A stretch of DNA of 57,384 bases, from positions 1 through 57,384 of the forward strand of contig JAGHUT010000020.1 of assembly GCA_018064645.1 (NCBI GenBank). Direction: 5' to 3'. Numbering within the stretch: position 1 is the first letter of the stretch; each line of letters begins with the position of its first letter. Shown in pieces: positions 1 to 57,384 of the stretch. This DNA comes from Candidatus Crickella merdequi. Its GTDB lineage: Bacteria; Bacillota; Clostridia; Peptostreptococcales; Anaerovoracaceae. Made by a program: the position numbers and the translations under genes. The notes under the pieces are model-generated. The model was not told the origin of the DNA. It searched no databases and saw only the letters and a list, made by a program, of their open reading frames with translations.

Positions 1-45
1 GATGCGATTGGCGGATCGTTCAGTGCGTCTTAAGACGCTGCAGGT

Positions 46-93
46 AAAAGGCCCTTCTAGGGCCAGTGCAAACCACCAGTTTAACTGGTGGTT
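46..93 (-). terminator. Terminator hairpins after the Nudix gene
   Basis: Two inverted repeats lie directly downstream of the leftward Nudix gene. The first has arms AACCACCAGT/ACTGGTGGTT at 71-93. The second is GGCCCTAGAAGGGCC (50-64), followed on the minus strand by TTTTA. The second has the form of a Rho-independent terminator. Confidence 0.6.
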
Positions 94-98
94 ATGAT

Positions 99-497
99 TT
101 AGCTAAGAAGTCCCTGCTTATGCAGGTCTGCAAAAATCAGTTTATCCACCGGAGATATTCTATCCACATCTGCGGTTGTAAGCCACACCAGCTCGGCAAT
201 TTCTGATGACGCTTCAGGTTCGCCATCAAATTCAGCGAAGTAGCAGGTCATTTTAACAAGGATTCCTTCAGCGTGACCGTGGGCCTGGGCTTCATAGGTT
301 CCGTAATAGCGGATTGAGGGTTCCCTGATGTCGACGTTCAGTTCTTCTTTAATCTCGCGAATTAGCGTCTCCTGATCAGTCTCGTCACCCTCGCGCTTGC
401 CACCAGGGATGTAGTATTTATCCTTGTCCTTGGAACGCGTGCTGAGGAGTTTGCCGTCTACAAGGTAGAGGAGGGCGATTTTGTCGATTAGCTTCAT
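99..497 (-). CDS. Nudix hydrolase
   Basis: This 132-residue protein belongs to the Nudix family, which hydrolyses nucleoside diphosphates linked to another group; the substrate cannot be told from the sequence. The Nudix box is complete at about residues 33-55: G33, five residues, E39, seven residues, then R47-E48 and E51-E52. The start is the ATG at 497, because GAAAGGAC lies at good spacing before it; an upstream in-frame ATG would run into the preceding gene. The gene follows the deleted iron-sulfur protein gene by two bases on the same strand, so both may share a transcript. Length and motif fit a small single-domain housecleaning Nudix enzyme, probably cytosolic. Confidence 0.9.
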   Translation of the reverse strand: MKLIDKIALLYLVDGKLLSTRSKDKDKYYIPGGKREGDETDQETLIREIKEELNVDIREPSIRYYGTYEAQAHGHAEGILVKMTCYFAEFDGEPEASSEIAELVWLTTADVDRISPVDKLIFADLHKQGLLS

Positions 498-499
498 GG

Positions 500-925
500 C
501 TAAAGTCCTTTCGATGGGTTTGTAAAAGAGCATGGAAGGCCTACAAGGCATTTGCCACAGGAGCCATCTCTCTTAAAAAGACAAAATTCCTCTTCTGGCC
601 TTGGTGTTGGTTCCAGCTCCCAGTCTGTGATTATGGAGCACACGCGTCCGCAGCAACCCTGCTCTGTAATCATCATGTTGCTCTCTGGAATGCTCTCCAC
701 AAATGGCACGAAAACCGCGATTACCGATTTCGCACCCGGCACGAGATCTGATGGAAGGGCGTGGGTTGGACCTACAATTGTCTTTAGCTCTTCGTATAAA
801 GGATCGTTGGCGTCAGCAATTCCAACGATTGGTTTCTTCCAGCGAGTAATAATGTCATGAGTCTTCGGATAGTCCTCAATAAACTCTGCAACCCAGTTGT
901 AAATTCTGCTTTGGTCGTTCATCAT
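500..925 (-). pseudogene. Internally deleted 4Fe-4S (QueG-like) protein
   Basis: The 141-residue reading frame matches the ends and pieces of a roughly 260-residue iron-sulfur protein family related to epoxyqueuosine reductase. The N-terminal third reads normally up to the segment VPFVESIPESN. It then jumps to a Cys-rich block (MMITEQGCCGR), and after CLFKRDGSC it jumps again to the terminal GKCLVGLPCSF block. By my recollection of full-length relatives, about 80 and 45 residues are missing at these two joins, yet the frame stays open. An intact AAAGGAGC ribosome site precedes the start. Most cysteines that would bind the second cluster are lost, so I infer a non-functional remnant, unless the short form has been kept for another role. 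Confidence 0.6.
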
Positions 926-1093
926 AAAGCTCCTTTGTTGACTACAAGTGATTTGCTTTTGGTAATTATATTACCTTGCAATAAGAGAAAAAAGATTTTT
1001 TCGTAAATCGCGAAGCAAAACTGTACTGAAGGGGAACTTCCTTTGCTGTATTATTGCATAACCAAAAAGCAAAATGCGCACAAAGGAGGCGAA

Positions 1094-1918
1094 ATGGCAT
1101 ATATAGATACAATTGAAACAAGGAAGAATATGCTCCAGCAAAAGGCTCTGGAACTAAGGAGAAAGATTGGTCAATTGCCGGAAGGGACATTAAGGTGTGC
1201 AAAGAACAATGGCTATACGCAATGGTTCAACTATAATCCCGAAAAAGATAACGAAAGGGTGTATATCCCAAAGGGGGATATGCGGATGGCAGAGAAGCTG
1301 GCTCTGAAGGGATTCTACGAGAGGCAGCTTAAAGACATTGAGTATGAGATTAAGATAATAGATGCTTTTATTAAGAAATACAGCAGAGTTGATGCACAGC
1401 CTGGCAGCAGCTACTATAATCGAAAGCCCGAATACAAGAGGCTCATTGACAAGTGTTTAAAAGAAGAGACGCCGGAAATAAAAGAATTCCTCTCAATGCA
1501 ATATGTAACAAATGCACACCCAGAAGGCTTGAAGTTTACAACGAAGTCAGGGCTGAAGGTAAGAAGCAAAACAGAAAATGAAATTGCAGATATGCTTGAC
1601 TACTACAGACTACCGTATCTGTATGAGGTCCCATACTCATATGTAAAGAATGGCTGGACAAGGACAATTCTGCTCGATTTCACTATCTTAAACCCTATAA
1701 CATTCCAAAGAGTCGGATGGACACACATGGGAAGAATGGATGACCCGGCTTATGTCAAACGTAATGAAACCCATGTTGCCGATTTGACTTTGCTCGGTTT
1801 CATTCCGGGAGACAATCTGATAGTGACCTACGAAAGTCTAAACAGATTAATGTCTTCAGCAGAGATCGATGCACAAATTATTCGGTTTTTTCCGGGAATA
1901 GAAACCTGGAGATGGTAG
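1094..1918 (+). CDS. Hypothetical protein, PD-(D/E)XK nuclease-like C-terminal half
   Basis: A 274-residue protein I cannot name. Residues 1-100 are charged and probably helical. The second half contains VRSKTENEIADMLDYY, then YEVPYSY and ILLDFTI. This order (Lys-rich strand, helix with a conserved Glu, then Asp-Phe in a strand) resembles PD-(D/E)XK or VRR-NUC-type nucleases, often from mobile elements. I do not see a clean E-x-K signature, so nuclease activity is only a suggestion. The start at 1094 is chosen because AAAGGAGG lies seven bases upstream; an upstream in-frame ATG lacks a ribosome site. A MITE-like element begins exactly at the last base of the TAG stop codon. The gene has no operon partner. 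Confidence 0.6.
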   Translation: MAYIDTIETRKNMLQQKALELRRKIGQLPEGTLRCAKNNGYTQWFNYNPEKDNERVYIPKGDMRMAEKLALKGFYERQLKDIEYEIKIIDAFIKKYSRVDAQPGSSYYNRKPEYKRLIDKCLKEETPEIKEFLSMQYVTNAHPEGLKFTTKSGLKVRSKTENEIADMLDYYRLPYLYEVPYSYVKNGWTRTILLDFTILNPITFQRVGWTHMGRMDDPAYVKRNETHVADLTLLGFIPGDNLIVTYESLNRLMSSAEIDAQIIRFFPGIETWRW

Positions 1919-2194
1919 TTTGTGTATATATGACGAAATGAAATATAAAATCAGTAAAATTGTGTATATACGGAAGAATCGAAAGAAACTACAGTAAAAA
2001 ATCAAATGTGGCCCTGATTGAAGCACAACAAGGCCACAAAAGAGACTTTTTTCGCAAAAAATCGAGACGTTTTAGCAGATTATTTCTCGGACAGCGACCG
2101 ACATGGCGGGCAATTATATGTTTTTTGTAGAGCAAGAGTGAAATACACACAAAATTACTGATTTTTGAAAAAGAAAGTTCATATATACACAAAC
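1918..2194. repeat. MITE-like element, copy 1 (277 bp)
   Basis: A gene-free stretch bounded by matching inverted ends. The outer 16 bases GTTTGTGTATATATGA (1918-1933) are repeated in reverse at 2179-2194. A second inner block (AATCAGTAA followed by TTGTG) occurs about 30 bases inside each end in the same relative orientation. The interior has no credible gene. A similar element at 35532-35794 has the same two-block ends. This looks like a small non-autonomous mobile element or a dispersed structured element; no transposase is present in the window. Confidence 0.55.
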
Positions 2195-2197
2195 CCA

Positions 2198-2225
2198 CAA
2201 AAAAAGGAGCAAGCTCCCTTTTTTT
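2198..2225 (-). terminator. Terminator at the ldh-like gene
   Basis: Hairpin GGAGC-AA-GCTCC flanked by A-rich and T-rich tracts on either side, so it can work in both directions. It lies just beyond the stop codon of the leftward dehydrogenase gene. Confidence 0.75.
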
Positions 2226-2234
2226 GCAACGGTA

Positions 2235-3194
2235 TTATTCACCGAAATATTCTTTAATGTTAATAATTGAGTTCTCAACCATCTGTGATACGGCTTCCTG
2301 TGTGTAGAAGGCTGTGTGCGGTGTGATGATTACATTAGGATATGAGTTGAGAATTGCCATCTTTGGGTTCTTAAGCGGTTCACCCATGCGATTGAAATAG
2401 TAGAGTCCGTCCTCGTACTCGATTGTGTCGAGGCAGGCGAAGCCGACTTTGCCTGAATCGAGATTGTCAATGAGGGCATCACTGTCAAGGAGCATGCCGC
2501 GAGCGCAGTTGATAATGCCGACACCATTCTTCATCTTGTCGAATGCTTCATAGCCAATCATGTGGTAGTTCTCGTTAACGCCCGGTGCGTGAATTGTGAT
2601 TACATCGGATTCGCTGATGAGGGTATCAAGGTCAACATACTCAGCCATTTCGGCAACCTCTGGATTAGGGTATGGATCGTAAGCAAGAATGCGGCAGCCG
2701 AAGCCTGTCAGGTCCTTGATGACTGTACGGCCGATTCTGCCGGTGCCGACAACTCCGATTGTGCAGTGCTGAATCTCCTTGCCCAGCTTGCCCTTCAGTG
2801 AGAAGTCCTGAGCAGCGGCGCGTAGCATCGTCTCTTTAATCTTGCGCAATCCCATAAGCATCAGCATTACAGTGTAATCTGCAACCGTGCTTGGTGAATA
2901 AGAGATATTAAGAACACCAATTCCAACACTTCTGGCGTATTCATAATCTATGTGAATGAAACCGATGGTTCTTGTTGCAATTACTTTGACACCAAGCTCT
3001 TTAAGCTTGTCGATCATCGGTCTGTCAATTGGCGAGGTGATAATGTTGATTGCGTCGTAGCCTCTGGCCAGCTCAAGATTCTCAAGGACCGGCGTCTCTG
3101 TTGTATAGTCGAACTCAACATTGTACTTCTCGCAGAAGTCAAGCAGATATTTCTCTTCATCAAATGGTCTGATGCTGTAAGCAAACATTCTCAT
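2235..3194 (-). CDS. D-2-hydroxyacid dehydrogenase (D-lactate dehydrogenase-like)
   Basis: A 319-residue NAD-dependent dehydrogenase of the D-isomer-specific family, which interconverts a 2-keto acid and its D-2-hydroxy acid in the cytosol. The NAD-binding glycine motif GVVGTGRIGR is near residue 150. The catalytic Arg lies in INCARG (about 230), the Glu follows in the IEYEDG region and the His is in ITPHTAFYT (about 295). The C-terminal segment EDGLYYFNR fits the fermentative D-lactate dehydrogenase/VanH branch, so pyruvate to D-lactate is the likely reaction, but related substrates cannot be excluded. An AGGAGG ribosome site precedes the ATG at 3194. It is a single-gene transcript ending at the hairpin at 2198-2225. 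Confidence 0.85.
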   Translation of the reverse strand: MRMFAYSIRPFDEEKYLLDFCEKYNVEFDYTTETPVLENLELARGYDAINIITSPIDRPMIDKLKELGVKVIATRTIGFIHIDYEYARSVGIGVLNISYSPSTVADYTVMLMLMGLRKIKETMLRAAAQDFSLKGKLGKEIQHCTIGVVGTGRIGRTVIKDLTGFGCRILAYDPYPNPEVAEMAEYVDLDTLISESDVITIHAPGVNENYHMIGYEAFDKMKNGVGIINCARGMLLDSDALIDNLDSGKVGFACLDTIEYEDGLYYFNRMGEPLKNPKMAILNSYPNVIITPHTAFYTQEAVSQMVENSIINIKEYFGE

Positions 3195-3303
3195 GGTCTT
3201 TGACCTCCTGTTTAAGTCTGATTTAAGTGGAACACATTACCGGGCAAAAATCAAGTTTTTCAAGCTGCGATGATGGTGTAGAATAACATCAGAGGTGAAA
3301 GAA

Positions 3304-4158
3304 ATGAGAGAGACTAAAGGCGACATGCCGGTACTTGCAATCTGTTATGATTTTGATAAAACACTGAGCCCGGACAACATGCAGGCTCAGGGCTATCTTG
3401 AGTCTGTGGATTTCCCGGATCAGGATGAATTCTGGGCAACAACAAACAAGCTGGCCAGAGAGAACGAAATGGACGCTGATCTGGCATGGATGTATTGCAT
3501 GGAGAGGGAAGCGAGAGGCAAGCTTGTTTTTACAAAAGAAAAATTAATGGATTACGGCTCGAGGATTTCTCTTTATGACGGAGCGGCAACGTGGTTCGAG
3601 AGGATTTGCAGATATGGAGAGGCTCATGGTGTAAAAGTTGAGCATTATATTATAAGCTCCGGCCTTCGCGAGATGATTGAAGGAACCGAGGTTGCCGGCT
3701 GTTTCAAGAAAATCTATGCAAGCTCCTTTTATTACGACGAAAGAGGCGTAGCTGTATGGCCGGCGCAGGTTGTAAATTATACTAATAAGACACAGTACCT
3801 CTTCAGGATTTCCAAGGGCGTTCTTGATGTCAACGACCGCGGGGTGAATGATTATTTTCCGCCTAGCGAGATGAGGGTGCCGTTCCGCAACATGGTTTAC
3901 ATTGGAGACAGCGATACAGATATTCCATGCATGAAGCTGGTCAACTCCTATGGCGGCCATTCAATTGGCGTGTACAATCCAGCGACAGAAGACAAAACAA
4001 AGGTTAGAAAACTCATTAGTGAGAATAGAATCAAGTATTTCACCGCGGCAGATTACACAGAGGGGTCAGAGCTCGACGAACTTGTCAAAGCCATAATAGA
4101 CTCGACTGCAGCGAGAGAAGTGCTGGAAGAGATTCACTATAAGAAAGAGAAAGAGTAA
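3304..4158 (+). CDS. HAD-superfamily phosphatase
   Basis: A 284-residue haloacid dehalogenase-type hydrolase. Motif I is CYDFDKTLS near residues 14-22, with nucleophile D16 and acid/base D18. Motif IV is YIGDSDTDIPC near residue 200. The roughly 100 residues between motif I and the substrate region form a helical cap. The family removes phosphate from small molecules or proteins; the substrate is not evident. I start at the ATG at 3304 with AGAGGTG as ribosome site; a GTG nine bases upstream lies inside that site. Two bases separate it from the following membrane-protein gene, so the two are probably co-transcribed. Confidence 0.8.
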   Translation: MRETKGDMPVLAICYDFDKTLSPDNMQAQGYLESVDFPDQDEFWATTNKLARENEMDADLAWMYCMEREARGKLVFTKEKLMDYGSRISLYDGAATWFERICRYGEAHGVKVEHYIISSGLREMIEGTEVAGCFKKIYASSFYYDERGVAVWPAQVVNYTNKTQYLFRISKGVLDVNDRGVNDYFPPSEMRVPFRNMVYIGDSDTDIPCMKLVNSYGGHSIGVYNPATEDKTKVRKLISENRIKYFTAADYTEGSELDELVKAIIDSTAAREVLEEIHYKKEKE

Positions 4159-4160
4159 AC

Positions 4161-4922
4161 ATGACAGAAGATGAAAAGCTGGAGCTTACAGATGTCACTA
4201 TCGAAGAGCTTGAAGAATTCATAATAGAGGCAGAGGCATCAAAGAAGCTGCAGAAGGAGCAGCAGAAGAATCCAAAGCGCAGATTACCGAAGGTGAGTGA
4301 GATACATCTGAGTAAAGCTGTTGCTGCACTTCTTGTGGCTGTCGTGTTTCTCGTTGGCGGCTCCACCATTGCCGCTATCATAGAACACCAGCATCAGCAG
4401 AAGATAGATGATTATATGCAGAAGATGAAAATCAATGCTTTTGCAATGGCCGTCAAAACAGAAACGTCTGAGTACTCAGACGGATACACTCTTCAGCAGA
4501 TTTCGGATATGACACTTGAGGTATGGCACGATGCAATTTACCACACGCCGGATTCAGATACAGCTCCGTATGTGACAGGTGCTGGAGATTTCAACGAGGC
4601 ATTGCGCAGATTCTTCCAGGAAGAGAAGGTTCAGCAATTCTTCAACAATGCACTTCCACCGGCAATAGATTTTTCGGATTGTCCGGAAGAGCTTGACGAA
4701 ATAAAAGAAGCATATAAAGATATGCTGGATGCATACATCGCGCTGGTTACCTTTGTACAGGCGCCAAACGCCTCATATAACACATACAATTCAATTCGTG
4801 GAGAGAAATACATGGAATTTGTCAATGCTTTCTATGGATTCATCGCTGTCTGTCCCCTCGATGACATGGAAGAAATAAAAGATAACTATCATGAGGAAGA
4901 TATGGCAATAGATTATGAGTAA
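4161..4922 (+). CDS. Hypothetical single-pass membrane protein
   Basis: A 253-residue protein with no recognised domain. The first 50 residues are acidic, then basic and probably helical. One hydrophobic segment (about residues 53-73: ALLVAVVFLVGGSTIAAII) should anchor it in the membrane with the N-terminus inside. The remaining 180 residues would be outside; they are rich in acidic and aromatic residues and predicted mostly helical. It starts two bases after the HAD phosphatase gene and ends in a terminator, so the pair forms a small operon. The extracellular part could be a sensor or a cell-envelope factor, but nothing in the sequence proves it. Confidence 0.75.
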   Translation: MTEDEKLELTDVTIEELEEFIIEAEASKKLQKEQQKNPKRRLPKVSEIHLSKAVAALLVAVVFLVGGSTIAAIIEHQHQQKIDDYMQKMKINAFAMAVKTETSEYSDGYTLQQISDMTLEVWHDAIYHTPDSDTAPYVTGAGDFNEALRRFFQEEKVQQFFNNALPPAIDFSDCPEELDEIKEAYKDMLDAYIALVTFVQAPNASYNTYNSIRGEKYMEFVNAFYGFIAVCPLDDMEEIKDNYHEEDMAIDYE

Positions 4923-4947
4923 AAAAAGGACCCTCGAGGGTCCTTTT
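4921..4947 (+). terminator. Terminator after the HAD/membrane protein pair
   Basis: Perfect hairpin AGGACCCTCGAGGGTCCT followed by TTTT and preceded by A-run. It is symmetric and could also end transcription from the opposite TSUP gene. Confidence 0.85.
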
Positions 4948-5041
4948 TGGTTGGCGAGAGTTGAAGCGAGAAGCGGAGACAAGGATTTTTCCCTATGGAA
5001 GCCTCACGTCTGCTCTTACATCCATGATACTGCGCAAATAT

Positions 5042-5821
5042 CTAGAAGAAATCTGCAACCAGTTTTGCAAAGAGCAGCGCCAGCACACAATAATACACTG
5101 GCCTAACGAAGCGGGCGCCTTTGGTAACAGCAATGCTGGCGCCCATATAGTTGCCGGCAATATAGCAGGCACATGTTGGAACGATAGCCTCCCAGCACAT
5201 GAAGCCAGATCTGGCATACAGAATTCCAGCCAGCAGATTGGCCCACAGAAGAACGAAACGGGCGAGGCCGTTGCCCTTGACCATTCCGCATTTGAGAACC
5301 ATCGCAAAGAAAATCATATAGAATGTGCCGCTTGCCGGTCCGTAGAATGCGTGGTAAGTGCTGACAAGCAGAGTGACAGCAGCCACACCGAAGAACTTGC
5401 GGCGACCGGAAGGAGCAGAAGACGAGTCCTCCTCGCTGCTGTTTTTCTGTATAAAGGTAACAGCCGCCAGCACCGGCACAAGGAATAGCATTAGAAGCTG
5501 AAGGAACCTGTCGCTCATTACAAGATTGAGCCTGGTACCGAGAAAAGCACCGATAACGATGAACGGCACCGACATCCAGCCGGCCTGATAGTCTACGTTG
5601 CCGCTGCGAGAGTATTTATAAAGAGCCATTCCGCAGCCCGGAACAGCAGCCATGAGATTGGTGCCCACAACCATGTGCGCCGGCATACCCGTTGAAAGAA
5701 GAGCGGGCACAGTAAGAAGCCCGCCGCCACCGCAGACAGCATCAACAGTGCCGCCAAGCAGATAAGCCGCGCATACGAGAAGCCCCTGTAAACTCAGAAT
5801 TGCAAAATCATAATTATCCAT
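5042..5821 (-). CDS. TSUP-family permease (TauE/SafE)
   Basis: A 259-residue integral membrane protein with about eight hydrophobic helices in two similar halves, typical of the TauE/SafE (TSUP) family. Members export or import sulfite, sulfonates or other small anions. The N-terminal signature GGTVDAVCGGGGLLTVPALL (about residues 24-43) with its glycine cluster is characteristic. A polar cytoplasmic loop of Ser/Glu residues lies near residue 130. Length is normal. The ribosome site before the ATG at 5821 is weak. No sulfur-metabolism gene lies next to it, so the substrate is open. Confidence 0.85.
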   Translation of the reverse strand: MDNYDFAILSLQGLLVCAAYLLGGTVDAVCGGGGLLTVPALLSTGMPAHMVVGTNLMAAVPGCGMALYKYSRSGNVDYQAGWMSVPFIVIGAFLGTRLNLVMSDRFLQLLMLFLVPVLAAVTFIQKNSSEEDSSSAPSGRRKFFGVAAVTLLVSTYHAFYGPASGTFYMIFFAMVLKCGMVKGNGLARFVLLWANLLAGILYARSGFMCWEAIVPTCACYIAGNYMGASIAVTKGARFVRPVYYCVLALLFAKLVADFF

Positions 5822-5888
5822 GCATTAAGAATAAGCCTTTGGTCTTCCTTTATCAATGTGTTAAACTGAAGAAACGGAGGAAGATTAT

Positions 5889-6419
5889 ATGAACATCACA
5901 GTATATCTTGGCGCAAGTAAAGGCGCCGATCCAGCGCTCACAGCAGCAGTTCGAGAGCTGGGCACATGGATTGGAATCACAGGCAACACTCTGATTTATG
6001 GAGGCTCGAAGATGGGACTTATGGGCGAGCTGGCTGTTTCAGCCATGGAGGCCGGCGCAGAAGTAATCGGCGTGGAGCCGCAGATGTTCATGGATGATGA
6101 GCTGCAGCTGGACGGACTGTCAGAGCTGATCGTAACGCCGGACATGCCGTCACGAAAAACGCGCATGATTGAAATGGGCGATGCTTTTATTGCTTTTCCG
6201 GGAGGAACAGGAACCCTCGAGGAGATAACCGAAGTAATGTCACAGGTGAGCCTCGGCCTTAAAGACGCCAGATGCATTTTCTACAATCTCAATCATTATT
6301 ACGATGATCTTAAGAAGTTCCTCGCGCACATGATCGAGATGGGCCTCTCAACAGAAGAAAGACAGCGCAACGTGTTTTTTGCTGAGAGCCTTGCGGACAT
6401 CGAAGAACTGCTCGTGTAG
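5889..6419 (+). CDS. LOG-family nucleotide 5'-monophosphate phosphoribohydrolase
   Basis: A 176-residue protein of the TIGR00730/LOG family. It shows the paired signatures: GGSKMGLMG near residue 38, PSRKTRM near residue 95 and PGGTGTLEE near residue 111. The Glu and Arg residues in the last motifs form the active site that cleaves the N-glycosidic bond of cytokinin riboside or AMP-like nucleotides. In bacteria the physiological role is usually unclear, perhaps nucleotide housekeeping. An excellent ACGGAGGAAG ribosome site precedes the start. It stands alone between the leftward TSUP gene and a terminator. Confidence 0.88.
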   Translation: MNITVYLGASKGADPALTAAVRELGTWIGITGNTLIYGGSKMGLMGELAVSAMEAGAEVIGVEPQMFMDDELQLDGLSELIVTPDMPSRKTRMIEMGDAFIAFPGGTGTLEEITEVMSQVSLGLKDARCIFYNLNHYYDDLKKFLAHMIEMGLSTEERQRNVFFAESLADIEELLV

Positions 6420-6442
6420 TCACCATATTTTTAAAAAATTGC

Positions 6443-6467
6443 GAGCCGTGGCAGTCAGCCACGGCTC
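6443..6467 (+). terminator. Terminator after the LOG gene
   Basis: Ten-base-pair stem GAGCCGTGGC/GCCACGGCTC with a five-base loop, followed by TTTTCTCTTT. Confidence 0.85.
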
Positions 6468-6526
6468 TTTTCTCTTTGGCGAAAGGTAACACTTTTTCGT
6501 AAGAAATCCCGAAATTTCAACATTTA

Positions 6527-6555
6527 TTGACTTTGCCCCTCCAACATAGTATATT
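6527..6555 (+). promoter_or_regulatory. Promoter of the niacin operon
   Basis: TTGACT (6527-6532), 17-base spacer, TATATT (6550-6555). The predicted start at about 6562 falls at the edge of the palindrome at 6563-6580, which would place a bound repressor over the transcription start. Confidence 0.75.
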
Positions 6556-6562
6556 GATTATG

Positions 6563-6580
6563 CACCTGACAAGACAGGTG
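6563..6580. promoter_or_regulatory. Candidate NiaR operator
   Basis: Perfect inverted repeat CACCTG-ACAAGA-CAGGTG directly after the -10 box. NiaR (YrxA) regulators of Firmicutes bind palindromes with ACCTG/CAGGT half-sites, and a NiaR gene is the fifth gene of the operon that follows. Autoregulation by nicotinic acid is therefore likely. Confidence 0.75.
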
Positions 6581-6619
6581 TAAATACTTAGACAACACTT
6601 CGAAAGGTATTTGTCGATT

Positions 6620-7180
6620 ATGAAAGATTTACTTCTTGTCATAGACATGCAGAAGGTATACACCGCTGGCGGCCACTGGCAGTGTGAAGGTACGGAAGCG
6701 GCAGCAGAGAGAATCCGCGGGCTTATCCGTGAAAAGGGGGAAGAGCTGGAAGTTGTTTTTACCAGATTCGACCCACCTGTTAATCCGGATGGCGTTTGGG
6801 CTGAGTACAATCAGGTTAACGCAGAGGTTAATGCAGATGAAGCGGCGGCGGAGATGATGGGCTGCTTCGCTGACATGACTGGTGAAGGCGCGGATAAGTA
6901 TCCGCTTTACAGCAAGTCAATCTATTCAGCAGCTGATATTCCGGAACTTCAGGAGGCCCTGTACAGGGCTGACCGCATTGCGGTTTGCGGAGTCGTGGCT
7001 GAGTGCTGCGTGCTGGCAACAGTGATGGCTCTCATCGACAAAGGACTTAAAGTTGTTTATCTTACTGACGCAGTCGCAGGGGAAAGCGCAGAGACAGCAA
7101 GCGCCGTAGAGTTAGTGCTCGCAGGACTTGACCCGCTGCACGTGTGCAGAATGACTGTAGAGGATTTTATAAGTAATTAA
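6620..7180 (+). CDS. Isochorismatase-family cysteine hydrolase, probable nicotinamidase
   Basis: A 186-residue cysteine hydrolase with the triad expected for the family: Asp in VIDMQ (about residue 8), a mid-protein Lys (SKSIYSA, about 100), and Cys in VVAECCVLAT (about 135), preceded by the cis-peptide region. Nicotinamidases of this fold deamidate nicotinamide to nicotinic acid. The assignment rests on context: it is the first gene behind a NiaR-type operator and is followed by an ECF transporter and NiaR itself. Other amidase or isochorismatase activities remain possible. The ATG at 6620 is preferred; a TTG at 6611 sits too close to the GAAAGG site. Confidence 0.75.
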   Translation: MKDLLLVIDMQKVYTAGGHWQCEGTEAAAERIRGLIREKGEELEVVFTRFDPPVNPDGVWAEYNQVNAEVNADEAAAEMMGCFADMTGEGADKYPLYSKSIYSAADIPELQEALYRADRIAVCGVVAECCVLATVMALIDKGLKVVYLTDAVAGESAETASAVELVLAGLDPLHVCRMTVEDFISN

Positions 7181-7193
7181 GGAGACAAAGAAA

Positions 7194-7796
7194 ATGGCTA
7201 AGATTTTTAAGACCAAGCTGACAGCAGCAACAATCGTACTGATTCCAGCATGCATCGGAATCAACTATCTCGGTAAGCTTTTCGCTTCACTGCTTAAGCT
7301 GCCACTGTGGCTGGATTCAATCGGAACATGCATAGGCGCATGCCTCGGCGGACCTATTATCGGTGGACTCTGCGGAGCTGTGAACAACATTGTTTTTGGT
7401 CTGACAACAGGTGATAACATCACACTGATTTACGCACTTACAAGCCTTGGCATCGGTATCGCAGTAGGTATCATGGCAAGATGCGGATTCATGAAGAGCT
7501 TTCCTAAGGCAATGCTCACAGCAGTAGTTGGTGGAACAGCAGCAGTATGCATCTCAACACCGCTCAACATCATGTTCTGGGGCGGCACAACAGGCAACGT
7601 ATGGGGAGATGCACTCTTTGCAATTACACAGGCTAAGGGAATGTCAGTTGGAATGGGCTCATTCCTCGACGAGCTGGTAGTGGATGTACCTGACAAGCTT
7701 CTGACTCTCATCATCGTATACCTGATTCTGAAGGGACTCCCACAGAAGCTGACATCACTTTATGATGTAAATGCAGAAATCGAGAGACTTGACTAA
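7194..7796 (+). CDS. ECF transporter S component, probable niacin-type
   Basis: A 200-residue membrane protein with about six hydrophobic helices, the size of an ECF substrate-binding (S) subunit. It begins with a short basic stretch, then helices rich in Ala, Gly and Ile. A glycine-rich segment (GACLGGPIIGGLCGAVNN) near residue 45 resembles other S subunits. Its own T and A subunits follow immediately, so this is a dedicated (group I-like) ECF importer. Its place between a nicotinamidase and NiaR suggests that it takes up niacin, nicotinamide or a nicotinamide nucleoside. Substrate identity is inference. Good AAGGAG ribosome site. Confidence 0.75.
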   Translation: MAKIFKTKLTAATIVLIPACIGINYLGKLFASLLKLPLWLDSIGTCIGACLGGPIIGGLCGAVNNIVFGLTTGDNITLIYALTSLGIGIAVGIMARCGFMKSFPKAMLTAVVGGTAAVCISTPLNIMFWGGTTGNVWGDALFAITQAKGMSVGMGSFLDELVVDVPDKLLTLIIVYLILKGLPQKLTSLYDVNAEIERLD

Positions 7797-7821
7797 TTTA
7801 AGAACCGAAAGGCTTGAATAA

Positions 7822-8595
7822 ATGAAAAGCATAAGTCTTTACAAAGACAAGGGTACATGGCTTAATCTCATGCACCCGTATACGAAATTGCTGTACATCG
7901 TTGCAGCAATATCAATTCCGCTGATTGGTGGCAAGCTCTGGCTGTTTGGTGTTCTCATCGCAGCCAGCCTTGTGCTGCTTGCCAGCGGCAAAGTCCTTAG
8001 AAGCGCAGTTCCGCTGGTAGCTTTTTCAGCAACGCTGATTATAGTTATCTTCCTCATTCAGGGACTGTTCAACCACGCAAACGCAGAAGCTCTCTTCAGC
8101 GTCGGACCACTGACCTTCTATAAAGAAGGCGTGCTTTTCGCGTGCAGGCTTGGACTCAACATTCTCAATATGCTGCTTTCTTTTGCAGTGTTTGTACTCA
8201 CAACATCACCGCAGGAGCTTGTTGATGAGATGGAGAAGAACGGTTTTTCGCCAAAATTCGGATATATCATCAATTCAGTATTCCAGATTCTGCCGCAGAT
8301 GATGATGACGAAGGATACTATCACAGATGCACAGAGAAGCAGAGGCCTTGAGACGGAGGGAAGTCTCGGCGTAAGAATGAAGGCTTTTATTCCACTGATT
8401 TCACCAGTCGTAATGAGTTCTCTTGTTAACACCAGAGAGCGTGCCATTGCCCTTGAAGTAAGAGGCTTCGGCAGAAAAAACAAAAAGACCTGGCTCGAGG
8501 ATCGCCCAAAGCACAAAGGTGACAGGGTAATTGGCGTTATCCTTGTTCTTCTTGTGGTGCTGACAATTGCAGGGAGGGTATTAGGATGGCTTTAA
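7822..8595 (+). CDS. ecfT: ECF transporter T component
   Basis: A 257-residue transmembrane subunit of an energy-coupling factor transporter. It has four to six hydrophobic helices in the first 120 residues. The two coupling-helix signatures typical of EcfT are recognisable: the A-x-R-S-R-G type motif appears as DAQRSRGLE near residue 170, and a second one as ALEVRGFGRK near residue 212; these contact the ATPase domains. It follows the S component by 25 bases and overlaps the ATPase gene by ten bases, showing tight translational coupling within the niacin operon. Confidence 0.9.
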   Translation: MKSISLYKDKGTWLNLMHPYTKLLYIVAAISIPLIGGKLWLFGVLIAASLVLLASGKVLRSAVPLVAFSATLIIVIFLIQGLFNHANAEALFSVGPLTFYKEGVLFACRLGLNILNMLLSFAVFVLTTSPQELVDEMEKNGFSPKFGYIINSVFQILPQMMMTKDTITDAQRSRGLETEGSLGVRMKAFIPLISPVVMSSLVNTRERAIALEVRGFGRKNKKTWLEDRPKHKGDRVIGVILVLLVVLTIAGRVLGWL

Positions 8596-10211
8596 TAAAT
8601 ATAGAGAATCTCAAATACAAATATCCCGGAACAGACAGGCTGGCGCTCGATGGAATCACACTTTCAATCGAAAAGGGTGAGTTCATCGGAATCTGCGGTC
8701 GCAATGGAGCAGGTAAAAGCACTTTATCTCAGGCGATCATCGGCCTGGTTCCGCAGTTCTACAAGGGTGCGTACGGTGGCAAAGTCGAAGTCGACGGAGT
8801 TAACTGTGAGAGCAGGCCTGTAATTGAGCTGTGCGAAAAAGTTGGACTCATCTTCCAGAATCCATTTAATCAGCTGACAGGAGCAAAGGAGACTGTTTAC
8901 GGCGAAGTTGCTTTCGGTCTTCAGAATCTCGCCATCGAAAGAGATGAGATGAAGAAGAGAATCGAGACTGTAATGAAGCAGCTTGATATCTGGCAGTATA
9001 GAGACCGCAATCCATTTGATCTGTCTGGCGGACAGATGCAGCGAGTTGCAATTGCCAGTGTGCTGGTAATGGAGCCGGAAGTACTTATTCTGGATGAGCC
9101 GACATCACAGCTGGACCCACAGGGAAGCGAAGAGGTCTTCAGGGTAGTTGACCAGCTTTCTGAGAGTGGAATCACAGTTATAATGATCGAGCAGAAGCTG
9201 GAGAAGCTTGCAGCATATTGCGACAGAATCATCCTCATGGATGACGGCAAGATGGTGGACTTCGATACACCGGAGAAGATTTTCTCAAGAGCTGATCTTG
9301 AGGAGCTTGGAGTGCAGCCTCCTGTATTTACAAGAATCGCCAAAGAGTACGGCGTGAAGAACGAAGCTGGCGATTATCCTGCCAAGCTGGAGGATACAGT
9401 GAGACTTTTCCAGGAGAAGGGTGTTAAACCTGTGCGTGCAGCAAGAGCGAAAGCAGAAGCAGCAGCTGAAGTATTCAATATCGACCAAATGAGCTTCTCA
9501 TACACAGAGGAAGTTCAGATATTCAATGAGCTAAGCCTCAAGCTGGATAGAAGAGCAACTGCCATTATTGGACAGAATGGTGCGGGCAAGACAACTCTTG
9601 TTAGACTTCTCAAGGGTCTTCTTAAACCTGCCGGCGGAAACATCTACTACGGTGGGGAGGATATCTCCGGTAAGACGGTAGCTATGCTGGCAGACAAGGT
9701 AGGATATGTGTTCCAGAATCCTGATGACCAGATTTTCAAATACAACGTTCTCGATGAGGTTATGTTCGGTCCGCTTAATATTGGAATGGCTGAGGACAAG
9801 GCTAAGGAAGAGGCCGTTAGAGCGCTTGCCATGATGGGACTTGAGGGCAAAGAGGATAAGAATCCTTACGACCTGGATCTCAACGAGCGTAAAATGGTCG
9901 CAATTGCTTCTGTAATCGCTATGAATACTGATGTTCTCATTCTCGACGAGCCTACGATTGCACAGGATTACCGGGGCAAGAAGCTCATCGGAGAGATGAT
10001 TAAGAATCTGACAGAGCAGGGCAGACTTGTAATCGCAATTCTCCATGACATGGATTTCGTGGACGAGTATTTCGATAGGGTAATAGTAATGGCACATGGA
10101 GAGGTTCTGTGTGAGGGAAGCGCTGATGAGGTATACTCAATGGATGCTGAGCTTGAGCAGGCAAGACTCCATAAGCCGCACATGAGGCAGCTTCTTGAGC
10201 TGCTGTCATAG
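8586..10211 (+). CDS. ECF transporter ATPase, fused A1-A2 domains
   Basis: A 541-residue protein with two ABC ATPase domains in one chain. Domain 1 (about residues 1-235) has Walker A GRNGAGKS, Q-loop FQNPFNQ, signature LSGGQMQR and Walker B LILDEPTSQLD. Domain 2 (about 295-541) has Walker A GQNGAGKT, FQNPDDQ and LILDEPTIAQD, but its signature is altered to LDLNERKM, lacking the LSGG core. This means one of the two composite ATP sites is probably degenerate. The fusion is a known ECF arrangement. It powers the S/T components encoded just upstream. GGGAGG precedes the start, inside the end of ecfT. Confidence 0.9.
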   Translation: MALINIENLKYKYPGTDRLALDGITLSIEKGEFIGICGRNGAGKSTLSQAIIGLVPQFYKGAYGGKVEVDGVNCESRPVIELCEKVGLIFQNPFNQLTGAKETVYGEVAFGLQNLAIERDEMKKRIETVMKQLDIWQYRDRNPFDLSGGQMQRVAIASVLVMEPEVLILDEPTSQLDPQGSEEVFRVVDQLSESGITVIMIEQKLEKLAAYCDRIILMDDGKMVDFDTPEKIFSRADLEELGVQPPVFTRIAKEYGVKNEAGDYPAKLEDTVRLFQEKGVKPVRAARAKAEAAAEVFNIDQMSFSYTEEVQIFNELSLKLDRRATAIIGQNGAGKTTLVRLLKGLLKPAGGNIYYGGEDISGKTVAMLADKVGYVFQNPDDQIFKYNVLDEVMFGPLNIGMAEDKAKEEAVRALAMMGLEGKEDKNPYDLDLNERKMVAIASVIAMNTDVLILDEPTIAQDYRGKKLIGEMIKNLTEQGRLVIAILHDMDFVDEYFDRVIVMAHGEVLCEGSADEVYSMDAELEQARLHKPHMRQLLELLS

Positions 10212-10224
10212 AAAGGGGGCATTG

Positions 10225-10779
10225 ATGAGAGGTAACGAAAGACGAAAGAAGATTCTTGATATTCTTTCAGCAGGAACTGCACCTGTTCCAGGAAGTAAAC
10301 TTGCTGAAATGCTTAATGTCAGCAGGCAGATAATCGTTCAGGACATGGCCCTACTTCGTGCGGAACAGCATAATATAGTTTCGACTAACAGCGGATATGT
10401 TCTTCTTACCAACGAAAGACCTACAAGAGTCTTCAAGGTTAGACATACAGATGAGGAAGCTGAGACTGAGATGAACATCGTTGTGGACAATGGCGGCGAG
10501 CTTGTAGATGTCTTTGTATTCCACAAAAGCTACGGCGTAATCCGTGCCGACATGAATTTTACAAGTCGTCGTGATGTCAAGGCGTTCCTAAGGGATATCG
10601 CATCAGGCAAGTCCTCTCTTCTCATGAAAGTAACAGATGGTTACCACTACCACACTGTTGCAGCAGAAGACGAGAGTGTGCTTGATATTATTCAGGAGCA
10701 GCTGGAGGAAAAGGGTTTCCTCGCGCCGCTTCAGGAGTACGAGCCAATCAATTTCTGGAAGGATGCTGCTGATGAGTAA
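10225..10779 (+). CDS. niaR: NiaR-type transcriptional repressor (HTH + 3H domain)
   Basis: A 184-residue regulator. The first 55 residues form an HTH_11-type winged helix (KILDILSAG, then LAEMLNVSRQIIVQDMALLR). The rest is a 3H domain, named for three conserved histidines; I see FHKSYG near residue 92 and DGYHYHTVAA near residue 143. NiaR proteins bind nicotinic acid and then repress niacin transport and NAD synthesis genes. The palindrome at 6563-6580 upstream of the operon is the obvious target. The start at 10225 has AAAGGGGG at suitable distance. Its stop overlaps the start of the kinase gene by eight bases. Confidence 0.88.
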   Translation: MRGNERRKKILDILSAGTAPVPGSKLAEMLNVSRQIIVQDMALLRAEQHNIVSTNSGYVLLTNERPTRVFKVRHTDEEAETEMNIVVDNGGELVDVFVFHKSYGVIRADMNFTSRRDVKAFLRDIASGKSSLLMKVTDGYHYHTVAAEDESVLDIIQEQLEEKGFLAPLQEYEPINFWKDAADE

Positions 10780-11686
10780 AGTCAGAATCGCAGGAACAGG
10801 CGTCGCAACTTTGGATCTGTACATAAACAGAGGCCGCATGTATCCAGGCGGCAATGAGTATAACGTAGTATGTCATGCCGTTCGCAATGGCGCCGAAGCA
10901 GGCTTCATGGGCAAATTCGGAAATGACGAGGCGGGAAGAATACTGGAAAAAGTTCTTGTTGACTGCGGGGTGGATGTATCAATGAGCAGGCGCGAGACCG
11001 GCTCGTCTGGCTACAGCCTCGTTACCATCAAAGACGATGGCGATAGAGTTTTCCTTGACTGGAACCGTCAGGGAGTAACAGACCTTAATCCATTCGAATT
11101 TAACGCAGAGGAACTTGAATATCTCAAGACCTACGATGCGCTCTGTGAGGGCCGTCTTGCAGATGTGAGCATTGAGAAACTGAAATTCCTGGCAGAGCAG
11201 GGCATCGGTGTGTGCTATGATTTCCATGCGACATACGACGAGCATACAATTGAAGAGATCGCACCGCACATAAGATACGCATTTTTTTCCTGCAGCCACC
11301 TGTCAGAGGAAGAACTCCGCAAGACACTTAAGCAGGCAGTAGATGCAGGCTGCGAAATAGCAGTTGGAACACGAGGCGCAGAACCGGTAGTAACATACAA
11401 CGGAGAAGCGTACCTGCAGCAGGAGACACTTCGCGTAGAGCCGACAGATACCCTTGGTGCGGGAGACTCTTTTATCGCGGCATTCATGACAAGCTATCTT
11501 GCTTCTCGCAAAAGTGGCGATGATTCCATCGCCTCCGCCAAGCGCGCTCTTACAGCTGCGACAGAGTATTCGGCAGGCGTAGTTGTTATTGAAGGAAGCC
11601 TTGGCTTCGGATACGATATTGAAGCAAGGAGACTGTCTGAACTTGTTAATGTACCTGAGGATAAAGATTTAGACCTGGGAGAATAG
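10772..11686 (+). CDS. PfkB-family sugar or nucleoside kinase
   Basis: A 304-residue ribokinase-fold kinase. The N-terminal GG motif appears as YPGGNEYNVVCHA near residue 24, and the C-terminal signature DTLGAGDSFIAAF near residue 226 holds the catalytic Asp. Substrates of the family include ribose, fructose, adenosine and other nucleosides. It is embedded in the NiaR-controlled operon and overlaps niaR, so a nicotinamide- or nicotinate-related nucleoside is an attractive but unproven substrate. The ATG at 10772 is preceded by GGAAGGA; an ATG nine bases upstream overlaps that site. A hotdog thioesterase gene follows after two bases. Confidence 0.85.
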   Translation: MSKVRIAGTGVATLDLYINRGRMYPGGNEYNVVCHAVRNGAEAGFMGKFGNDEAGRILEKVLVDCGVDVSMSRRETGSSGYSLVTIKDDGDRVFLDWNRQGVTDLNPFEFNAEELEYLKTYDALCEGRLADVSIEKLKFLAEQGIGVCYDFHATYDEHTIEEIAPHIRYAFFSCSHLSEEELRKTLKQAVDAGCEIAVGTRGAEPVVTYNGEAYLQQETLRVEPTDTLGAGDSFIAAFMTSYLASRKSGDDSIASAKRALTAATEYSAGVVVIEGSLGFGYDIEARRLSELVNVPEDKDLDLGE

Positions 11687-11688
11687 AT

Positions 11689-12123
11689 ATGGCAACACTT
11701 AAGGAACTGACGCAGATTGCACTTGATTATAACAACAGATTTGAAGAGCAGTGGGGAGCCAAATGCGGTCTGACTGTAGTAGATGCAATTCCGGGCGATG
11801 AACCGAAATTCATCTTCGAATACAGGGCAACTGATGAGCATAAGAATATTTTTCACGGTGTGCACGGCGGCATGATAGGGTTCATCTTTGACACGGCCAT
11901 GGGAGTTGCAGGAGATGCGGCATCTGACAAGGACACGTCGACCACAGAGATGACAATAAGCTATGTCAGAGCAATGATGGGAGACCATTATTATGTAACA
12001 GTTGAGATCAATAAGATCGGAAGAACACTTCTGTCCTGCACCTCGTATATTTCTGATGAGAATGGCCTTAAATATGCAACCTGCCAGGCAAGATATGTTC
12101 TCCTTGAGAGAGGTTATAAATAA
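11689..12123 (+). CDS. PaaI-like hotdog-fold thioesterase
   Basis: A 144-residue single hotdog domain. The signature HGVHGGMIGFIFDTAMG (about residues 60-76), with HGG and a downstream Asp, is that of the PaaI/YbgC-like acyl-CoA thioesterase family, which hydrolyses small acyl- or aryl-CoA thioesters as tetramers. It lies two bases after the PfkB kinase and closes the operon before a strong terminator. Why a thioesterase belongs to a niacin-regulated operon is not clear; it may have been carried along. Confidence 0.8.
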   Translation: MATLKELTQIALDYNNRFEEQWGAKCGLTVVDAIPGDEPKFIFEYRATDEHKNIFHGVHGGMIGFIFDTAMGVAGDAASDKDTSTTEMTISYVRAMMGDHYYVTVEINKIGRTLLSCTSYISDENGLKYATCQARYVLLERGYK

Positions 12124-12139
12124 GACAAAAAAGTAAAAT

Positions 12140-12167
12140 GAGCCTGCGCTTGCGCTAGGCTCTTTTT
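12140..12167 (+). terminator. Terminator of the niacin operon
   Basis: Stem GAGCCTGCGC/GCGCTAGGCTC with one mismatch, followed by TTTTT. It lies 16 bases after the thioesterase stop. Confidence 0.85.
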
Positions 12168-12321
12168 GTAAGTTTGTGTAAGAATGTATGTATTGTGTGT
12201 ATGTAATGAAAGAGGTTTTGATACCTTGTGTAATTATAATAACATGGTACAATTGATTCGTATAATGAATTAAAAATATCATATCAATCAAAAATATTGC
12301 TTACAGAAATTAGGGGTAAAT

Positions 12322-13224
12322 ATGGAGAACAGAGACGTCAGAACCTTCATCAAAGTTGTAGAACTGAATAATTTTACAAAGGCTGCCAGTGAGCTTGGAT
12401 ATTCTCAGACGGCTGTCTCTGCACAGATCAGAAAGCTGGAGGATGAACTTGGAAGACCTCTTTTTGACAGAGTCGGCAAGAGCATTCACCTTACATCAGC
12501 AGGAAAGACTTTTCTCCCGTATGCGCATAAGATGATTCGCGCGGAGGAAGAAGCGGTTTCCTGTCTGGATGAGGATGGAGATCTCAAAGGCGAGCTGGTA
12601 ATCGGAGCCAGCTCTTCAATTGCTGCGAGACTGATTCCACAGGTTGCGAGGCCATTCATCAACAGATACCCTAATGTGAACCTTTCCGTAAAAGTAGTAG
12701 ATTCATATCATGCGCTTTCGCATAGAATGAAGCTGGGAGAGCTTGATCTAACTGTCGACATCTACAGAGGTGAAAGCGTAGGTGAGGAATCCGTATCCCT
12801 TGTAAGCGATAAGCTTAAGATGGTGTTTATCTCTTCGCCTGATAATCCAATATGCAGGAAGAGCAGTGTTTCTATTGAAGAATTCGTTAAAGAGCCGATT
12901 ATTATTTCTGATAAGGAAGGTGACTACACGGAGTTTCTCATCAGAACTTTGAAGAATGAAGGCTATGAGCTTAAGCCGATTCTGGAGATAAGTTCAGTAA
13001 CGGCGATTATCGATTTTGTCAAAGATGATGCGGGAGTTGCCTATGTTCCTTACTATATGGCGGCCAAAGACCTGGAGGATGGAGGGCTTGCGCAGATAGA
13101 TATGGATTTTCCAGACAGTGGACTTACCATCTATCTGGCCTGCAACAAAGACCGCTGGATGAACCCGCAGATGAGAGCTTTCAAGAGAGTAATGGAAGAA
13201 GTTCTTGAAGAAGAATCGGAATAA
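12322..13224 (+). CDS. LysR-family transcriptional regulator
   Basis: A 300-residue LysR-type regulator. The winged helix-turn-helix occupies residues 1-60 (FTKAASELGYSQTAVSAQIRKLE). The periplasmic-binding-protein-like effector domain follows from about residue 88, starting GELVIGASSSIAARLIP. The 200-base upstream region is A+T-rich with several TGTGTA stretches, but I see no unambiguous operator. Downstream on the same strand are the two HypB genes, 88 bases away. No divergent partner exists, so the regulated gene may be one of these or elsewhere. GGGG upstream of the ATG gives a moderate ribosome site. Confidence 0.9.
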   Translation: MENRDVRTFIKVVELNNFTKAASELGYSQTAVSAQIRKLEDELGRPLFDRVGKSIHLTSAGKTFLPYAHKMIRAEEEAVSCLDEDGDLKGELVIGASSSIAARLIPQVARPFINRYPNVNLSVKVVDSYHALSHRMKLGELDLTVDIYRGESVGEESVSLVSDKLKMVFISSPDNPICRKSSVSIEEFVKEPIIISDKEGDYTEFLIRTLKNEGYELKPILEISSVTAIIDFVKDDAGVAYVPYYMAAKDLEDGGLAQIDMDFPDSGLTIYLACNKDRWMNPQMRAFKRVMEEVLEEESE

Positions 13225-13312
13225 ATATGGAACAAAACGGCATAAATGTAACCCGTGAACTAAAGAAGCTCTATGATATAATTTGAATAGATTTTTAAAA
13301 AGGGGATTTACT

Positions 13313-13981
13313 ATGGAGAAGGTAAAAGTAATCGAACTCAAGGAATCGATCCTCGAGGATAACAATAAAGATGCCGAGGTGCTTCGCCAGGAGCTTAAAG
13401 AGAAGAAGATTTGTCTTCTCAACCTCATGTCCAGCCCGGGCTCAGGTAAGACAACAACACTTCTTGCGCTGAACAAGGCTTTTGAGGGAAGAATAAACTG
13501 GGGTGTAATGGAGGCTGACATTGATTCAGATGTTGATGCCATCACTATGCAGGAGGCTGGAGTACCTTCTATTCAGTTGCACACTGGCGGAATGTGCCAC
13601 CTGGATGCCGACATGACACGTCAGGGAATCAGAAGTTTCGAAAGAGATGACCTTGATTTCATCGTTCTTGAGAATATTGGCAACCTTGTGTGTCCAGCGG
13701 AGTTTGACACCGGTGCCGCTATCAACATGACAATTCTTTCAGTTCCTGAAGGAGATGACAAGCCTGTCAAATATCCTCTTATGTATGAGGTTGCAGACAT
13801 TATGGTCGTCAATAAGATTGACGCACTTGCTGTATTCGACTTTGATAAGGATGCTATGGAGGCAGCTGTCAGAAAGCTTAATCCTGACATGAAGTTCTTC
13901 TACATCTCGGCCCTTACAGGCGAAGGTGTTCAGGAGCTGGCTGACTATCTTGTTGAGAAGGTAAAGGAGTGGAACGCATAA
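13313..13981 (+). CDS. hypB: HypB-like nickel-insertion GTPase (first copy)
   Basis: A 222-residue SIMIBI-class GTPase. Walker A SSPGSGKTT is near residue 38, and the metal-site residues of HypB are present: adjacent Cys-His in GGMCHLDA (about residue 87) and the Cys of IGNLVCPAEFDTG (about 120). The NKID guanine motif is near residue 165. HypB delivers nickel during maturation of NiFe hydrogenase, working with HypA. No hypA or hydrogenase gene is in the window. The N-terminus lacks the His-rich nickel store found in some relatives. ATG at 13313 is preceded by AAAAGGGG. Its TAA overlaps the ATG of the second copy (TAATG). Confidence 0.88.
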   Translation: MEKVKVIELKESILEDNNKDAEVLRQELKEKKICLLNLMSSPGSGKTTTLLALNKAFEGRINWGVMEADIDSDVDAITMQEAGVPSIQLHTGGMCHLDADMTRQGIRSFERDDLDFIVLENIGNLVCPAEFDTGAAINMTILSVPEGDDKPVKYPLMYEVADIMVVNKIDALAVFDFDKDAMEAAVRKLNPDMKFFYISALTGEGVQELADYLVEKVKEWNA

Positions 13982-14652
13982 TGGCTAAAGAAGTAAGAGT
14001 AATTGAAATACATGAGAATGTTTTTGCAGCTAATGATATGACAGCGAATCTGATTCGCGAGAAGCTTACAGCACAGGGAACACTTTTCATTAATGTGATG
14101 TCGAGTCCCGGTTCAGGCAAGACAACTCTCCTTACAGCTCTCATCAATCGCATGAAGGATAAGGTGAGAATTGCTGAGATGGATGTTGACATCGAATCTT
14201 CAGTTGATGCTCAGCGTGTTGCCGATGCCACAGGTGTTCGCTGCATCCAGATTCACAATGGCGGACTCTGCCACATCGATGCAGACATGACATCAAGAGC
14301 TCTTATAGAGTTCGGAGCAGATGATCTCGATCTTCTTATCCTTGAGAATATCGGCAATCTTGTATGCCCGGCTGAATTCGATACAGGAGCTCACAAGAAC
14401 ATGATGCTTCTTTCAGTTCCTGAGGGAGATGATAAGCCGCTGAAGTATCCTCTCATGTTCAGCGTGTGTGACATCGTTCTAATTACAAAGATTGACACAG
14501 CCGGATTCTTCAACTTCGACTTTGATAAGGCGAAGGAGAGAATCCTGAAGCTTAATCCAAATGCCGTAATAATTCCGGTAAGTGCAAAGACAGGAGAAGG
14601 CCTTGAAGAAGTAGAGCAGATACTTCTTCAGGAGATTGCTTCACTTAAATAA
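13981..14652 (+). CDS. hypB: HypB-like nickel-insertion GTPase (second copy)
   Basis: A 223-residue paralogue of the preceding protein, with the same motif order: SSPGSGKTT, GGLCHIDAD, IGNLVCPAEFDTG and TKID in place of NKID. The two share most residues across the core, so they arose by tandem duplication, but they differ enough that the event is old. Translational coupling through TAATG suggests equal production and perhaps a heterodimer; HypB family GTPases work as dimers across the nucleotide and metal sites. A terminator ends the pair. The second member could serve another nickel enzyme such as CO dehydrogenase. Confidence 0.85.
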   Translation: MAKEVRVIEIHENVFAANDMTANLIREKLTAQGTLFINVMSSPGSGKTTLLTALINRMKDKVRIAEMDVDIESSVDAQRVADATGVRCIQIHNGGLCHIDADMTSRALIEFGADDLDLLILENIGNLVCPAEFDTGAHKNMMLLSVPEGDDKPLKYPLMFSVCDIVLITKIDTAGFFNFDFDKAKERILKLNPNAVIIPVSAKTGEGLEEVEQILLQEIASLK

Positions 14653-14661
14653 GCTTGAAAA

Positions 14662-14685
14662 AACCGCGCCGATTGCGCGGTTTTG
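14662..14685 (+). terminator. Terminator after the hypB pair
   Basis: AACCGCGC-CGATT-GCGCGGTT followed by TTTG and preceded by AAAA; usable on both strands, so it may also end the leftward phosphoesterase transcript. Confidence 0.85.
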
Positions 14686-14706
14686 TGTTATTCAGGGGTG
14701 TCCCAA

Positions 14707-15186
14707 CTAATACTTAATAATCGTCGCTGCTGTTTTGCCCTCTTCACAGACCAGCAGCGCGCAGCTACCGTCACTGCCATCGCGCGGCCTGGACGGACTT
14801 CCCGGGTTGATGATGCGGATTCCATCAATCATCTCGCAGACAGCAACATGAGAATGTCCAAAGCAGACAATGTTGCACTTCTGCTCTTCTGCCAGATAAA
14901 GGAGACGTGTAGTGTCGTACTTGACATCCTCCATATGGCCGTGAGTTACCAGTATGCGGCCGCCGGGAACATCGACAGTTCTGAATTTGCGCTCGAAGCA
15001 GCCGTCGCAGTTGCCGGGAACACAAACAACTTCAATGCCTGTCTCCTCTTCGATGTCAAGGGCATCGTGGAGGAAGTCACCGCAGTGAATTATCAGGTCT
15101 ATATCGGCAAAAGTCTCGATGCGGTCTATGAGCTTGTACGCTTTATCCAGCTTGCCGTGAGTGTCGCTAAGGACAATAATGTTCAT
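14707..15186 (-). CDS. YfcE-family metallophosphoesterase
   Basis: A 159-residue calcineurin-like phosphoesterase. The metal-binding motifs are in order: SDTHGK (residue 7 on), HCGDFLHD (about 34), PGNCD (about 57), VTHGH (about 80) and FGHSHVA (about 107), ending with NPGSPSRPR. This set matches YfcE/MJ0936 proteins, small manganese-dependent phosphodiesterases of unknown physiological substrate. The gene is 11 bases from the Dus gene upstream on the same strand and probably shares its transcript. Confidence 0.9.
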   Translation of the reverse strand: MNIIVLSDTHGKLDKAYKLIDRIETFADIDLIIHCGDFLHDALDIEEETGIEVVCVPGNCDGCFERKFRTVDVPGGRILVTHGHMEDVKYDTTRLLYLAEEQKCNIVCFGHSHVAVCEMIDGIRIINPGSPSRPRDGSDGSCALLVCEEGKTAATIIKY

Positions 15187-15197
15187 TTAACACCTCG

Positions 15198-16118
15198 TTA
15201 TTTCAAATCGCATCCGCGAATTATAGCCTCAGCCGCTGATGCGTATTCTGCGTAGTTCTTTGACTTGTATAATCTTTTGATTTCCTTGTCGCTCACCTCA
15301 AAGGAATTAGAGAAGTAGAACCAGAATTCTTTCATGCGCTTGATCAGCGGAAGTTCGCCTGGCATGTAGGTTCTATATCCATCGATGAGTAAATCGTGAA
15401 AAATCGACAGCTCTTCTCTCGAGGCTGCCTCGCCTCCGCGAACCTCGCGAAGCATGGAAGGATGCTGAAGCAGTCCTCGTCCTGTCATTACACCGCAGCC
15501 ATATTCAAATGCCTCATCATCAGAAGACCAGACATCTCCGTTATATACAAGAGGGAGCTCAGGACAGCTGCCAAGAACATCAAGGAACAACTCTCTATCT
15601 GCTTCGCCTTTGTACATCTGGCGGCGTGTTCTCGGATGAATGATAAGGTCACTCACAGGATAACGCTTATACACCTGAAGAATTGCCGGCCATTCGTTTG
15701 ACGACTCGATGCCGATACGGGTCTTAAGGGAAATCTTCATATCAGGCAGCGCCTCGAAGATTCCATCAAGCATTCTGTCAAGCTTGTCCAGGTCGCGCAA
15801 AGCGCCGGAGCCTTTGCCTTTAGATACAACAGTTCCGCTGGGGCAGCCCAGATTGAAGTTGACTTCATCATAACCAAGCTCGGCAAACTCCCGTGCAGCC
15901 CAGATAAAATATTCTTCGTTATTCGTAATTATCTGCGGAATAAGATTCTCCTCATTCTGCGTAATGTCACGTTTCTCTCTTGTCTGGAAGGAACAGTTGG
16001 CATTGGGCGAGATGAAAGGGGTAAAATACCTGTCGGCCCCACCGAAAACCTGCCTGTGCGCTATTCTCCACACGAACCCTGTAAGCCCCTCGAGAGGAGC
16101 AGCATATAATTTTTCCAT
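15198..16118 (-). CDS. tRNA-dihydrouridine synthase family protein
   Basis: A 306-residue FMN-dependent Dus enzyme, which reduces uridine to dihydrouridine in tRNA D-loops. The start has the typical YAAPLEGLTGFVWR segment. The catalytic Cys is in NFNLGCPSGTVVSKGKGSG (about residue 95), and FMN-phosphate contacts come from IHPRTRRQMYKGEA (about 165) and MTGRGLLQHP (about 220). The sequence is shorter and more divergent than DusB, placing it in the broad Dus branch. ATG at 16118 is chosen because AAGGAG lies at proper distance; 18 further in-frame codons upstream lack one. It shares a short intergenic region with the divergent DeoR gene. Confidence 0.88.
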   Translation of the reverse strand: MEKLYAAPLEGLTGFVWRIAHRQVFGGADRYFTPFISPNANCSFQTREKRDITQNEENLIPQIITNNEEYFIWAAREFAELGYDEVNFNLGCPSGTVVSKGKGSGALRDLDKLDRMLDGIFEALPDMKISLKTRIGIESSNEWPAILQVYKRYPVSDLIIHPRTRRQMYKGEADRELFLDVLGSCPELPLVYNGDVWSSDDEAFEYGCGVMTGRGLLQHPSMLREVRGGEAASREELSIFHDLLIDGYRTYMPGELPLIKRMKEFWFYFSNSFEVSDKEIKRLYKSKNYAEYASAAEAIIRGCDLK

Positions 16119-16193
16119 AATATACTCCTTGCGAATCAATAGAATTGTAACATCTATTCGTGCTACAATCAAAGCAGTATAAGGAGGTGCAAC

Positions 16194-16979
16194 ATGCTCG
16201 CATCGGAACGACAGAAGTTAATCGTAGACATTCTCCTGGAGAAGAAGCACGCCATGGTTGCAGATCTGGCTAGTGAGTTTGATGTCAGCTTTGAGACCAT
16301 AAGAAGAGACCTGAAGGTCCTTGAGAAGTCCGGCATGATTGAGAAGTCATACGGCGAGGCTAGAATCAAGGAGAGAGTAAGTCACGATCTTGATTACGAG
16401 ACACTTTCTCACCTGATGGTTGAGATAAAGAAAAAAATCGCCGAGGCGGCGATTAGTTACGTTGAGCCTCACGATTGCATATATATCGATTACGCGACTA
16501 CATGCCAGCAACTGGTGGAACTCCTTGGCGAGGTGCCGGTTACTGTAATGACCAACTCCCTGGAGGCGCTTTGCAAGCTTGTCAGGACCCCTAACGTGGA
16601 AGCGTTCAGCCCGGGCGGAATGTGGGACCAGGCAAATCATGCATTTGTAGGAAAGTCAACCCTTGACTGTCTTGATGATTTTCGCTTTGATAAGGCTTTC
16701 GTATCCTGCCGAGCACTCAGTATGGAGCACGGGCTCTCCGACAGAACGGAGATGGAGGCAAGCCTTCGACGCAAGATACTGCAGTGCTCAAACGAGGTGT
16801 ATCTCATGGTGGATTATTCCAAATTCGACAAGGCGGCTTTCGTAAGAACGATGGACTTCTCACGAATCACCGGAATCATCACCGATGCGACTCTGAATGA
16901 GGAGTGGAAGGAGTTCCTGGCAGAGCATAATATCAAATACATTAACTGTTATACCGTAAGAGAAGAGGATGAGGAGTAG
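16194..16979 (+). CDS. DeoR/GlpR-family transcriptional regulator
   Basis: A 261-residue repressor of the DeoR family. The HTH is at residues 5-60 (QKLIVDILLEKKHAMVADLASEF, SFETIRRDLKVLEKSG read in two parts). The sensor domain from about residue 75 resembles a ribose-5-phosphate isomerase fold, with a DYAT phosphate-binding segment and VSCRALSMEHGLSD. Such regulators respond to a phosphorylated sugar from the pathway they control. The sugar-type operon at 17160-22229 follows after a terminator and its own promoter, and is the likely target. AAGGAGGTG is an excellent ribosome site. Confidence 0.88.
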   Translation: MLASERQKLIVDILLEKKHAMVADLASEFDVSFETIRRDLKVLEKSGMIEKSYGEARIKERVSHDLDYETLSHLMVEIKKKIAEAAISYVEPHDCIYIDYATTCQQLVELLGEVPVTVMTNSLEALCKLVRTPNVEAFSPGGMWDQANHAFVGKSTLDCLDDFRFDKAFVSCRALSMEHGLSDRTEMEASLRRKILQCSNEVYLMVDYSKFDKAAFVRTMDFSRITGIITDATLNEEWKEFLAEHNIKYINCYTVREEDEE

Positions 16980-17004
16980 AAACCACATTCGAACAGCGGT
17001 TTTT

Positions 17005-17047
17005 GTGGCATTGTTGAACACGCACCAATAATGCCACTTATTTTTTG
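17005..17047 (+). terminator. Terminator after the DeoR gene
   Basis: Arms GTGGCATT and AATGCCAC around a 17-base loop, followed by TTATTTTTTGG. Confidence 0.6.
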
Positions 17048-17080
17048 GCTCAATTGCACAAAAACTCATCGCAAAACAAC

Positions 17081-17109
17081 TTGACCAATCAAAAAACCAC
17101 AAATATAAT
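17081..17109 (+). promoter_or_regulatory. Strong promoter of the transporter-aldolase operon
   Basis: TTGACC (17081-17086), 17-base A-rich spacer, perfect TATAAT (17104-17109). The 5' leader of about 45 bases ends in GAGGAG. The DeoR regulator is encoded immediately upstream. Confidence 0.85.
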
Positions 17110-17159
17110 TATTGTATCAATTTTTTAAATCTATCGTTTTATAGAGGAGACGACACAAA

Positions 17160-18554
17160 ATGAAAAATGCAACTTTTACTAGAGGCCGTCAGCTCGGATA
17201 CGCAGCTGGTATCACGGTTGAGTCAGTTGTCTACAATGCGTTCTATATCTATTTTCTGATTTTCCTGAACACAGTTGTAGGCCTGAATCCAGTTCTTTGC
17301 GGAACTATTTCTTTCCTGTCTGTATGCGTTGACGCTATCACAGATCCGCTGCTCGGATGGATCTGCGACAAGCCAGGCGTAGACGTTAAGAAGCTCATGA
17401 AGATCGGTGGAATTCTCACAGGTATCCTGTACGCAGCTTGCTACATCATCGTTCCTGGTGGCACAGTTGTTAAGGCTATCTACTACATCGTAATCTCATC
17501 ACTCATGTGGTGTGCTTACACAACATTCTGCATCCCTTACTATTCATGCGTAGCATCAATCACTGATGACTATGATGAGCAGACAAAGATTCGTGGTATC
17601 TCATCAACAATGAACGCTTTCGTAATCTATGCAGGATGCGTATTCCCAGTACTCTTCATCACAGCATTTGCAACAGCAGGAATCGAGTATGGTCTTTGCT
17701 GGACACTTGCTGCAGCTTGCATCGGAGTAATCTCAATCATCTTCGGAATCATCAACAACGCTTCACTTAAGAACGTTGAGTTCATCGAGAAGGCTGTTGA
17801 GGTTGAGTCAGAGCCAATCCTCAAGACATATGCAGAGGTTATCAAGCTCAAGCCTATGAAGTTCTTCATTCCTTGGGTATTCTTCTACCTCTTCGGATCA
17901 GCTATGGTAAGTGCTAACACTAACTACCTGATCATTTATGCTGCAGGTCTTGACCCAGACACAATCACATTCACAGCTATGGTAACACTTGCCTGCTTCC
18001 TGATTGGATCACCTGTTCTGACAGTAATCGGACACAAGGTTGACAGAAAGCCTGCTGTAATGATTGCATTCGGTGTAACACTTATCGGAGTTCTCGTAAT
18101 CAGAGTAATCGGACTGACAACACTTCCAATGCTCTTCGCACACACACTTATCTGCGGAATCGCTCTCGTAGGTTTCTGGTGCTTCTTCTATGACTTTGCT
18201 TATGATATGATCGAGCTTGACGAGTACAAGAACAGAAAGAGCAGAGCTGGTGCTATCACATCATTCCCACAGCTGGTACAGAAGTTTGGTAATGCTGTAG
18301 GTCTTCAGGTTATCGGTATCCTCCTTGCAGTAGTTGGATTCGATGCTTCTAAGGAAGTTCAGTCAGCAGCAACAATCGGCGGAATTCAGAATATCTCAAC
18401 AGTATTCCTTGCAGTATGTCTTGCAATTTCACTCTTCTGCCTCTGGAAGTACCCAATCAACAAGAAGGTATATGCTAAGCTCCAGGCAGCTAACGAGAGA
18501 AGAAGAAACGGCGAAGAGGACTTCTGCGACCCAGAGATCGACGCTATTCTCTAG
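17160..18554 (+). CDS. GPH-family sugar:cation symporter (MelB-like)
   Basis: A 464-residue transporter with 12 predicted helices of the glycoside-pentoside-hexuronide:cation symporter family. The N-terminal DPLLGWICDK segment (about residues 62-72) resembles the conserved cation-site Asp region of MelB, and the central loop after helix 6 holds a charged stretch. It imports a sugar-like solute with sodium or protons. It is the first gene of an operon with an aminotransferase, a kinase and an aldolase, so the substrate is probably a polyol or amino sugar that is phosphorylated inside. Codon choice is strongly biased throughout this operon, suggesting high expression. Confidence 0.85.
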   Translation: MKNATFTRGRQLGYAAGITVESVVYNAFYIYFLIFLNTVVGLNPVLCGTISFLSVCVDAITDPLLGWICDKPGVDVKKLMKIGGILTGILYAACYIIVPGGTVVKAIYYIVISSLMWCAYTTFCIPYYSCVASITDDYDEQTKIRGISSTMNAFVIYAGCVFPVLFITAFATAGIEYGLCWTLAAACIGVISIIFGIINNASLKNVEFIEKAVEVESEPILKTYAEVIKLKPMKFFIPWVFFYLFGSAMVSANTNYLIIYAAGLDPDTITFTAMVTLACFLIGSPVLTVIGHKVDRKPAVMIAFGVTLIGVLVIRVIGLTTLPMLFAHTLICGIALVGFWCFFYDFAYDMIELDEYKNRKSRAGAITSFPQLVQKFGNAVGLQVIGILLAVVGFDASKEVQSAATIGGIQNISTVFLAVCLAISLFCLWKYPINKKVYAKLQAANERRRNGEEDFCDPEIDAIL

Positions 18555-18639
18555 TAATTTTATAAGAAAAATATTTATAAATAATCGAGGCGCTTCAGTT
18601 TATGCGAGGCGGCTCGACCTCTCATAAGGAGTTTAAGAC

Positions 18640-20079
18640 ATGTCAAAACTTATTAACGAGTACGATTATGCCGCTATACATGCACAGGCTGGCGAGGTTA
18701 TAAAGAATCGTAAGCACCTCAAGAGAAGTGCGGTAGAGCGTTACATGAAGTGGTTTGACGAGAATTGTGCAAAATCAAAGGTAGAGACTGCACTTGCTGC
18801 AGAGACAATTCCTGGCGGAATTCAGCACAACCTCGCTAATAACCACCCATTCCCAATTGCAATCGACAGAACTGAAGGACCATACCTTGTAGATATCGAT
18901 GGAAACCGTTATATCGATTTTCTCTGCGCTGGTGGTCCAACAATTCTTGGAAATAACTATCCTGCTGTAACAGAAGCAATCGTTAAGCAGGTTACAGAGA
19001 AGACACATCTTCACGGTCTTTACAGCCCATATGAGAGACAGCTTTCAGAGCTTATCGGAAAGCATATGCCATCAATAGAGATGTTCCGTTGCCTGGCTTC
19101 GGGAACAGAGGCTGACCTTATTGCTGCTCGTCTTTCACGTGCATTCACAGGCAAGAAGCACATCATCAGAATTGCTGGCGGATACCATGGATGGTCAGAT
19201 CAGCTGGTATACAACGATGGTGCTACAACAGAGATGATGAAGAACGGTATTCCTAAGGACTGCTTCCAGAACACACACGCAATCCCTGCTAATGACATCG
19301 AGGCTCTCAAGGCTGAGATTGCAAAGTGGGAAGACAAGGGTGGAGTGGCAGCATTCTTCGTAGAGGCTGTTGGACAGGACAGCGGAATCGTTCCACTGAC
19401 TAAGGAGTTCCACAAAGAAGCTAGAAAAGTCTGCGATGAGCACGACATGCTTCTTGTATATGATGAGGTAGTTACAGGCTTCAGACTCGGAATGGGCGGA
19501 GCTCAGGGTGTATTCGGAACAAAGCCTGACCTCACAGTATTTGGTAAAATCATCGGTGGTGGTCTCGGCTGCTCTGGTGGTATCGGTGGACGTAAGGATA
19601 TCATGAGCCTTCTCGCAGCTGGTGTAAGTGCTGAGTCAGAGAACAAGGTTAAGGTTGGAGGAACTCTTTCAGCTAACCCACTCACATGCCTTGCAGGTAT
19701 CACAGTAATCAACGAGCTCGAGAAAGAGAATGTACATGAGAAGCTTGATGAGGCTTCAAAGTACTTCATGAATGGAATTGCAGAGCTGACAGAGAAGTAC
19801 GATGTACCTGCACTGGTATTCCATCATCAGTCAATTCTCCACATTGATACACACGGACTTATGCATCTCCCATACTTCTTCGATACAAAGGATCCTGAGT
19901 ATGAGAAGCAGCTCTACGATGCATATATGAACTACATTGAGTTTTCAATGGCTCTTGCTGCTGAGGGACTTATCATCGCTAATGGCGGTAAGACATATCT
20001 TCCATACAATGCTACAAGCAAGGAAATGCTCGATGAGGCACTTGCTGTATATGAGAGAGTATTCAAGGAGTTTGAGTAA
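18640..20079 (+). CDS. Class III aminotransferase, GSA-aminomutase-like
   Basis: A 479-residue PLP enzyme of the class III aminotransferase family, closest in layout to glutamate-1-semialdehyde 2,1-aminomutase. I see the substrate-side GTEADLIAARLSR (about 150), YHGWSD (about 182), the cofactor Asp in LLVYDEVVTGFR (about 273) and the PLP lysine in VFGKIIGGGLG (about 306). An N-terminal extension of about 45 residues is unusual for GSA aminomutase. It is not in a haem cluster but between a sugar symporter and a kinase, so it likely acts on an amino sugar, amino polyol or related amine. Its TAA overlaps the start of the kinase gene (TAATG). Confidence 0.8.
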   Translation: MSKLINEYDYAAIHAQAGEVIKNRKHLKRSAVERYMKWFDENCAKSKVETALAAETIPGGIQHNLANNHPFPIAIDRTEGPYLVDIDGNRYIDFLCAGGPTILGNNYPAVTEAIVKQVTEKTHLHGLYSPYERQLSELIGKHMPSIEMFRCLASGTEADLIAARLSRAFTGKKHIIRIAGGYHGWSDQLVYNDGATTEMMKNGIPKDCFQNTHAIPANDIEALKAEIAKWEDKGGVAAFFVEAVGQDSGIVPLTKEFHKEARKVCDEHDMLLVYDEVVTGFRLGMGGAQGVFGTKPDLTVFGKIIGGGLGCSGGIGGRKDIMSLLAAGVSAESENKVKVGGTLSANPLTCLAGITVINELEKENVHEKLDEASKYFMNGIAELTEKYDVPALVFHHQSILHIDTHGLMHLPYFFDTKDPEYEKQLYDAYMNYIEFSMALAAEGLIIANGGKTYLPYNATSKEMLDEALAVYERVFKEFE

Positions 20080-21557
20080 TGGATGTAATTGCTGCTTATG
20101 ACTTTGGTACAAGCGGAGTTAAGGCCGCACTGGTTACCAGAGATGCAAAGATTATCGCGGTTAAGGAGAAGGCTTATCCTCTCCTTAACCCAAAGCCTAA
20201 CTTCGTAGAGCAGAGTCCACAGGATTACTGGGACGCTGTATGCGAAGTAACACATGGCGTTATTGAAGAGTCAGGAATTGATCCTTCAGAGGTTAAAGGT
20301 CTGTCCTTCAGTGTACAGGCTGTTAACCTTATTCCAGTCGATGAGGATGGAAACGTTCTTTACAACGCAATCAGCTGGCTTGATGCTCGTGCAGAGAAAG
20401 AGGCTGAGCGCATTAACGAGGCTGTTGGAGTTGAACTCGTACGCAGCCAGGATTTCCAGCCTCGTATGCTGTGGTTCGCAGAGAACGAGCCTGAGCTTTT
20501 TGCAAAAACAAAATACTTCCTCGACTGCGACAGTTTCCTTCAGTACAAGGCTACTGGCGTAATGGCTGTTGATGATGATTACGATGGAATTATAGTTAAT
20601 CATCCTGCTATCGATGAGTACATGGAAGCATCACTTTGTCTTAGCGATGCTTCAAAGCTCGCACCACAGGTTCAGGCTTGCAGAGAGTATGCTAAGACAG
20701 ATGAGAAGGGTGCTGCTGATCTTGGTCTTGTTCCTGGAATTCCAGTATTCGGCGGAATGATCGACGTTCCTGCAGCAGCTGCAGGTTGCGGTTGCACAAG
20801 AGATGGAGACGCACACCTTTACCTTGGAAGTTCCGGATGGTTATCTGCAATGATTGACCAGCCTTATGAGACTTCAGAGGGTTCATACCAGCTTAACAGT
20901 ATCACACCTGGTCTTATGATCTATGGTGGATGCACTAACGCATGCTGCCTCATGCAGAACTGGGCAATCGACCACTTCTACAAGAAGGAGCATGACGAGC
21001 TGGGCGGAGGAATTTTTGACTTCCTTGCAGAGGAGATGAAAGACATTCCTGCAGGCTGCGACGGACTCTACGCAACACCTTGGCTCTTCGGAGAGCAGTT
21101 CCCAATCTGCGATACTTTCGTAAGAGGAACTTTCTTCAATATGCAGGAGGGACACACAAGAGCACACTTCATGAGCGCTGTTCTTGAGTCAATCTGCTTC
21201 AGCATGAAGGGTCAGATCGAGCTTTACAAGAAGGATACAGGCAAGACAATCACTTCTGTTGGTGTTAACGGTGGTGGTTCACTGTCTGACTACTGGATGC
21301 AGATGATGGCAAATGTTCTTCAGATGCCTGTTCACGTTCCTGAGAACACAAGACATTCAGGTGCTATCGGCGCGGCTGTAGCTGCAGCTATCGGACTTGA
21401 CTGGTGCACAATTGAGAATGTTGACGAGTTCGTTAAGAAGGAGAAGGAATTCCAGCCAGACACTTCACTTGCTGAGCTCTATGATAAGAAATACAACAAC
21501 TGGATGAGACTGTACGATTCCATTAAGGATCTCTCCAGAGAGTTAAATGCGGAGTAG
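20079..21557 (+). CDS. FGGY-family carbohydrate kinase
   Basis: A 492-residue two-domain kinase of the FGGY family. Phosphate-1 motif DFGTSGVKA is at residues 7-15; the catalytic Asp region GMIDVPAAAAGCG is near 227; the phosphate-2 and adenosine segments occur as LGSSGW (about 250) and GVNGGGSLSDYW (about 395). The protein resembles xylulokinase in length. Given the following class II aldolase, a ketose (pentulose or hexulose) or a keto-polyol derived from the aminotransferase product is the probable substrate. The precise sugar cannot be read from the sequence. Confidence 0.85.
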   Translation: MDVIAAYDFGTSGVKAALVTRDAKIIAVKEKAYPLLNPKPNFVEQSPQDYWDAVCEVTHGVIEESGIDPSEVKGLSFSVQAVNLIPVDEDGNVLYNAISWLDARAEKEAERINEAVGVELVRSQDFQPRMLWFAENEPELFAKTKYFLDCDSFLQYKATGVMAVDDDYDGIIVNHPAIDEYMEASLCLSDASKLAPQVQACREYAKTDEKGAADLGLVPGIPVFGGMIDVPAAAAGCGCTRDGDAHLYLGSSGWLSAMIDQPYETSEGSYQLNSITPGLMIYGGCTNACCLMQNWAIDHFYKKEHDELGGGIFDFLAEEMKDIPAGCDGLYATPWLFGEQFPICDTFVRGTFFNMQEGHTRAHFMSAVLESICFSMKGQIELYKKDTGKTITSVGVNGGGSLSDYWMQMMANVLQMPVHVPENTRHSGAIGAAVAAAIGLDWCTIENVDEFVKKEKEFQPDTSLAELYDKKYNNWMRLYDSIKDLSRELNAE

Positions 21558-21560
21558 ACA

Positions 21561-22229
21561 ATGAATAGAATCGAAGAAACTAAAGCTAAGATTGTAGAGA
21601 TTATCCAGAGAGAATACAGAAACGGCATGGTCAACATGTTCGAGGGCAATGTTTCTGCAAGAGTTGGCGATACTATCCTTATCACACCTTCACAGGTGGC
21701 AAAGGATGCAACAACTCCAGAGATGATTATCGAGATGGACCTGGAAGGCAACATTACTCATCTTCCAGAAGGCATGAAGCCTTCTTCAGAGAGCAAGATG
21801 CACCTTGAGGTATATCGTCTCAGAAAAGACGTTCAGGCTGTAGTTCACAATCACAGCATTTATGCAACGGCTTTCGCCATGAACAACATGCCTATAGAGA
21901 CAAAGGCTCTCACTGAGGTGAACATGACACTTGGTGTAGTTCCAGTATGCGCATACGGAACACCTGGAACTGAGAGAATCTACGCTGATCTTAAGAACAA
22001 AATCGGCAACGGCAACGCAGTTCTCCTTGCCAACCATGGACTTCTCACATATGGCCCAAATCTCGAGATTGCATATTCTTTTGCAGAGGGCGTTGAGAAA
22101 ATCGCTCAGACAATCACAATCGCAGGCCGCATCGGTGAGCCATCGAATATTCCAGATGAGGAGATCGAAGGACTCCGCCAGTATGGAAGCATGGCAAGAG
22201 ATAAGGCAATAGCAGAAGCGCTTAAATAA
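21561..22229 (+). CDS. Class II aldolase/adducin-family protein (FucA-like)
   Basis: A 222-residue zinc-dependent aldolase of the L-fuculose/L-rhamnulose-phosphate type. Zinc ligands are in VHNHSIYATAFA (about residue 94) and NHGLLTYG (about 155); the catalytic Glu is in PSSESKMHLEVYR (about 74-86). Members split a phosphorylated ketose into dihydroxyacetone phosphate and an aldehyde, or decarboxylate related acids. It starts three bases after the kinase stop and ends the operon. Together the four genes give a plausible route: import, transamination, phosphorylation, cleavage. Confidence 0.85.
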   Translation: MNRIEETKAKIVEIIQREYRNGMVNMFEGNVSARVGDTILITPSQVAKDATTPEMIIEMDLEGNITHLPEGMKPSSESKMHLEVYRLRKDVQAVVHNHSIYATAFAMNNMPIETKALTEVNMTLGVVPVCAYGTPGTERIYADLKNKIGNGNAVLLANHGLLTYGPNLEIAYSFAEGVEKIAQTITIAGRIGEPSNIPDEEIEGLRQYGSMARDKAIAEALK

Positions 22230-22230
22230 A

Positions 22231-22273
22231 GGGGGGACGGTCCTTTTGTACCAAATGGTACAAAAGGGGACAG
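22231..22273 (+). repeat. REP-like palindrome, copy 1
   Basis: Begins GGGGGGACGGTCC two bases after the TAA of the aldolase gene. The centre is TTTTGTACC-AAAT-GGTACAAAA, and it ends in a GGGGACAG half. Related copies occur at 28689, 32658 and, inverted, 35860. These GGGGACGG-type palindromes are known as dispersed elements in Clostridia and other bacteria; I infer a link to REP-associated tyrosine transposases, none of which is encoded here. Confidence 0.75.
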
Positions 22274-22291
22274 ACTTCGGACAAAATAATT

Positions 22292-22322
22292 AAGACTGGA
22301 CCTGCAGGGTCCAGTCTTTTTT
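22292..22322. terminator. Terminator between the aldolase and GRE genes
   Basis: AAGACTGGACC-TGCA-GGTCCAGTCTT type hairpin with one bulge, followed by TTTTTT. It lies between convergent genes. Confidence 0.8.
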
Positions 22323-22361
22323 CTATAGTCGAAAGGTTGCAGCTGGCGAGAAACGTTCCTC

Positions 22362-24644
22362 TTAAATGCAACCATATTCCGTTCTTGCGATGATCTCATC
22401 CTGTGTCTCTTTGATAAGTGAATGGAAGTAAGCGCTGAAGCCGGATACTCTGACTACCAGATCTTTGTATTTAACAGGGTCCTTCTGTGCAGCAATCAGT
22501 GTTTCACGATCAATTACATTGAACTGGATCTCCATTCCGCCTGACTTGAAGTAAGCGTTCATCATCTGGCGAAGGGCATCTGTATGCTCCTTTGTTGCCA
22601 GAAATGATGGGCTGAACTTAAGGTCGAGAACCATTCCGTTGGTTGCCTGAGTCAGGTCTGTCTTAAGTGTTGAATTAAGCATAGCTGTTGGGCCGTTAAC
22701 ATCCTTGCCCTGCTCAGGCGAGAAACCATTGGCGAGAGCAGTGCCGCCCTTACGACCAGTAACGAGGCCGCCTGTGCGGACTCCCATTTTTGCATGATCC
22801 TCTACTGTGTAGATACCCATCTGGAACTTGCCACCACGAGGGTTGGAAGTAGAATCAGCCTGAGCGAAGAGGAGGTCTACGATTTCTTTGACATAGAGAT
22901 CTACAGAATCGTCATCGTTACCATACTTTGGACAGTGTGCGATATCTGCCAGCATGTCGCTGTAGTCAACGCCTTCAGCCTCGAAGTCGTTGTACGCAGC
23001 CTCAGCAAGTTCACTGAGCTTGTACTTGTGCTCGTCGTAAACAAGCTTTTTTATTACAGCAAGTGCATCTGCAACATCTGCCTGACCGCAGGTGCTGATA
23101 CCAGTGTTGTTGTAAACTGTGCCACCTCCAGTTACATCTTTACCATTCTGAATGCAGCCCTCCATGAGAATTGAAAGGAATGGCGAAGGATAAGTCTCAG
23201 GAAGCATTGGATCAAGGCGGTTAACAGCCTCCATTGCCAGCGCGGAGAACTTGAGGAGTTCATCCTTATACCAGTCGTAGAACTCGTCGAAGGTCTCGAT
23301 GCTGTCAAGGTCGCGGGAAGTGAAAGGCTTGATCACATCCTCGTGATATTTGGACTTGCCATCTGTGAGCATAAGCTCCATAACCATAGGCCAGTTCATA
23401 CGGAGAACTTCAGTCTTGGCGTACTCTTTGCCAGGGCATGAAGTCTCAACACAGCCGACCATGCCGTAGTTGTAGGCATCTTCCTTGGAGTGACCCATGC
23501 GCATTTTTGCAGCAGCGCAGGCATTGTCATAGAAGAATGCAGGGAAACCATTGCCGCACTTCAGAAGCGCAACGGCCTCTTCCCAGATATCATCCGGAAT
23601 CGACTCGTGGTAACGCATGCAAAGAGTAGGCTGGTCGAACTGGAGCTTGCGGCTTGACTGCATCATGATTTTGGTAAGATCGTTGCCCATGAACACACCG
23701 TTCATGTCAGCGCCACCTATTGTAACGTTCTGATATGAGTGGAGATTGTGGCTGAACTTGATCCACAGACAATCCATCAGCTCACTTGCGAACTCATAAT
23801 CCATCTCGCCTGCCTCACAGGAAGCCTTGTAATAAGGATAGAGGAACTGGTCCATACGGCCAAAGGACTGTGATGCAGGAGTTGTCTCCGCATAGAGGAG
23901 CTCGTGAGTGAACCAGGTCAGCTGAATCGCCTCGAAGAAGGTAGTTGCAGGGCCTGCCGCAATCTGCGCGCATGCATCAGCAATTCTTTCCATATTAACT
24001 TTATATTCAGGAGTCGAAGCAGTCTCAGCCAGCTGGCGAGCAACAGCCTCGTATCTTCCGATGTAGTCGATGGCAGCCTGAGTAACGATTCGCATAGAGC
24101 GAGTGAACTCAGCCTCCTTGCCGGTCAGCGTCTTAAGAGCCTCATCGCACTCAGCCAGAATTCCACCATAACCGATCTTAAGAAGTCTCTCATAGCCAGG
24201 AATGATGTGGCCTGACTCCCAGTGTTTGATGAGCCAGTTCTTAACTGCAATACCGAAATCCATCATCAGCTTGTAATCGTCACTGCCTTCCTCGTAGCCA
24301 TAGAACTCAATAGCCTCCCTTGACTCGCGCATAGGGTCGATATCAACAGGTGCTCTGAAGTGCGGGTCGTAGTCCAGCGGACAATCGATCGGCAGAGTTG
24401 TATTGAAAGTATATGCAAAAGCATTGCCAGCCATCAGATCATACTCGCACAGCTGAATCTTCTTCTCCTTGAGAAAACGGCTGAAGCCGTAGGCGAACTG
24501 CACCGCGCGAATATCATCAGGGTGCTTGTCGAACTCCTCCCAGTAAATAGTATCTCTAACAGGAATCTGTGAACGGTCAAAAATCTCTCCTCTGCGGTCG
24601 TAAATCACTTTAACGCGCTCGGTCATTCTAACATCTTGTGCCAT
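22362..24644 (-). CDS. Glycyl radical enzyme (PFL/HypD-like), substrate unknown
   Basis: A 760-residue glycyl radical enzyme. The active-site Cys is C398 in VGCVETSCPGKEY with E400 two residues on, as in GRE dehydratases and lyases. The glycyl radical site is G735 in VRVSGFSAYF, 25 residues from the C-terminus; the usual Tyr after the Gly is Phe here. The GCVET-CxGKE arrangement recalls hydroxyproline dehydratase (HypD), but no pyrroline-carboxylate reductase gene is nearby and the rest of the sequence differs. Oxygen-sensitive C-C, C-O, C-N or C-S bond cleavage is possible. ATG at 24644 follows GGAG at seven bases. A LysR gene is divergent and an activase follows that gene. Confidence 0.85.
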   Translation of the reverse strand: MAQDVRMTERVKVIYDRRGEIFDRSQIPVRDTIYWEEFDKHPDDIRAVQFAYGFSRFLKEKKIQLCEYDLMAGNAFAYTFNTTLPIDCPLDYDPHFRAPVDIDPMRESREAIEFYGYEEGSDDYKLMMDFGIAVKNWLIKHWESGHIIPGYERLLKIGYGGILAECDEALKTLTGKEAEFTRSMRIVTQAAIDYIGRYEAVARQLAETASTPEYKVNMERIADACAQIAAGPATTFFEAIQLTWFTHELLYAETTPASQSFGRMDQFLYPYYKASCEAGEMDYEFASELMDCLWIKFSHNLHSYQNVTIGGADMNGVFMGNDLTKIMMQSSRKLQFDQPTLCMRYHESIPDDIWEEAVALLKCGNGFPAFFYDNACAAAKMRMGHSKEDAYNYGMVGCVETSCPGKEYAKTEVLRMNWPMVMELMLTDGKSKYHEDVIKPFTSRDLDSIETFDEFYDWYKDELLKFSALAMEAVNRLDPMLPETYPSPFLSILMEGCIQNGKDVTGGGTVYNNTGISTCGQADVADALAVIKKLVYDEHKYKLSELAEAAYNDFEAEGVDYSDMLADIAHCPKYGNDDDSVDLYVKEIVDLLFAQADSTSNPRGGKFQMGIYTVEDHAKMGVRTGGLVTGRKGGTALANGFSPEQGKDVNGPTAMLNSTLKTDLTQATNGMVLDLKFSPSFLATKEHTDALRQMMNAYFKSGGMEIQFNVIDRETLIAAQKDPVKYKDLVVRVSGFSAYFHSLIKETQDEIIARTEYGCI

Positions 24645-24829
24645 TGTCTTTCTCCTTTCTATATGCAAAAAACCATCATTTCCAGTTGCGACAAAGCAGT
24701 CGCCGTCAGAATTAATGGTTCTCGAAAATTCATATCCAGTTGTTGCGAAAAAATAATTCGTGGAGTGAGTAGAATTAAACTTTCTAGCATCAATATATTC
24801 TTGCGCGGGGTGAAAGTCAAGAATAATAT

Positions 24830-24844
24830 ATAGGTATAGCCTAT
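24830..24844. promoter_or_regulatory. Candidate LysR-binding palindrome
   Basis: ATAGG-TATAG-CCTAT, an inverted repeat of the T-N11-A kind, lies 22 bases before the LysR start and in the divergent interval with the glycyl radical enzyme gene. It is the natural site for autoregulation and control of the enzyme gene. Confidence 0.65.
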
Positions 24845-24865
24845 GTTTATTAGGGAGGTCGCAGA

Positions 24866-25771
24866 ATGACATTCAAACAGATGGAATACGCCCTGACAAT
24901 AGCCAAATGCGCATCGCTCAGCGAGGCAGCAAAGCAGCTGTACGTATCGCAGCCAAGCCTTTCAGAGTCAATCAAGAAGCTGGAGGCAGAGCTGGGATAT
25001 GAGATTTTTGTCCGTGAGCACAACGGAGTAACGGTTACCAGTGAGGGTCAGGATTTCCTCGTTATTGCACAGAACATAATTGACCAGGTGGGAAATATTG
25101 AGAAGAAGTCTCAGGAGGGCGATTCAAAGAAGCTTAAGTGTACCTTCGGAACAATACATTACTACTTTATGGGAGAGGTGCTGGCCAAGCTTGTCAACGA
25201 ACTGCAGGAGAAGGATTATGACGGTTACGATGTCAGCATCATCGACCTTGGAACCATTGATATCATTGAGGCTGTTGCCAACGGAAGCTGTGAGATCGGA
25301 GTTATCTCATATACAGATCACAACCGCTCGTACATATTAAAGGAGCTTCGCAAAAGAGGCCTCGACTGCACCGAAATCCATTCGACCAGACTGAATGCTT
25401 TTTTCAGAAAAGGACACCCCGTTGGAGACGGCAGGCTGACAATGCACGACCTTGAGCCGTACCCATATGTTTCCGTGTGGCAGGATCAGAAGACTCAGTA
25501 TTTCTTCAATGAAGAGGGAATTTTTCTCCCTGCGAATACCAGGAAAATCTTCGTCAATGACTCAGGCATCATCGATAAATTGCTTGAAACAACCGATGCT
25601 TTTGCTGTTGGCTGTGGAGTAATTCCAGCTGGTGTGAGCAGTGAGACTACCTATGCAGTAGAAATCAGCGACGCACCAATCTCGTCCACCTGCTGGATAA
25701 GAAGGGGCGGACAGGAGCTTTCGCCTGTGGCGAAGCGTTTTATCGAGATAATGAAGGAGAAGCTGTCATAG
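24866..25771 (+). CDS. LysR-family regulator of the glycyl radical enzyme locus
   Basis: A 301-residue LysR protein. The HTH is residues 1-60 (EYALTIAKCASLSEAAKQLY then VSQPSLSESIKKLE). The effector domain starts near residue 90 with a KKLKCTFGTIHYYF segment. It is encoded divergently from the glycyl radical enzyme with a palindrome between them, the classical LysR layout, so it probably activates that gene in response to the substrate. AGGGAGG is an excellent ribosome site. The activase gene follows on the same strand after a 131-base gap that has its own AAAGGAGG site. Confidence 0.88.
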   Translation: MTFKQMEYALTIAKCASLSEAAKQLYVSQPSLSESIKKLEAELGYEIFVREHNGVTVTSEGQDFLVIAQNIIDQVGNIEKKSQEGDSKKLKCTFGTIHYYFMGEVLAKLVNELQEKDYDGYDVSIIDLGTIDIIEAVANGSCEIGVISYTDHNRSYILKELRKRGLDCTEIHSTRLNAFFRKGHPVGDGRLTMHDLEPYPYVSVWQDQKTQYFFNEEGIFLPANTRKIFVNDSGIIDKLLETTDAFAVGCGVIPAGVSSETTYAVEISDAPISSTCWIRRGGQELSPVAKRFIEIMKEKLS

Positions 25772-25902
25772 GCTGAACCTATGGAAATTCATTGATTATA
25801 GATATTAGCGACGGTCTTACGCAGTTGATAGAATCATTGCAGGACCTTATCGCTTTGTCGTTGTGGGAGTGAGGGCGAAGCCGGGCCCGAAAGGAGGCTT
25901 TA

Positions 25903-26817
25903 ATGAAGCCGTATATCAGTAATATTCAGAGATTCTCTGTGGATGATGGGCCGGGAATCAGAACAACAGTCTTCCTTAAAGGCTGCAATTTGCGTTGCCT
26001 CTGGTGCCATAATCCTGAATGTATAGATCCCGGGATCACACTTCAGCTCATAAGACAATCGTGTACTCTGTGCGGCAAATGCGCTTCCAAATGCCAGCAT
26101 GGTGTTCATTCGTTCAAAATGGAGACGGGGACGCACAGGATGGACCGTGCCAGCTGCGTGGCGTGCGGTGAGTGCGTCTATTATTGTCCGGCGAGTGCGC
26201 TGTCGCTTATCGGCAAAAAGTGGGAGCCGGCAGATCTTGTGGCTGTGCTTCTTAAGGACTGGCGCTACTTTGGAGAAGATGGAGGCGTGACCATTTCCGG
26301 TGGAGAGCCGATGCTGTACCCGGATTACGTGGCAGCTGTGGCGTCACTTCTTAAAGATGAAGATAATGATGTCTGCATCGATACGGCAGGCTGTGTGCCG
26401 TTCGAGTCCTTCGAAAAAGTCATGCCTTATGTCGACCACTTCCTCTACGATGTAAAGATATGGACTGAATCGAAGCACATTGAAGCGACAGGCGTGTCCA
26501 ACAAGCTGATACTGGAGAACCTTCGCAAGCTCTGCGAGGCTGGTGCTTCGGTGATTATTCGCACGCCTGTGATAATGGAATGGAATGGAGGTTTGGCGGA
26601 ATTTGACGAAATTTCACGATTTCTCTCGAATCTTCACGATTCCGGACACGGCGTAGATTTGATTCAGCTGCTGCCGTACCACGCATATGGTGTAGGCAAG
26701 TATGACAACATCGGTAAAGTCAATCAGATTAAAGACCACACACCGCCGACAGACGAATTAATGGAGCAGGCCCTTCAGAAGTATTTGGAGAAGGGGCTGC
26801 CTGCGAGAATCAAGTGA
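25903..26817 (+). CDS. Glycyl radical enzyme activase (radical SAM)
   Basis: A 304-residue radical SAM activating enzyme. The cluster motif is C28-x3-C32-x2-C35 (GCNLRCLWCHNPE). Between it and the SAM-binding GGVTISGGEPML (about residue 126) is a ferredoxin-like insert with two 4Fe-4S motifs (CTLCGKCASKC, CVACGECVYYC). This insert is typical of activases of glycerol dehydratase, choline lyase and HypD-type enzymes, and is absent in pyruvate formate-lyase activase. It installs the radical on G735 of the enzyme at 22362-24644. The two genes are not adjacent but flank the LysR gene. A terminator follows. Confidence 0.92.
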   Translation: MKPYISNIQRFSVDDGPGIRTTVFLKGCNLRCLWCHNPECIDPGITLQLIRQSCTLCGKCASKCQHGVHSFKMETGTHRMDRASCVACGECVYYCPASALSLIGKKWEPADLVAVLLKDWRYFGEDGGVTISGGEPMLYPDYVAAVASLLKDEDNDVCIDTAGCVPFESFEKVMPYVDHFLYDVKIWTESKHIEATGVSNKLILENLRKLCEAGASVIIRTPVIMEWNGGLAEFDEISRFLSNLHDSGHGVDLIQLLPYHAYGVGKYDNIGKVNQIKDHTPPTDELMEQALQKYLEKGLPARIK

Positions 26818-26822
26818 TACAA

Positions 26823-26850
26823 AAAACCACGCTTCGCAGCGTGGTTTTTG
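26823..26850 (+). terminator. Terminator after the activase
   Basis: AAACCACGC-TTCGCA-GCGTGGTTT followed by TTG and preceded by A-run. Confidence 0.85.
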
Positions 26851-26890
26851 TGTATAATCAAAGTATCTTAAACTGAAGGGGACGACCACT

Positions 26891-27790
26891 ATGAGATTCT
26901 ACACTTTACTTATCAACAACGAAGAGAAGGTCGCTGTCTCCGCTGACGGCGGCAACACCATCTATACAATGGAGTCGCTCATCTACGATTTCAAAGACAT
27001 GAACGAACTGATCATGGGCATGAACGACGAGATGATGGATGAGCTTAAGAAGAACCTGGCTGTAATCGCTGAGGGCGAGCGTCAGGCAATGGCTCAGCCG
27101 GTCAAGGAATATAGAATGCTGGCGCCAATCGTAAGACCTCGCCAGGATGTTATCTGCCTCGGCATCAACTACGCGGCCCACGCCATCGAGTCAGGCAAAT
27201 TCCATAACGAAGCCTTTGGCGGCGACAGACCTTATACGATCTATTTTTCGAAGAGGGTTAACCGCGCAGTTGGACCAGAGGAGCCAATCCAGGGACACTT
27301 CGACATCGTTGACAGCCTCGACTATGAGGTAGAACTGGGCGTAGTTCTCAAGGATGACACCTACGGCGTCAACGCCGAAGAAGCAATGGACCACATCTTT
27401 GGATATACGATTATCAACGACATTTCGGCGAGAAATCTCCAGACACGCCACAAGCAGTGGTATCTGGGCAAGAGCCTTGATGGCTTCACACCTATCGGCC
27501 CATGCATCGTAACACCGGACGAAATCGGCGATGCAGAGAATCTTGCCATCACAAGCCGCATCAACGGCGAGCTCCGCCAGAACAGCAACACAAGCCTGAT
27601 GATTCAGACAGTCGGCGGTGCAATTGCAGACCTGGCAGCAGGCATGACACTTCAGGCAGGCACACTTATTGCAACGGGAACACCAGCCGGCGTAGCCATG
27701 GGCATGGAGCCACCGCAGTTTCTTAAGGCAGGAGATGTGGTAACTTGCGAAATAGAAGGAATTGGTGTGCTGGAAAATGTTGTTTTTTAA
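26891..27790 (+). CDS. Fumarylacetoacetate hydrolase-family protein
   Basis: A 299-residue FAH-superfamily enzyme. After an N-terminal lid of about 80 residues, the catalytic domain shows the metal ligands in DYEVELGVVL (about 138-147) and the Asp of GYTIINDISARN (about 178), then the GKSLDGFTPIGPC segment. Family members hydrolyse or decarboxylate acylpyruvates and 2-keto acids. In this neighbourhood it may process a keto acid made by the glycyl radical enzyme pathway, but the terminator between them means separate transcription. The start at 26891 follows AAGGGGAC. Confidence 0.85.
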   Translation: MRFYTLLINNEEKVAVSADGGNTIYTMESLIYDFKDMNELIMGMNDEMMDELKKNLAVIAEGERQAMAQPVKEYRMLAPIVRPRQDVICLGINYAAHAIESGKFHNEAFGGDRPYTIYFSKRVNRAVGPEEPIQGHFDIVDSLDYEVELGVVLKDDTYGVNAEEAMDHIFGYTIINDISARNLQTRHKQWYLGKSLDGFTPIGPCIVTPDEIGDAENLAITSRINGELRQNSNTSLMIQTVGGAIADLAAGMTLQAGTLIATGTPAGVAMGMEPPQFLKAGDVVTCEIEGIGVLENVVF

Positions 27791-28286
27791 GGAAATTCAA
27801 ACAGAGAGACTGACTCTTCGAGGTCCAAGACTGGACGACGCTGAGGCAATATATAAGGAACTTGGCTGCAACCCTGCAATCACCCGGTACACCGGTTGGA
27901 ATCCATACACATCCATCGAAGCGACTCAGGCGGTGCTCTCGGAGAACATAGCAGAGAACGAGTCTTCAGGGCTAAAAGGCTTCTCCTGGGTTATCGAGGC
28001 AGACGGCAAGCTTGCGGGTACAGTCGGCGCATATGATTATTCATCAGAAGACAACTCAATTGAGCTTGGATATTCAATCATTGAATCTCAGTGGGGCAAA
28101 GGCTATGCAAGTGAAGCCGCCTGCGCAACGACAGACTGGCTTCTTACAGTAAATGGAATCGATGCGGTTAAGGCTTGGGTTGACGCAGATAATGCAGCGT
28201 CAGTCAGAGTGCTTCAGAGAGCGGGAATGACAGAAACCGGCGAAGAAGATCAGCGCAAATACTACGAGATAAGAAAGAGACCATAA
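27777..28286 (+). CDS. GNAT acetyltransferase (RimJ/RimL-like)
   Basis: A 169-residue acetyltransferase. The opening pattern TERLTLRGPRLDDAEAIYKEL is that of the RimJ/RimL branch (GNAT type 3), and the acetyl-CoA loop is QWGKGYASEAACA near residue 112. Targets include protein N-termini, small amines or antibiotics; none can be assigned. The start lies 14 bases inside the FAH gene, so translation is coupled. The preceding FAH-family gene and the small membrane-protein gene ten bases downstream complete a three-gene unit. Confidence 0.85.
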   Translation: MLFFKEIQTERLTLRGPRLDDAEAIYKELGCNPAITRYTGWNPYTSIEATQAVLSENIAENESSGLKGFSWVIEADGKLAGTVGAYDYSSEDNSIELGYSIIESQWGKGYASEAACATTDWLLTVNGIDAVKAWVDADNAASVRVLQRAGMTETGEEDQRKYYEIRKRP

Positions 28287-28296
28287 GGAGGACGAC

Positions 28297-28689
28297 ATGG
28301 GCGAGGCATTAACAAGCCTTTTTGGCGGCAAAAGCGAAGCGGCATCACAGGGCGTAGGCAAGGTCAACTGGGAGAGCCTGATGCCAAGCGCAATCACAGA
28401 GAAATGGCATGAATTCACACACGATGTACTGCTGAGAGTAGTGATTATTCTCATTCTCGTAGTACTGGTGCTGACACTTTTCGACTCACTGAGACGCGCA
28501 ATCAAAGGACTGGACATCGCAGCCTTCGGAGGACTTTTCCTCTGGATGGGTAGCAAAATTCCTGACATCATCCTCATCCGCGAACTGATCAAGCCAATGT
28601 ATATCATCGGCCTGGCGCTAGTGGCTGTGGGAATAGTGATTTTCATATTGAAGTGCATAATCAGCGGGCGCAGGAACAAACAACAATAG
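28297..28689 (+). CDS. Small hypothetical membrane protein
   Basis: A 130-residue protein with three hydrophobic segments, near residues 48-65 (VIILILVVLVLTLF), 72-92 and 102-122. The N-terminal 45 residues are polar. I recognise no family. It follows the acetyltransferase by ten bases with a GGAGG site and is probably co-transcribed. A REP-like palindrome begins at its last base. Confidence 0.7.
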   Translation: MGEALTSLFGGKSEAASQGVGKVNWESLMPSAITEKWHEFTHDVLLRVVIILILVVLVLTLFDSLRRAIKGLDIAAFGGLFLWMGSKIPDIILIRELIKPMYIIGLALVAVGIVIFILKCIISGRRNKQQ

Positions 28690-28783
28690 GGGGGGACGGT
28701 CCTCTCGTACCAAATGGTACAGAGAGGACACGACACTGAAATGAGACAGCTTCGAGAGAGGCTGTCTCTCTTTTGTTCTTACC
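28689..28783 (+). repeat. REP-like palindrome, copy 2
   Basis: Starts with the G of the TAG stop codon of the preceding gene: GGGGGGGACGGTCCTC, then GTACC-AAAT-GGTAC and a GAGAGGACACGAC half. A second hairpin, GAGACAGC-TTCG...GCTGTCTC, with a T-run follows and matches the one after copy 3 at 32658, so the mobile unit may be about 90 bases and also act as a terminator. Confidence 0.75.
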
Positions 28784-28901
28784 AAATTTGCCAATTGTAA
28801 GAAATAATGATATAAAGTGTGAATTGCAGATTGTGTCATCAGTTAATATAATATAATCGCAGGGTGTGCATGTTGGGTACGGCGAATTTGAGGAGGATTA
28901 A

Positions 28902-29465
28902 ATGGACTATATTCAGGACGCTCTTATCGAGGCGTTAGAACATAAGAACTTAGACAAGATTACCGTCAAGGAGATCTGCGACAAGGCGAATATCAGCCGA
29001 CAGACACTGTACTATCATTACGGGTCGCTGGGGGATGTTTTTATATCGTGGTATGACGAGACCATTACCGAGAGGCTCGTCGAGAAGGACACGTATCTCA
29101 ACTGGGTTGAGGGTTTCAGAGAGGTACTGCAGACATGTACAGATCACAGGAACGTGATTACGAATGTCTACAAATCATCACTCAAAGAAGATTTCATCAG
29201 AGCTATCGATGCGGTCGGCAGAAGATATGTCTCCAAGGCTGTAGATGACGTGTCCAACAATCTTGGAATTCCGATTCTGCAGGTTGACAAAGAGTTTATG
29301 GTGGACTTCTATATGCATGTTTTTCTGGGCTTCACCATCGAGCACATTGCCCAGGGAATGGTTCAGGACCCGGAGTACATTACATCAAGATGCGCTCTGA
29401 TGATGAATTCGTCAATAACTCTTAGAGAGCAGGTCTTCTTCGAATCATATACTAAGAAAAAATAA
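28902..29465 (+). CDS. TetR/AcrR-family regulator
   Basis: A 187-residue TetR-type protein. The HTH is in residues 1-45 with KITVKEICDKANISRQTLYY. The ligand domain that follows is divergent, with a C-terminal helix pair typical of the family TetR_C found in dihydroxyacetone kinase-type regulators. It is encoded immediately before the pilus operon on the same strand, with 180 bases between, and may control pilus phase or expression. GAGGAGG precedes the ATG. Confidence 0.82.
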   Translation: MDYIQDALIEALEHKNLDKITVKEICDKANISRQTLYYHYGSLGDVFISWYDETITERLVEKDTYLNWVEGFREVLQTCTDHRNVITNVYKSSLKEDFIRAIDAVGRRYVSKAVDDVSNNLGIPILQVDKEFMVDFYMHVFLGFTIEHIAQGMVQDPEYITSRCALMMNSSITLREQVFFESYTKKK

Positions 29466-29646
29466 GAGCTTTCGGGCGAAGGGTAAGGCAAATGCGACAG
29501 CATTTGTCTTTTTTTGACAAAACCCTGTAAATGTAAAAACAAACAGCAATAAAGATAAGCACTTTTTGAAAACATTATAAGTTTACGCGAGAAGGGAGAC
29601 ATGGAATAATAAGCAGGCAATTTTGAATAAAAAAAGAGGAGATGAG

Positions 29647-30900
29647 ATGGAAAGAACTAAACACATAGGCATAGCGATAATGCTTGCGGTGATAAGCATT
29701 ATTTTTTGTGCGGTCAGCTTCACCTATGCTGATGATGCGAACCGCTATTGGGGATACACCAGACCAGAACTGTACCGCGAGGGCGGCACAGTCGGCGGTC
29801 ATTTCGAATACGAAGGCTATCCGATCTTCGTGGTTAAGGTAGATGAGAACGGTGAAGCGGCTGGCGAGGAGCAGGTTGCTTACTGCTTCAATCTGCTTAA
29901 GGGTGCACCTAGTGCAACATGGACATCCAAGGCAGAGCGCAACTATTACACCAGAGTGGCCGGATCAGGCGACATCTACCTGAATTACGCCAGCAACAAG
30001 AAGCTGACAGCAGACGTTGAAAGGAAGTTGCTGAACGTGCTGTACAAAGGATTCCCTAACAATGGAACAGGAATCCAGGAGAAGTACAGCCTGAACGAGG
30101 AGCAGTTCAGATACATCACTCAGGATGCGGTGTGGCATTACACCGATGAAGGTCCGGCAACACTTTCAACCGGAACTACCCAGATGAAAGCAGCATATCT
30201 GGAGCTGATTAATGAAGATGATGCCTATCTTGCCGCTGAGGAGCAGCGCGGAGAGAAGCTTACTCTGGAGTTCTTCATATCAGATTCAGACAGGAAGCAG
30301 AACCTGATCGGAACGACATTCAAGACAGTACCTGAAATCGAGAATCCGGGGGCGGAAGATGGACCTGGCAATCCGCAAGGCCCCGATGGAGACGATGACA
30401 AAGATAAACCGGAAACAGATGACGGCAGGCTTACCATAAGCAAGACTGTAACAGGAAATGCAGGCGACAGGAATGAAATATTTATTTTTCAGATTGTTCT
30501 GACTGACAAAGATGGTAAGAGCATCAGTGGAACTTTTAATTCAAAGACCCAGGATGGGACTGCTGGAACTGTAACCTTCAGCAATGGTTCAGCGACTATT
30601 AATCTAGCTCACGGAGAATCATTTGAGATCGAAGCCCTGCCTCATGAGTACGAATATTCGGTAAAAGAAATCGTAGATGATAAAGCGGGGTATGTAACAT
30701 ACATAAACGGCGTTCAGGACTCTGACAGGGGTACGGAAGGCGAAGGTACTGAAGTAAGCCTTGCCTACGAGAATCACAAAGACGCAATAATAGACACTGG
30801 AATATCCGGCGGACTGACAGGAGTGCTTGCAGCAATGATGATTCTCGAAGGCGTTCTGGTATTTCTGATAATAAGAGAAAGAAGAAAAGTAAAGAGATAG
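29647..30900 (+). CDS. Thioester-domain pilus tip protein (TQXA/Cna-B) with sorting signal
   Basis: A 417-residue secreted, wall-sorted protein. A signal peptide ends near residue 28. The TQXA thioester domain follows: the Cys is C80 (VAYCFN) and its partner Gln is Q159 in YITQDAVWHY, which together form an internal Cys-Gln thioester able to bond covalently to host amines. After a Pro/Gly/Asp linker (about 255-285) comes one Cna-B/FctA-like domain (TISKTVTGNAGDRNEIF). The sorting signal at 381-417 is IIDTG, a hydrophobic helix and a basic tail. It is probably the pilus tip adhesin. ATG at 29647 is preceded by AGAGGAG; an upstream TTG has no site. Confidence 0.88.
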   Translation: MERTKHIGIAIMLAVISIIFCAVSFTYADDANRYWGYTRPELYREGGTVGGHFEYEGYPIFVVKVDENGEAAGEEQVAYCFNLLKGAPSATWTSKAERNYYTRVAGSGDIYLNYASNKKLTADVERKLLNVLYKGFPNNGTGIQEKYSLNEEQFRYITQDAVWHYTDEGPATLSTGTTQMKAAYLELINEDDAYLAAEEQRGEKLTLEFFISDSDRKQNLIGTTFKTVPEIENPGAEDGPGNPQGPDGDDDKDKPETDDGRLTISKTVTGNAGDRNEIFIFQIVLTDKDGKSISGTFNSKTQDGTAGTVTFSNGSATINLAHGESFEIEALPHEYEYSVKEIVDDKAGYVTYINGVQDSDRGTEGEGTEVSLAYENHKDAIIDTGISGGLTGVLAAMMILEGVLVFLIIRERRKVKR

Positions 30901-30911
30901 AGGAGTTAACA

Positions 30912-31919
30912 ATGAGAAAAAAATTAATAGCAATTATCGTAACAGTAATTTTGGCGTTTGGTTCAGTAAGCGTGTTTGCAGACACAGGTAACTGTGCAGA
31001 CAACAAAGAGCTGGATTTCGCCAAAGTATATAAACTGGCTAATGAGGGAACAGTGAGCCCAGCGGAGAATTTTACATTTAAAATCGAAAAAGTTGGCGTA
31101 ACCAACTCGAGCGTAACGAAGGACCAGATGCCTTCTTTCGCCAAGGATACTTTTACAATCTCCCACGGCGCAGCTTCAGCAGCTGCCGGCAAAGGCACAT
31201 CCGTATCAACTAAAATCGCTCTCCCTGAGTTCACAAGAGTTGGTGAGTACACTTACAGAATCACCGAAGTTGCAGGCGACACAGCGGGTGTACAGTACAA
31301 CGCACAGAGCGTGCTCCTCAAGATTACAGTAACTAACTGTGCAGCAGGAACTAACGATCTGGACAGAACAGTATCAATGAAGCTTGAGGGCGGCGATGAG
31401 ACTAAGGTTGATTCAGTTGTTAACACATACAGCGCAGGAAGACTCCTCGTTACGAAGGATGTAGAGGGAATCTTCGGAGACCGTAACGAGAACTTCAAGA
31501 TGGCAGTGACTTTCAAGGCGCCAGCAGGCAAGAAGGTTATGAGCGATATTACATACTCAGACAACGGAACTGATAAGACTGTAGACAAGGCCGCGCTCAA
31601 TTCCGCAGATGCGACAGTAACTGTAGACATCGATCTCAAGGACGGTGAGACAGTAGAGTTCAAGAACATCCCATACGGAGTCGAGTATCAGGTTAAGGAA
31701 GCTGACTACTCAAGCATGGGATATGCAACAAGATATGACTGCTCAGACGACAGAGATACAAAGACAGTGGATTCAGAGGAGTCAACAGTAACAGTAATCA
31801 ACAGCAAGGGCGGCACAGTGGATACAGGTGTTCTCTGGACAGTAACTCCATATGTAATCGCACTTCTTCTCGCCGGAGCACTTACAGCAGTAGTAATTCG
31901 CCGCAGAAGAATGAACTAG
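30912..31919 (+). CDS. FctA-like major pilin with sorting signal
   Basis: A 335-residue pilin. Signal peptide residues 1-24; two Ig-like domains of the Spy0128/FctA kind follow. Domain 1 (about 30-180) begins DFAKVYKLANEG and contains the conserved Glu strand FTRVGEYTYRITEV. Domain 2 (about 180-300) begins GRLLVTKDVEGIFGDRNENF and contains YQVKEADYS. Lys and Asn/Glu positions suit intramolecular isopeptide bonds. The sorting motif is VDTG (303-306) followed by a membrane helix and an Arg-rich tail, matching the DTG of the tip protein. It is the likely shaft subunit polymerised by the sortase encoded next. Confidence 0.88.
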   Translation: MRKKLIAIIVTVILAFGSVSVFADTGNCADNKELDFAKVYKLANEGTVSPAENFTFKIEKVGVTNSSVTKDQMPSFAKDTFTISHGAASAAAGKGTSVSTKIALPEFTRVGEYTYRITEVAGDTAGVQYNAQSVLLKITVTNCAAGTNDLDRTVSMKLEGGDETKVDSVVNTYSAGRLLVTKDVEGIFGDRNENFKMAVTFKAPAGKKVMSDITYSDNGTDKTVDKAALNSADATVTVDIDLKDGETVEFKNIPYGVEYQVKEADYSSMGYATRYDCSDDRDTKTVDSEESTVTVINSKGGTVDTGVLWTVTPYVIALLLAGALTAVVIRRRRMN

Positions 31920-31920
31920 C

Positions 31921-32658
31921 ATGTCATCGATGAAGAAAAGTAAGCGAAAAAAGAAAGACAGAATAATCGATACTGTACTTGTTGTCGTCATAATTCTCCT
32001 TGTGGCAGGCACAGCCGCATCCCTGTTTCTCAAGCTGCAGGCTTCAAACGACCTTAAGAATGAGAACGAAACAGTAGCAGAGAACAGGGACGATTTCGAT
32101 AAATTACGTGCAATCAACCCGGATGTCGTTGCATGGATCACAATCGACAATACCAGCATCGACTTCCCCGTGCTTCAGACCACAAATAACAGCAAGTACC
32201 TGAACACAAACGTGTACGGCGAACCGGCTGTAAGCGGCGCCATCTTCATGGATTACAGATGCAGCGCCGACCTGAGTGACCAGTACACCCTTATATACGG
32301 TCACCACATGAGAGACGGCAACATGTTCTCAAATATTGATAAGTTCAAGAATGAAAAATTCTTTGAATCTTATAGAACTGGTTCTTTTAATCTCCCAATG
32401 TCGCAATACGAGTTAAGAACCTTAAGTTATCTGGAAGCAGACTGCAGAGATGCAGACTTCTATGAACCGGAACGATGGACTAAAGACAACTTGCAGAGTC
32501 TAATGAGTACTATTCTCGCAAAATCCATACACTTCAGTCCCGAAACAGCAGCGCTTGTCGAGCAAGACCCGAAGTGCAAAATAATTGTTCTTTCCACTTG
32601 CACTGCTCACGATGAGAATCTGCGCAGCGTCCTGGTTCTAGTCGCTTCCGAAAAATAG
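31921..32658 (+). CDS. Class B-like sortase, probable pilus polymerase
   Basis: A 245-residue membrane-anchored transpeptidase. A basic start and one helix (about 15-36) anchor it; the catalytic domain has the His in LIYGHHMRDG (128/129), the Cys in VLSTCTAHDE (C227) and the Arg eight residues on (R235). Spacing and the GHHM...STC...R pattern are those of class B sortases, some of which assemble FctA-type pili. Its substrates are presumably the two upstream proteins with (I/V)DTG motifs. It starts one base after the pilin stop. No signal-peptidase-like SipA chaperone gene is present. Confidence 0.88.
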   Translation: MSSMKKSKRKKKDRIIDTVLVVVIILLVAGTAASLFLKLQASNDLKNENETVAENRDDFDKLRAINPDVVAWITIDNTSIDFPVLQTTNNSKYLNTNVYGEPAVSGAIFMDYRCSADLSDQYTLIYGHHMRDGNMFSNIDKFKNEKFFESYRTGSFNLPMSQYELRTLSYLEADCRDADFYEPERWTKDNLQSLMSTILAKSIHFSPETAALVEQDPKCKIIVLSTCTAHDENLRSVLVLVASEK

Positions 32659-32740
32659 GGGGACGGTCCTCTCGTACCAAATGGTACAGAGAGGACCCGA
32701 CTCTGAAACGAAGCAGCTTCGAAAGAAGCTGTTTTTGTTG
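32658..32740 (+). repeat. REP-like palindrome, copy 3
   Basis: Starts at the last base of the sortase TAG codon: GGGGGACGGTCCTCTC, GTACC-AAAT-GGTAC, GAGAGGACCCGAC. It is followed by a second hairpin AAGCAGCTTCGAAAGAAGCT with T-run. Nearly identical to copy 2, and in the same orientation, so the pilus block (28.7-32.7 kb) is bracketed by direct copies. Confidence 0.75.
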
Positions 32741-32832
32741 TGAGAATATATTGACAGAACTACTGCGCAGAACCATACTATAACGATTTAATAACGAACT
32801 GAACGGCGGATAGGGGTGCGAAAGGAGTTGTT

Positions 32833-33400
32833 ATGTACGAATATGTAGCGGATAAGGAATTCTGCGGGAAAGCCTATAGTATCTGTGCCGACACAGTAAA
32901 TCAGCTTGTGCAGGAACTAAAAAATACGACATTAAGTCGTATATGATGGTGGGTGGAAGCACCAAAAGAAAAAATGGGGATACTGTCAGGATTCCAAGTC
33001 TGTCATTTCGACAAGAAAGAAAAGGATTGTTAGAGGGAGTAATATTGAAGTAAGCATTGATATTTGCTTGATTAAGAAAGCCCCTTTCGGCCGTTGGTAT
33101 AGGTTGATTCACAAGAAGAATCAAACATATCAATTTGGTCAGTGGTGTTGGGAAATGACACCTTCGCTTAATGAGATTGAATACAAAGCGGATTATCTTA
33201 AAGAGAATGGACTATGGCAGGAATTGCGAAGTGTCTATCTAGAAAAGAAAAATATGTACCTCACCCGAAATGATTACAATCATCCATCATACATCTGTTA
33301 TGTGGAAGCAGTAAATGAGGTGTATAACAAACACGCGCGAGGAGGAATTGTGATTGCGGGTAGCTTTCCAGTAGATAGCCATACACATTATATTAGATAG
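32833..33400 (+). pseudogene. Degraded nucleotidyltransferase-like gene
   Basis: Pieces of one protein are scattered over two or three frames. The start MYEYVADKEFCGKAYSIC is open to a stop at about 32945, with a ribosome site GAAAGGAG. A second-frame segment near 32943-32980 reads VGGSTKRKNGDTV, like the GSSxRN motif of nucleotidyltransferase-fold proteins. The third piece, 33068-33400, reads KADYLKENGLWQELRSVYLEKK and is recognisable as the C-terminus of a clostridial family of such proteins found in defence and mobile contexts. Several frameshifts and a probable deletion separate the parts, so it cannot give a full protein. Confidence 0.6.
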
Positions 33401-33559
33401 CGTTCTGTCGGCAAACACCGACAAAGCAAGTCGCAGAACTTGCTGGATTTGATATGGATAATTAACGATTTGTTGTATAATCAAGACAGTAAATTATCGA
33501 GGGGACATGATGAGAATAGTTTGCTGTATTAGTGTAAGAATGGAAATGATATACGAATA

Positions 33560-33622
33560 GACACAGTAGTTTTGCTGTGTCTGTTTTTTGTATATAAGAA
33601 AACCCCGTGTTCGACACGGGGT
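33560..33622 (+). terminator. Two tandem terminators in the 33.4-33.9 kb gap
   Basis: GACACAG-TAGTTTTG-CTGTGTC followed by TGTTTTTTG (33560-33590), and ACCCCGTGT-TCG-ACACGGGGT followed by AGTTTTTTTT (33602-33632). Apart from these, the 33401-33888 interval has no gene I can support; it ends with the panC leader. Confidence 0.75.
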
Positions 33623-33888
33623 AGTTTTTTTTACCGCGCCTTCACCAAATATTCTCTTGCGCCCACCTCCGGTTAGTGCTATATTCACCTTGCGGATGGT
33701 ACTCGCACGAGACTATACCCTTAATCACACAAAAGAATACAGTTGGTTAATGGCATCCGTTTAGTGTACTCGCAATGGGGCGAGGGGACAATCGGGTGTT
33801 TTTTAGTTAGTGGCGCGTGGCGATGGGAGCATGGCGGCGGGGTTGCTGGCGGAAGGCACCGAATACATTAAACACGGAGGACATGATT

Positions 33889-34737
33889 ATGATTATTGCA
33901 ACTACTATCAAGGAAGTTAGAGAGCAGGTAGCGGCCTGGAAGAGAGAGGGCCTGACTGTTGGTCTGGTGCCAACTATGGGATATCTCCACGAGGGTCATG
34001 CGAGCCTGGTGGATGCGTCGGTTAAGGCGTGTGACAGAACTGTGGCGTCTGTTTTCGTTAATCCTACTCAGTTTGCGCCGGGCGAGGACCTGGAGGCGTA
34101 TCCAAGGGATTTCGAGAGAGACTGCAGAATTCTCACTGAGCACGGATGCGATATGGTTTTCCATCCTGCGGTTAGCGAGATGTACTACGAGGACGCTGCT
34201 ACTTTTGTTGAGATTCAGTCAGAGATGCCTAAGCAGCTCTGCGGCCAGACAAGACCTACACATTTCAAGGGTGTTACAACGGTTGTTGCTAAGCTGTTCA
34301 ACATTTGCACACCTGATAAGGCTTTCTTCGGGGAAAAAGACGCTCAGCAGCTTGCTGTCATCAGGCGCATGGTTCGCGACCTTGCTTTCGGTATCGAGAT
34401 CGTAGGCTGCCCAATTGTCAGAGAAGAGGATGGACTTGCAAAATCTTCCAGAAACACTTACCTGAATCCTGAGGAGAGACAGGCTGCGCTTTGTCTGTCT
34501 AAGGCGATTTTTGCAGGCAAGGCTATGGCTGAGGCTGGCGAGAAAAATGCCGATGCTATTGTTGCGGCCATGACTGAGATCGTTAAGGCTGAGCCTATGG
34601 CTGTTATCGACTACATCAGCGCTGTTGACGGAGTGACTATGATGCCTGTAACAGAGATCAAGGGCAATACACTTTTTGCAATGGCAGTGTATATCGGCAA
34701 GACAAGACTTATTGATAATTTCAGCGTTGAGGCATAG
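33889..34737 (+). CDS. panC: Pantothenate synthetase
   Basis: A 282-residue enzyme that joins pantoate and beta-alanine with ATP to make pantothenate, the coenzyme A precursor. Signatures are PTMGYLHEGHASLV near residue 28, holding the HIGH-like ATP motif, SVFVNPTQFAPGED near 58, the FKGVTTVVAKLF segment near 126, FGEKDAQQ near 147 and the KMSKS-like LAKSSRNTYL near 182. Length is normal. GGAGG lies eight bases before the ATG at 33889; an ATG six bases earlier is too close to it. panB and panD are not nearby, so the gene may serve salvage of pantoate or the pathway is split. Confidence 0.95.
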   Translation: MIIATTIKEVREQVAAWKREGLTVGLVPTMGYLHEGHASLVDASVKACDRTVASVFVNPTQFAPGEDLEAYPRDFERDCRILTEHGCDMVFHPAVSEMYYEDAATFVEIQSEMPKQLCGQTRPTHFKGVTTVVAKLFNICTPDKAFFGEKDAQQLAVIRRMVRDLAFGIEIVGCPIVREEDGLAKSSRNTYLNPEERQAALCLSKAIFAGKAMAEAGEKNADAIVAAMTEIVKAEPMAVIDYISAVDGVTMMPVTEIKGNTLFAMAVYIGKTRLIDNFSVEA

Positions 34738-34761
34738 CTGGGTGCAAATGGAGGTGCGACT

Positions 34762-35463
34762 ATGAGTAATTATGTAGAAATCGGCTATCCTGTATATCCT
34801 GGAATGCCTGTATATCCTGGTCTTCCTGAGGTTGAGCTGAACCTGAGAGAGGATCTGACTAAGGGCGCTTACTGGAACGGTTCGGTCCTTTCCATCTATC
34901 TCCACGCCGGCACACACGTTGATGCGCCTTGGCACTACATGGGAGGCGATGCGCCTAAGTTCGACGACAAGGAAGCTATTCCAACTGAGAGTTTCATATA
35001 TGACAATCCGCTGCTCATCGATATCAATCCTGTTGGGGAGAACTACCTCATCACTATCGAGGATCTCAAGGCGGCGGGAGATGCGCTGTACGAGGCGGAT
35101 GCGCTTTTCTTCAATACAGGCTACTGGCAGAAAAGAGACTCTGACTTCATGTCATACGCTGTCGGCTTTCCGGCTGTAAGTCCTGAGGCTGCAATGTGGA
35201 TTCGAACAGAGCTGCCTAAGGTGAAGGCGGTCGGCATCGACACCCTTTCCATCGAGAATGTGGGTCCTGACTACGGAGTTAAGAACGGCTTCACTACACA
35301 CAAAGCCTTCCTCAACCCTGACCTGCCTAACCACACAATCCTCATTTTCGAGGACATCAATCCTGAGCCTCTTATCGGCAAAAAACTGCTCCGCGCGTTC
35401 ACAACTCCTCTGCGAGTAAGAGCGGATGCATCGAATGTAAATATCATCTGCGAGGTAGAGTAG
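34762..35463 (+). CDS. Cyclase-family hydrolase (kynurenine formamidase-like)
   Basis: A 233-residue metal-dependent hydrolase of the cyclase family. The signature H-x-GTH-x-D-x-P-x-H appears as HAGTHVDAPWHYM near residue 51, giving the zinc or manganese ligands. Further conserved blocks are LFFNTGYW (about 115) and VGIDTLSIE (about 160). Known members open N-formylkynurenine, isatin or other cyclic amides. It follows panC by 24 bases with GGAGG, hence probably one operon, but a link between the two reactions is not obvious. A strong terminator follows. Confidence 0.85.
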   Translation: MSNYVEIGYPVYPGMPVYPGLPEVELNLREDLTKGAYWNGSVLSIYLHAGTHVDAPWHYMGGDAPKFDDKEAIPTESFIYDNPLLIDINPVGENYLITIEDLKAAGDALYEADALFFNTGYWQKRDSDFMSYAVGFPAVSPEAAMWIRTELPKVKAVGIDTLSIENVGPDYGVKNGFTTHKAFLNPDLPNHTILIFEDINPEPLIGKKLLRAFTTPLRVRADASNVNIICEVE

Positions 35464-35470
35464 CATAGGC

Positions 35471-35502
35471 AAAAAAAGGAGTTCCTGCGGGAACTCCTTT
35501 TT
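35471..35502 (+). terminator. Terminator after the panC operon
   Basis: GGAGTTCC-TGCG-GGAACTCC followed by TTTTT and preceded by A7. Confidence 0.88.
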
Positions 35503-35531
35503 CAATTTGTGTTCGATAGGGTTTTGTTTGG

Positions 35532-35794
35532 GGTTTGTGTGTATAGGGCGTTGATAAAACAAATTGTCTGTAATTTTGTGCGTGTATCGGCCGTTTGTTA
35601 CGATTTATCTGTAAAAAAGCTCCGTGGTACTGGCTCGTGGGTCCCAATTACACAAAAAATCTGCTTACAGCCTTCTATTAAGCGCTGTTCGTGGGTGAGA
35701 AGAAGAGATTTTGTGCTTTAAATCAATAGAAGCATAGGAATTGACACAAAATTACAGTTTTTTCTATCGATATAAGTCAAATACACACAATCCT
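35532..35794. repeat. MITE-like element, copy 2 (263 bp)
   Basis: Left end GGTTTGTGTGTATA and inner block CTGTAATTTTGTG; right end, read in reverse, GGATTGTGTGTATT and the same inner block CTGTAATTTTGTG. The two-block inverted ends are the same design as in the element at 1918-2194, although the interiors differ. No protein gene is visible inside. Confidence 0.5.
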
Positions 35795-35859
35795 ATTCTT
35801 TAAGCTCAAAAAACCTCTCGATCGGATCTCTCCTCGTGCTATACTGTAGTCAAAGGACT

Positions 35860-35910
35860 GGGGAGTCGTGCCCCAAATGGACCAGACGGTCCGCGAGGAC
35901 CGTCCCCCCC
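35860..35910 (-). repeat. REP-like palindrome, copy 4 (inverted, diverged)
   Basis: On the minus strand it reads GGGGGGGACGGTCCTCG, then a CCATTTGG centre and a GGGGCACGACTCCCC end, matching the outline of the other three copies. It lies directly upstream of the cobalamin riboswitch. Confidence 0.65.
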
Positions 35911-35921
35911 TAAATAACTGA

Positions 35922-36080
35922 ATCCGCAGGTGCGGCCGAGGGGCCGCCTAACAGGGAAGCAGAGTGCAAATCTCTCACAGAGCCGCTGCTGTAATGAAGG
36001 AGCCTGTGCACATACCACTGGCCTGGCCGGGAAGGGTGCGCAGGTGTTGATCGCTGAGTCAGAAGACCTGCCTGATGGAT
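35922..36080 (+). ncRNA. Cobalamin riboswitch
   Basis: The conserved order of a B12 riboswitch is present: CAGGTGC with a GC-rich P2 stem (GCGGCCGAGGGGCCGC), AACAGGGAAGC, the GTGCAAATC segment, GCCGCTGCTGTAA, and the B12 box GTCAGAAGACCTGCCTG that closes P1 with the first block. It is followed by an intrinsic terminator (36115-36154) six bases before the first gene, so cobalamin binding is expected to stop transcription of the operon. This ties the three following genes to corrinoid uptake or binding. Confidence 0.93.
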
Positions 36081-36114
36081 TGTCACAATGTTATTGCGCG
36101 CATTCGATAACGAC

Positions 36115-36154
36115 AACCTCGTTTATTTGCTGTGCGCAAAATACGAGGTTTTTT
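36115..36154 (+). terminator. Riboswitch-controlled terminator
   Basis: AACCTCGT and ACGAGGTT arms with a 20-base loop, then TTTT, ending six bases before the ATG at 36160. It is the expression platform of the cobalamin riboswitch; the ribosome site of the first gene overlaps the right arm. Confidence 0.8.
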
Positions 36155-36159
36155 AAATT

Positions 36160-36705
36160 ATGAAAAAAAGAAAATATATATCGAGAATACTCATCCTTAT
36201 GCTGCTTTGCACTCTTTCGTGGGGGCTTACATCCTGCGGCAATGAGGAGAAGCCGGCAGCTGAAGAGCCGGTGGCCGAGGAGCAGCTTGATCAGGACGAG
36301 GCCAAAGCCAAAGCGGAGGATAAGGAGCAGCCACAGGAGAAGCAGGAAGCAAAGCCGGTGCAGAAGCAACAATCTTCTGGCAGTTCAGCTTCGTCCAAGC
36401 CTGCGCAGCCGGTTCAGCAGACCTGCTCTATTACTATTAACGGCTGGGGAAGCAGAACGGTGAACTATCAGTCTGGCGATACTGTCTACAGTATTCTTCA
36501 GAGAAGCGGCGCGCCGATTCAGACTGAGAACAGCGTGTATGGAATATATATTGTCGGCATCAACGGCCTGAAGGAAGGCGACAAAGGAGCCGGCAGCGGC
36601 TGGACCTACACGGTCAATGGCGAGACCATCTGGGCCAGCGCCGACAAAGCAACCGTCAATCCCGGAGACTCCATAGTGTGGAGCTTCGTTACAAATGGTT
36701 TCTAG
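36160..36705 (+). CDS. DUF4430 lipoprotein, candidate corrinoid-binding
   Basis: A 181-residue lipoprotein. The lipobox LTSC ends a 26-residue signal; the following 70 residues are a Glu/Lys/Gln/Pro-rich spacer that would cross the wall. The C-terminal 85 residues form a DUF4430 domain (TVNYQSGDTVYSIL, GIYIVGINGLKEG, GSGWTYTVNGE). In animal intrinsic factor and transcobalamin the C-terminal beta domain belongs to this fold and covers cobalamin together with an alpha/alpha barrel. Control by a B12 riboswitch supports a corrinoid role here. The next gene encodes an alpha/alpha toroid-type protein, which could supply the other half of the site. Confidence 0.8.
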   Translation: MKKRKYISRILILMLLCTLSWGLTSCGNEEKPAAEEPVAEEQLDQDEAKAKAEDKEQPQEKQEAKPVQKQQSSGSSASSKPAQPVQQTCSITINGWGSRTVNYQSGDTVYSILQRSGAPIQTENSVYGIYIVGINGLKEGDKGAGSGWTYTVNGETIWASADKATVNPGDSIVWSFVTNGF

Positions 36706-36715
36706 GGAGGGAACA

Positions 36716-39001
36716 ATGAGAAGAAGATTAGCTAGTTTTATGATGGCGATCATGCTCGTCGTAGCGACACTGCCGATGGCTGCCGCAGAAGGATGGGCAG
36801 CGATAAAAGCGCCTTTTACAGGAGCAACGGTAGAGTCTGTCGCAGCTGGCGGTCTCACCTACAAGGACTGGAGCGACAATGATATAACCATAGACCTCTA
36901 TACTATCAAAGTATCAGAAGGAACGGAGTCAATCACTCTCGATTTCGGCGATAGTGAGTGCATCGCATATCAGTATGGTGACGCATCCAAGTCAGGAGAC
37001 CAGTACAAGGGTTCCTGCTCGCCTGACGGCGACTATGCCGATAACGGAAAGGTTGGAGCTACAAAAGCTGTTGTAAATCAGTATGATGGAGCATTCCCGG
37101 AGTATGTTTTCGTACAGACTCCATATGATGACAACTGGGCTTCAACTGATCTTTATGCAGTTCGTATTATCAGTGCCGGACCAACTTCTGTTACTCCTGA
37201 AGAAGTAAAGGCGCAGCTTGAGAAGACTCGCGCTTTTGTGAAGAAAAACATGGTCAACAAGTACGGCAGCGAGTGGTTCGCAATGGCCCTTGCACGTGAC
37301 GGACAGACTGTTTCCAACGACTACTGGGATTCACTGGCAGATGAGGTTGCCGGAAGACAGGGAAGCATGGAGACTGGTTCGAGCAACTACACCAATAATG
37401 CCAAGGTGGCTCTTACACTCACAGCTGGCGGATATAGTGCTGAAAGGGGTGCAGGTGAATTCGATGTAATCTATAAATGCGCAGCGGTTCAGAAGGCTAC
37501 TGCTCAGGGTGTAAACGGTGCCATTTATGCGCTACTTGCTATTAACAGCAACAGCAAATACTCGAAGGGTTATACTACTGAAGTAAATAAGTATGTTGAG
37601 TACATCATGACATCAGTCAACGCTGATCACGGCCTCTGGGACTACGGATATGGTGCAACTGAACCTGACATCGATCTGACGGCAATGGCAGTTATTGCCC
37701 TTGCTCCTTACAAGACTCGTGATAATGTCAGTGCAGTTATCGACAAAGCTATGGCTTATTTCGAAGCTCAGAGAAATGCTGATGGAACCTATACAAGCTG
37801 GGGAACTGCTAATGCTAATTCAACAGCCTGTGTTGCCATGGCCATGGCAGCGGTTGGAAAGGACCCTTCAGTATCTGCGACAGCAGGCAAGGCATCTGTA
37901 CTTGAGGGACTGAACAAGTTCGCCCTTGCTGATGGAAGTTTTGGCTACAGCAATAACAAGACTTATAACCAGATGGCTACAGAGCAGGCCTATATGGCAC
38001 TGATTGATGCTGACAGATTTAAGGACGGCAAGACATCCTTCTACAATATGAGCGATGTTGCGCTGGATGGCATGCTCCCTGTTATCAGATATTTCGGCGC
38101 AACGCGTTACGACACATCAGTCACAGCAGCAAAAGTGTTTAGGTATTTCTTCGACCATCCAAATGAAACCGGTCTTGAAAACGTCATAGTTGCAAGCGGT
38201 GAGAATTTCCCTGATGCTCTGACTGGAAGCTTCCTCTCGGCATATACGGCTGCGCCTATTGTGCTCGTATCTCCAGGAACAGAGGGAAAAATCAAAACTT
38301 TTATCGATGAGAATCTTGCTTCTGATGGAACTGTATATATCCTCGGAGGTACAAGTGTAGTGTCTGATAAGTTCAAGAAGAGTCTTGAGAAGGCAAACCA
38401 CAAAGTAAAAAGGCTTGCTGGAGCGAATCGCTATTCAACCAACATTGAAATTATCAAGGAAACAATGGGAGACGTCCGTGTTATTGATTCTCTTGTTGTC
38501 TGCGCCAGCAGTGGCTATGCTGATAGCCTGTCTGTATCAGCAACAGGTAAGGCAATTATGCTTGTTGGAGATAAACTTACAGCAGAACAGAAGTCTTTCC
38601 TCTCAACTTTCTCTGCAAATAAGGTGTATGTCGTTGGCGGCACAGCAGTTGTAAGTGACAATGTAATGAATAGCGTTTTGAAAAGTATGAAGGATGCCCC
38701 TGCTTACTACAAGAGGCTTGCCGGAGCTAACCGCTACAAGACTTCAGTTGCAGTAGCTGAGGAGTTCTTTGCTGAAGACAACAATATCGTAACCCTTGCA
38801 AGCGGTGGGGATTTCCCAGATGGCCTTTCTGGTGGTGCTGTTGCATATCAGGCTGGTGGACCTCTAATTCTTGTGGCTAATACGAATTACCAGGCAGCAA
38901 AGACATACTGCAGCAAGCTATCTGGCCATAAGTTTGCTCAGGTTATGGGCGGACATTCGATTATAAGCAACGCGGTAGTAAGGACAATTGTTAATGGATA
39001 G
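36716..39001 (+). CDS. Wall-bound alpha/alpha-toroid protein with three CWB2 repeats
   Basis: A 761-residue exported protein. Signal peptide to about residue 28. Residues 30-160 are a beta-rich region I do not recognise. Residues 160-450 contain helical repeats of the terpene cyclase/prenyltransferase alpha-alpha barrel kind (GVNGAIYALLAIN, DIDLTAMAVIALAPY, NSTACVAMAMAAVG, YNQMATEQAYMAL), the architecture of the N-terminal domain of intrinsic factor. Residues 455-761 hold three cell-wall-binding type 2 repeats (RYFGATRYDTS, KRLAGANRYST, KRLAGANRYKT), which attach to wall polymers. ATG at 36716 follows GGGAGGG. The B12 riboswitch upstream makes a surface corrinoid trap a reasonable inference. 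Confidence 0.8.
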   Translation: MRRRLASFMMAIMLVVATLPMAAAEGWAAIKAPFTGATVESVAAGGLTYKDWSDNDITIDLYTIKVSEGTESITLDFGDSECIAYQYGDASKSGDQYKGSCSPDGDYADNGKVGATKAVVNQYDGAFPEYVFVQTPYDDNWASTDLYAVRIISAGPTSVTPEEVKAQLEKTRAFVKKNMVNKYGSEWFAMALARDGQTVSNDYWDSLADEVAGRQGSMETGSSNYTNNAKVALTLTAGGYSAERGAGEFDVIYKCAAVQKATAQGVNGAIYALLAINSNSKYSKGYTTEVNKYVEYIMTSVNADHGLWDYGYGATEPDIDLTAMAVIALAPYKTRDNVSAVIDKAMAYFEAQRNADGTYTSWGTANANSTACVAMAMAAVGKDPSVSATAGKASVLEGLNKFALADGSFGYSNNKTYNQMATEQAYMALIDADRFKDGKTSFYNMSDVALDGMLPVIRYFGATRYDTSVTAAKVFRYFFDHPNETGLENVIVASGENFPDALTGSFLSAYTAAPIVLVSPGTEGKIKTFIDENLASDGTVYILGGTSVVSDKFKKSLEKANHKVKRLAGANRYSTNIEIIKETMGDVRVIDSLVVCASSGYADSLSVSATGKAIMLVGDKLTAEQKSFLSTFSANKVYVVGGTAVVSDNVMNSVLKSMKDAPAYYKRLAGANRYKTSVAVAEEFFAEDNNIVTLASGGDFPDGLSGGAVAYQAGGPLILVANTNYQAAKTYCSKLSGHKFAQVMGGHSIISNAVVRTIVNG

Positions 39002-39497
39002 CAGAACTTCGAAGACACGCGAGCTGGCCGAGCTTGCAGTAATGTGTGCACTCATGTTCGGAGGCAAGGAAGCTCTGCGAATGATTCCAAATGTCCACCC
39101 GGTAATGCTGATCATCATGCTGTGTGTAATTTGGTACGGCTGGAAGACAATCTACCCTGTAATCGGATTCGTCATCGTGCAGATAGCACTGTACGGTCTG
39201 GGAATCTGGACAATAAATTACGTATACATCTGGCCGCTGGCTGTAGCAATCTCAATGCCGCTGCGAGGTTCGACCAGGTGGTGGCTCTGGGCAGTGGTCG
39301 CCGGCGCTTACGGCTTTGCCTTCGGAGCCCTGTGTGCGATTCCGTATGTTTTTATCAGCGGATGGCAGGCGGCTGTGGCCTACTGGATGGCAGGCATTCC
39401 CTTTGATCTGATTCACGGTGTGTCAAACTTCATAATTGTGCTAGTATTGTTGCCGGTGTTGAATAAAAGTCTGAGGCTGTTTAAAAGCAATAATTAA
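38994..39497 (+). CDS. ECF transporter S component, candidate cobalamin/corrinoid importer
   Basis: A 167-residue membrane protein with five to six helices, of ECF S-component size. The N-terminal pattern TRELAELAVMCALMFGGKE is like that of S subunits, whose first helix carries small residues for contact with EcfT. It overlaps the end of the wall protein gene by eight bases and shares its B12 riboswitch, so cobalamin or a precursor is the likely cargo, as for the CbrT group. It has no A or T subunits beside it and would use a shared ECF module. The ATG at 38994 has AAGGA nine bases upstream. Confidence 0.75.
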   Translation: MDSRTSKTRELAELAVMCALMFGGKEALRMIPNVHPVMLIIMLCVIWYGWKTIYPVIGFVIVQIALYGLGIWTINYVYIWPLAVAISMPLRGSTRWWLWAVVAGAYGFAFGALCAIPYVFISGWQAAVAYWMAGIPFDLIHGVSNFIIVLVLLPVLNKSLRLFKSNN

Positions 39498-39510
39498 TGG
39501 ATTCCTTTTA

Positions 39511-39539
39511 TTGTAAATTATAGGTTTTGAGTATATAAT
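39511..39539 (+). promoter_or_regulatory. Promoter of the WbpG-like gene
   Basis: TTGTAA (39511-39516), 17-base spacer, TATAAT (39534-39539). It lies between the ECF S gene and the amidotransferase gene, so the latter is transcribed on its own. Confidence 0.7.
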
Positions 39540-39597
39540 TCATTTATTGTTTTTAGTAGATTGAGTGAAATAACCGTATGAAGGGAGCGTGAAACAG

Positions 39598-40695
39598 GTG
39601 CCTTACAGAATGTGTAGCTATTGCGTAATGGATAACAAATCTGATGAAAAAATTAGTTTTAATGAAAAAGGCGAGTGCAATTACTGTGCAGATGCAAGAA
39701 AGGAAATAAATACAATAACTTATTTCCCAGGAAGCAAAGGAAAAACTCTTTTGGATAAGCTGATTTCAGAAATAAAAGAGGCAAACAAAGATAAAGAGTA
39801 TGACTGCATTATGGGAATATCTGGAGGATTAGATTCATCTTATCTTGCTTATCTTGGACATCTGTGGGGCCTGAGGATTCTGGGAATTCATATTGATGAT
39901 GGATTTGATACAGATGTTTCGAAAGAGAATATAAGAAAACTTTGTGAAGCAGCAAATATAGAATTAAAAATAATTAAGCCGGATAAGGAACAATATATTG
40001 AGTTAATTAAGGCATATATGAAGGCTGGTGTGCCTAATCTAGCTGTTCCCCAAGATAACATTTTATTCGCATACCTGTACAAAATTGCAAAGGAAACAAA
40101 AATAAAATACTTCTTGTCTGGTGGTAACTTTGCTTTGGAATGCATCTTACAGCAAGGTAATACATATGACACTATGGATGTAATAAATATTGTTGATATT
40201 AATAGACGTTTCGGAAAAAGCAATTTAGATAAGCTTGAATTTTGTTCATCTTACAAAAAGTATTATATGCAAAAGACTAAGCAGATTATTAATGTTCGTC
40301 CTTTGAATTATATAGACTATAATCGCGACAGAGCGTTCAAAGAGCTAGCTGACTTTTGCGGATTTGAGTATTATGGTAGCAAGCACCTGGAGAATATATT
40401 TACTGCGTTTGTCCAGTTATATTGGTTGCCTAAGAAGTTTGGCGTAGACAAGAGACATTCACACTTATCGAGCATGATTGTTTCAGGTCAACTGACTAGA
40501 AACGAGGCGATAGAACTGTTGCAAAAGCCAGCATATGATGCAGAGTTGATGGATTCATATATAGAAATTATCAAAGACGTATTCAATTTCAGTGATGATG
40601 AGTTTGATAATTTAATGGCACAAGAAAAGCATTATCATGAAGAATACAAAACCGACAAGTTTGGCAAATTTGTTAGAAAGTTGTTTTTTTCATAG
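39598..40695 (+). CDS. N-acetyl sugar amidotransferase, WbpG-like
   Basis: A 365-residue PP-loop ATPase of the WbpG/PseA family. Two zinc-type CxxC pairs open the protein (CSYCVMDN, CNYCADA). The pyrophosphatase loop is GISGGLDSSY near residue 83, followed by the IHIDDG strand. The family amidates a sugar in surface polysaccharide synthesis, usually with HisH- and HisF-like partners supplying ammonia, but none is present here. The gene is much richer in A+T than its neighbours, suggesting transfer. A GTG at 39589 abuts the AAGGGAG site; the GTG at 39598 has better spacing and is chosen. Confidence 0.82.
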   Translation: MPYRMCSYCVMDNKSDEKISFNEKGECNYCADARKEINTITYFPGSKGKTLLDKLISEIKEANKDKEYDCIMGISGGLDSSYLAYLGHLWGLRILGIHIDDGFDTDVSKENIRKLCEAANIELKIIKPDKEQYIELIKAYMKAGVPNLAVPQDNILFAYLYKIAKETKIKYFLSGGNFALECILQQGNTYDTMDVINIVDINRRFGKSNLDKLEFCSSYKKYYMQKTKQIINVRPLNYIDYNRDRAFKELADFCGFEYYGSKHLENIFTAFVQLYWLPKKFGVDKRHSHLSSMIVSGQLTRNEAIELLQKPAYDAELMDSYIEIIKDVFNFSDDEFDNLMAQEKHYHEEYKTDKFGKFVRKLFFS

Positions 40696-40799
40696 ATAAA
40701 TAGTTGCTTGTCGAAGTGTAACACAGTATGCATCCAGCCATTTTGATGCTAATAGAGTACGAAAATGCGTTCCCGTATTAAATAAAAAAAGTAGTCCTT

Positions 40800-41621
40800 C
40801 TAGAGGACTGCTTTTTTTCTGCGTAATTCTTCTATATCGCTGTCAGTGTAGCCCATGGCTGAAAGGACTTCTAAAGTATCACAGCCTAGTGCACCTGTTT
40901 TTGAAAGTGGCTGTCTGTCAAATCCGATAAAATCAACCGGCGGTTTAGGCATGTGCGTTGTGCCTTCTTCATATTCCACTTCCTCAAGCATTTCATTTAC
41001 AACAGTCTGCGGATCAGAATAAATATCTGAGAAATGCCTGATAACCTCGCAAATGACATCCTTTTCTCCGAGAAGGGCAGACCACTGCTCAGAAGTTCTG
41101 GTGATAAAACTTTTTTCGAGAGCCTTTACAATTTCTGGAATTCTTCTGTTTGCACCTGTTCTTGACCAGAATGCCGTCTGATCATAACATGCACGGTTCG
41201 CCTCTGAGCCTTCACGACCAAGACCTGTAAAATGCGCATATATAAGCTTAGGATATTTATCCTTCAGTGACTCATAGTCTATTCCAAGCTTCTCAAGAGA
41301 CTGGGAGCTGATATTAGTAAGGAAAATATCAGCCTTGTCCAGCATTTTCATAAAAATATCCATGCCCTCAGGCTTCTTAAGGTTAAGGGCTACCAGCTTC
41401 TTGCCTGCATTCAGATGATCGAAGAAAGGGTTGTTATCGTCATCGATTGGAAGAAGATGGTCTCTTCCTGTGATTCTGCTCAAATCTCCAAAGGGCGGAC
41501 TCTCGATTTTGATGACCTCGGCACCGTAATCGGCAAGGATTCGGGATGCCGAAGGTGCAGCCACAACAGTGGCCAGTTCCAGAATCTTAACTCCCTCCAG
41601 AGGCAAACATAAATTATTCAT
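40800..41621 (-). pseudogene. CoA-transferase family III (CaiB/BaiF) with internal deletion
   Basis: The 273-residue frame is open from start to stop but lacks the middle of the protein. The N-terminal half (LELATVVAAPSASRILADYG, NAGKKLVALNLK) is normal through CYDQTAFWSRTGAN, which carries the catalytic Asp (D147). It then passes directly, near residue 158, to RIPEIVKALEKSF, a motif of the C-terminal third. By comparison with the usual length near 400, about 130 residues are gone in frame. These enzymes are interlocked dimers that transfer CoA between organic acids, so a protein without the middle is unlikely to fold. The ribosome site GAGGT is intact. Confidence 0.7.
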
Positions 41622-41816
41622 TGTTAAATACCTCGATAGATCAATTGTCCATAAGAGTTTAATATATATAAGGAAGTATGCAAATGGTAAAATTGCATAC
41701 AGTATACAATCCTATATTTTTTACAATTCTTTCTATTTTGCAACCGCCTTAATCCCTTCACAGTCCACGCCTCTTCTGTGTTATACCTCTATAAAAAGCT
41801 AACCAAAGGAGTCAAC

Positions 41817-42318
41817 ATGAAGCATTTATTCGGCGACATCAAAATGACCTGGCCCAAGGTGCTCCTATTCGCAATCATTGCAGGAGTGTACACCGGAACA
41901 GTCATGCTTTTTCCTGATCAGCCAGCCAATCGTCTACATCGTTCAGATTGCAGTTGGCTATATGGATTTCGAGACAGGCTGGGGATATTACACTCATATC
42001 TGGCTCCCGATGACAATACTGACAATTCCGGGCGGCTTCATTGCTTACCAGATTAAGCGTCAGAATCTTCTCGGCGGCGTGGTTATGGGACTTGGCAATA
42101 CAATCCAGGCGATGCTGGGACTTGTATATTTAGGAATGACCATGAAGAACTTCCCTCATCACATTCTCAGCTGCCTTTTCTGTGTAGCATCGATTATTAT
42201 CATGACACTATATATTCGGAAAGAAAAAAAGCCGCGCCTTGTGGCGCTGCTTCTTCCAATCGTTCTTGTAGCGGCAATGCTGCTTTATCTCAAGGCGACA
42301 GACAGATACCTTTTCTAG
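41817..42318 (+). pseudogene. Deleted and frameshifted membrane protein gene
   Basis: The first part, MKHLFGDIKMTWPKVLLFAI to VMLF, reads in one frame and then becomes out-of-frame text at about 41910. The remainder, from FLISQPIVYIVQ to the stop at 42318, reads in another frame with four hydrophobic helices. From memory of related proteins about 50 residues are missing at the join, which falls in a CTTTTTCC tract. The intact family is a hypothetical small polytopic membrane protein of Clostridia. A good AAAGGAG site precedes the start. The second part alone could only be translated from an internal start. Confidence 0.6.
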
Positions 42319-42329
42319 AAGAAGAGAAA

Positions 42330-42356
42330 AGTCCTCGAAGCGAGGACTTTTTTTTC
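42330..42356 (+). terminator. Terminator at 42.3 kb
   Basis: AAGTCCTCG-AAG-CGAGGACTT followed by T6, between two convergent pseudogenes. Confidence 0.85.
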
Positions 42357-42360
42357 ATTA

Positions 42361-42909
42361 TTAAACGAGCATCGTCATATAGTGACAAAATGATCCAATC
42401 ATGACAAAATATGAAACAGCTCATGGGCTCCGAATTCAGGATGCAGCTTGCTAAGCAGCGGCAGCTTCAATGCATAGATTATTCCTCCTACCGTATACGC
42501 GATACCGCCAGATAACAGCCATAGAAAAGCCTCTGTGCTCAGGTTGGCATATATGGCAGGGAAGGCAAAGACACAGATCCAGCCCATGCAGATATATATA
42601 ACAGAAGAAACCCACTTAGGGCATGTGACCCACATGGCTTTGAACAGTATTCCTGCTGCGGCTATGCTCCATACAACTGTCAGATGGCAGAGTGAAGGAA
42701 TGGTACGATGCGCTCGCGCCATATAAGGAAATCATTGACAAAGCAAAAATCCCCAGACTGATCAGTTCTTTTGTCTGAGCGTTGCCGGCAGCAGCGTAAA
42801 TCAGCAAAGCCGGCATTCCGATAACTCGTTGAACATCCTGATAATATATGATAATGTTTATCTCGTCTTGCGAAGAATGTGCTTTCGCCGGATAATATCC
42901 GCAAAACAC
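42361..42909 (-). pseudogene. Hemolysin III-family gene with multiple lesions
   Basis: Read leftward, LISLGIFALSMISLYGASASYHSF is a normal HlyIII/YqfA segment. The frame then changes near 42690 to LTVVWSIAAAGILFKAMW and continues to GAHELFHIL. The conserved middle with the LDH-type histidine motif is missing at the join. Near 42410 one T is lost from a T-run, so the final GSFCHYMTMLV lies in a third frame and ends at 42361. The N-terminal helix is also cut. At least three independent lesions show that the gene is dead. Confidence 0.7.
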
Positions 42910-43070
42910 TTGTGCTGCTGCAGCAATCCGCAGATGAGGTTATAGTTGTTCGCAAGGAGGAACTGCCTGTAGAGCAATACCTTCTTAATCACATAATAAT
43001 TACGCTGGTTCAGAAGCTGTACATGGATGAAGTCTTTCGTGGACTTGCTGACTCAGAGAAGTCGGAATAG
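42879..43070 (+). pseudogene. Orphan C-terminal gene fragment
   Basis: A 63-codon open frame reading LSPDNIRKTLVLLQQSADEV, then EELPVEQYLLNHIIITLVQ, to a stop at 43070. It overlaps the start of the decayed hemolysin gene on the other strand and has no ribosome site. The frame is likely the surviving end of a longer helical protein I cannot identify. The macrodomain gene follows after 12 bases and has its own GGAGGGAAGG site. Confidence 0.45.
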
Positions 43071-43082
43071 GAGGGAAGGATA

Positions 43083-43595
43083 ATGAGTTCAATTGAAATC
43101 AGATATGAGAATATTGTATCAATGCAGGTTGATGCCATTGTCAATGCGGCCAACGAAGGCCTGAGACAGGGCGGAGGCGTGTGCGGAGCGATTTTCCAGG
43201 CAGCAGACACAGCAGAGCTTGTGATGGCATGCATGAGCATCGGACACTGCGACACTGGCCAGGCAGTTATCACGCCAAGCTTCGGCCTGCCTGCCCCACA
43301 TATCATCCACGCGGTTGGACCTGTGTGGCATGGCGGTGACATGTGTGAGGATGAGCTTCTTTACAGCACATATGGAAGCGCACTTGCAGTTGCCAAAGCA
43401 AACGGCTGCCACAGCATAGCATTCCCGCTGATTTCCTCAGGAATCTTTGGATATCCTCTAGAAGATGCATGGCGCATAGCGATCAAAGCCTGCCGTGACT
43501 TCATAGCAGAATATGACGACTACGAAATAGAAATTATTTTTGCAGTAATCGACAGAAACGTGAAAACGACTGGAGAAAAAGTACTTGCGGAATAG
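43083..43595 (+). CDS. Macrodomain protein (ADP-ribose binding, YmdB-like)
   Basis: A 170-residue single macro domain. The ADP-ribose contacts are VDAIVNAANEGLRQGGGVCGAI (residues 16-37 region), AVITPSFGLPAPHIIHAVGP (about 62-81) and FPLISSGIFGYP (about 118). The NAAN and GGGV motifs are those of MacroD-type hydrolases that remove ADP-ribose from proteins or deacetylate O-acetyl-ADP-ribose. No partner ADP-ribosyltransferase or sirtuin is next to it. It is the only intact gene in a stretch of decayed ones. GGAGG precedes the ATG. Confidence 0.9.
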   Translation: MSSIEIRYENIVSMQVDAIVNAANEGLRQGGGVCGAIFQAADTAELVMACMSIGHCDTGQAVITPSFGLPAPHIIHAVGPVWHGGDMCEDELLYSTYGSALAVAKANGCHSIAFPLISSGIFGYPLEDAWRIAIKACRDFIAEYDDYEIEIIFAVIDRNVKTTGEKVLAE

Positions 43596-43694
43596 CACAG
43601 AAAACGCGTTTCGCGAATTATCACGATAATTTACGAGTTTAAACAATAGACTCTTGAGGTGCTACGGGCAGATACGTTATTCAATGTCCCAGAA

Positions 43695-43729
43695 AAAAAG
43701 CACAGGGGTTAATGTCCCCTATGCTTTTT
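43695..43729. terminator. Terminator overlapping the yjdF stop codon
   Basis: AAAAAGCACAGGGG and CCCCTATGCTTTTT arms around a seven-base loop containing the yjdF stop codon. It has T-runs on both sides and serves both strands. Confidence 0.8.
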
Positions 43730-44125
43730 GCGTTTTTTCTGCTGCTTCATCTCAAATTTACGTTGTTCCTCAGCACGCTTTTGTTCACGACTCCTGCATT
43801 TACGCTCGGCTTTATTTTGTTCATGCTGCAGTTTAAGTGCTTGCTGTGCCTTGGTTCCAACACCTTTTTCCTGCATTTGCTTTCTGGCTTCACGTTGCAT
43901 GCGCTTAGGATTTTTTCGTACTTCGTTTACAACAGTATCCACAGCTGGACTGTAATGCGGGTTATATCAAATCTTCAATATAAACTGATATACTTCCGCA
44001 TCGCTGGGTTCGCTTCCAAATATGACTTTCGCCACACTTAACTTGTTGTTTTCAATTCGTTCAAACAACCCTGCCCAATACGTGCCATCAAAATAGACTG
44101 TAACCTGACCGTATAATGTGTCCAT
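43709..44125 (-). pseudogene. yjdF: YjdF-family protein gene interrupted by in-frame TGA
   Basis: The gene encodes a YjdF (DUF2992) protein, a small basic protein linked to a riboswitch for nitrogen-containing aromatic compounds. The N-terminal part begins MDTLYGQVTVYFDGTYWAG and runs to QFILKI. An in-frame TGA at 43967-43969 follows; the same frame then continues as YNPHYSPAVDTVVNEVRKNP and the Arg/Lys/Gln-rich tail to 43709. So 139 codons are intact except for one stop. No frameshift is needed. This is a nonsense mutation, or less likely read-through. The ATG at 44125 has GAGGAGGG at good spacing. Internal restart at a downstream ATG (43942) has no clear site. Confidence 0.75.
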
Positions 44126-44301
44126 GTTTCCCTCCTCATAAAATATATTCAGAGAATGGACAACCCGGAGGGGCAGGTTACTTACCACGCTGATACGTGA
44201 CGGCCGGGCTACCTTCCGGCTCTAGCATGCAAAAGCACACATTGCGTTTTTATCTCTGTTTTATTAATTAGGCAATGCCCGACTAATAAACACCTATTTG
44301 T
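44126..44301 (-). ncRNA. Candidate yjdF riboswitch leader
   Basis: A 175-base leader between a good promoter and yjdF. It contains AAAACGCAATGTGTGC followed by TTTTGCATGCTAGAGCCGG, stems GCCGG...CCGGC and CACG...CGTG, and a CCCCTCC tract that can pair with the GAGGAGGG ribosome site. yjdF genes are commonly preceded by the yjdF RNA, which controls translation by hiding the ribosome site. I assign it by position and layout; I could not align it to the family model. Confidence 0.65.
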
Positions 44302-44307
44302 ACATTA

Positions 44308-44336
44308 ATTATACACTATTTAAGGGCATGTGTCAT
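44308..44336 (-). promoter_or_regulatory. Promoter of yjdF
   Basis: On the minus strand: ATGACA (44336-44331), 17-base spacer, TATAAT (44313-44308). Transcription would start near 44301 and run through the yjdF leader. Confidence 0.8.
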
Positions 44337-44366
44337 TTCTCTCAAGCAAAGTGGTATGCTCTGTGA

Positions 44367-44403
44367 CTTGATTGACCCGCCCCAAAATGGTGTATCGCTT
44401 GCA
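44367..44403 (+). repeat. Diverged array repeat R0 upstream of cas1
   Basis: CTTGATTGACCCGCCCC then AAAATGGTGTATCGCTTGC: a 37-base relative of the 36-bp repeat of the 46.5-49 kb array, in the same orientation, with one to two extra C and changed ends. It is closest to the variant repeat R6. It could be a stray array unit. It could also be a tracrRNA-style anti-repeat: a plus-strand transcript would pair with the reverse-strand repeat over most of its length with an asymmetric bulge. A TGGTATGCT extended -10 lies six bases before it on the plus strand. Confidence 0.6.
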
Positions 44404-44471
44404 AAAAAATAAGCACTATTGCTCGAGGTGAAGAGGTCCAATCCCTCAACAGCAAGAGCTGTGCTTACTTT
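44404..44471 (-). ncRNA. Candidate structured small RNA next to R0
   Basis: From the minus-strand promoter at 44478-44506 a transcript of about 68 bases would form a long stem: AAGCAC with GTGCTT, TTGCT with AGCAA and GAGG with CCTC inside, followed by ATTTTTTT as terminator just before R0. On the plus strand the same sequence follows R0 and would be the hairpin after an anti-repeat. No known RNA family is recognised. Confidence 0.45.
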
Positions 44472-44477
44472 AAGGAA

Positions 44478-44506
44478 AGTATAGATGTTTTCTAGGTAAA
44501 AATCAA
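44478..44506 (-). promoter_or_regulatory. Promoter of the small RNA candidate
   Basis: On the minus strand: TTGATT (44506-44501), 17-base spacer, TATACT (44483-44478). Confidence 0.65.
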
Positions 44507-44515
44507 CAATCAAAA

Positions 44516-44535
44516 GGCGGAATAAACATTCCGCC
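44516..44535 (-). terminator. Hairpin upstream of the small RNA promoter
   Basis: GGCGGAAT-AAAC-ATTCCGCC with a TTTTG tail on the minus strand. It may end a leftward transcript coming from 44.6 kb. From 44536 to 44903 I see no gene: open frames there are short, lack ribosome sites and match nothing. Confidence 0.6.
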
Positions 44536-44903
44536 GTCTCTCAGCAAAAATGACAGCTTTTTTCTTCGAAAAAACTGTTATTCTTGTTTTTTGAGAAGGT
44601 TTCGGCGGTTTCGAACTACAAACTTCTTCGAAAGATGGATTGTTTTACAACTTTGCACAAAAGCGCGCAATAATAGCACGAATTTTTCGCTTTTTTTCCT
44701 AAATAGCAGTCGAATTCGCTCATTTTGCATAAATGAGCTGTCATTTCGCTTTCAAGTAAGGTGCACAAATTGCGGTAAACGCACCACTGATCGCCCTGTT
44801 TTTTCAGTCTGTTTGGGCATATTTCATGATTTTCGTTTTGCCCATATATGCCCAAACTCATGGTGCAGAGATTCGAAAGACGATGCACAAATCAGGAAAA
44901 AGC

Positions 44904-45036
44904 ATTCAAAATAGTAGAGGTCATATTTACTAACGAGCGTTAAGGGAGGCACCTGAACCCCCAGTGTTTTCAATGGGCATAGAAAAAGCCCCGAGATTTC
45001 TCTCGAGGCTATGTGGTGCGCGATCAGGGGTTCGAA
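44904..45036 (-). repeat. Partial tRNA-Lys 3' end with flank, duplicated att region
   Basis: The 23 bases at 45014-45036 (TGGTGCGCGATCAGGGG then TTCGAA) match the 3' end of the tRNA-Lys gene at 49292-49314 with one mismatch. The flank is related as well: a terminator hairpin (GCCTCGAGA/TCTCGGGGC), a GTGTTTTCA motif and an ATTCAAAAT stretch occur in the same order at both places. This is the footprint of integration into the 3' end of tRNA-Lys and marks the left border of the island that carries cas1-cas2. Confidence 0.7.
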
Positions 45037-45104
45037 GCGACAAGCTTTTGCTGGCAAATCGTTGAAAAATGGTGGTTTTGACACGCTGCCCACGGATGCG
45101 GTTC

Positions 45105-45139
45105 CCCTTCTTGCTCCCGCGAGCGAGAAGGGTGCTTTT
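45105..45139 (+). terminator. Strong hairpin before cas1
   Basis: A 12-bp stem CCCTTCTTGCTC/GAGCGAGAAGGG with CCGC loop followed by TGCTTTTG. It may be a terminator insulating cas1 or part of an RNA; nothing else in 45037-45190 is recognised. Confidence 0.5.
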
Positions 45140-45196
45140 GTAGGGGGACCTTACGACCCTGGGAAATATTTGGACAAGATTTATAGCTTTTGCAAT

Positions 45197-45221
45197 TATA
45201 ATTAATGTATAAATTAGGAGG
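45197..45221 (+). promoter_or_regulatory. cas1 -10 box and ribosome binding site
   Basis: TATAAT at 45197-45202 with no good -35 at 17 bases, and AGGAGG at 45216-45221, six bases before a GTG start. The leader is very short, about 15-20 bases. Confidence 0.5.
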
Positions 45222-45227
45222 CTAGTC

Positions 45228-46133
45228 GTGGGCTTTAGAACAGTTGAAATAAGTAAGGCGTGTGAGATTCATATTAAAGACGGGCAACTGGAAGTAACAT
45301 CTAAAGATGGTATGACCTTAATTCCTGTTGAGGATATAAATCAGATTATGGTTCATGGTGCAAATATAAGACTTTCAACGATGGACTTATCTATACTTAG
45401 CCAAAACAAAGTAGCAGTAACGACATTGGATGAGAAGTACCTTCCGACAGCAATAGTACTACCGTTTGAGGGTAATTCGCGGCAATCTAAAATGATGCAC
45501 GCACAGATTGCAACCGACAGGGAGATATATTTAGATCTGTGGTGCCGGATTATTAAACAAAAGATTTACAATCAATCACGGGCCTTATCTATCATGGGTC
45601 TTGATGGAGCAGAAGATATTATCAAATATGCTGAGGGAGTTTCTTTCGATAATGTAAATCGGATGGAGGCATTGGCGGCAAAAGAATATTTTGCATATTA
45701 TCATGCCGGTTTGAATCGAAGGACAGACGATCCTGTTAACAGTAGATTAAATTATGGATATGCAGTGGTCAGAAGTGCCATAGTCAGAAGTCTTGTTGCA
45801 TCTGGCTTTCACCCAACCTTTGGAATACATCATGACAGTCAGTTAAATGCATTTAATCTTGCGGATGATCTTATAGAACCATATCGAGCAATGGTAGATG
45901 TTGTTGCTCATAATAATGTTGGAACAAATCTGCAATTATCAAAGGTTGAACGAAAAGCAATAGCACATATCCTGCATAATGCATGCATGGTATGCGGAGC
46001 AAAGGTAAATGTTATGGCATCTATTGATATTATGGTAGAAAGTCTTAAAAGGATTATTCTTGATAAATCGTCAGAACCGCTTCAGCTGCCAACTATTCTC
46101 CCTGTTGAAAGTATGGAGGGAATAACGGAATGA
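45228..46133 (+). CDS. cas1: Cas1 integrase, type II-like
   Basis: A 301-residue Cas1, the integrase that inserts spacers into CRISPR arrays together with Cas2. It has the type II pattern: start GFRTVEISK, then IRLSTMDLSILSQNKVAV and KYLPTAIVLPFEG. The metal-binding active-site residues are present: E147 (RMEALAAKEYF), H201/H202 (GIHHDSQLNAF) and the Asp/Glu cluster at 213-217 (LADDLIEPYR). So it should be catalytically able. It overlaps cas2 by four bases. No cas9 or csn2 lies in the window. An array with very long spacings follows cas2. GTG start with AGGAGG. Confidence 0.95.
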   Translation: MGFRTVEISKACEIHIKDGQLEVTSKDGMTLIPVEDINQIMVHGANIRLSTMDLSILSQNKVAVTTLDEKYLPTAIVLPFEGNSRQSKMMHAQIATDREIYLDLWCRIIKQKIYNQSRALSIMGLDGAEDIIKYAEGVSFDNVNRMEALAAKEYFAYYHAGLNRRTDDPVNSRLNYGYAVVRSAIVRSLVASGFHPTFGIHHDSQLNAFNLADDLIEPYRAMVDVVAHNNVGTNLQLSKVERKAIAHILHNACMVCGAKVNVMASIDIMVESLKRIILDKSSEPLQLPTILPVESMEGITE

Positions 46134-46435
46134 GATTGATTGTAATACTTAGTCCTACTGACAAGTGGGGCACAAAAGCGGAATTTACCAAACTGCGAAA
46201 ATTCCTCTTAAAGGATGGATATATTCGCATTGCTCCTGAAGTTTTTATGAGAATAGTTCAAAACAGAAAAGCAGCAGAGAAGCATTATAGACGAATAGAG
46301 GAGGTTGCTCCCAAAACAGGCACTGTAAGATTGCTTCGAATAACAGAAAAACAATACAAGAACATGTATTATGTGGCTGGTGATGAAGACTATCAGGAAA
46401 AAACAGTTGGAGCAAACTGCCACATAATGATATAA
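46130..46435 (+). CDS. cas2: Cas2, type II-like
   Basis: A 101-residue Cas2 dimer-forming subunit of the adaptation complex. It is recognised by FRKFL-like KLRKFLLKDGYIRI, VFMRIVQNRKAAEKHYRRI and VRLLRITEKQY. The first strand reads MRLIVILSPTDKW: the metal-binding Asp usually found in FDLP at this place is replaced by Ser-Pro. Nuclease activity is therefore unlikely, which does not prevent integration, because Cas2 acts mainly as a scaffold there. The start overlaps the end of cas1 (ATGA-type junction). Its stop is 80 bases from the first array repeat, a distance suited to a leader. Confidence 0.92.
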   Translation: MRLIVILSPTDKWGTKAEFTKLRKFLLKDGYIRIAPEVFMRIVQNRKAAEKHYRRIEEVAPKTGTVRLLRITEKQYKNMYYVAGDEDYQEKTVGANCHIMI

Positions 46436-46520
46436 AGTAAGCAAATAATAGAGTGAATTGTTTTTCTCGGTACTATATGCAGTACTGAAAAAGATGAAAT
46501 ATACAAGATGTAATACTTGA

Positions 46521-46760
46521 ATGACCCGCCAAAACTGGTGTATCGTTCAACCAAAAGGGACATTGATATTGATAAAAAAGCAAGAAGAGGATTTCTTGGC
46601 TGTCATTATACGTCTTGCGCTTGAATCTGACACACAAGGTTATAAAAATTCTATATTAACATTTCATAGGATCAGAAAACGTTCAATAAGAAGTAAGATT
46701 AAAAAAAGTGTCACAATATATGAAAAAGATGGTATAATAAAAAAAGAATTATTGAAGTAG
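46521..46760 (+). CDS. Short frame starting inside repeat R1
   Basis: The first interval holds a 79-codon frame whose ATG lies in the repeat (MTRQNWCIVQ is repeat-encoded). The following 69 residues are basic, with RIRKRSIRSKIKKS near the end. No ribosome site precedes the ATG. I do not recognise it; it may be the tail of a captured gene fused by chance to the repeat. A terminator-like GCACGGTAAACCGTGC with T6 closes the interval before R2. Confidence 0.3.
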   Translation: MTRQNWCIVQPKGTLILIKKQEEDFLAVIIRLALESDTQGYKNSILTFHRIRKRSIRSKIKKSVTIYEKDGIIKKELLK

Positions 46761-47028
46761 AAGAATGTGTCGTCTACACACCTATAAGGTCAAAAGAGAT
46801 GCGGGAAATGGCAGACCCGCCAATAATTCTTCGAAATAGAAGAAGCACGGTAAACCGTGCTTTTTTCCTTGAATGACCCGCCAAAACTGGTGTATCGTTC
46901 AACTGACTGTACCTTCCATGTGCTTTTAATGTCTTCCCTGCCTGGACAGCCCGTCAGGGCATAATAAAAGAGAGCCTCTCGGCTCTCTGATTAACTTTAT
47001 TTTATTAGTTTACGTGGTGTCTCAACAA

Positions 47029-47301
47029 CTACGCTGGTAACCTACTGGACTCATAGTCTCTTGTTAAAGCTCCGGTGTTTATGTCTATCAAGACATGAGC
47101 TGCATACTCCATAGGAGTTTCGCCACCAAAAGACCATTCCACGTCACGGGTATCCATTCCAAGCCAATAATGAAAGAGGCCATCATTAAGTATTCCGCAT
47201 GAAGCGCAGCAGTCGTCTTTATGCTGCATAACAAAATGCCTGCCTATCATATCAATGCAAGCGTCGAGTGCCAAACTTTTAAGCTCGGATTTTTCTATCA
47301 T
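47029..47301 (-). CDS. Small hypothetical protein in interval 2
   Basis: A complete 90-residue gene on the minus strand with AGGAGGG eight bases before the ATG and a GAGAGCC-GAGAGG-type terminator after it (46970-46990). The protein has CASCG and a DCC pair, and aromatic residues, but no known domain. It is the only interval that contains what looks like a whole expression unit, so the element may carry cargo and not only fragments. Confidence 0.55.
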   Translation of the reverse strand: MIEKSELKSLALDACIDMIGRHFVMQHKDDCCASCGILNDGLFHYWLGMDTRDVEWSFGGETPMEYAAHVLIDINTGALTRDYESSRLPA

Positions 47302-47429
47302 AAATCAGCCCTCCTTCTATTTTTAGTAATTTTACTCCAGTCTGCACAGAAAAATCAAGGGTGTGCGGCCCGATTTAATCAAACAAGTTTTCACTTGAAT
47401 GACCCGCCAAAACTGGTGTATCGTTCAAC

Positions 47430-47805
47430 TAAAAAAAGCTCAGATATATCAGAGGCTACGAGGGACCAATTCCCAAGCAGCATGAAAGTATCTGAACTTG
47501 AGGATAGAATATCACAGTTCAACGAGAAACTCAATACTTATAAGAAAAATCGTGGAATAAATTATTCTATATCAGATTATGCTAATGATACTTCTGCCAA
47601 CAGTAACACCAACAAAAATTCCATAGAGGTTGAGTCAGCACTTGATGATCAGGGAGTAGCACTTACAGAAAGTGGTACAGCGGTTAGATATTCGGTAGAG
47701 TCATGGGCAAACACAAAGAAAGATAAACTCAAGGAGAAGCTGCTTGCTGTTGTAGACAAGGATGGAAATCCAATCTACAGCGAAGAAGAAGTTGATCTTG
47801 AATGA
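47430..47805 (+). pseudogene. Internal piece of a mobile-element protein in interval 3
   Basis: The whole interval is one open frame without its own start, entered from the repeat. It reads SSMKVSELEDRISQFNEKLN, then a Ser/Asn/Thr-rich linker, then RYSVESWANTKKDKLKEKLL and PIYSEEEVDLE. The style resembles linker segments of very large proteins of conjugative elements and phages of gut Clostridia. The frame ends at a stop just inside repeat R4. Both ends are cut by the repeats, so this is a fragment. Confidence 0.5.
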
Positions 47806-47917
47806 CCCGCCAAAACTGGTGTATCGTTCAACGCAGGCAGTGATAGTTTGAATGTGGACGAGGACTTATACGATGTTACTATGAGGTATCTGAGTGACTT
47901 ATGGGGGTTCGATTATG

Positions 47918-48139
47918 AAAGGCGAAAGATATGATGAGTACATGGCGAAATGCAATGCCGTTATTAGAGCCTACGCGGAAGAGGAAGACGCAATAATGAA
48001 AAAATATCGGGATAAATACGGACCTTTTGACGAACAAGTGGGGCGTATGTGTTCTCGAGAATTAAGACCTCTTGAAAAGCACCGTAATAAACAGCTTAAT
48101 GAGTTGAAAGCTGAATATCGCGATGTGTTTGATGAATAA
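47918..48139 (+). CDS. Small charged protein in interval 4
   Basis: A 73-residue helical, highly charged protein (MKGERYDEYMAKCNAV start; ends LKAEYRDVFDE). No recognised family. It is followed after 12 bases by the beginning of a YjcQ-like gene with its own GGAGG site, as in phage gene strings. Confidence 0.45.
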   Translation, partial: KGERYDEYMAKCNAVIRAYAEEEDAIMKKYRDKYGPFDEQVGRMCSRELRPLEKHRNKQLNELKAEYRDVFDE

Positions 48140-48151
48140 TGGAGGCACACA

Positions 48152-48289
48152 ATGGCTAAGAATGATATGCCGGTCATAATCTACAAGATACTCAAGTATC
48201 TGTACGAGTGCATGAAAGCCGGCAAGCAACCTGATGAGACAGACTTCTGCGCTGAATCTAAGTTGATAAGCATACCGCAGTTGTCTTGA
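48152..48289 (+). pseudogene. Truncated YjcQ-like gene cut by repeat R5
   Basis: The 45-residue frame MAKNDMPVIIYKILKYLYEC, then MKAGKQPDETD, matches the N-terminus of YjcQ-type phage proteins, which are about 100 residues long. The frame runs into repeat R5 and stops at a TGA inside it. The gene has been cut at its middle by the repeat border, showing that the interval boundaries ignore gene boundaries. Confidence 0.5.
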
Positions 48290-48320
48290 ATGACCCGCCA
48301 AAACTGGTGTATCGTTCAAC

Positions 48321-48505
48321 CGAGTAGAGAGACACTAGTTAAGACAATTGGTCACGAATATGTGCACTGTCAGCAAATCAGCGAGTATGGTTTGGTACAG
48401 GATAGTGTACAGATAGGACGGTTTGAAAGAGAAGAGAGCGCTTCAGAGGAGAAATGGTGGGCATCATACCAAGAGAAAAAGAGCTCAAATACAAAACAAG
48501 ATTAG
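48321..48505 (+). pseudogene. C-terminal piece with HExxH-like motif in interval 5
   Basis: The frame begins in repeat R5 and reads RETLVKTIGHEYVHCQQISE and then FEREESASEEKWWASYQEKK to a stop. HEYVH is the HExxH zinc motif of ImmA/IrrE- or minor-head-type metalloproteases of mobile elements. The N-terminus is missing. It overlaps the start of the next small gene (48454), an arrangement usual in compact mobile DNA. Confidence 0.45.
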
Positions 48506-48714
48506 AGCTGGTAGAGGGGTTACAGGCACTTCTTGAAGCTAAAATTTCGGTGTGCCCTATTTGTGGAGGCGTGTTGCAGGCGGACTTCTACAGGTGGGAG
48601 GATGGACTGGGATACGGCATGATTTTCTGTGACAACTGCGAGTCAAGGTATAACATTTGTCGAATTAAATATCCAGATTATACAAAGGCCAATACGATAC
48701 TCCTCAGGGACTAG
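48454..48714 (+). CDS. Small zinc-ribbon protein in interval 5
   Basis: An 86-residue protein with two CxxC pairs, CPICGGVLQAD near residue 36 and CDNCESRYNIC near residue 61, a likely zinc ribbon. A CAGAGGAGAA site precedes its ATG. It is complete, ending 11 bases before repeat R6. It has the look of a small phage or ICE gene. Confidence 0.5.
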   Translation: MVGIIPREKELKYKTRLELVEGLQALLEAKISVCPICGGVLQADFYRWEDGLGYGMIFCDNCESRYNICRIKYPDYTKANTILLRD

Positions 48715-48992
48715 CAATCAAATAACTTGAATGACCCGCCCAAAATGGTGTATCGTTCAAAAAAAGTATTAGAGAAAAAATAAAGGGTGCGGTCCACCGC
48801 CAAACCCGGCAGTGAAACACACCCTTTGATTCATAGATACATATCTACGACGACTATATCATACATAGTAGCATTGTCAAGCAATTCAGGCGCTCTTGAG
48901 AGTGCTTTTTGTGCACTCGTAGCTCAGAGGGAAGAGCGGAAGACTGCACAGCCTTCCTTGAATGACCCGCCGAAACTGGGGTATCGTTTAAT

Positions 48993-49128
48993 TGATGTGG
49001 GTATAAACATCAACACAGTAAGATCGCTGGCTGGCCATGCGGATGAGAGAACAACATACTACAACTATTGCTTCGACAGAGCGCCTGATGCCGAGAAGAA
49101 ACATCTTGTAGAGATGGCGCTGTCGTGA
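48993..49128 (+). pseudogene. C-terminal remnant of a tyrosine recombinase
   Basis: Directly after repeat R7 the frame continues as LIDVGININTVRSLAGHADE, then RTTYYNYCF to a stop. This is the end of a tyrosine integrase: the His of AGHADERTT and the catalytic Tyr region (YYNYCF) are present, while the Arg, Lys and HxxR parts are missing. It ends 164 bases before the tRNA-Lys gene, where an island integrase is expected. The repeat R7 therefore replaced or cut the rest of the gene. Confidence 0.65.
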
Positions 49129-49149
49129 TAAAGCGGTGAATATAAGAGT

Positions 49150-49196
49150 ATTCAAGGAATTCAAAAAGTATTCAAAAAGTATTCAAAATGTATTAG
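49150..49196 (+). repeat. Tandem direct repeats next to the att site
   Basis: GTATTCAAAAA-type units occur in a row between the integrase stop and the tRNA gene. They look like arm-type integrase-binding sites of an attachment region. A single related unit (GCATTCAAAATAG) occurs at the left border near 44904. Confidence 0.5.
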
Positions 49197-49262
49197 AAGC
49201 CGACTTGTTAAACGGCGTTTGAGATAAACCCTGAAACCCGGTGTTTTCAGGGGTAAAAGAAA

Positions 49263-49285
49263 AACCTCATCCATCGGATGAGGTT
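49263..49285 (-). terminator. Terminator of tRNA-Lys
   Basis: AACCTCATCC and GGATGAGGTT arms, followed on the minus strand by TTTTCT, seven bases after the tRNA 3' end. Confidence 0.8.
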
Positions 49286-49291
49286 AAATGT

Positions 49292-49367
49292 TGGTGCGCG
49301 AGCAGGGGTTCGAACCCTGGACATCCTGATTAAGAGTCAGGTGCTCTGCCAGCTGAGCTAATCGCAC
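49292..49367 (-). tRNA. tRNA-Lys (CTT anticodon)
   Basis: A 76-base tRNA with encoded CCA. D arm GCTC...GAGC, anticodon stem CCTGA/TCAGG with loop CTCTTAA (anticodon CTT), T arm CAGGG-TTCGAAC-CCCTG and an acceptor stem with one T-C mismatch at pair 7-66. Its 3' 23 bases are repeated at 45014-45036, showing use as an integration site. Confidence 0.93.
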
Positions 49368-49651
49368 ATATTCTTTATTTCGTGACCGCTTGTCTATAAT
49401 AGCACTCGAGAAAGAGTGTGTCAAGCAAAAAAATAAAATTTTTCAAAAATAATTTGTTGCTGCTGCGGAATGGCTTCGAAGAGCAACGGGTTTTGTATTA
49501 TTGCACACACAAAGCAACTAAACAAGAGGTAATTTGCATAATGTTTGAAATTTAAGCGCAAAAGGTGTATTATGGTAACGATTATATATTACAATAGGTA
49601 ATGTGGGGAAATAGGTTTATGCCTATAATATAAAAACTGGAGGTAAACATA

Positions 49652-52117
49652 GTGTTTTGTAGTAAATGCGGCAAGCCACTTTCCGATGGAGCGATGTTCT
49701 GCAGTCATTGCGGAGCTAAGGTTGAGAAGGAGACTGTAGCTGTGCCAACTGGCAGCTATGTTATTGACAAGCCATCATACGAGGATGCACAGCCTGTTAA
49801 GCAAGCTAGACCAACAAGCCCAATGACTTTTGACTGGAGCAACGTAATTGATGAGTCTCACAAGAAGACTGTTCCTGCTAACCTTAAGTCACCATGGGAT
49901 TCAACTGGTATTGATGAAGAATCTGTAAGCACAACAGAGAGAGTTATGGAGTCAGCGAAGAAGGTTCGCTACTCAGATGATGATCTTTTTGCAGAGCTTG
50001 AGAAGCCATCAACAGATTCATCTCGCACAATGAGCTTCATTGATATGCTCAGAGCTGAGCGCGAGGAGAAGGAGAAGAGGGCGGCTGAGGCAGCAATGGC
50101 TGTTACAGAGAAGGAAGAACTTGCTTTTGACTATTCAGCATTCGATGAGAAGGCTGATCTCAGGTATACTCAGATTCTTCCTGATGATGAGAGAGAATAT
50201 ACAAGAGGATATACAGATCTTGGAAGCAATGTAATCGAGGAGATTAAGAAGGCTGAGGAGACGCCTGCTTCAACTGAGCTTGATGAGTACATCAGACTCA
50301 GACAGGAAGCACGCAGGGAGACAGTTGCACAGCCTGAGGAGCCTCAGCGTTTTGTTGCACCCGCAGAAGAAGAGCAGAAGAATATCGAGGCAGCATATGA
50401 GGAGAAGACTAATGACCTCAGTGCTGAGCTTGCTGCAATTCTCGGATCTGGAATCGGATTTGCTTCATCAGAGGACATCGAGGAAGAGGCAAGCGTTGAC
50501 CTGTTCGGAGATGTTGACGGACTCGGCGGCAGATTTGCTCTTGAAGACGAGGATGATGATGACATCGATGTAAGCGAGATGCTCAACATTTACGGCGGCG
50601 ATGATGACGACGATGATAAGGATGTTGAGGATGAGTACGACGATGATGATGAGTTTGAAGTTGTTATCGATGACGAAGAGGAAGAGTCTCCTGCTGAACC
50701 AGAAGTAGCTCCAGTTGAGAGAGCTCCTAAGGATGATATTTCTTCAATTATCGCTGGAATTCTCGGTGAAGAGGCAGTTGCTCCTGCACCTGTAGTTGTA
50801 GAAGAGCCTGCTGATACAGATATTTCTGATATCGCTGGTATTCTTGGTGTTGTTGAGGAGCCTGTTGCAGAAGAGCCTGTAGCAGAGGAACCTGTTGCAG
50901 CTGATCCTGTTCAGTCAGAAATCGAGATGCTCAAGGCAAGACTTGCTGAACTCATGGGTGATTCACTTGAAGAGCCGGAGGCAATTGCAAAAGAAGATGC
51001 TCCAAGCATCGAGGAGCTTATTGCAGAGCCTGTAGCAGAGCCTGCAGATGAAGATGATATTTTCTCAGTAGAACTTGATAACATTGCTGATGATGTAGAG
51101 CCACAGAAGGTTGAAGAGCCGGTAGTTGCAATCGAAGAGGTTGTTGAGGAGGCTGAGCCTGCTGTTACTGATGAGATGAGCTTTGAGGCTGAAGAGGCAT
51201 TAGACCTTGACTCAGAGCTTGCAAGCCTTGGTTTTGTAACTGAGGATGATGCAGAGCCTGTTGTTGAGACAGCTGCTGTAGAGATTCCAGCTGTTGAGGT
51301 AGAGCCTGTAGAGGCTCCTGCAGCTGAGGTTGCATCTGTAGAGGAGATTATTCCAACTGCAGACATGGAGATTGAAAGTCTCTTTGCTGAGGCAGAGGCT
51401 GAGCCTGCACCAGTTGAGATTGAGACAGATGCAATGTCAATCGAAGAGCTTGAGAGAGACCTCTTCGGAGACGAGAGCGGTCTCGATGGAGAAGCAGAGG
51501 CAACAAGAAAGATAGATAAGTTCTATACATTATATAAGAAGAACGAGGAGTTCCAGAGACTCCTTGATGAGGAGTACAGCAAGCTTCAGGGTGTTGAGTC
51601 ATCAGAGGATCTTGACGCCTTCTTCGAAATCGGCGAAGAAGAGAAGCCTGTAGATCCAATCGAGGAGTTCACAGCACAGCAGCAGCCAATTGGCCAGATG
51701 TCAATGCCTGCAGCTGCAGAGGTAGAGTCTCGCAAGTTTGTTGAGACACCAGCTCCTGCATCAACATCTTCAGGCGCAGTTAAGGCTGCTGAGATTCCAT
51801 CAGCACCTGTTCTTGATGAAGACGATGACGATGAGCCTAAGCTGAGCAAGAAGGAACTTAAGGCACAGAAGAAGGCAGCAAAGAAGGCTGCAAAAGCGGC
51901 TGCAATGGATGACGAGGATGATGACGATGAGGGCGGCAATGCACTCACTATCATCGCTGTAGTAATCGCAATGATTCTCGTAGTGCTGCTCGCAGCTATT
52001 CTTGTTATGAATTTTGCACCGGATACAGGAATCGGAATGAAGCTGAACATGTTCGTTGAGAACCTTTCAAGCTATTTCTCAGCAGCCGATGCAATGAATG
52101 ATGACTTCCTGCTATAG
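49652..52117 (+). CDS. Large acidic zinc-ribbon membrane protein
   Basis: An 821-residue protein. It begins with a double CxxC zinc ribbon (FCSKCGKPLSDGAMFCSHCG). The middle 650 residues are very acidic, with long Asp/Glu runs near residues 290-345 and many EEPVAEEPVA-like repeats around 415-430; they are probably disordered. Near 730-755 comes a Lys/Ala-rich helix, and about residues 770-790 form one transmembrane helix (LTIIAVVIAMILVVLLAAIL). The C-terminus of about 30 residues is outside. I know no function; an acidic scaffold for basic partners at the membrane is conceivable. GTG start with GGAGG. The gene has its own terminator before the UPF0182 gene. Confidence 0.75.
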   Translation: MFCSKCGKPLSDGAMFCSHCGAKVEKETVAVPTGSYVIDKPSYEDAQPVKQARPTSPMTFDWSNVIDESHKKTVPANLKSPWDSTGIDEESVSTTERVMESAKKVRYSDDDLFAELEKPSTDSSRTMSFIDMLRAEREEKEKRAAEAAMAVTEKEELAFDYSAFDEKADLRYTQILPDDEREYTRGYTDLGSNVIEEIKKAEETPASTELDEYIRLRQEARRETVAQPEEPQRFVAPAEEEQKNIEAAYEEKTNDLSAELAAILGSGIGFASSEDIEEEASVDLFGDVDGLGGRFALEDEDDDDIDVSEMLNIYGGDDDDDDKDVEDEYDDDDEFEVVIDDEEEESPAEPEVAPVERAPKDDISSIIAGILGEEAVAPAPVVVEEPADTDISDIAGILGVVEEPVAEEPVAEEPVAADPVQSEIEMLKARLAELMGDSLEEPEAIAKEDAPSIEELIAEPVAEPADEDDIFSVELDNIADDVEPQKVEEPVVAIEEVVEEAEPAVTDEMSFEAEEALDLDSELASLGFVTEDDAEPVVETAAVEIPAVEVEPVEAPAAEVASVEEIIPTADMEIESLFAEAEAEPAPVEIETDAMSIEELERDLFGDESGLDGEAEATRKIDKFYTLYKKNEEFQRLLDEEYSKLQGVESSEDLDAFFEIGEEEKPVDPIEEFTAQQQPIGQMSMPAAAEVESRKFVETPAPASTSSGAVKAAEIPSAPVLDEDDDDEPKLSKKELKAQKKAAKKAAKAAAMDDEDDDDEGGNALTIIAVVIAMILVVLLAAILVMNFAPDTGIGMKLNMFVENLSSYFSAADAMNDDFLL

Positions 52118-52134
52118 AACACAATGCACAGAAT

Positions 52135-52171
52135 CTACAGCGGCAGCAAGACGCTGTCGCTGTAGTTTTTT
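52135..52171 (+). terminator. Terminator after the acidic protein
   Basis: CTACAGCGGCAGC and GCTGTCGCTGTAG arms with a five-base loop and TTTTTT. Confidence 0.88.
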
Positions 52172-52205
52172 ATAAACAAGAGTAGGATTACCCAAGGAGT
52201 TTTGT

Positions 52206-55142
52206 ATGTTTAACAAAAGAGCTGAAAGAAAAGAAGCAAGACAGCTGGACAAGACTGCAAAGAGAAGACAGGGTCGCAAGGGTCTGAGCGTTATTATTAT
52301 GCTCATCGCGCTTATCATCCTCTGCTTCATAATGCTTGTCGGCTTCCTTACAGACTGGCTGTGGTTCAAGGATCTTGGATACACAAGCGTCTTCTGGAAG
52401 AAGCTTGTTACTGAGATAGAGATTGGAGTTCCGGTATTTATCATCACCGGTCTTCTTATGAGATTCTACCTCAGAACACTGAAGAACGGTTATTTCAGAG
52501 ATATCGAGTCACATGAGATTCCTAATGAGAAGAATCTTAATAGGACTTCATGGATTCTGTCGGCGATTTTTGCGCTGCTGGTTGCTGTGTTCTGTTCAAC
52601 AAAGACATGGCTTGAAGCGCTGCAGTTCCTTAATTCAACAGGCTTCAAGCTGAAGGATCCGCTGTTCAACCTGGATATTTCCTTCTATATATTCAAACTT
52701 GAGTATCTGACACAGATTAACAACATCGTTCTCGCAGTTATCATCGGAATGGTTGCAGTTACACTGCTTTACTACTCAATTCTTCTTGCTGTAAGAACAC
52801 CGGATGTGTTCAAGCGCAAAGACTCTGCTTTTGACGAAGAGGAGGAAGAAGAGACTTACGAGGAAGTTGAGGAGGACAGCCCTCTCAAAGGAACTCCTTT
52901 TGAAGGAACTCCTTTTGACAAGATGATGGGTGGAAGAAAGGCTCCATTTGGTGCTCGCAAAGCCCAGAAGAAGACTTCAAGAAGAACACTCGATATTAAC
53001 GAGAATAATATGCACCATCTCCTGAGTATTGCTTCAGGCAAGCTTACACTGCTTGGAATCGTTTTCTACCTCATGCTTGGTGTAGAATTCTTCCTGAGAC
53101 AGTTCAATCTGCTTCATGCACATACAGGAGCAGTATACGGTGCAGGATTCACAGACGTAAATATTACACTTTGGGTATACAGAATAATTATCCTTCTTTC
53201 CCTTGTTGGAGCTGCCACAATCGGCGTTCACATCAAGAAGAAGAATTTCAAGGGTCTTACAAGAATTCCAATCGCAATGATTATCATCTTTGCTCTTGGA
53301 ACAGGAATTGGAATGCTTGTACAGAATCTTGTTGTAAGCCCGGACGAAATCAACAAAGAAAGCAAGTATCTCGATAACAACATCACTTACACAAGATATG
53401 CGTATGATCTTAATGACATAACTGTTGAGTCCTATTCAGCAGACAACTCGCTGAGCTCAGGAGTTATCGGCGAGAATCAGTCAACAGTAAGCAATGTAAG
53501 AATTAACGATTATCAGCCTGTAGAGCAGTTCTACAATCAGACACAGAGTATCAGACAGTACTATCACTTCAATGATGTAGATATTGACAGATACAAGATT
53601 GGAGATATTGAATACCAGACATACCTGTCAGCAAGAGAGATTGATGAGTCTAAGATTTCTGACACATGGCTGAACAAGCACCTTAAGTACACACACGGAT
53701 ACGGCGCAGCAGTATCTCAGGTAAATACAGTTACATCAAGTGGACAGCCGGATGTAATCGTTGGCAACATTCCACCAGAGTCTAACGAGGGTGCAATGGA
53801 AATCACTCGTCCGGAGATTTACTTCGGAGAGCTTACAGATGATTACATCATCGTAAATACTAAGGAGCAGGAGTTTGACTATCCTGACGGAAGTTCCAAC
53901 CAGTACACTGAGTATGAGGGAACATCAGGAATCAAGCTGAATCTGATTAACAGAATTCTCTATACAATTCGTGAAGGCAGCATTAAGATTCTTGTTTCCG
54001 GCAATATCACATCCAACTCAAGAATTATCTACACACGTAATGTAGTTCAGAGAATTGAGAAGATTATGCCTTACCTCTCATATGAGGAGGATCCATACAT
54101 GACAGTTGTTGACGGCAAGCTGTACTGGATTCTTGATGCTTACACAACAAGCTCATACTATCCATACTCAGAGCCATATACAGGTGTTGCAGGAACAACC
54201 AACTATGTAAGAAATTCAATCAAGGTTATTGTTGATGCATATAACGGAGATGTTGATTTCTACGTAATTGATGACAAGGATCCGATTGCGGTTACATATC
54301 AGAAGATTTACCCTAAGCTTTTCAAGTCATTTGACAAGATGCCTGAAGGACTTAAGGAGCATCTGAGATATCCTAATACACTGTTCAAGATTCAGGCAGG
54401 CGTATATACAAAGTACCATATGACAGAGACTAAGGTTTTCTATCAGAAGGAAGACCTGTGGGATATCGCACATCAGATCTACGGTACTGAAGAGCAGGAG
54501 ATGGAGCCAAGCTACTACATCTTCAAGCTGCCTGACAACGATGAAGCAGAGTTCATCAACATGGTACCTTTCACACCTCAGTCAAAGCAGAACATGACAG
54601 CGATCATGATGGCAAGAAACGACGGAGACCACTATGGTGAGATGGTCGTATACACAATGCCTAAGAACAAGACTGTATATGGTCCAATGCAGATTGAGGC
54701 CCAGATTGACCAGAACCCTGAGATTTCCAAGGAATTCTCTCTCTGGAATTCATCAGGATCAAAGTACAGCAGAGGAGACCTGTTCGTAATTCCTATCGGA
54801 ACATCGCTTCTCTATGTTGAGCCTGTATATCTGGAGGCTTCAAAGGAAGCTATTCCTGAGGTAAAAAGAGTTATCGTTGCCTACGGTGACAGAATTGCCT
54901 ACGAATCAACATTCGGCGAGGCTCTTTCAAGTCTCTTCGGCGGCAGCTATGACACAGGAGCATCTTCAGGTTCAAGTTCCGGATCGGCTTCATCGGGCGA
55001 GCTTACACAGCAGCAACTCATCGCAAAGGCTCAAGAGGCGTACAACAACGCTGTTGCAGCACAGAGATCAGGAGACTGGAAGAAGTACGGTGAGTATCTG
55101 AACGAGCTCGAGGGCTACCTCAGCAAGCTTGCTCAGGGTTAA
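52206..55142 (+). CDS. UPF0182-family membrane protein
   Basis: A 978-residue protein of the UPF0182 family, found in Actinobacteria and Clostridia, with no known function. Seven hydrophobic helices occupy roughly the first 390 residues, interrupted after the fifth by an acidic and then basic cytoplasmic loop (about 215-270) that holds GTPFEGTPF repeats. The following 500 residues form a large external domain beginning NKESKYLDNNITYTRYAY, with the PQSKQNMTAIMMARNDG segment typical of the family. The C-terminus has a Gly/Ser linker and a short helical coil. AAGGAG site before the ATG. glnA follows after 19 bases and may be co-transcribed. Confidence 0.9.
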   Translation: MFNKRAERKEARQLDKTAKRRQGRKGLSVIIMLIALIILCFIMLVGFLTDWLWFKDLGYTSVFWKKLVTEIEIGVPVFIITGLLMRFYLRTLKNGYFRDIESHEIPNEKNLNRTSWILSAIFALLVAVFCSTKTWLEALQFLNSTGFKLKDPLFNLDISFYIFKLEYLTQINNIVLAVIIGMVAVTLLYYSILLAVRTPDVFKRKDSAFDEEEEEETYEEVEEDSPLKGTPFEGTPFDKMMGGRKAPFGARKAQKKTSRRTLDINENNMHHLLSIASGKLTLLGIVFYLMLGVEFFLRQFNLLHAHTGAVYGAGFTDVNITLWVYRIIILLSLVGAATIGVHIKKKNFKGLTRIPIAMIIIFALGTGIGMLVQNLVVSPDEINKESKYLDNNITYTRYAYDLNDITVESYSADNSLSSGVIGENQSTVSNVRINDYQPVEQFYNQTQSIRQYYHFNDVDIDRYKIGDIEYQTYLSAREIDESKISDTWLNKHLKYTHGYGAAVSQVNTVTSSGQPDVIVGNIPPESNEGAMEITRPEIYFGELTDDYIIVNTKEQEFDYPDGSSNQYTEYEGTSGIKLNLINRILYTIREGSIKILVSGNITSNSRIIYTRNVVQRIEKIMPYLSYEEDPYMTVVDGKLYWILDAYTTSSYYPYSEPYTGVAGTTNYVRNSIKVIVDAYNGDVDFYVIDDKDPIAVTYQKIYPKLFKSFDKMPEGLKEHLRYPNTLFKIQAGVYTKYHMTETKVFYQKEDLWDIAHQIYGTEEQEMEPSYYIFKLPDNDEAEFINMVPFTPQSKQNMTAIMMARNDGDHYGEMVVYTMPKNKTVYGPMQIEAQIDQNPEISKEFSLWNSSGSKYSRGDLFVIPIGTSLLYVEPVYLEASKEAIPEVKRVIVAYGDRIAYESTFGEALSSLFGGSYDTGASSGSSSGSASSGELTQQQLIAKAQEAYNNAVAAQRSGDWKKYGEYLNELEGYLSKLAQG

Positions 55143-55161
55143 GGATTAGGAGAGAACGACT

Positions 55162-57078
55162 ATGTATAGATTTGATTTAGACAAGATGCTCTATACACTT
55201 ACTCCGGAAGAGCATGATGTAGAGACAATTAAAGCAGCGCTAAAGGGACACCCGGAAGTTAAATTCGTTTCACTTACAGGCGTTGATCTTGGCAACCACA
55301 ATACTGATGAGAAGATTCCTGTAAAGGCATTCATCAGCGATATGAAAAAAATTCTCGATGAAGGTGCGCAGACTGACGGTTCTTCAGTAGCGCTTCCTAT
55401 CATCGCAGAGCTCTCAAACGCAAGAGTTGACATCCTTCCTGACAAGGATGTTAACTGGTATGTTGAGTACAACTTCAACAACATAGACTATGCAACAGGA
55501 CTGCCTACAGGAACACTTAGAATTCCTTCATTCCTGAGACATAACGGAGACAAGTTCGTTGGATCAAGAACCTTCCTCAAGAGCTCAACAGAGAAGTTCC
55601 TCAACGGACTCTGGCAGACTCTCGAGGAGCATCCATATGTTTTTGCGCACATGGATGGCGTAGACAGTATTGACGAGATTGAGGAGATCGTTCTTACAAA
55701 CGCTACAGAGCTTGAGTTCTGGGTTAAGACACCGGATGACAAGGCTGACAGAGACATGCTCTTCACTTCACAGGAGCTTAAGGAGCAGTACTGGAAGAGA
55801 ACTATCGGTCCTGTGCAGACTGCTCTCGAGCAGACAATGGAGATCCTCGAGAAGTACGGCTTCGATATGGAGATGGGTCACAAAGAGGTTGGCGGTGTTA
55901 GAGCCAAGATGGGTAACACAGGTAACTATGACCACATCATGGAGCAGCTGGAGATTGACTGGAAGTACTCAAACCCAATGCAGGCTGCGGACAATGAGAG
56001 CCAGATTAAGCACATCGTCAGAGACGTATTCAGATACAACAACCTTGAGGTAACATTCCTGGCTAAACCTGTTGAAGGTGTAGCCGGCAATGGAGAGCAT
56101 ACACATTTCGGCGTTGCAGCCAAGCTGAAGAATGGCAAAAGAGTTAATCTTTTCGAGTCAAACGACAGAGAGAATCAGTTCATGAGCCCTATCGGATACG
56201 GAGCTCTTATGGGAATTCTCAGAAACTATGAGATTCTTAATCCGTTTGTTTCTGCTACACACGATGCCTTCCAGAGACTTAAGCCTGGATACGAGGCTCC
56301 TGTATGTGTAGTTACATCACTTGGAATGGACCACAAGACACCATCTCGTAACAGAACTATTCTTGTTGGACTCGTTAGAGACCTTGGTAATCCTCTTGCT
56401 ACAAGATTTGAGCTCAGATCACCTAATCCGCATACAAATACTTACCTTGCTTGCGGTGCAGGCTACATGGTAATGCTTGACGGAATCAAGGCAGTACTTG
56501 AGGCAGGCAAGACATCGGATGAGCTTGAGAAGTCAATTTCAAAGAAGTACGGCGAAGAGGACTTCTACCTTGAGAAATTCAGAGAGTACCGCTCAGAGAA
56601 GAATGTTTTCACAGATTACTCAGAGGCTGAGAGAAAGAAGCTCTTCGGCAAAGCTCCTGCGACTGTATGGCAGTGCTTTGAAGCTTTCAACGACAGGAAG
56701 GCTGACCATGTTAAGATCAGTGGCGGCGACCCTGTAACAGAGGCGATTATCGAATCATACTGTGCTAACATGATGATCAAGTGGAGCACAGAGTACCACG
56801 ACAGACAGATTCCTAATGCTATGGATTTCGTAAGAAAGTGCGTAAAAGTTCACGGTGCTGATGCAACTGACTACGACATGGTTAACTGGGAGACTGTTAA
56901 CAAGCTGAGATATGATCTTGCCAAGGATTCACTGACAAGCAAGTCAGTGCTCATGGCTGCCAAGGAGGCCCTCGATGAAGGCAATTATGCTAAGGCGGCA
57001 GAGCTTGAGATTAAGATTCAGCAGATGACAGAGGATCTGAGAAAAGAATACACTAAGTATAAGAAGAATTTATTCTAA
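55162..57078 (+). CDS. glnA: Glutamine synthetase, long clostridial form
   Basis: A 638-residue glutamine synthetase, which joins ammonia and glutamate with ATP. It is longer than the usual 440-470-residue GS I. The beta-grasp region includes DGSSVALPII (about 72), which plays the part of the DGSS loop. The catalytic fold shows EMGHKEVGGVRAKMG (about 237), NGEHTHFGVAAK (about 312), TRFELRSPNPHTNTYLA (about 413) and NRTILVGLVRD (about 395). The last 110 residues form an added helical C-terminal domain. The adenylylation Tyr segment is not evident. AGGAG precedes the start. Confidence 0.88.
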   Translation: MYRFDLDKMLYTLTPEEHDVETIKAALKGHPEVKFVSLTGVDLGNHNTDEKIPVKAFISDMKKILDEGAQTDGSSVALPIIAELSNARVDILPDKDVNWYVEYNFNNIDYATGLPTGTLRIPSFLRHNGDKFVGSRTFLKSSTEKFLNGLWQTLEEHPYVFAHMDGVDSIDEIEEIVLTNATELEFWVKTPDDKADRDMLFTSQELKEQYWKRTIGPVQTALEQTMEILEKYGFDMEMGHKEVGGVRAKMGNTGNYDHIMEQLEIDWKYSNPMQAADNESQIKHIVRDVFRYNNLEVTFLAKPVEGVAGNGEHTHFGVAAKLKNGKRVNLFESNDRENQFMSPIGYGALMGILRNYEILNPFVSATHDAFQRLKPGYEAPVCVVTSLGMDHKTPSRNRTILVGLVRDLGNPLATRFELRSPNPHTNTYLACGAGYMVMLDGIKAVLEAGKTSDELEKSISKKYGEEDFYLEKFREYRSEKNVFTDYSEAERKKLFGKAPATVWQCFEAFNDRKADHVKISGGDPVTEAIIESYCANMMIKWSTEYHDRQIPNAMDFVRKCVKVHGADATDYDMVNWETVNKLRYDLAKDSLTSKSVLMAAKEALDEGNYAKAAELEIKIQQMTEDLRKEYTKYKKNLF

Positions 57079-57096
57079 GAAAAGAGGCGTAAACAA

Positions 57097-57384
57097 ATGC
57101 TTGATATTAAAAGAATCAGAGAGGATTTCGAAGGCGTTAAGGCTGATGTTGAGAGAAGAGGCAAGGGCGATTTCGGAATCGGTGCAGTTAAAGAACTTGA
57201 TGAGAAGAGAAGAACTGTTCTTGCAGAAGTTGAGGTAATGAAGAGCAAGCAGAATGCTGCTTCAAGAGAAGTACCTAAGCTCAAGAAGGAAGGCAAAGAC
57301 ACAACAGCGCTTTTCGCAGAGATGAAAGAACTTTCAGCTACTATCAAGGAGCTTGACGCACAGGTATCTGAGATTGAGGCTGAT
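57097..57384 (+). CDS. serS: Seryl-tRNA synthetase, N-terminal part (cut by window end)
   Basis: The first 96 codons of seryl-tRNA synthetase. The opening MLDIKRIREDFEGVKADVER and the following long antiparallel coiled coil (LDEKRRTVLAEVEVMKSKQN, then LKKEGKDTTALFAEMKELSA) are the tRNA-binding arm that contacts the variable arm of tRNA-Ser. The catalytic domain lies beyond the window. AAGAGG precedes the ATG, 18 bases after glnA. Confidence 0.92.
   Translation, partial: MLDIKRIREDFEGVKADVERRGKGDFGIGAVKELDEKRRTVLAEVEVMKSKQNAASREVPKLKKEGKDTTALFAEMKELSATIKELDAQVSEIEAD

What the first reader, a model, noticed from the sequence alone, without database searches (positions are those of the whole stretch)
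45228..48992. Cas1-Cas2 pair followed by a CRISPR-like array with giant spacers
Seen: type II-like cas1 and cas2, an 80-base leader-like gap, then seven copies of a 36-bp repeat with inverted ends, separated by 316, 490, 367, 452, 405 and 195 bases. No cas9 is in the window. Known Cas1-Cas2 complexes measure spacers of about 30 bases. Inference: either a variant complex captures DNA roughly ten times longer, or recombination has replaced ordinary spacers, or the repeat is a separate mobile element that chose this place. The first would be a new kind of DNA memory or gene-capture array.
Basis: partly seen in the sequence, partly recalled or inferred. Interest (0 to 1): 0.9.

Follow-up and report, generated by a model that had tools for sequence, protein, structure and literature searches.

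The report
Cas1-Cas2 array storing gene-sized DNA
Some gut bacteria carry CRISPR-type DNA-inserting enzymes next to an array that stores DNA pieces of hundreds to thousands of bases, in two cases whole resistance genes, instead of the usual thirty, so it looks like a gene-capturing relative of CRISPR.

Summary
Window Cas1-Cas2 belongs to a clade (13 full-length Cas1, support 100/99) of type II-like Cas1-Cas2 followed by a leader and, in most, 36-nt repeats spaced by gene-sized inserts: 46 intervals in 15 arrays, 68-2697 nt, median 459. Repeat sequence differs between subclades. Of 18 more distant Cas1, 16 have ordinary 65-77-nt periods. Seven related copies of one module, alike through the last base of repeat 1, each carry a different first insert, as expected if inserts enter at leader-repeat 1. 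In one genome a 253-nt insert has an exact full-length second copy at a phage tail gene, and two more inserts match other contigs of that genome; in another genome one insert starts as own DNA. Many inserts are gene fragments; some hold whole genes: aph(2'')-IIa plus aac(6')-Im in Fusibacillus, a GNAT gene plus aph(2'')-Ii on a Campylobacter coli plasmid. Best reading: a Cas1-Cas2 that lost Cas9-dependent trimming captures long DNA with repeat duplication. Whether the array serves gene capture, memory or nothing is open. No experiment was done; the literature check covered open-access PMC only.

The parts
45228..46133 (+). cas1, type II-like, 301 aa
   Evidence: TIGR03639 230 bits; E147, H201/H202, D213/D214 invariant in 9 clade members; nearest solved structure for the clade profile E. 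faecalis Cas1 5xvn
46130..46435 (+). cas2, 101 aa, overlaps the end of cas1
   Evidence: TIGR01573 56 bits; nearest solved 5xvn chain E
46436..46515 (+). leader, 80 nt
   Evidence: its last 15 nt recur before the first repeat of another genome's array (L121)
46516..46551 (+). repeat 1 (leader-proximal)
46552..46867 (+). insert 1, 316 nt; 137 nt of its 3' part 78% like a stretch of a same-genus genome (G001); first ORF matches phrog_29609
46868..46903 (+). repeat 2
46904..47393 (+). insert 2, 490 nt; one 90-aa ORF on the minus strand
47394..47429 (+). repeat 3
47430..47796 (+). insert 3, 367 nt; one reading frame open from end to end (gene fragment)
   Evidence: weak relatives (34-36%) in two viral contigs
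47797..47832 (+). repeat 4
47833..48284 (+). insert 4, 452 nt; 81-aa ORF
48285..48320 (+). repeat 5
48321..48725 (+). insert 5, 405 nt; ORF with weak primase-type zinc ribbon match (just below the Pfam cut-off)
48726..48761 (+). repeat 6, 3 changes
48762..48956 (+). insert 6, 195 nt; its end looks like the 5' part of a tRNA gene (by eye; ARAGORN calls no tRNA there)
48957..48992 (+). repeat 7 (leader-distal), 4 changes
44367..44407 (+). degenerate eighth repeat copy upstream of cas1

Best explanation
A clade of type II-derived Cas1-Cas2 integrases, without a Cas9 beside them, inserts long DNA (about 0.1 to 2.7 kb seen, possibly 8 kb) at the junction of leader and first repeat and copies the repeat each time. 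SHOWN by comparison: the clade, the repeats, the giant inserts, the difference of inserts from the end of repeat 1 on, and copies of resident DNA as inserts. INFERRED: that this Cas1-Cas2 is the enzyme that does it; that loss of the Cas9 trimming step explains the length; and that the array acts as a gene-capture device, somewhat like an integron, whose useful inserts (for instance drug-resistance genes) are kept by selection while many are random fragments.
For: (1) Clade-wide: 46 closed intervals in 15 arrays, 68-2697 nt, median 459, 1 of 46 below 100 nt. The 13 full-length Cas1 form one clade at 100/99; 10 of these 13 loci show two or more repeats, always with giant intervals. Of the 18 other Cas1 in the tree, 16 had three or more repeats at 65-77-nt steps; 2 did not in the DNA held, one of them having two copies 66 nt apart. 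Repeat sequence differs between subclades and is 36 nt long except in L067, where its ends are unclear. (2) Seven related copies of one module (L008-L013 and the C. coli plasmid) are alike up to the last base of repeat 1, then every one has a different insert; L009 and L010 share again the last repeat plus 224 nt beyond it, with unrelated inserts between. (3) Resident sources: in genome G191 insert 3 (253 nt) is identical over its whole length to a stretch that overlaps a phage major tail protein gene; both ends of insert 1 match the ends of two contigs that carry the two halves of its own subtilase gene, and the 103 nt held of insert 7 match another contig end; in G050 insert 1 begins as DNA that follows on at another contig's end. 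(4) The most changed repeat is the leader-distal one in the window, L066, L071, L032 and L146, as in CRISPR arrays. (5) 14 of 40 inserts tested are one open frame from end to end against 2.6 expected from shuffles: cut-out gene pieces. (6) Whole genes also occur: aph(2'')-IIa and aac(6')-Im in L009 insert 2; a GNAT gene and aph(2'')-Ii between two exact repeats on p13786. (7) cas9 over the cut-off in 2 of 18 genomes of the group against 2 of 2 controls. In the S. pyogenes type II-A system Cas1-Cas2 alone integrated untrimmed substrates and Cas9 trimmed them to about 30 bp (PMC8034620, passages).
Against: No biochemistry. Most arrays are from draft or metagenome assemblies and many end at contig ends. 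Only 4 inserts have a resident source, and of these one alone is known whole. The window's inserts had no near-identical source in its own genome, in 46 other same-genus genomes or in 349 family genomes, where only 6 and 2 candidates per genome were scored. The phage search found none for the window array. A cas9 gene lies on the same contig as the decayed L015 locus, and G049 has a separate canonical cas9-cas1; weak matches below the cut-off occur in G349 and G351. In L121 the first and the third of three repeats carry changes, and the first L071 copy has two, so the wear of repeats is not strictly distal. Insert orientation shows no significant bias (19 against 10, p 0.14), so capture for expression is not shown. 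Cas2 is shortened in L010. Repeats away from a clade cas1 exist (G024, G105, G179, G350, G356). The trimming work used short substrates, and the passages say the complex hardly processed long double-stranded ones, so it does not show that Cas1-Cas2 can insert hundreds of bases.
Confidence: 0.8

Rival explanations
1. It is an immune memory: giant inserts are records of invaders, read out without Cas9 by some other route (for example long antisense RNA or an effector elsewhere).
For: Some inserts are phage or mobile-element DNA: capsid fragment in L009 insert 1, topoisomerase III fragment in L063, endolysin families among inserts (members not named by the call), phage structural genes beside an exact repeat in L077 and L078.
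Against: A host subtilase gene is captured in G191 and own DNA in G050, and host-type genes occur in L010 and L013; no accessory gene shared across the clade was found in 14 loci, several cut short by contig ends; no effector family was seen at the window locus among the proteins scanned and no cas9 in its genome.
Confidence: 0.2
2. Function-less by-product: a Cas1-Cas2 cut off from Cas9 lost its length control and drops random DNA into the array, riding on mobile elements.
For: Many inserts are gene fragments, and resident DNA is taken; several loci have a partial or decayed cas1 (L014/L068, L015, L069, L071).
Against: Active-site type residues are intact in 9 members of several genera, and cas1 dN/dS is 0.12 and 0.09 in two comparisons with L013 that are not independent of each other (cas2 0.22 and 0.25); the element, as read in L010, carries little besides mobility genes, a regulator and this module.
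Confidence: 0.25
3. Ordinary short spacers were replaced by long DNA through recombination, or the 36-nt repeat is itself a mobile element that settled beside cas2.
For: Homologous recombination between identical repeats is to be expected; repeats occur away from cas1 in a few genomes.
Against: No array of the clade keeps short spacers (1 of 46 below 100 nt); subclades use different repeat sequences in the same place after cas2; the commonest form of the repeat had no match in 50,697 phage and 20,395 E. coli records, matched 3 of 72,556 plasmids, all beside cas2, and two of 2.9 million viral contigs by exact pattern. Other subclades' repeats were not searched that way.
Confidence: 0.04
4. Assembly artefact: arrays with long gaps are wrongly joined contigs.
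For: Many arrays end at contig ends, one has a run of N inside a repeat, and the G050 contig runs 4.1 kb into a copy of another contig.
Against: The window array lies well inside 57 kb of one contig; plasmid records titled complete (L. eligens, two records, without cas1; C. coli p13786, with partial cas1) show cas2, leader and widely spaced repeats; break points are what duplicated host DNA would cause (inference).
Confidence: 0.01

Closest known systems
Type II CRISPR-Cas adaptation module (Cas1-Cas2, e.g. E. faecalis 5xvn)
   Same: Homologous Cas1 and Cas2, 36-nt repeats next to a leader, inserts that differ from the leader side on, worn distal repeats
   Different: No cas9 at the locus, inserts of median 459 nt and irregular length instead of about 30, resident DNA taken
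Integron
   Same: A row of captured segments at a recurrent short site beside the integrase gene, resistance genes among them
   Different: Cas1-Cas2 instead of IntI; direct repeats, one per insert; many inserts are gene fragments, not cassettes. Integron features are recalled, not tested against a model
Casposon
   Same: Cas1 homologue linked to insertion of kilobase DNA (PMC6452270, passages: stand-alone cas1 in 12-18 kb elements with terminal inverted repeats)
   Different: Here Cas1-Cas2 seems to insert other DNA into its own array; the element seen in six genomes carries a serine recombinase and a MobV relaxase
erm(N) inside the Campylobacter coli CRISPR-Cas9 array
   Same: A resistance gene between CRISPR repeats (PMC11823653, passages)
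   Different: That array has cas9 and ordinary 29-30-nt spacers with a single gene insert

Membership tests
Type II CRISPR-Cas | type II Cas1 and a Cas2 | tested here: met
   TIGR03639 and TIGR01573 over cut-off
Type II CRISPR-Cas | direct repeats next to a leader, newest insert at the leader | tested here: met
   7 of 7 module copies differ right after repeat 1; order of arrival inferred from comparison, not watched
Type II CRISPR-Cas | regular spacers of about 30 nt | tested here: not met
   46 of 46 intervals longer, 68-2697 nt
Type II CRISPR-Cas | cas9 effector with the locus | tested here: not met
   none in the window genome (92% complete); over cut-off in 2 of 18 group genomes
Type II CRISPR-Cas | PAM next to the protospacer | tested here: inconclusive
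   only 4 sources with one or both flanks; no shared motif seen by eye
Type II CRISPR-Cas | tracrRNA | not tested
   no search was made
Integron | IntI tyrosine integrase and attC sites | not tested
   no IntI or attC model was run; no neighbour gene shared across the clade was found
Integron | inserts are whole gene cassettes | tested here: not met
   14 of 40 are end-to-end open gene pieces, though some inserts hold whole genes
Casposon | Cas1 moves its own element, flanked by TIRs, with a PolB gene | tested here: inconclusive
   three element genes scanned are a serine recombinase, MobV and a regulator; TIRs and PolB were not searched for

The most novel reading that the evidence does not exclude
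A categorically new gene-capture system: a Cas9-free Cas1-Cas2 that builds arrays of gene-sized DNA, travels between gut species on an integrative element, samples host, phage and plasmid DNA, and has carried aminoglycoside-resistance genes as array units, one of them onto a conjugative plasmid of Campylobacter coli.
Probability: 0.45. Interest if true: 0.97.

Novelty: categorically new. Interest (0 to 1): 0.93.

Why it matters
CRISPR adaptation is held to measure spacers of about 30 bp. A clade that stores hundreds to thousands of bases makes the length ruler testable by comparison, offers a natural Cas1-Cas2 that may insert long DNA at a fixed site, and points to a route, apart from integrons and transposons, by which gut bacteria may gather genes, resistance genes included. 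It would also be a case of an immune adaptation module turned into a gene collector.

Tried and rejected
Tried without result: window array against 50,697 phages (none) and L063 array (two weak hits); clade Cas1 in IMG/VR (none); IMG/VR relatives of single inserts (two at 34-36%, none); own-genome sources for the window inserts (none). Orientation of insert ORFs: 19 against 10 with 15 undecided, p 0.14, dropped. Start signal at the leader side of inserts: 10 of 49 against 7.5% of positions inside inserts; post hoc, only suggestive. Leader promoter: an exact TGNTATAAT in 8 of 13 leaders, but in several it appears to overlap the end of cas2, so weak. Repeat as an RNA hairpin: clear in 3 of 6 repeats folded, not in the other 3. 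Shared neighbour genes: none clade-wide in 14 loci except shadow frames of cas1-cas2, and synteny between L064 and L071. In 6 of 6 complete L063 inserts the last two bases are C/T then A; not seen in L032, not pursued. Rows dropped: the L015 interval (decayed cas1), and L032 interval 9 (run of N inside a repeat) counted as two pieces; from the tree L015, L056, L059, L068, L069 (partial cas1), L018 (frame not recovered), L058 (same gene as L073) and L053 (no array in the short DNA held, although L035 and L050, alike in this, were kept). The Cas1 model (mean pLDDT 77.9) was not compared with structures because fold search was off, and is not used.
Full report
1. Observation. The window holds a type II-like cas1 (45228-46133) and cas2 (46130-46435), 80 nt of leader, and seven 36-nt repeats from 46516 to 48992 with intervals of 316, 490, 367, 452, 405 and 195 nt. 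Within 3 mismatches there are 6 copies and none in 100 shuffles. The genome held (1.61 Mb in 103 contigs, 92% complete) has the pattern only here, 7 of 7, and no cas9 match. The two distal copies are the most changed.

2. A clade, not a freak. The scan of GTDB contigs gave 12 relatives, 8 of them at 67-74% identity. Of 349 genomes of the family, 24 have a Cas1 match at E 1e-20 or better; six full-length ones at 45-49% identity (G201, G191, G050, G093, G169, G062) and partial ones in G049, G174 and G184 form the nearer set. Among 393 genomes of the order 6 matched the clade profile at E 1e-60, all in the same family. Closed intervals: 46 in 15 arrays, 68-2697 nt, median 459, one below 100 nt; one interval from a decayed locus was dropped and one with a run of N was counted as two pieces. 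Five of the 15 arrays (L032, L071, L121, L144, L146) have no full-length cas1 in the DNA held. Repeat sequences differ between subclades (for example GTTATAATAAGAGATGAAAAGGGAAGATAGTGTAAC in L063 and GTTTGACGAAGGGTAGAAAATAGGAGGTCGTCAAAC in L066) and are 36 nt except in L067, where the ends are unclear. In the maximum-likelihood tree of 31 Cas1, the 13 from these loci are one clade (100/99). Ten of the 13 loci show two or more repeats; three (L012, L062, L064) show one repeat before the contig ends, L064 after 4.1 kb. Of the 18 other Cas1, fifteen from the same family and three from Bacteroidota, 16 have three or more repeats at 65-77-nt steps; L035 and L050 do not in the DNA held, L035 having two copies 66 nt apart.

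3. Inserts differ from the leader side on. L008 to L013 are six genomes under different names whose shared segment of about 5.3 kb (87-99.98% identical by pair) ends at the last base of repeat 1, with 0-4 bases more. The C. coli plasmid p13786 shares 932 nt up to that same base with L009 at 99.9%. Seven of seven have a different sequence right after repeat 1. L009 and L010 agree again from their last repeat through 224 nt beyond it, with unrelated inserts between. p13786 and L011 share the 41 nt that L011 still holds after its last repeat. The element, as read in L010, codes for a serine recombinase (CcrB-like, below that model's cut-off), a MobV relaxase (over cut-off) and a helix-turn-helix regulator besides cas1-cas2. 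G050 and G049 have cas1-cas2 in the same gene neighbourhood with different inserts; only part of cas1 matches in G049.

4. Sources. In G191 insert 3 (253 nt) has an identical copy of its whole length in the same genome, overlapping a phage major tail protein gene. Insert 1 begins and ends as the host's own subtilase gene, whose two halves lie at the ends of two other contigs, one beside a murE-like gene (named by eye); its middle was not seen in a second copy. The 103 nt held of insert 7 match another contig end with 1 change. In G050 insert 1 begins as DNA whose upstream part ends contig C1, with 1 mismatch in 130 aligned bases, and whose downstream part opens contig C2. A query of 80 insert ends against 14 genomes found resident copies only for G191 and G050, plus a repetitive, partial match in G049; in the larger genomes only the best 21 candidates were scored. 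Duplicated host DNA would also explain why so many arrays stop at contig ends (inference). Other inserts: HK97 capsid fragment (L009) and topoisomerase III fragment (L063); bactofilin plus the start of a kinase gene (PyrH by eye; Pfam AA_kinase) and a chemotaxis receptor (L010), PadR-HAAS-DUF4097 genes (L013), where I matched the Pfam families, which names no members, to the frames by eye. Fourteen of 40 inserts tested are a single open frame from end to end, 2.6 expected from shuffles. Two IMG/VR contigs have an exact repeat beside 8.4 and 7.2 kb that include phage structural genes, in L077 with the frame running into the repeat; these may be still longer inserts, or phage DNA that received a repeat.

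5. Whole resistance genes. L009 insert 2 (Fusibacillus kribbianus, 1684 nt) holds aph(2'')-IIa and aac(6')-Im frames that match their models over almost the full length and over the curated cut-offs. The same two genes (1488 nt, 96.4-96.5%) are on five plasmid records of Klebsiella, Citrobacter and Enterococcus, where this form of the repeat was not found. On p13786 the interval between two exact repeats (1458 nt) holds a GNAT gene and aph(2'')-Ii, next to tet(O) and with a cas1 that lacks its first part. The paper on that plasmid (PMC10800408, passages) notes cas1 and cas2 and reads them as immunity; the passages I saw do not mention an array. These cases fit gene capture, but resistance genes are also what sequencing favours, so they do not prove function.

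6. Mechanism. Most likely the Cas1-Cas2 joins both ends of a long DNA to the two ends of repeat 1, and repair copies the repeat, as in CRISPR adaptation. In S. pyogenes type II-A Cas1-Cas2 alone integrated untrimmed substrates and Cas9 trimmed them to about 30 bp; those substrates were short (PMC8034620, passages). A Cas9-free descendant could then lack the ruler (inference). cas9 passes the cut-off in 2 of the 18 group genomes (G049, beside its own canonical Cas1, and G356, on the contig of the decayed L015 locus) and in both controls. The residues named in parts are invariant in 9 members (their catalytic role is recalled). Cas1 looks constrained in two comparisons that share L013 (dN/dS 0.12 and 0.09).

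7. Against it, and unknown. The repeat also occurs without a clade cas1 at hand: G105 (eleven copies, one broken by a run of N, on a contig that ends there), G179 and G024 (one copy each), G350 contig 46 and G356 contig 59. Window inserts have no identified source. Genome searches with DNA scored only the best few candidates per genome. Function rests on inference. Literature: ten searches of the PMC open-access library; no title or start of abstract listed there concerns giant-insert Cas1-Cas2 arrays. Only the listings were seen, save the passages cited; preprint servers and most subscription papers are not in it. Stand-alone adaptation modules are mentioned as existing (PMC6452270, passages).

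8. Verdict. A real, conserved, unusual DNA array that looks like a capture system. It fails two defining features of CRISPR-Cas (short regular spacers, effector at the locus), so I do not file it there, though it works like the adaptation half of it.

Noticed in passing
window 44367-44407: Degenerate eighth repeat copy upstream of cas1, outside the tRNA-Lys-like duplication, so an older array or rearrangement may have stood there.
   Followed up: partly
window 45014-45036 and 49292-49314: A 23-nt stretch of the tRNA-Lys gene end (96% alike) flanks the cas1-cas2-array segment, as in an integrated island; same-genus G024 has a tRNA-Lys in a similar setting.
   Followed up: partly
L033 4794-4829 (G024): One exact copy of the window repeat in a genome without this cas1, about 4 kb from that tRNA-Lys; origin unexplained.
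   Followed up: partly
L072 8598-9281 (G191): Relic: cas1 fragment with two degenerate repeats 369 nt apart, about 29 kb from the intact locus.
   Followed up: no
L015 5358-7291: Decayed locus: cas1 stops matching at codon 118 where a repeat-like sequence begins; repeats in both orientations, cas9 on the same contig.
   Followed up: partly
L063 10623-12656: All six complete inserts end in C/T then A before the repeat, perhaps a selection motif.
   Followed up: no
L146 12397-13137 (Lachnospira eligens megaplasmid): cas2, leader and two repeats 676 nt apart without a cas1 match; 13 kb compared are identical in two complete records; a natural remnant in a cultured species.
   Followed up: partly
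L077 8371-8406 and L078 221-256: Exact repeat directly beside 7-8 kb with phage structural genes in two IMG/VR contigs.
   Followed up: partly
L010 6903-7162: cas2 frame shortened in an otherwise near-identical element.
   Followed up: no
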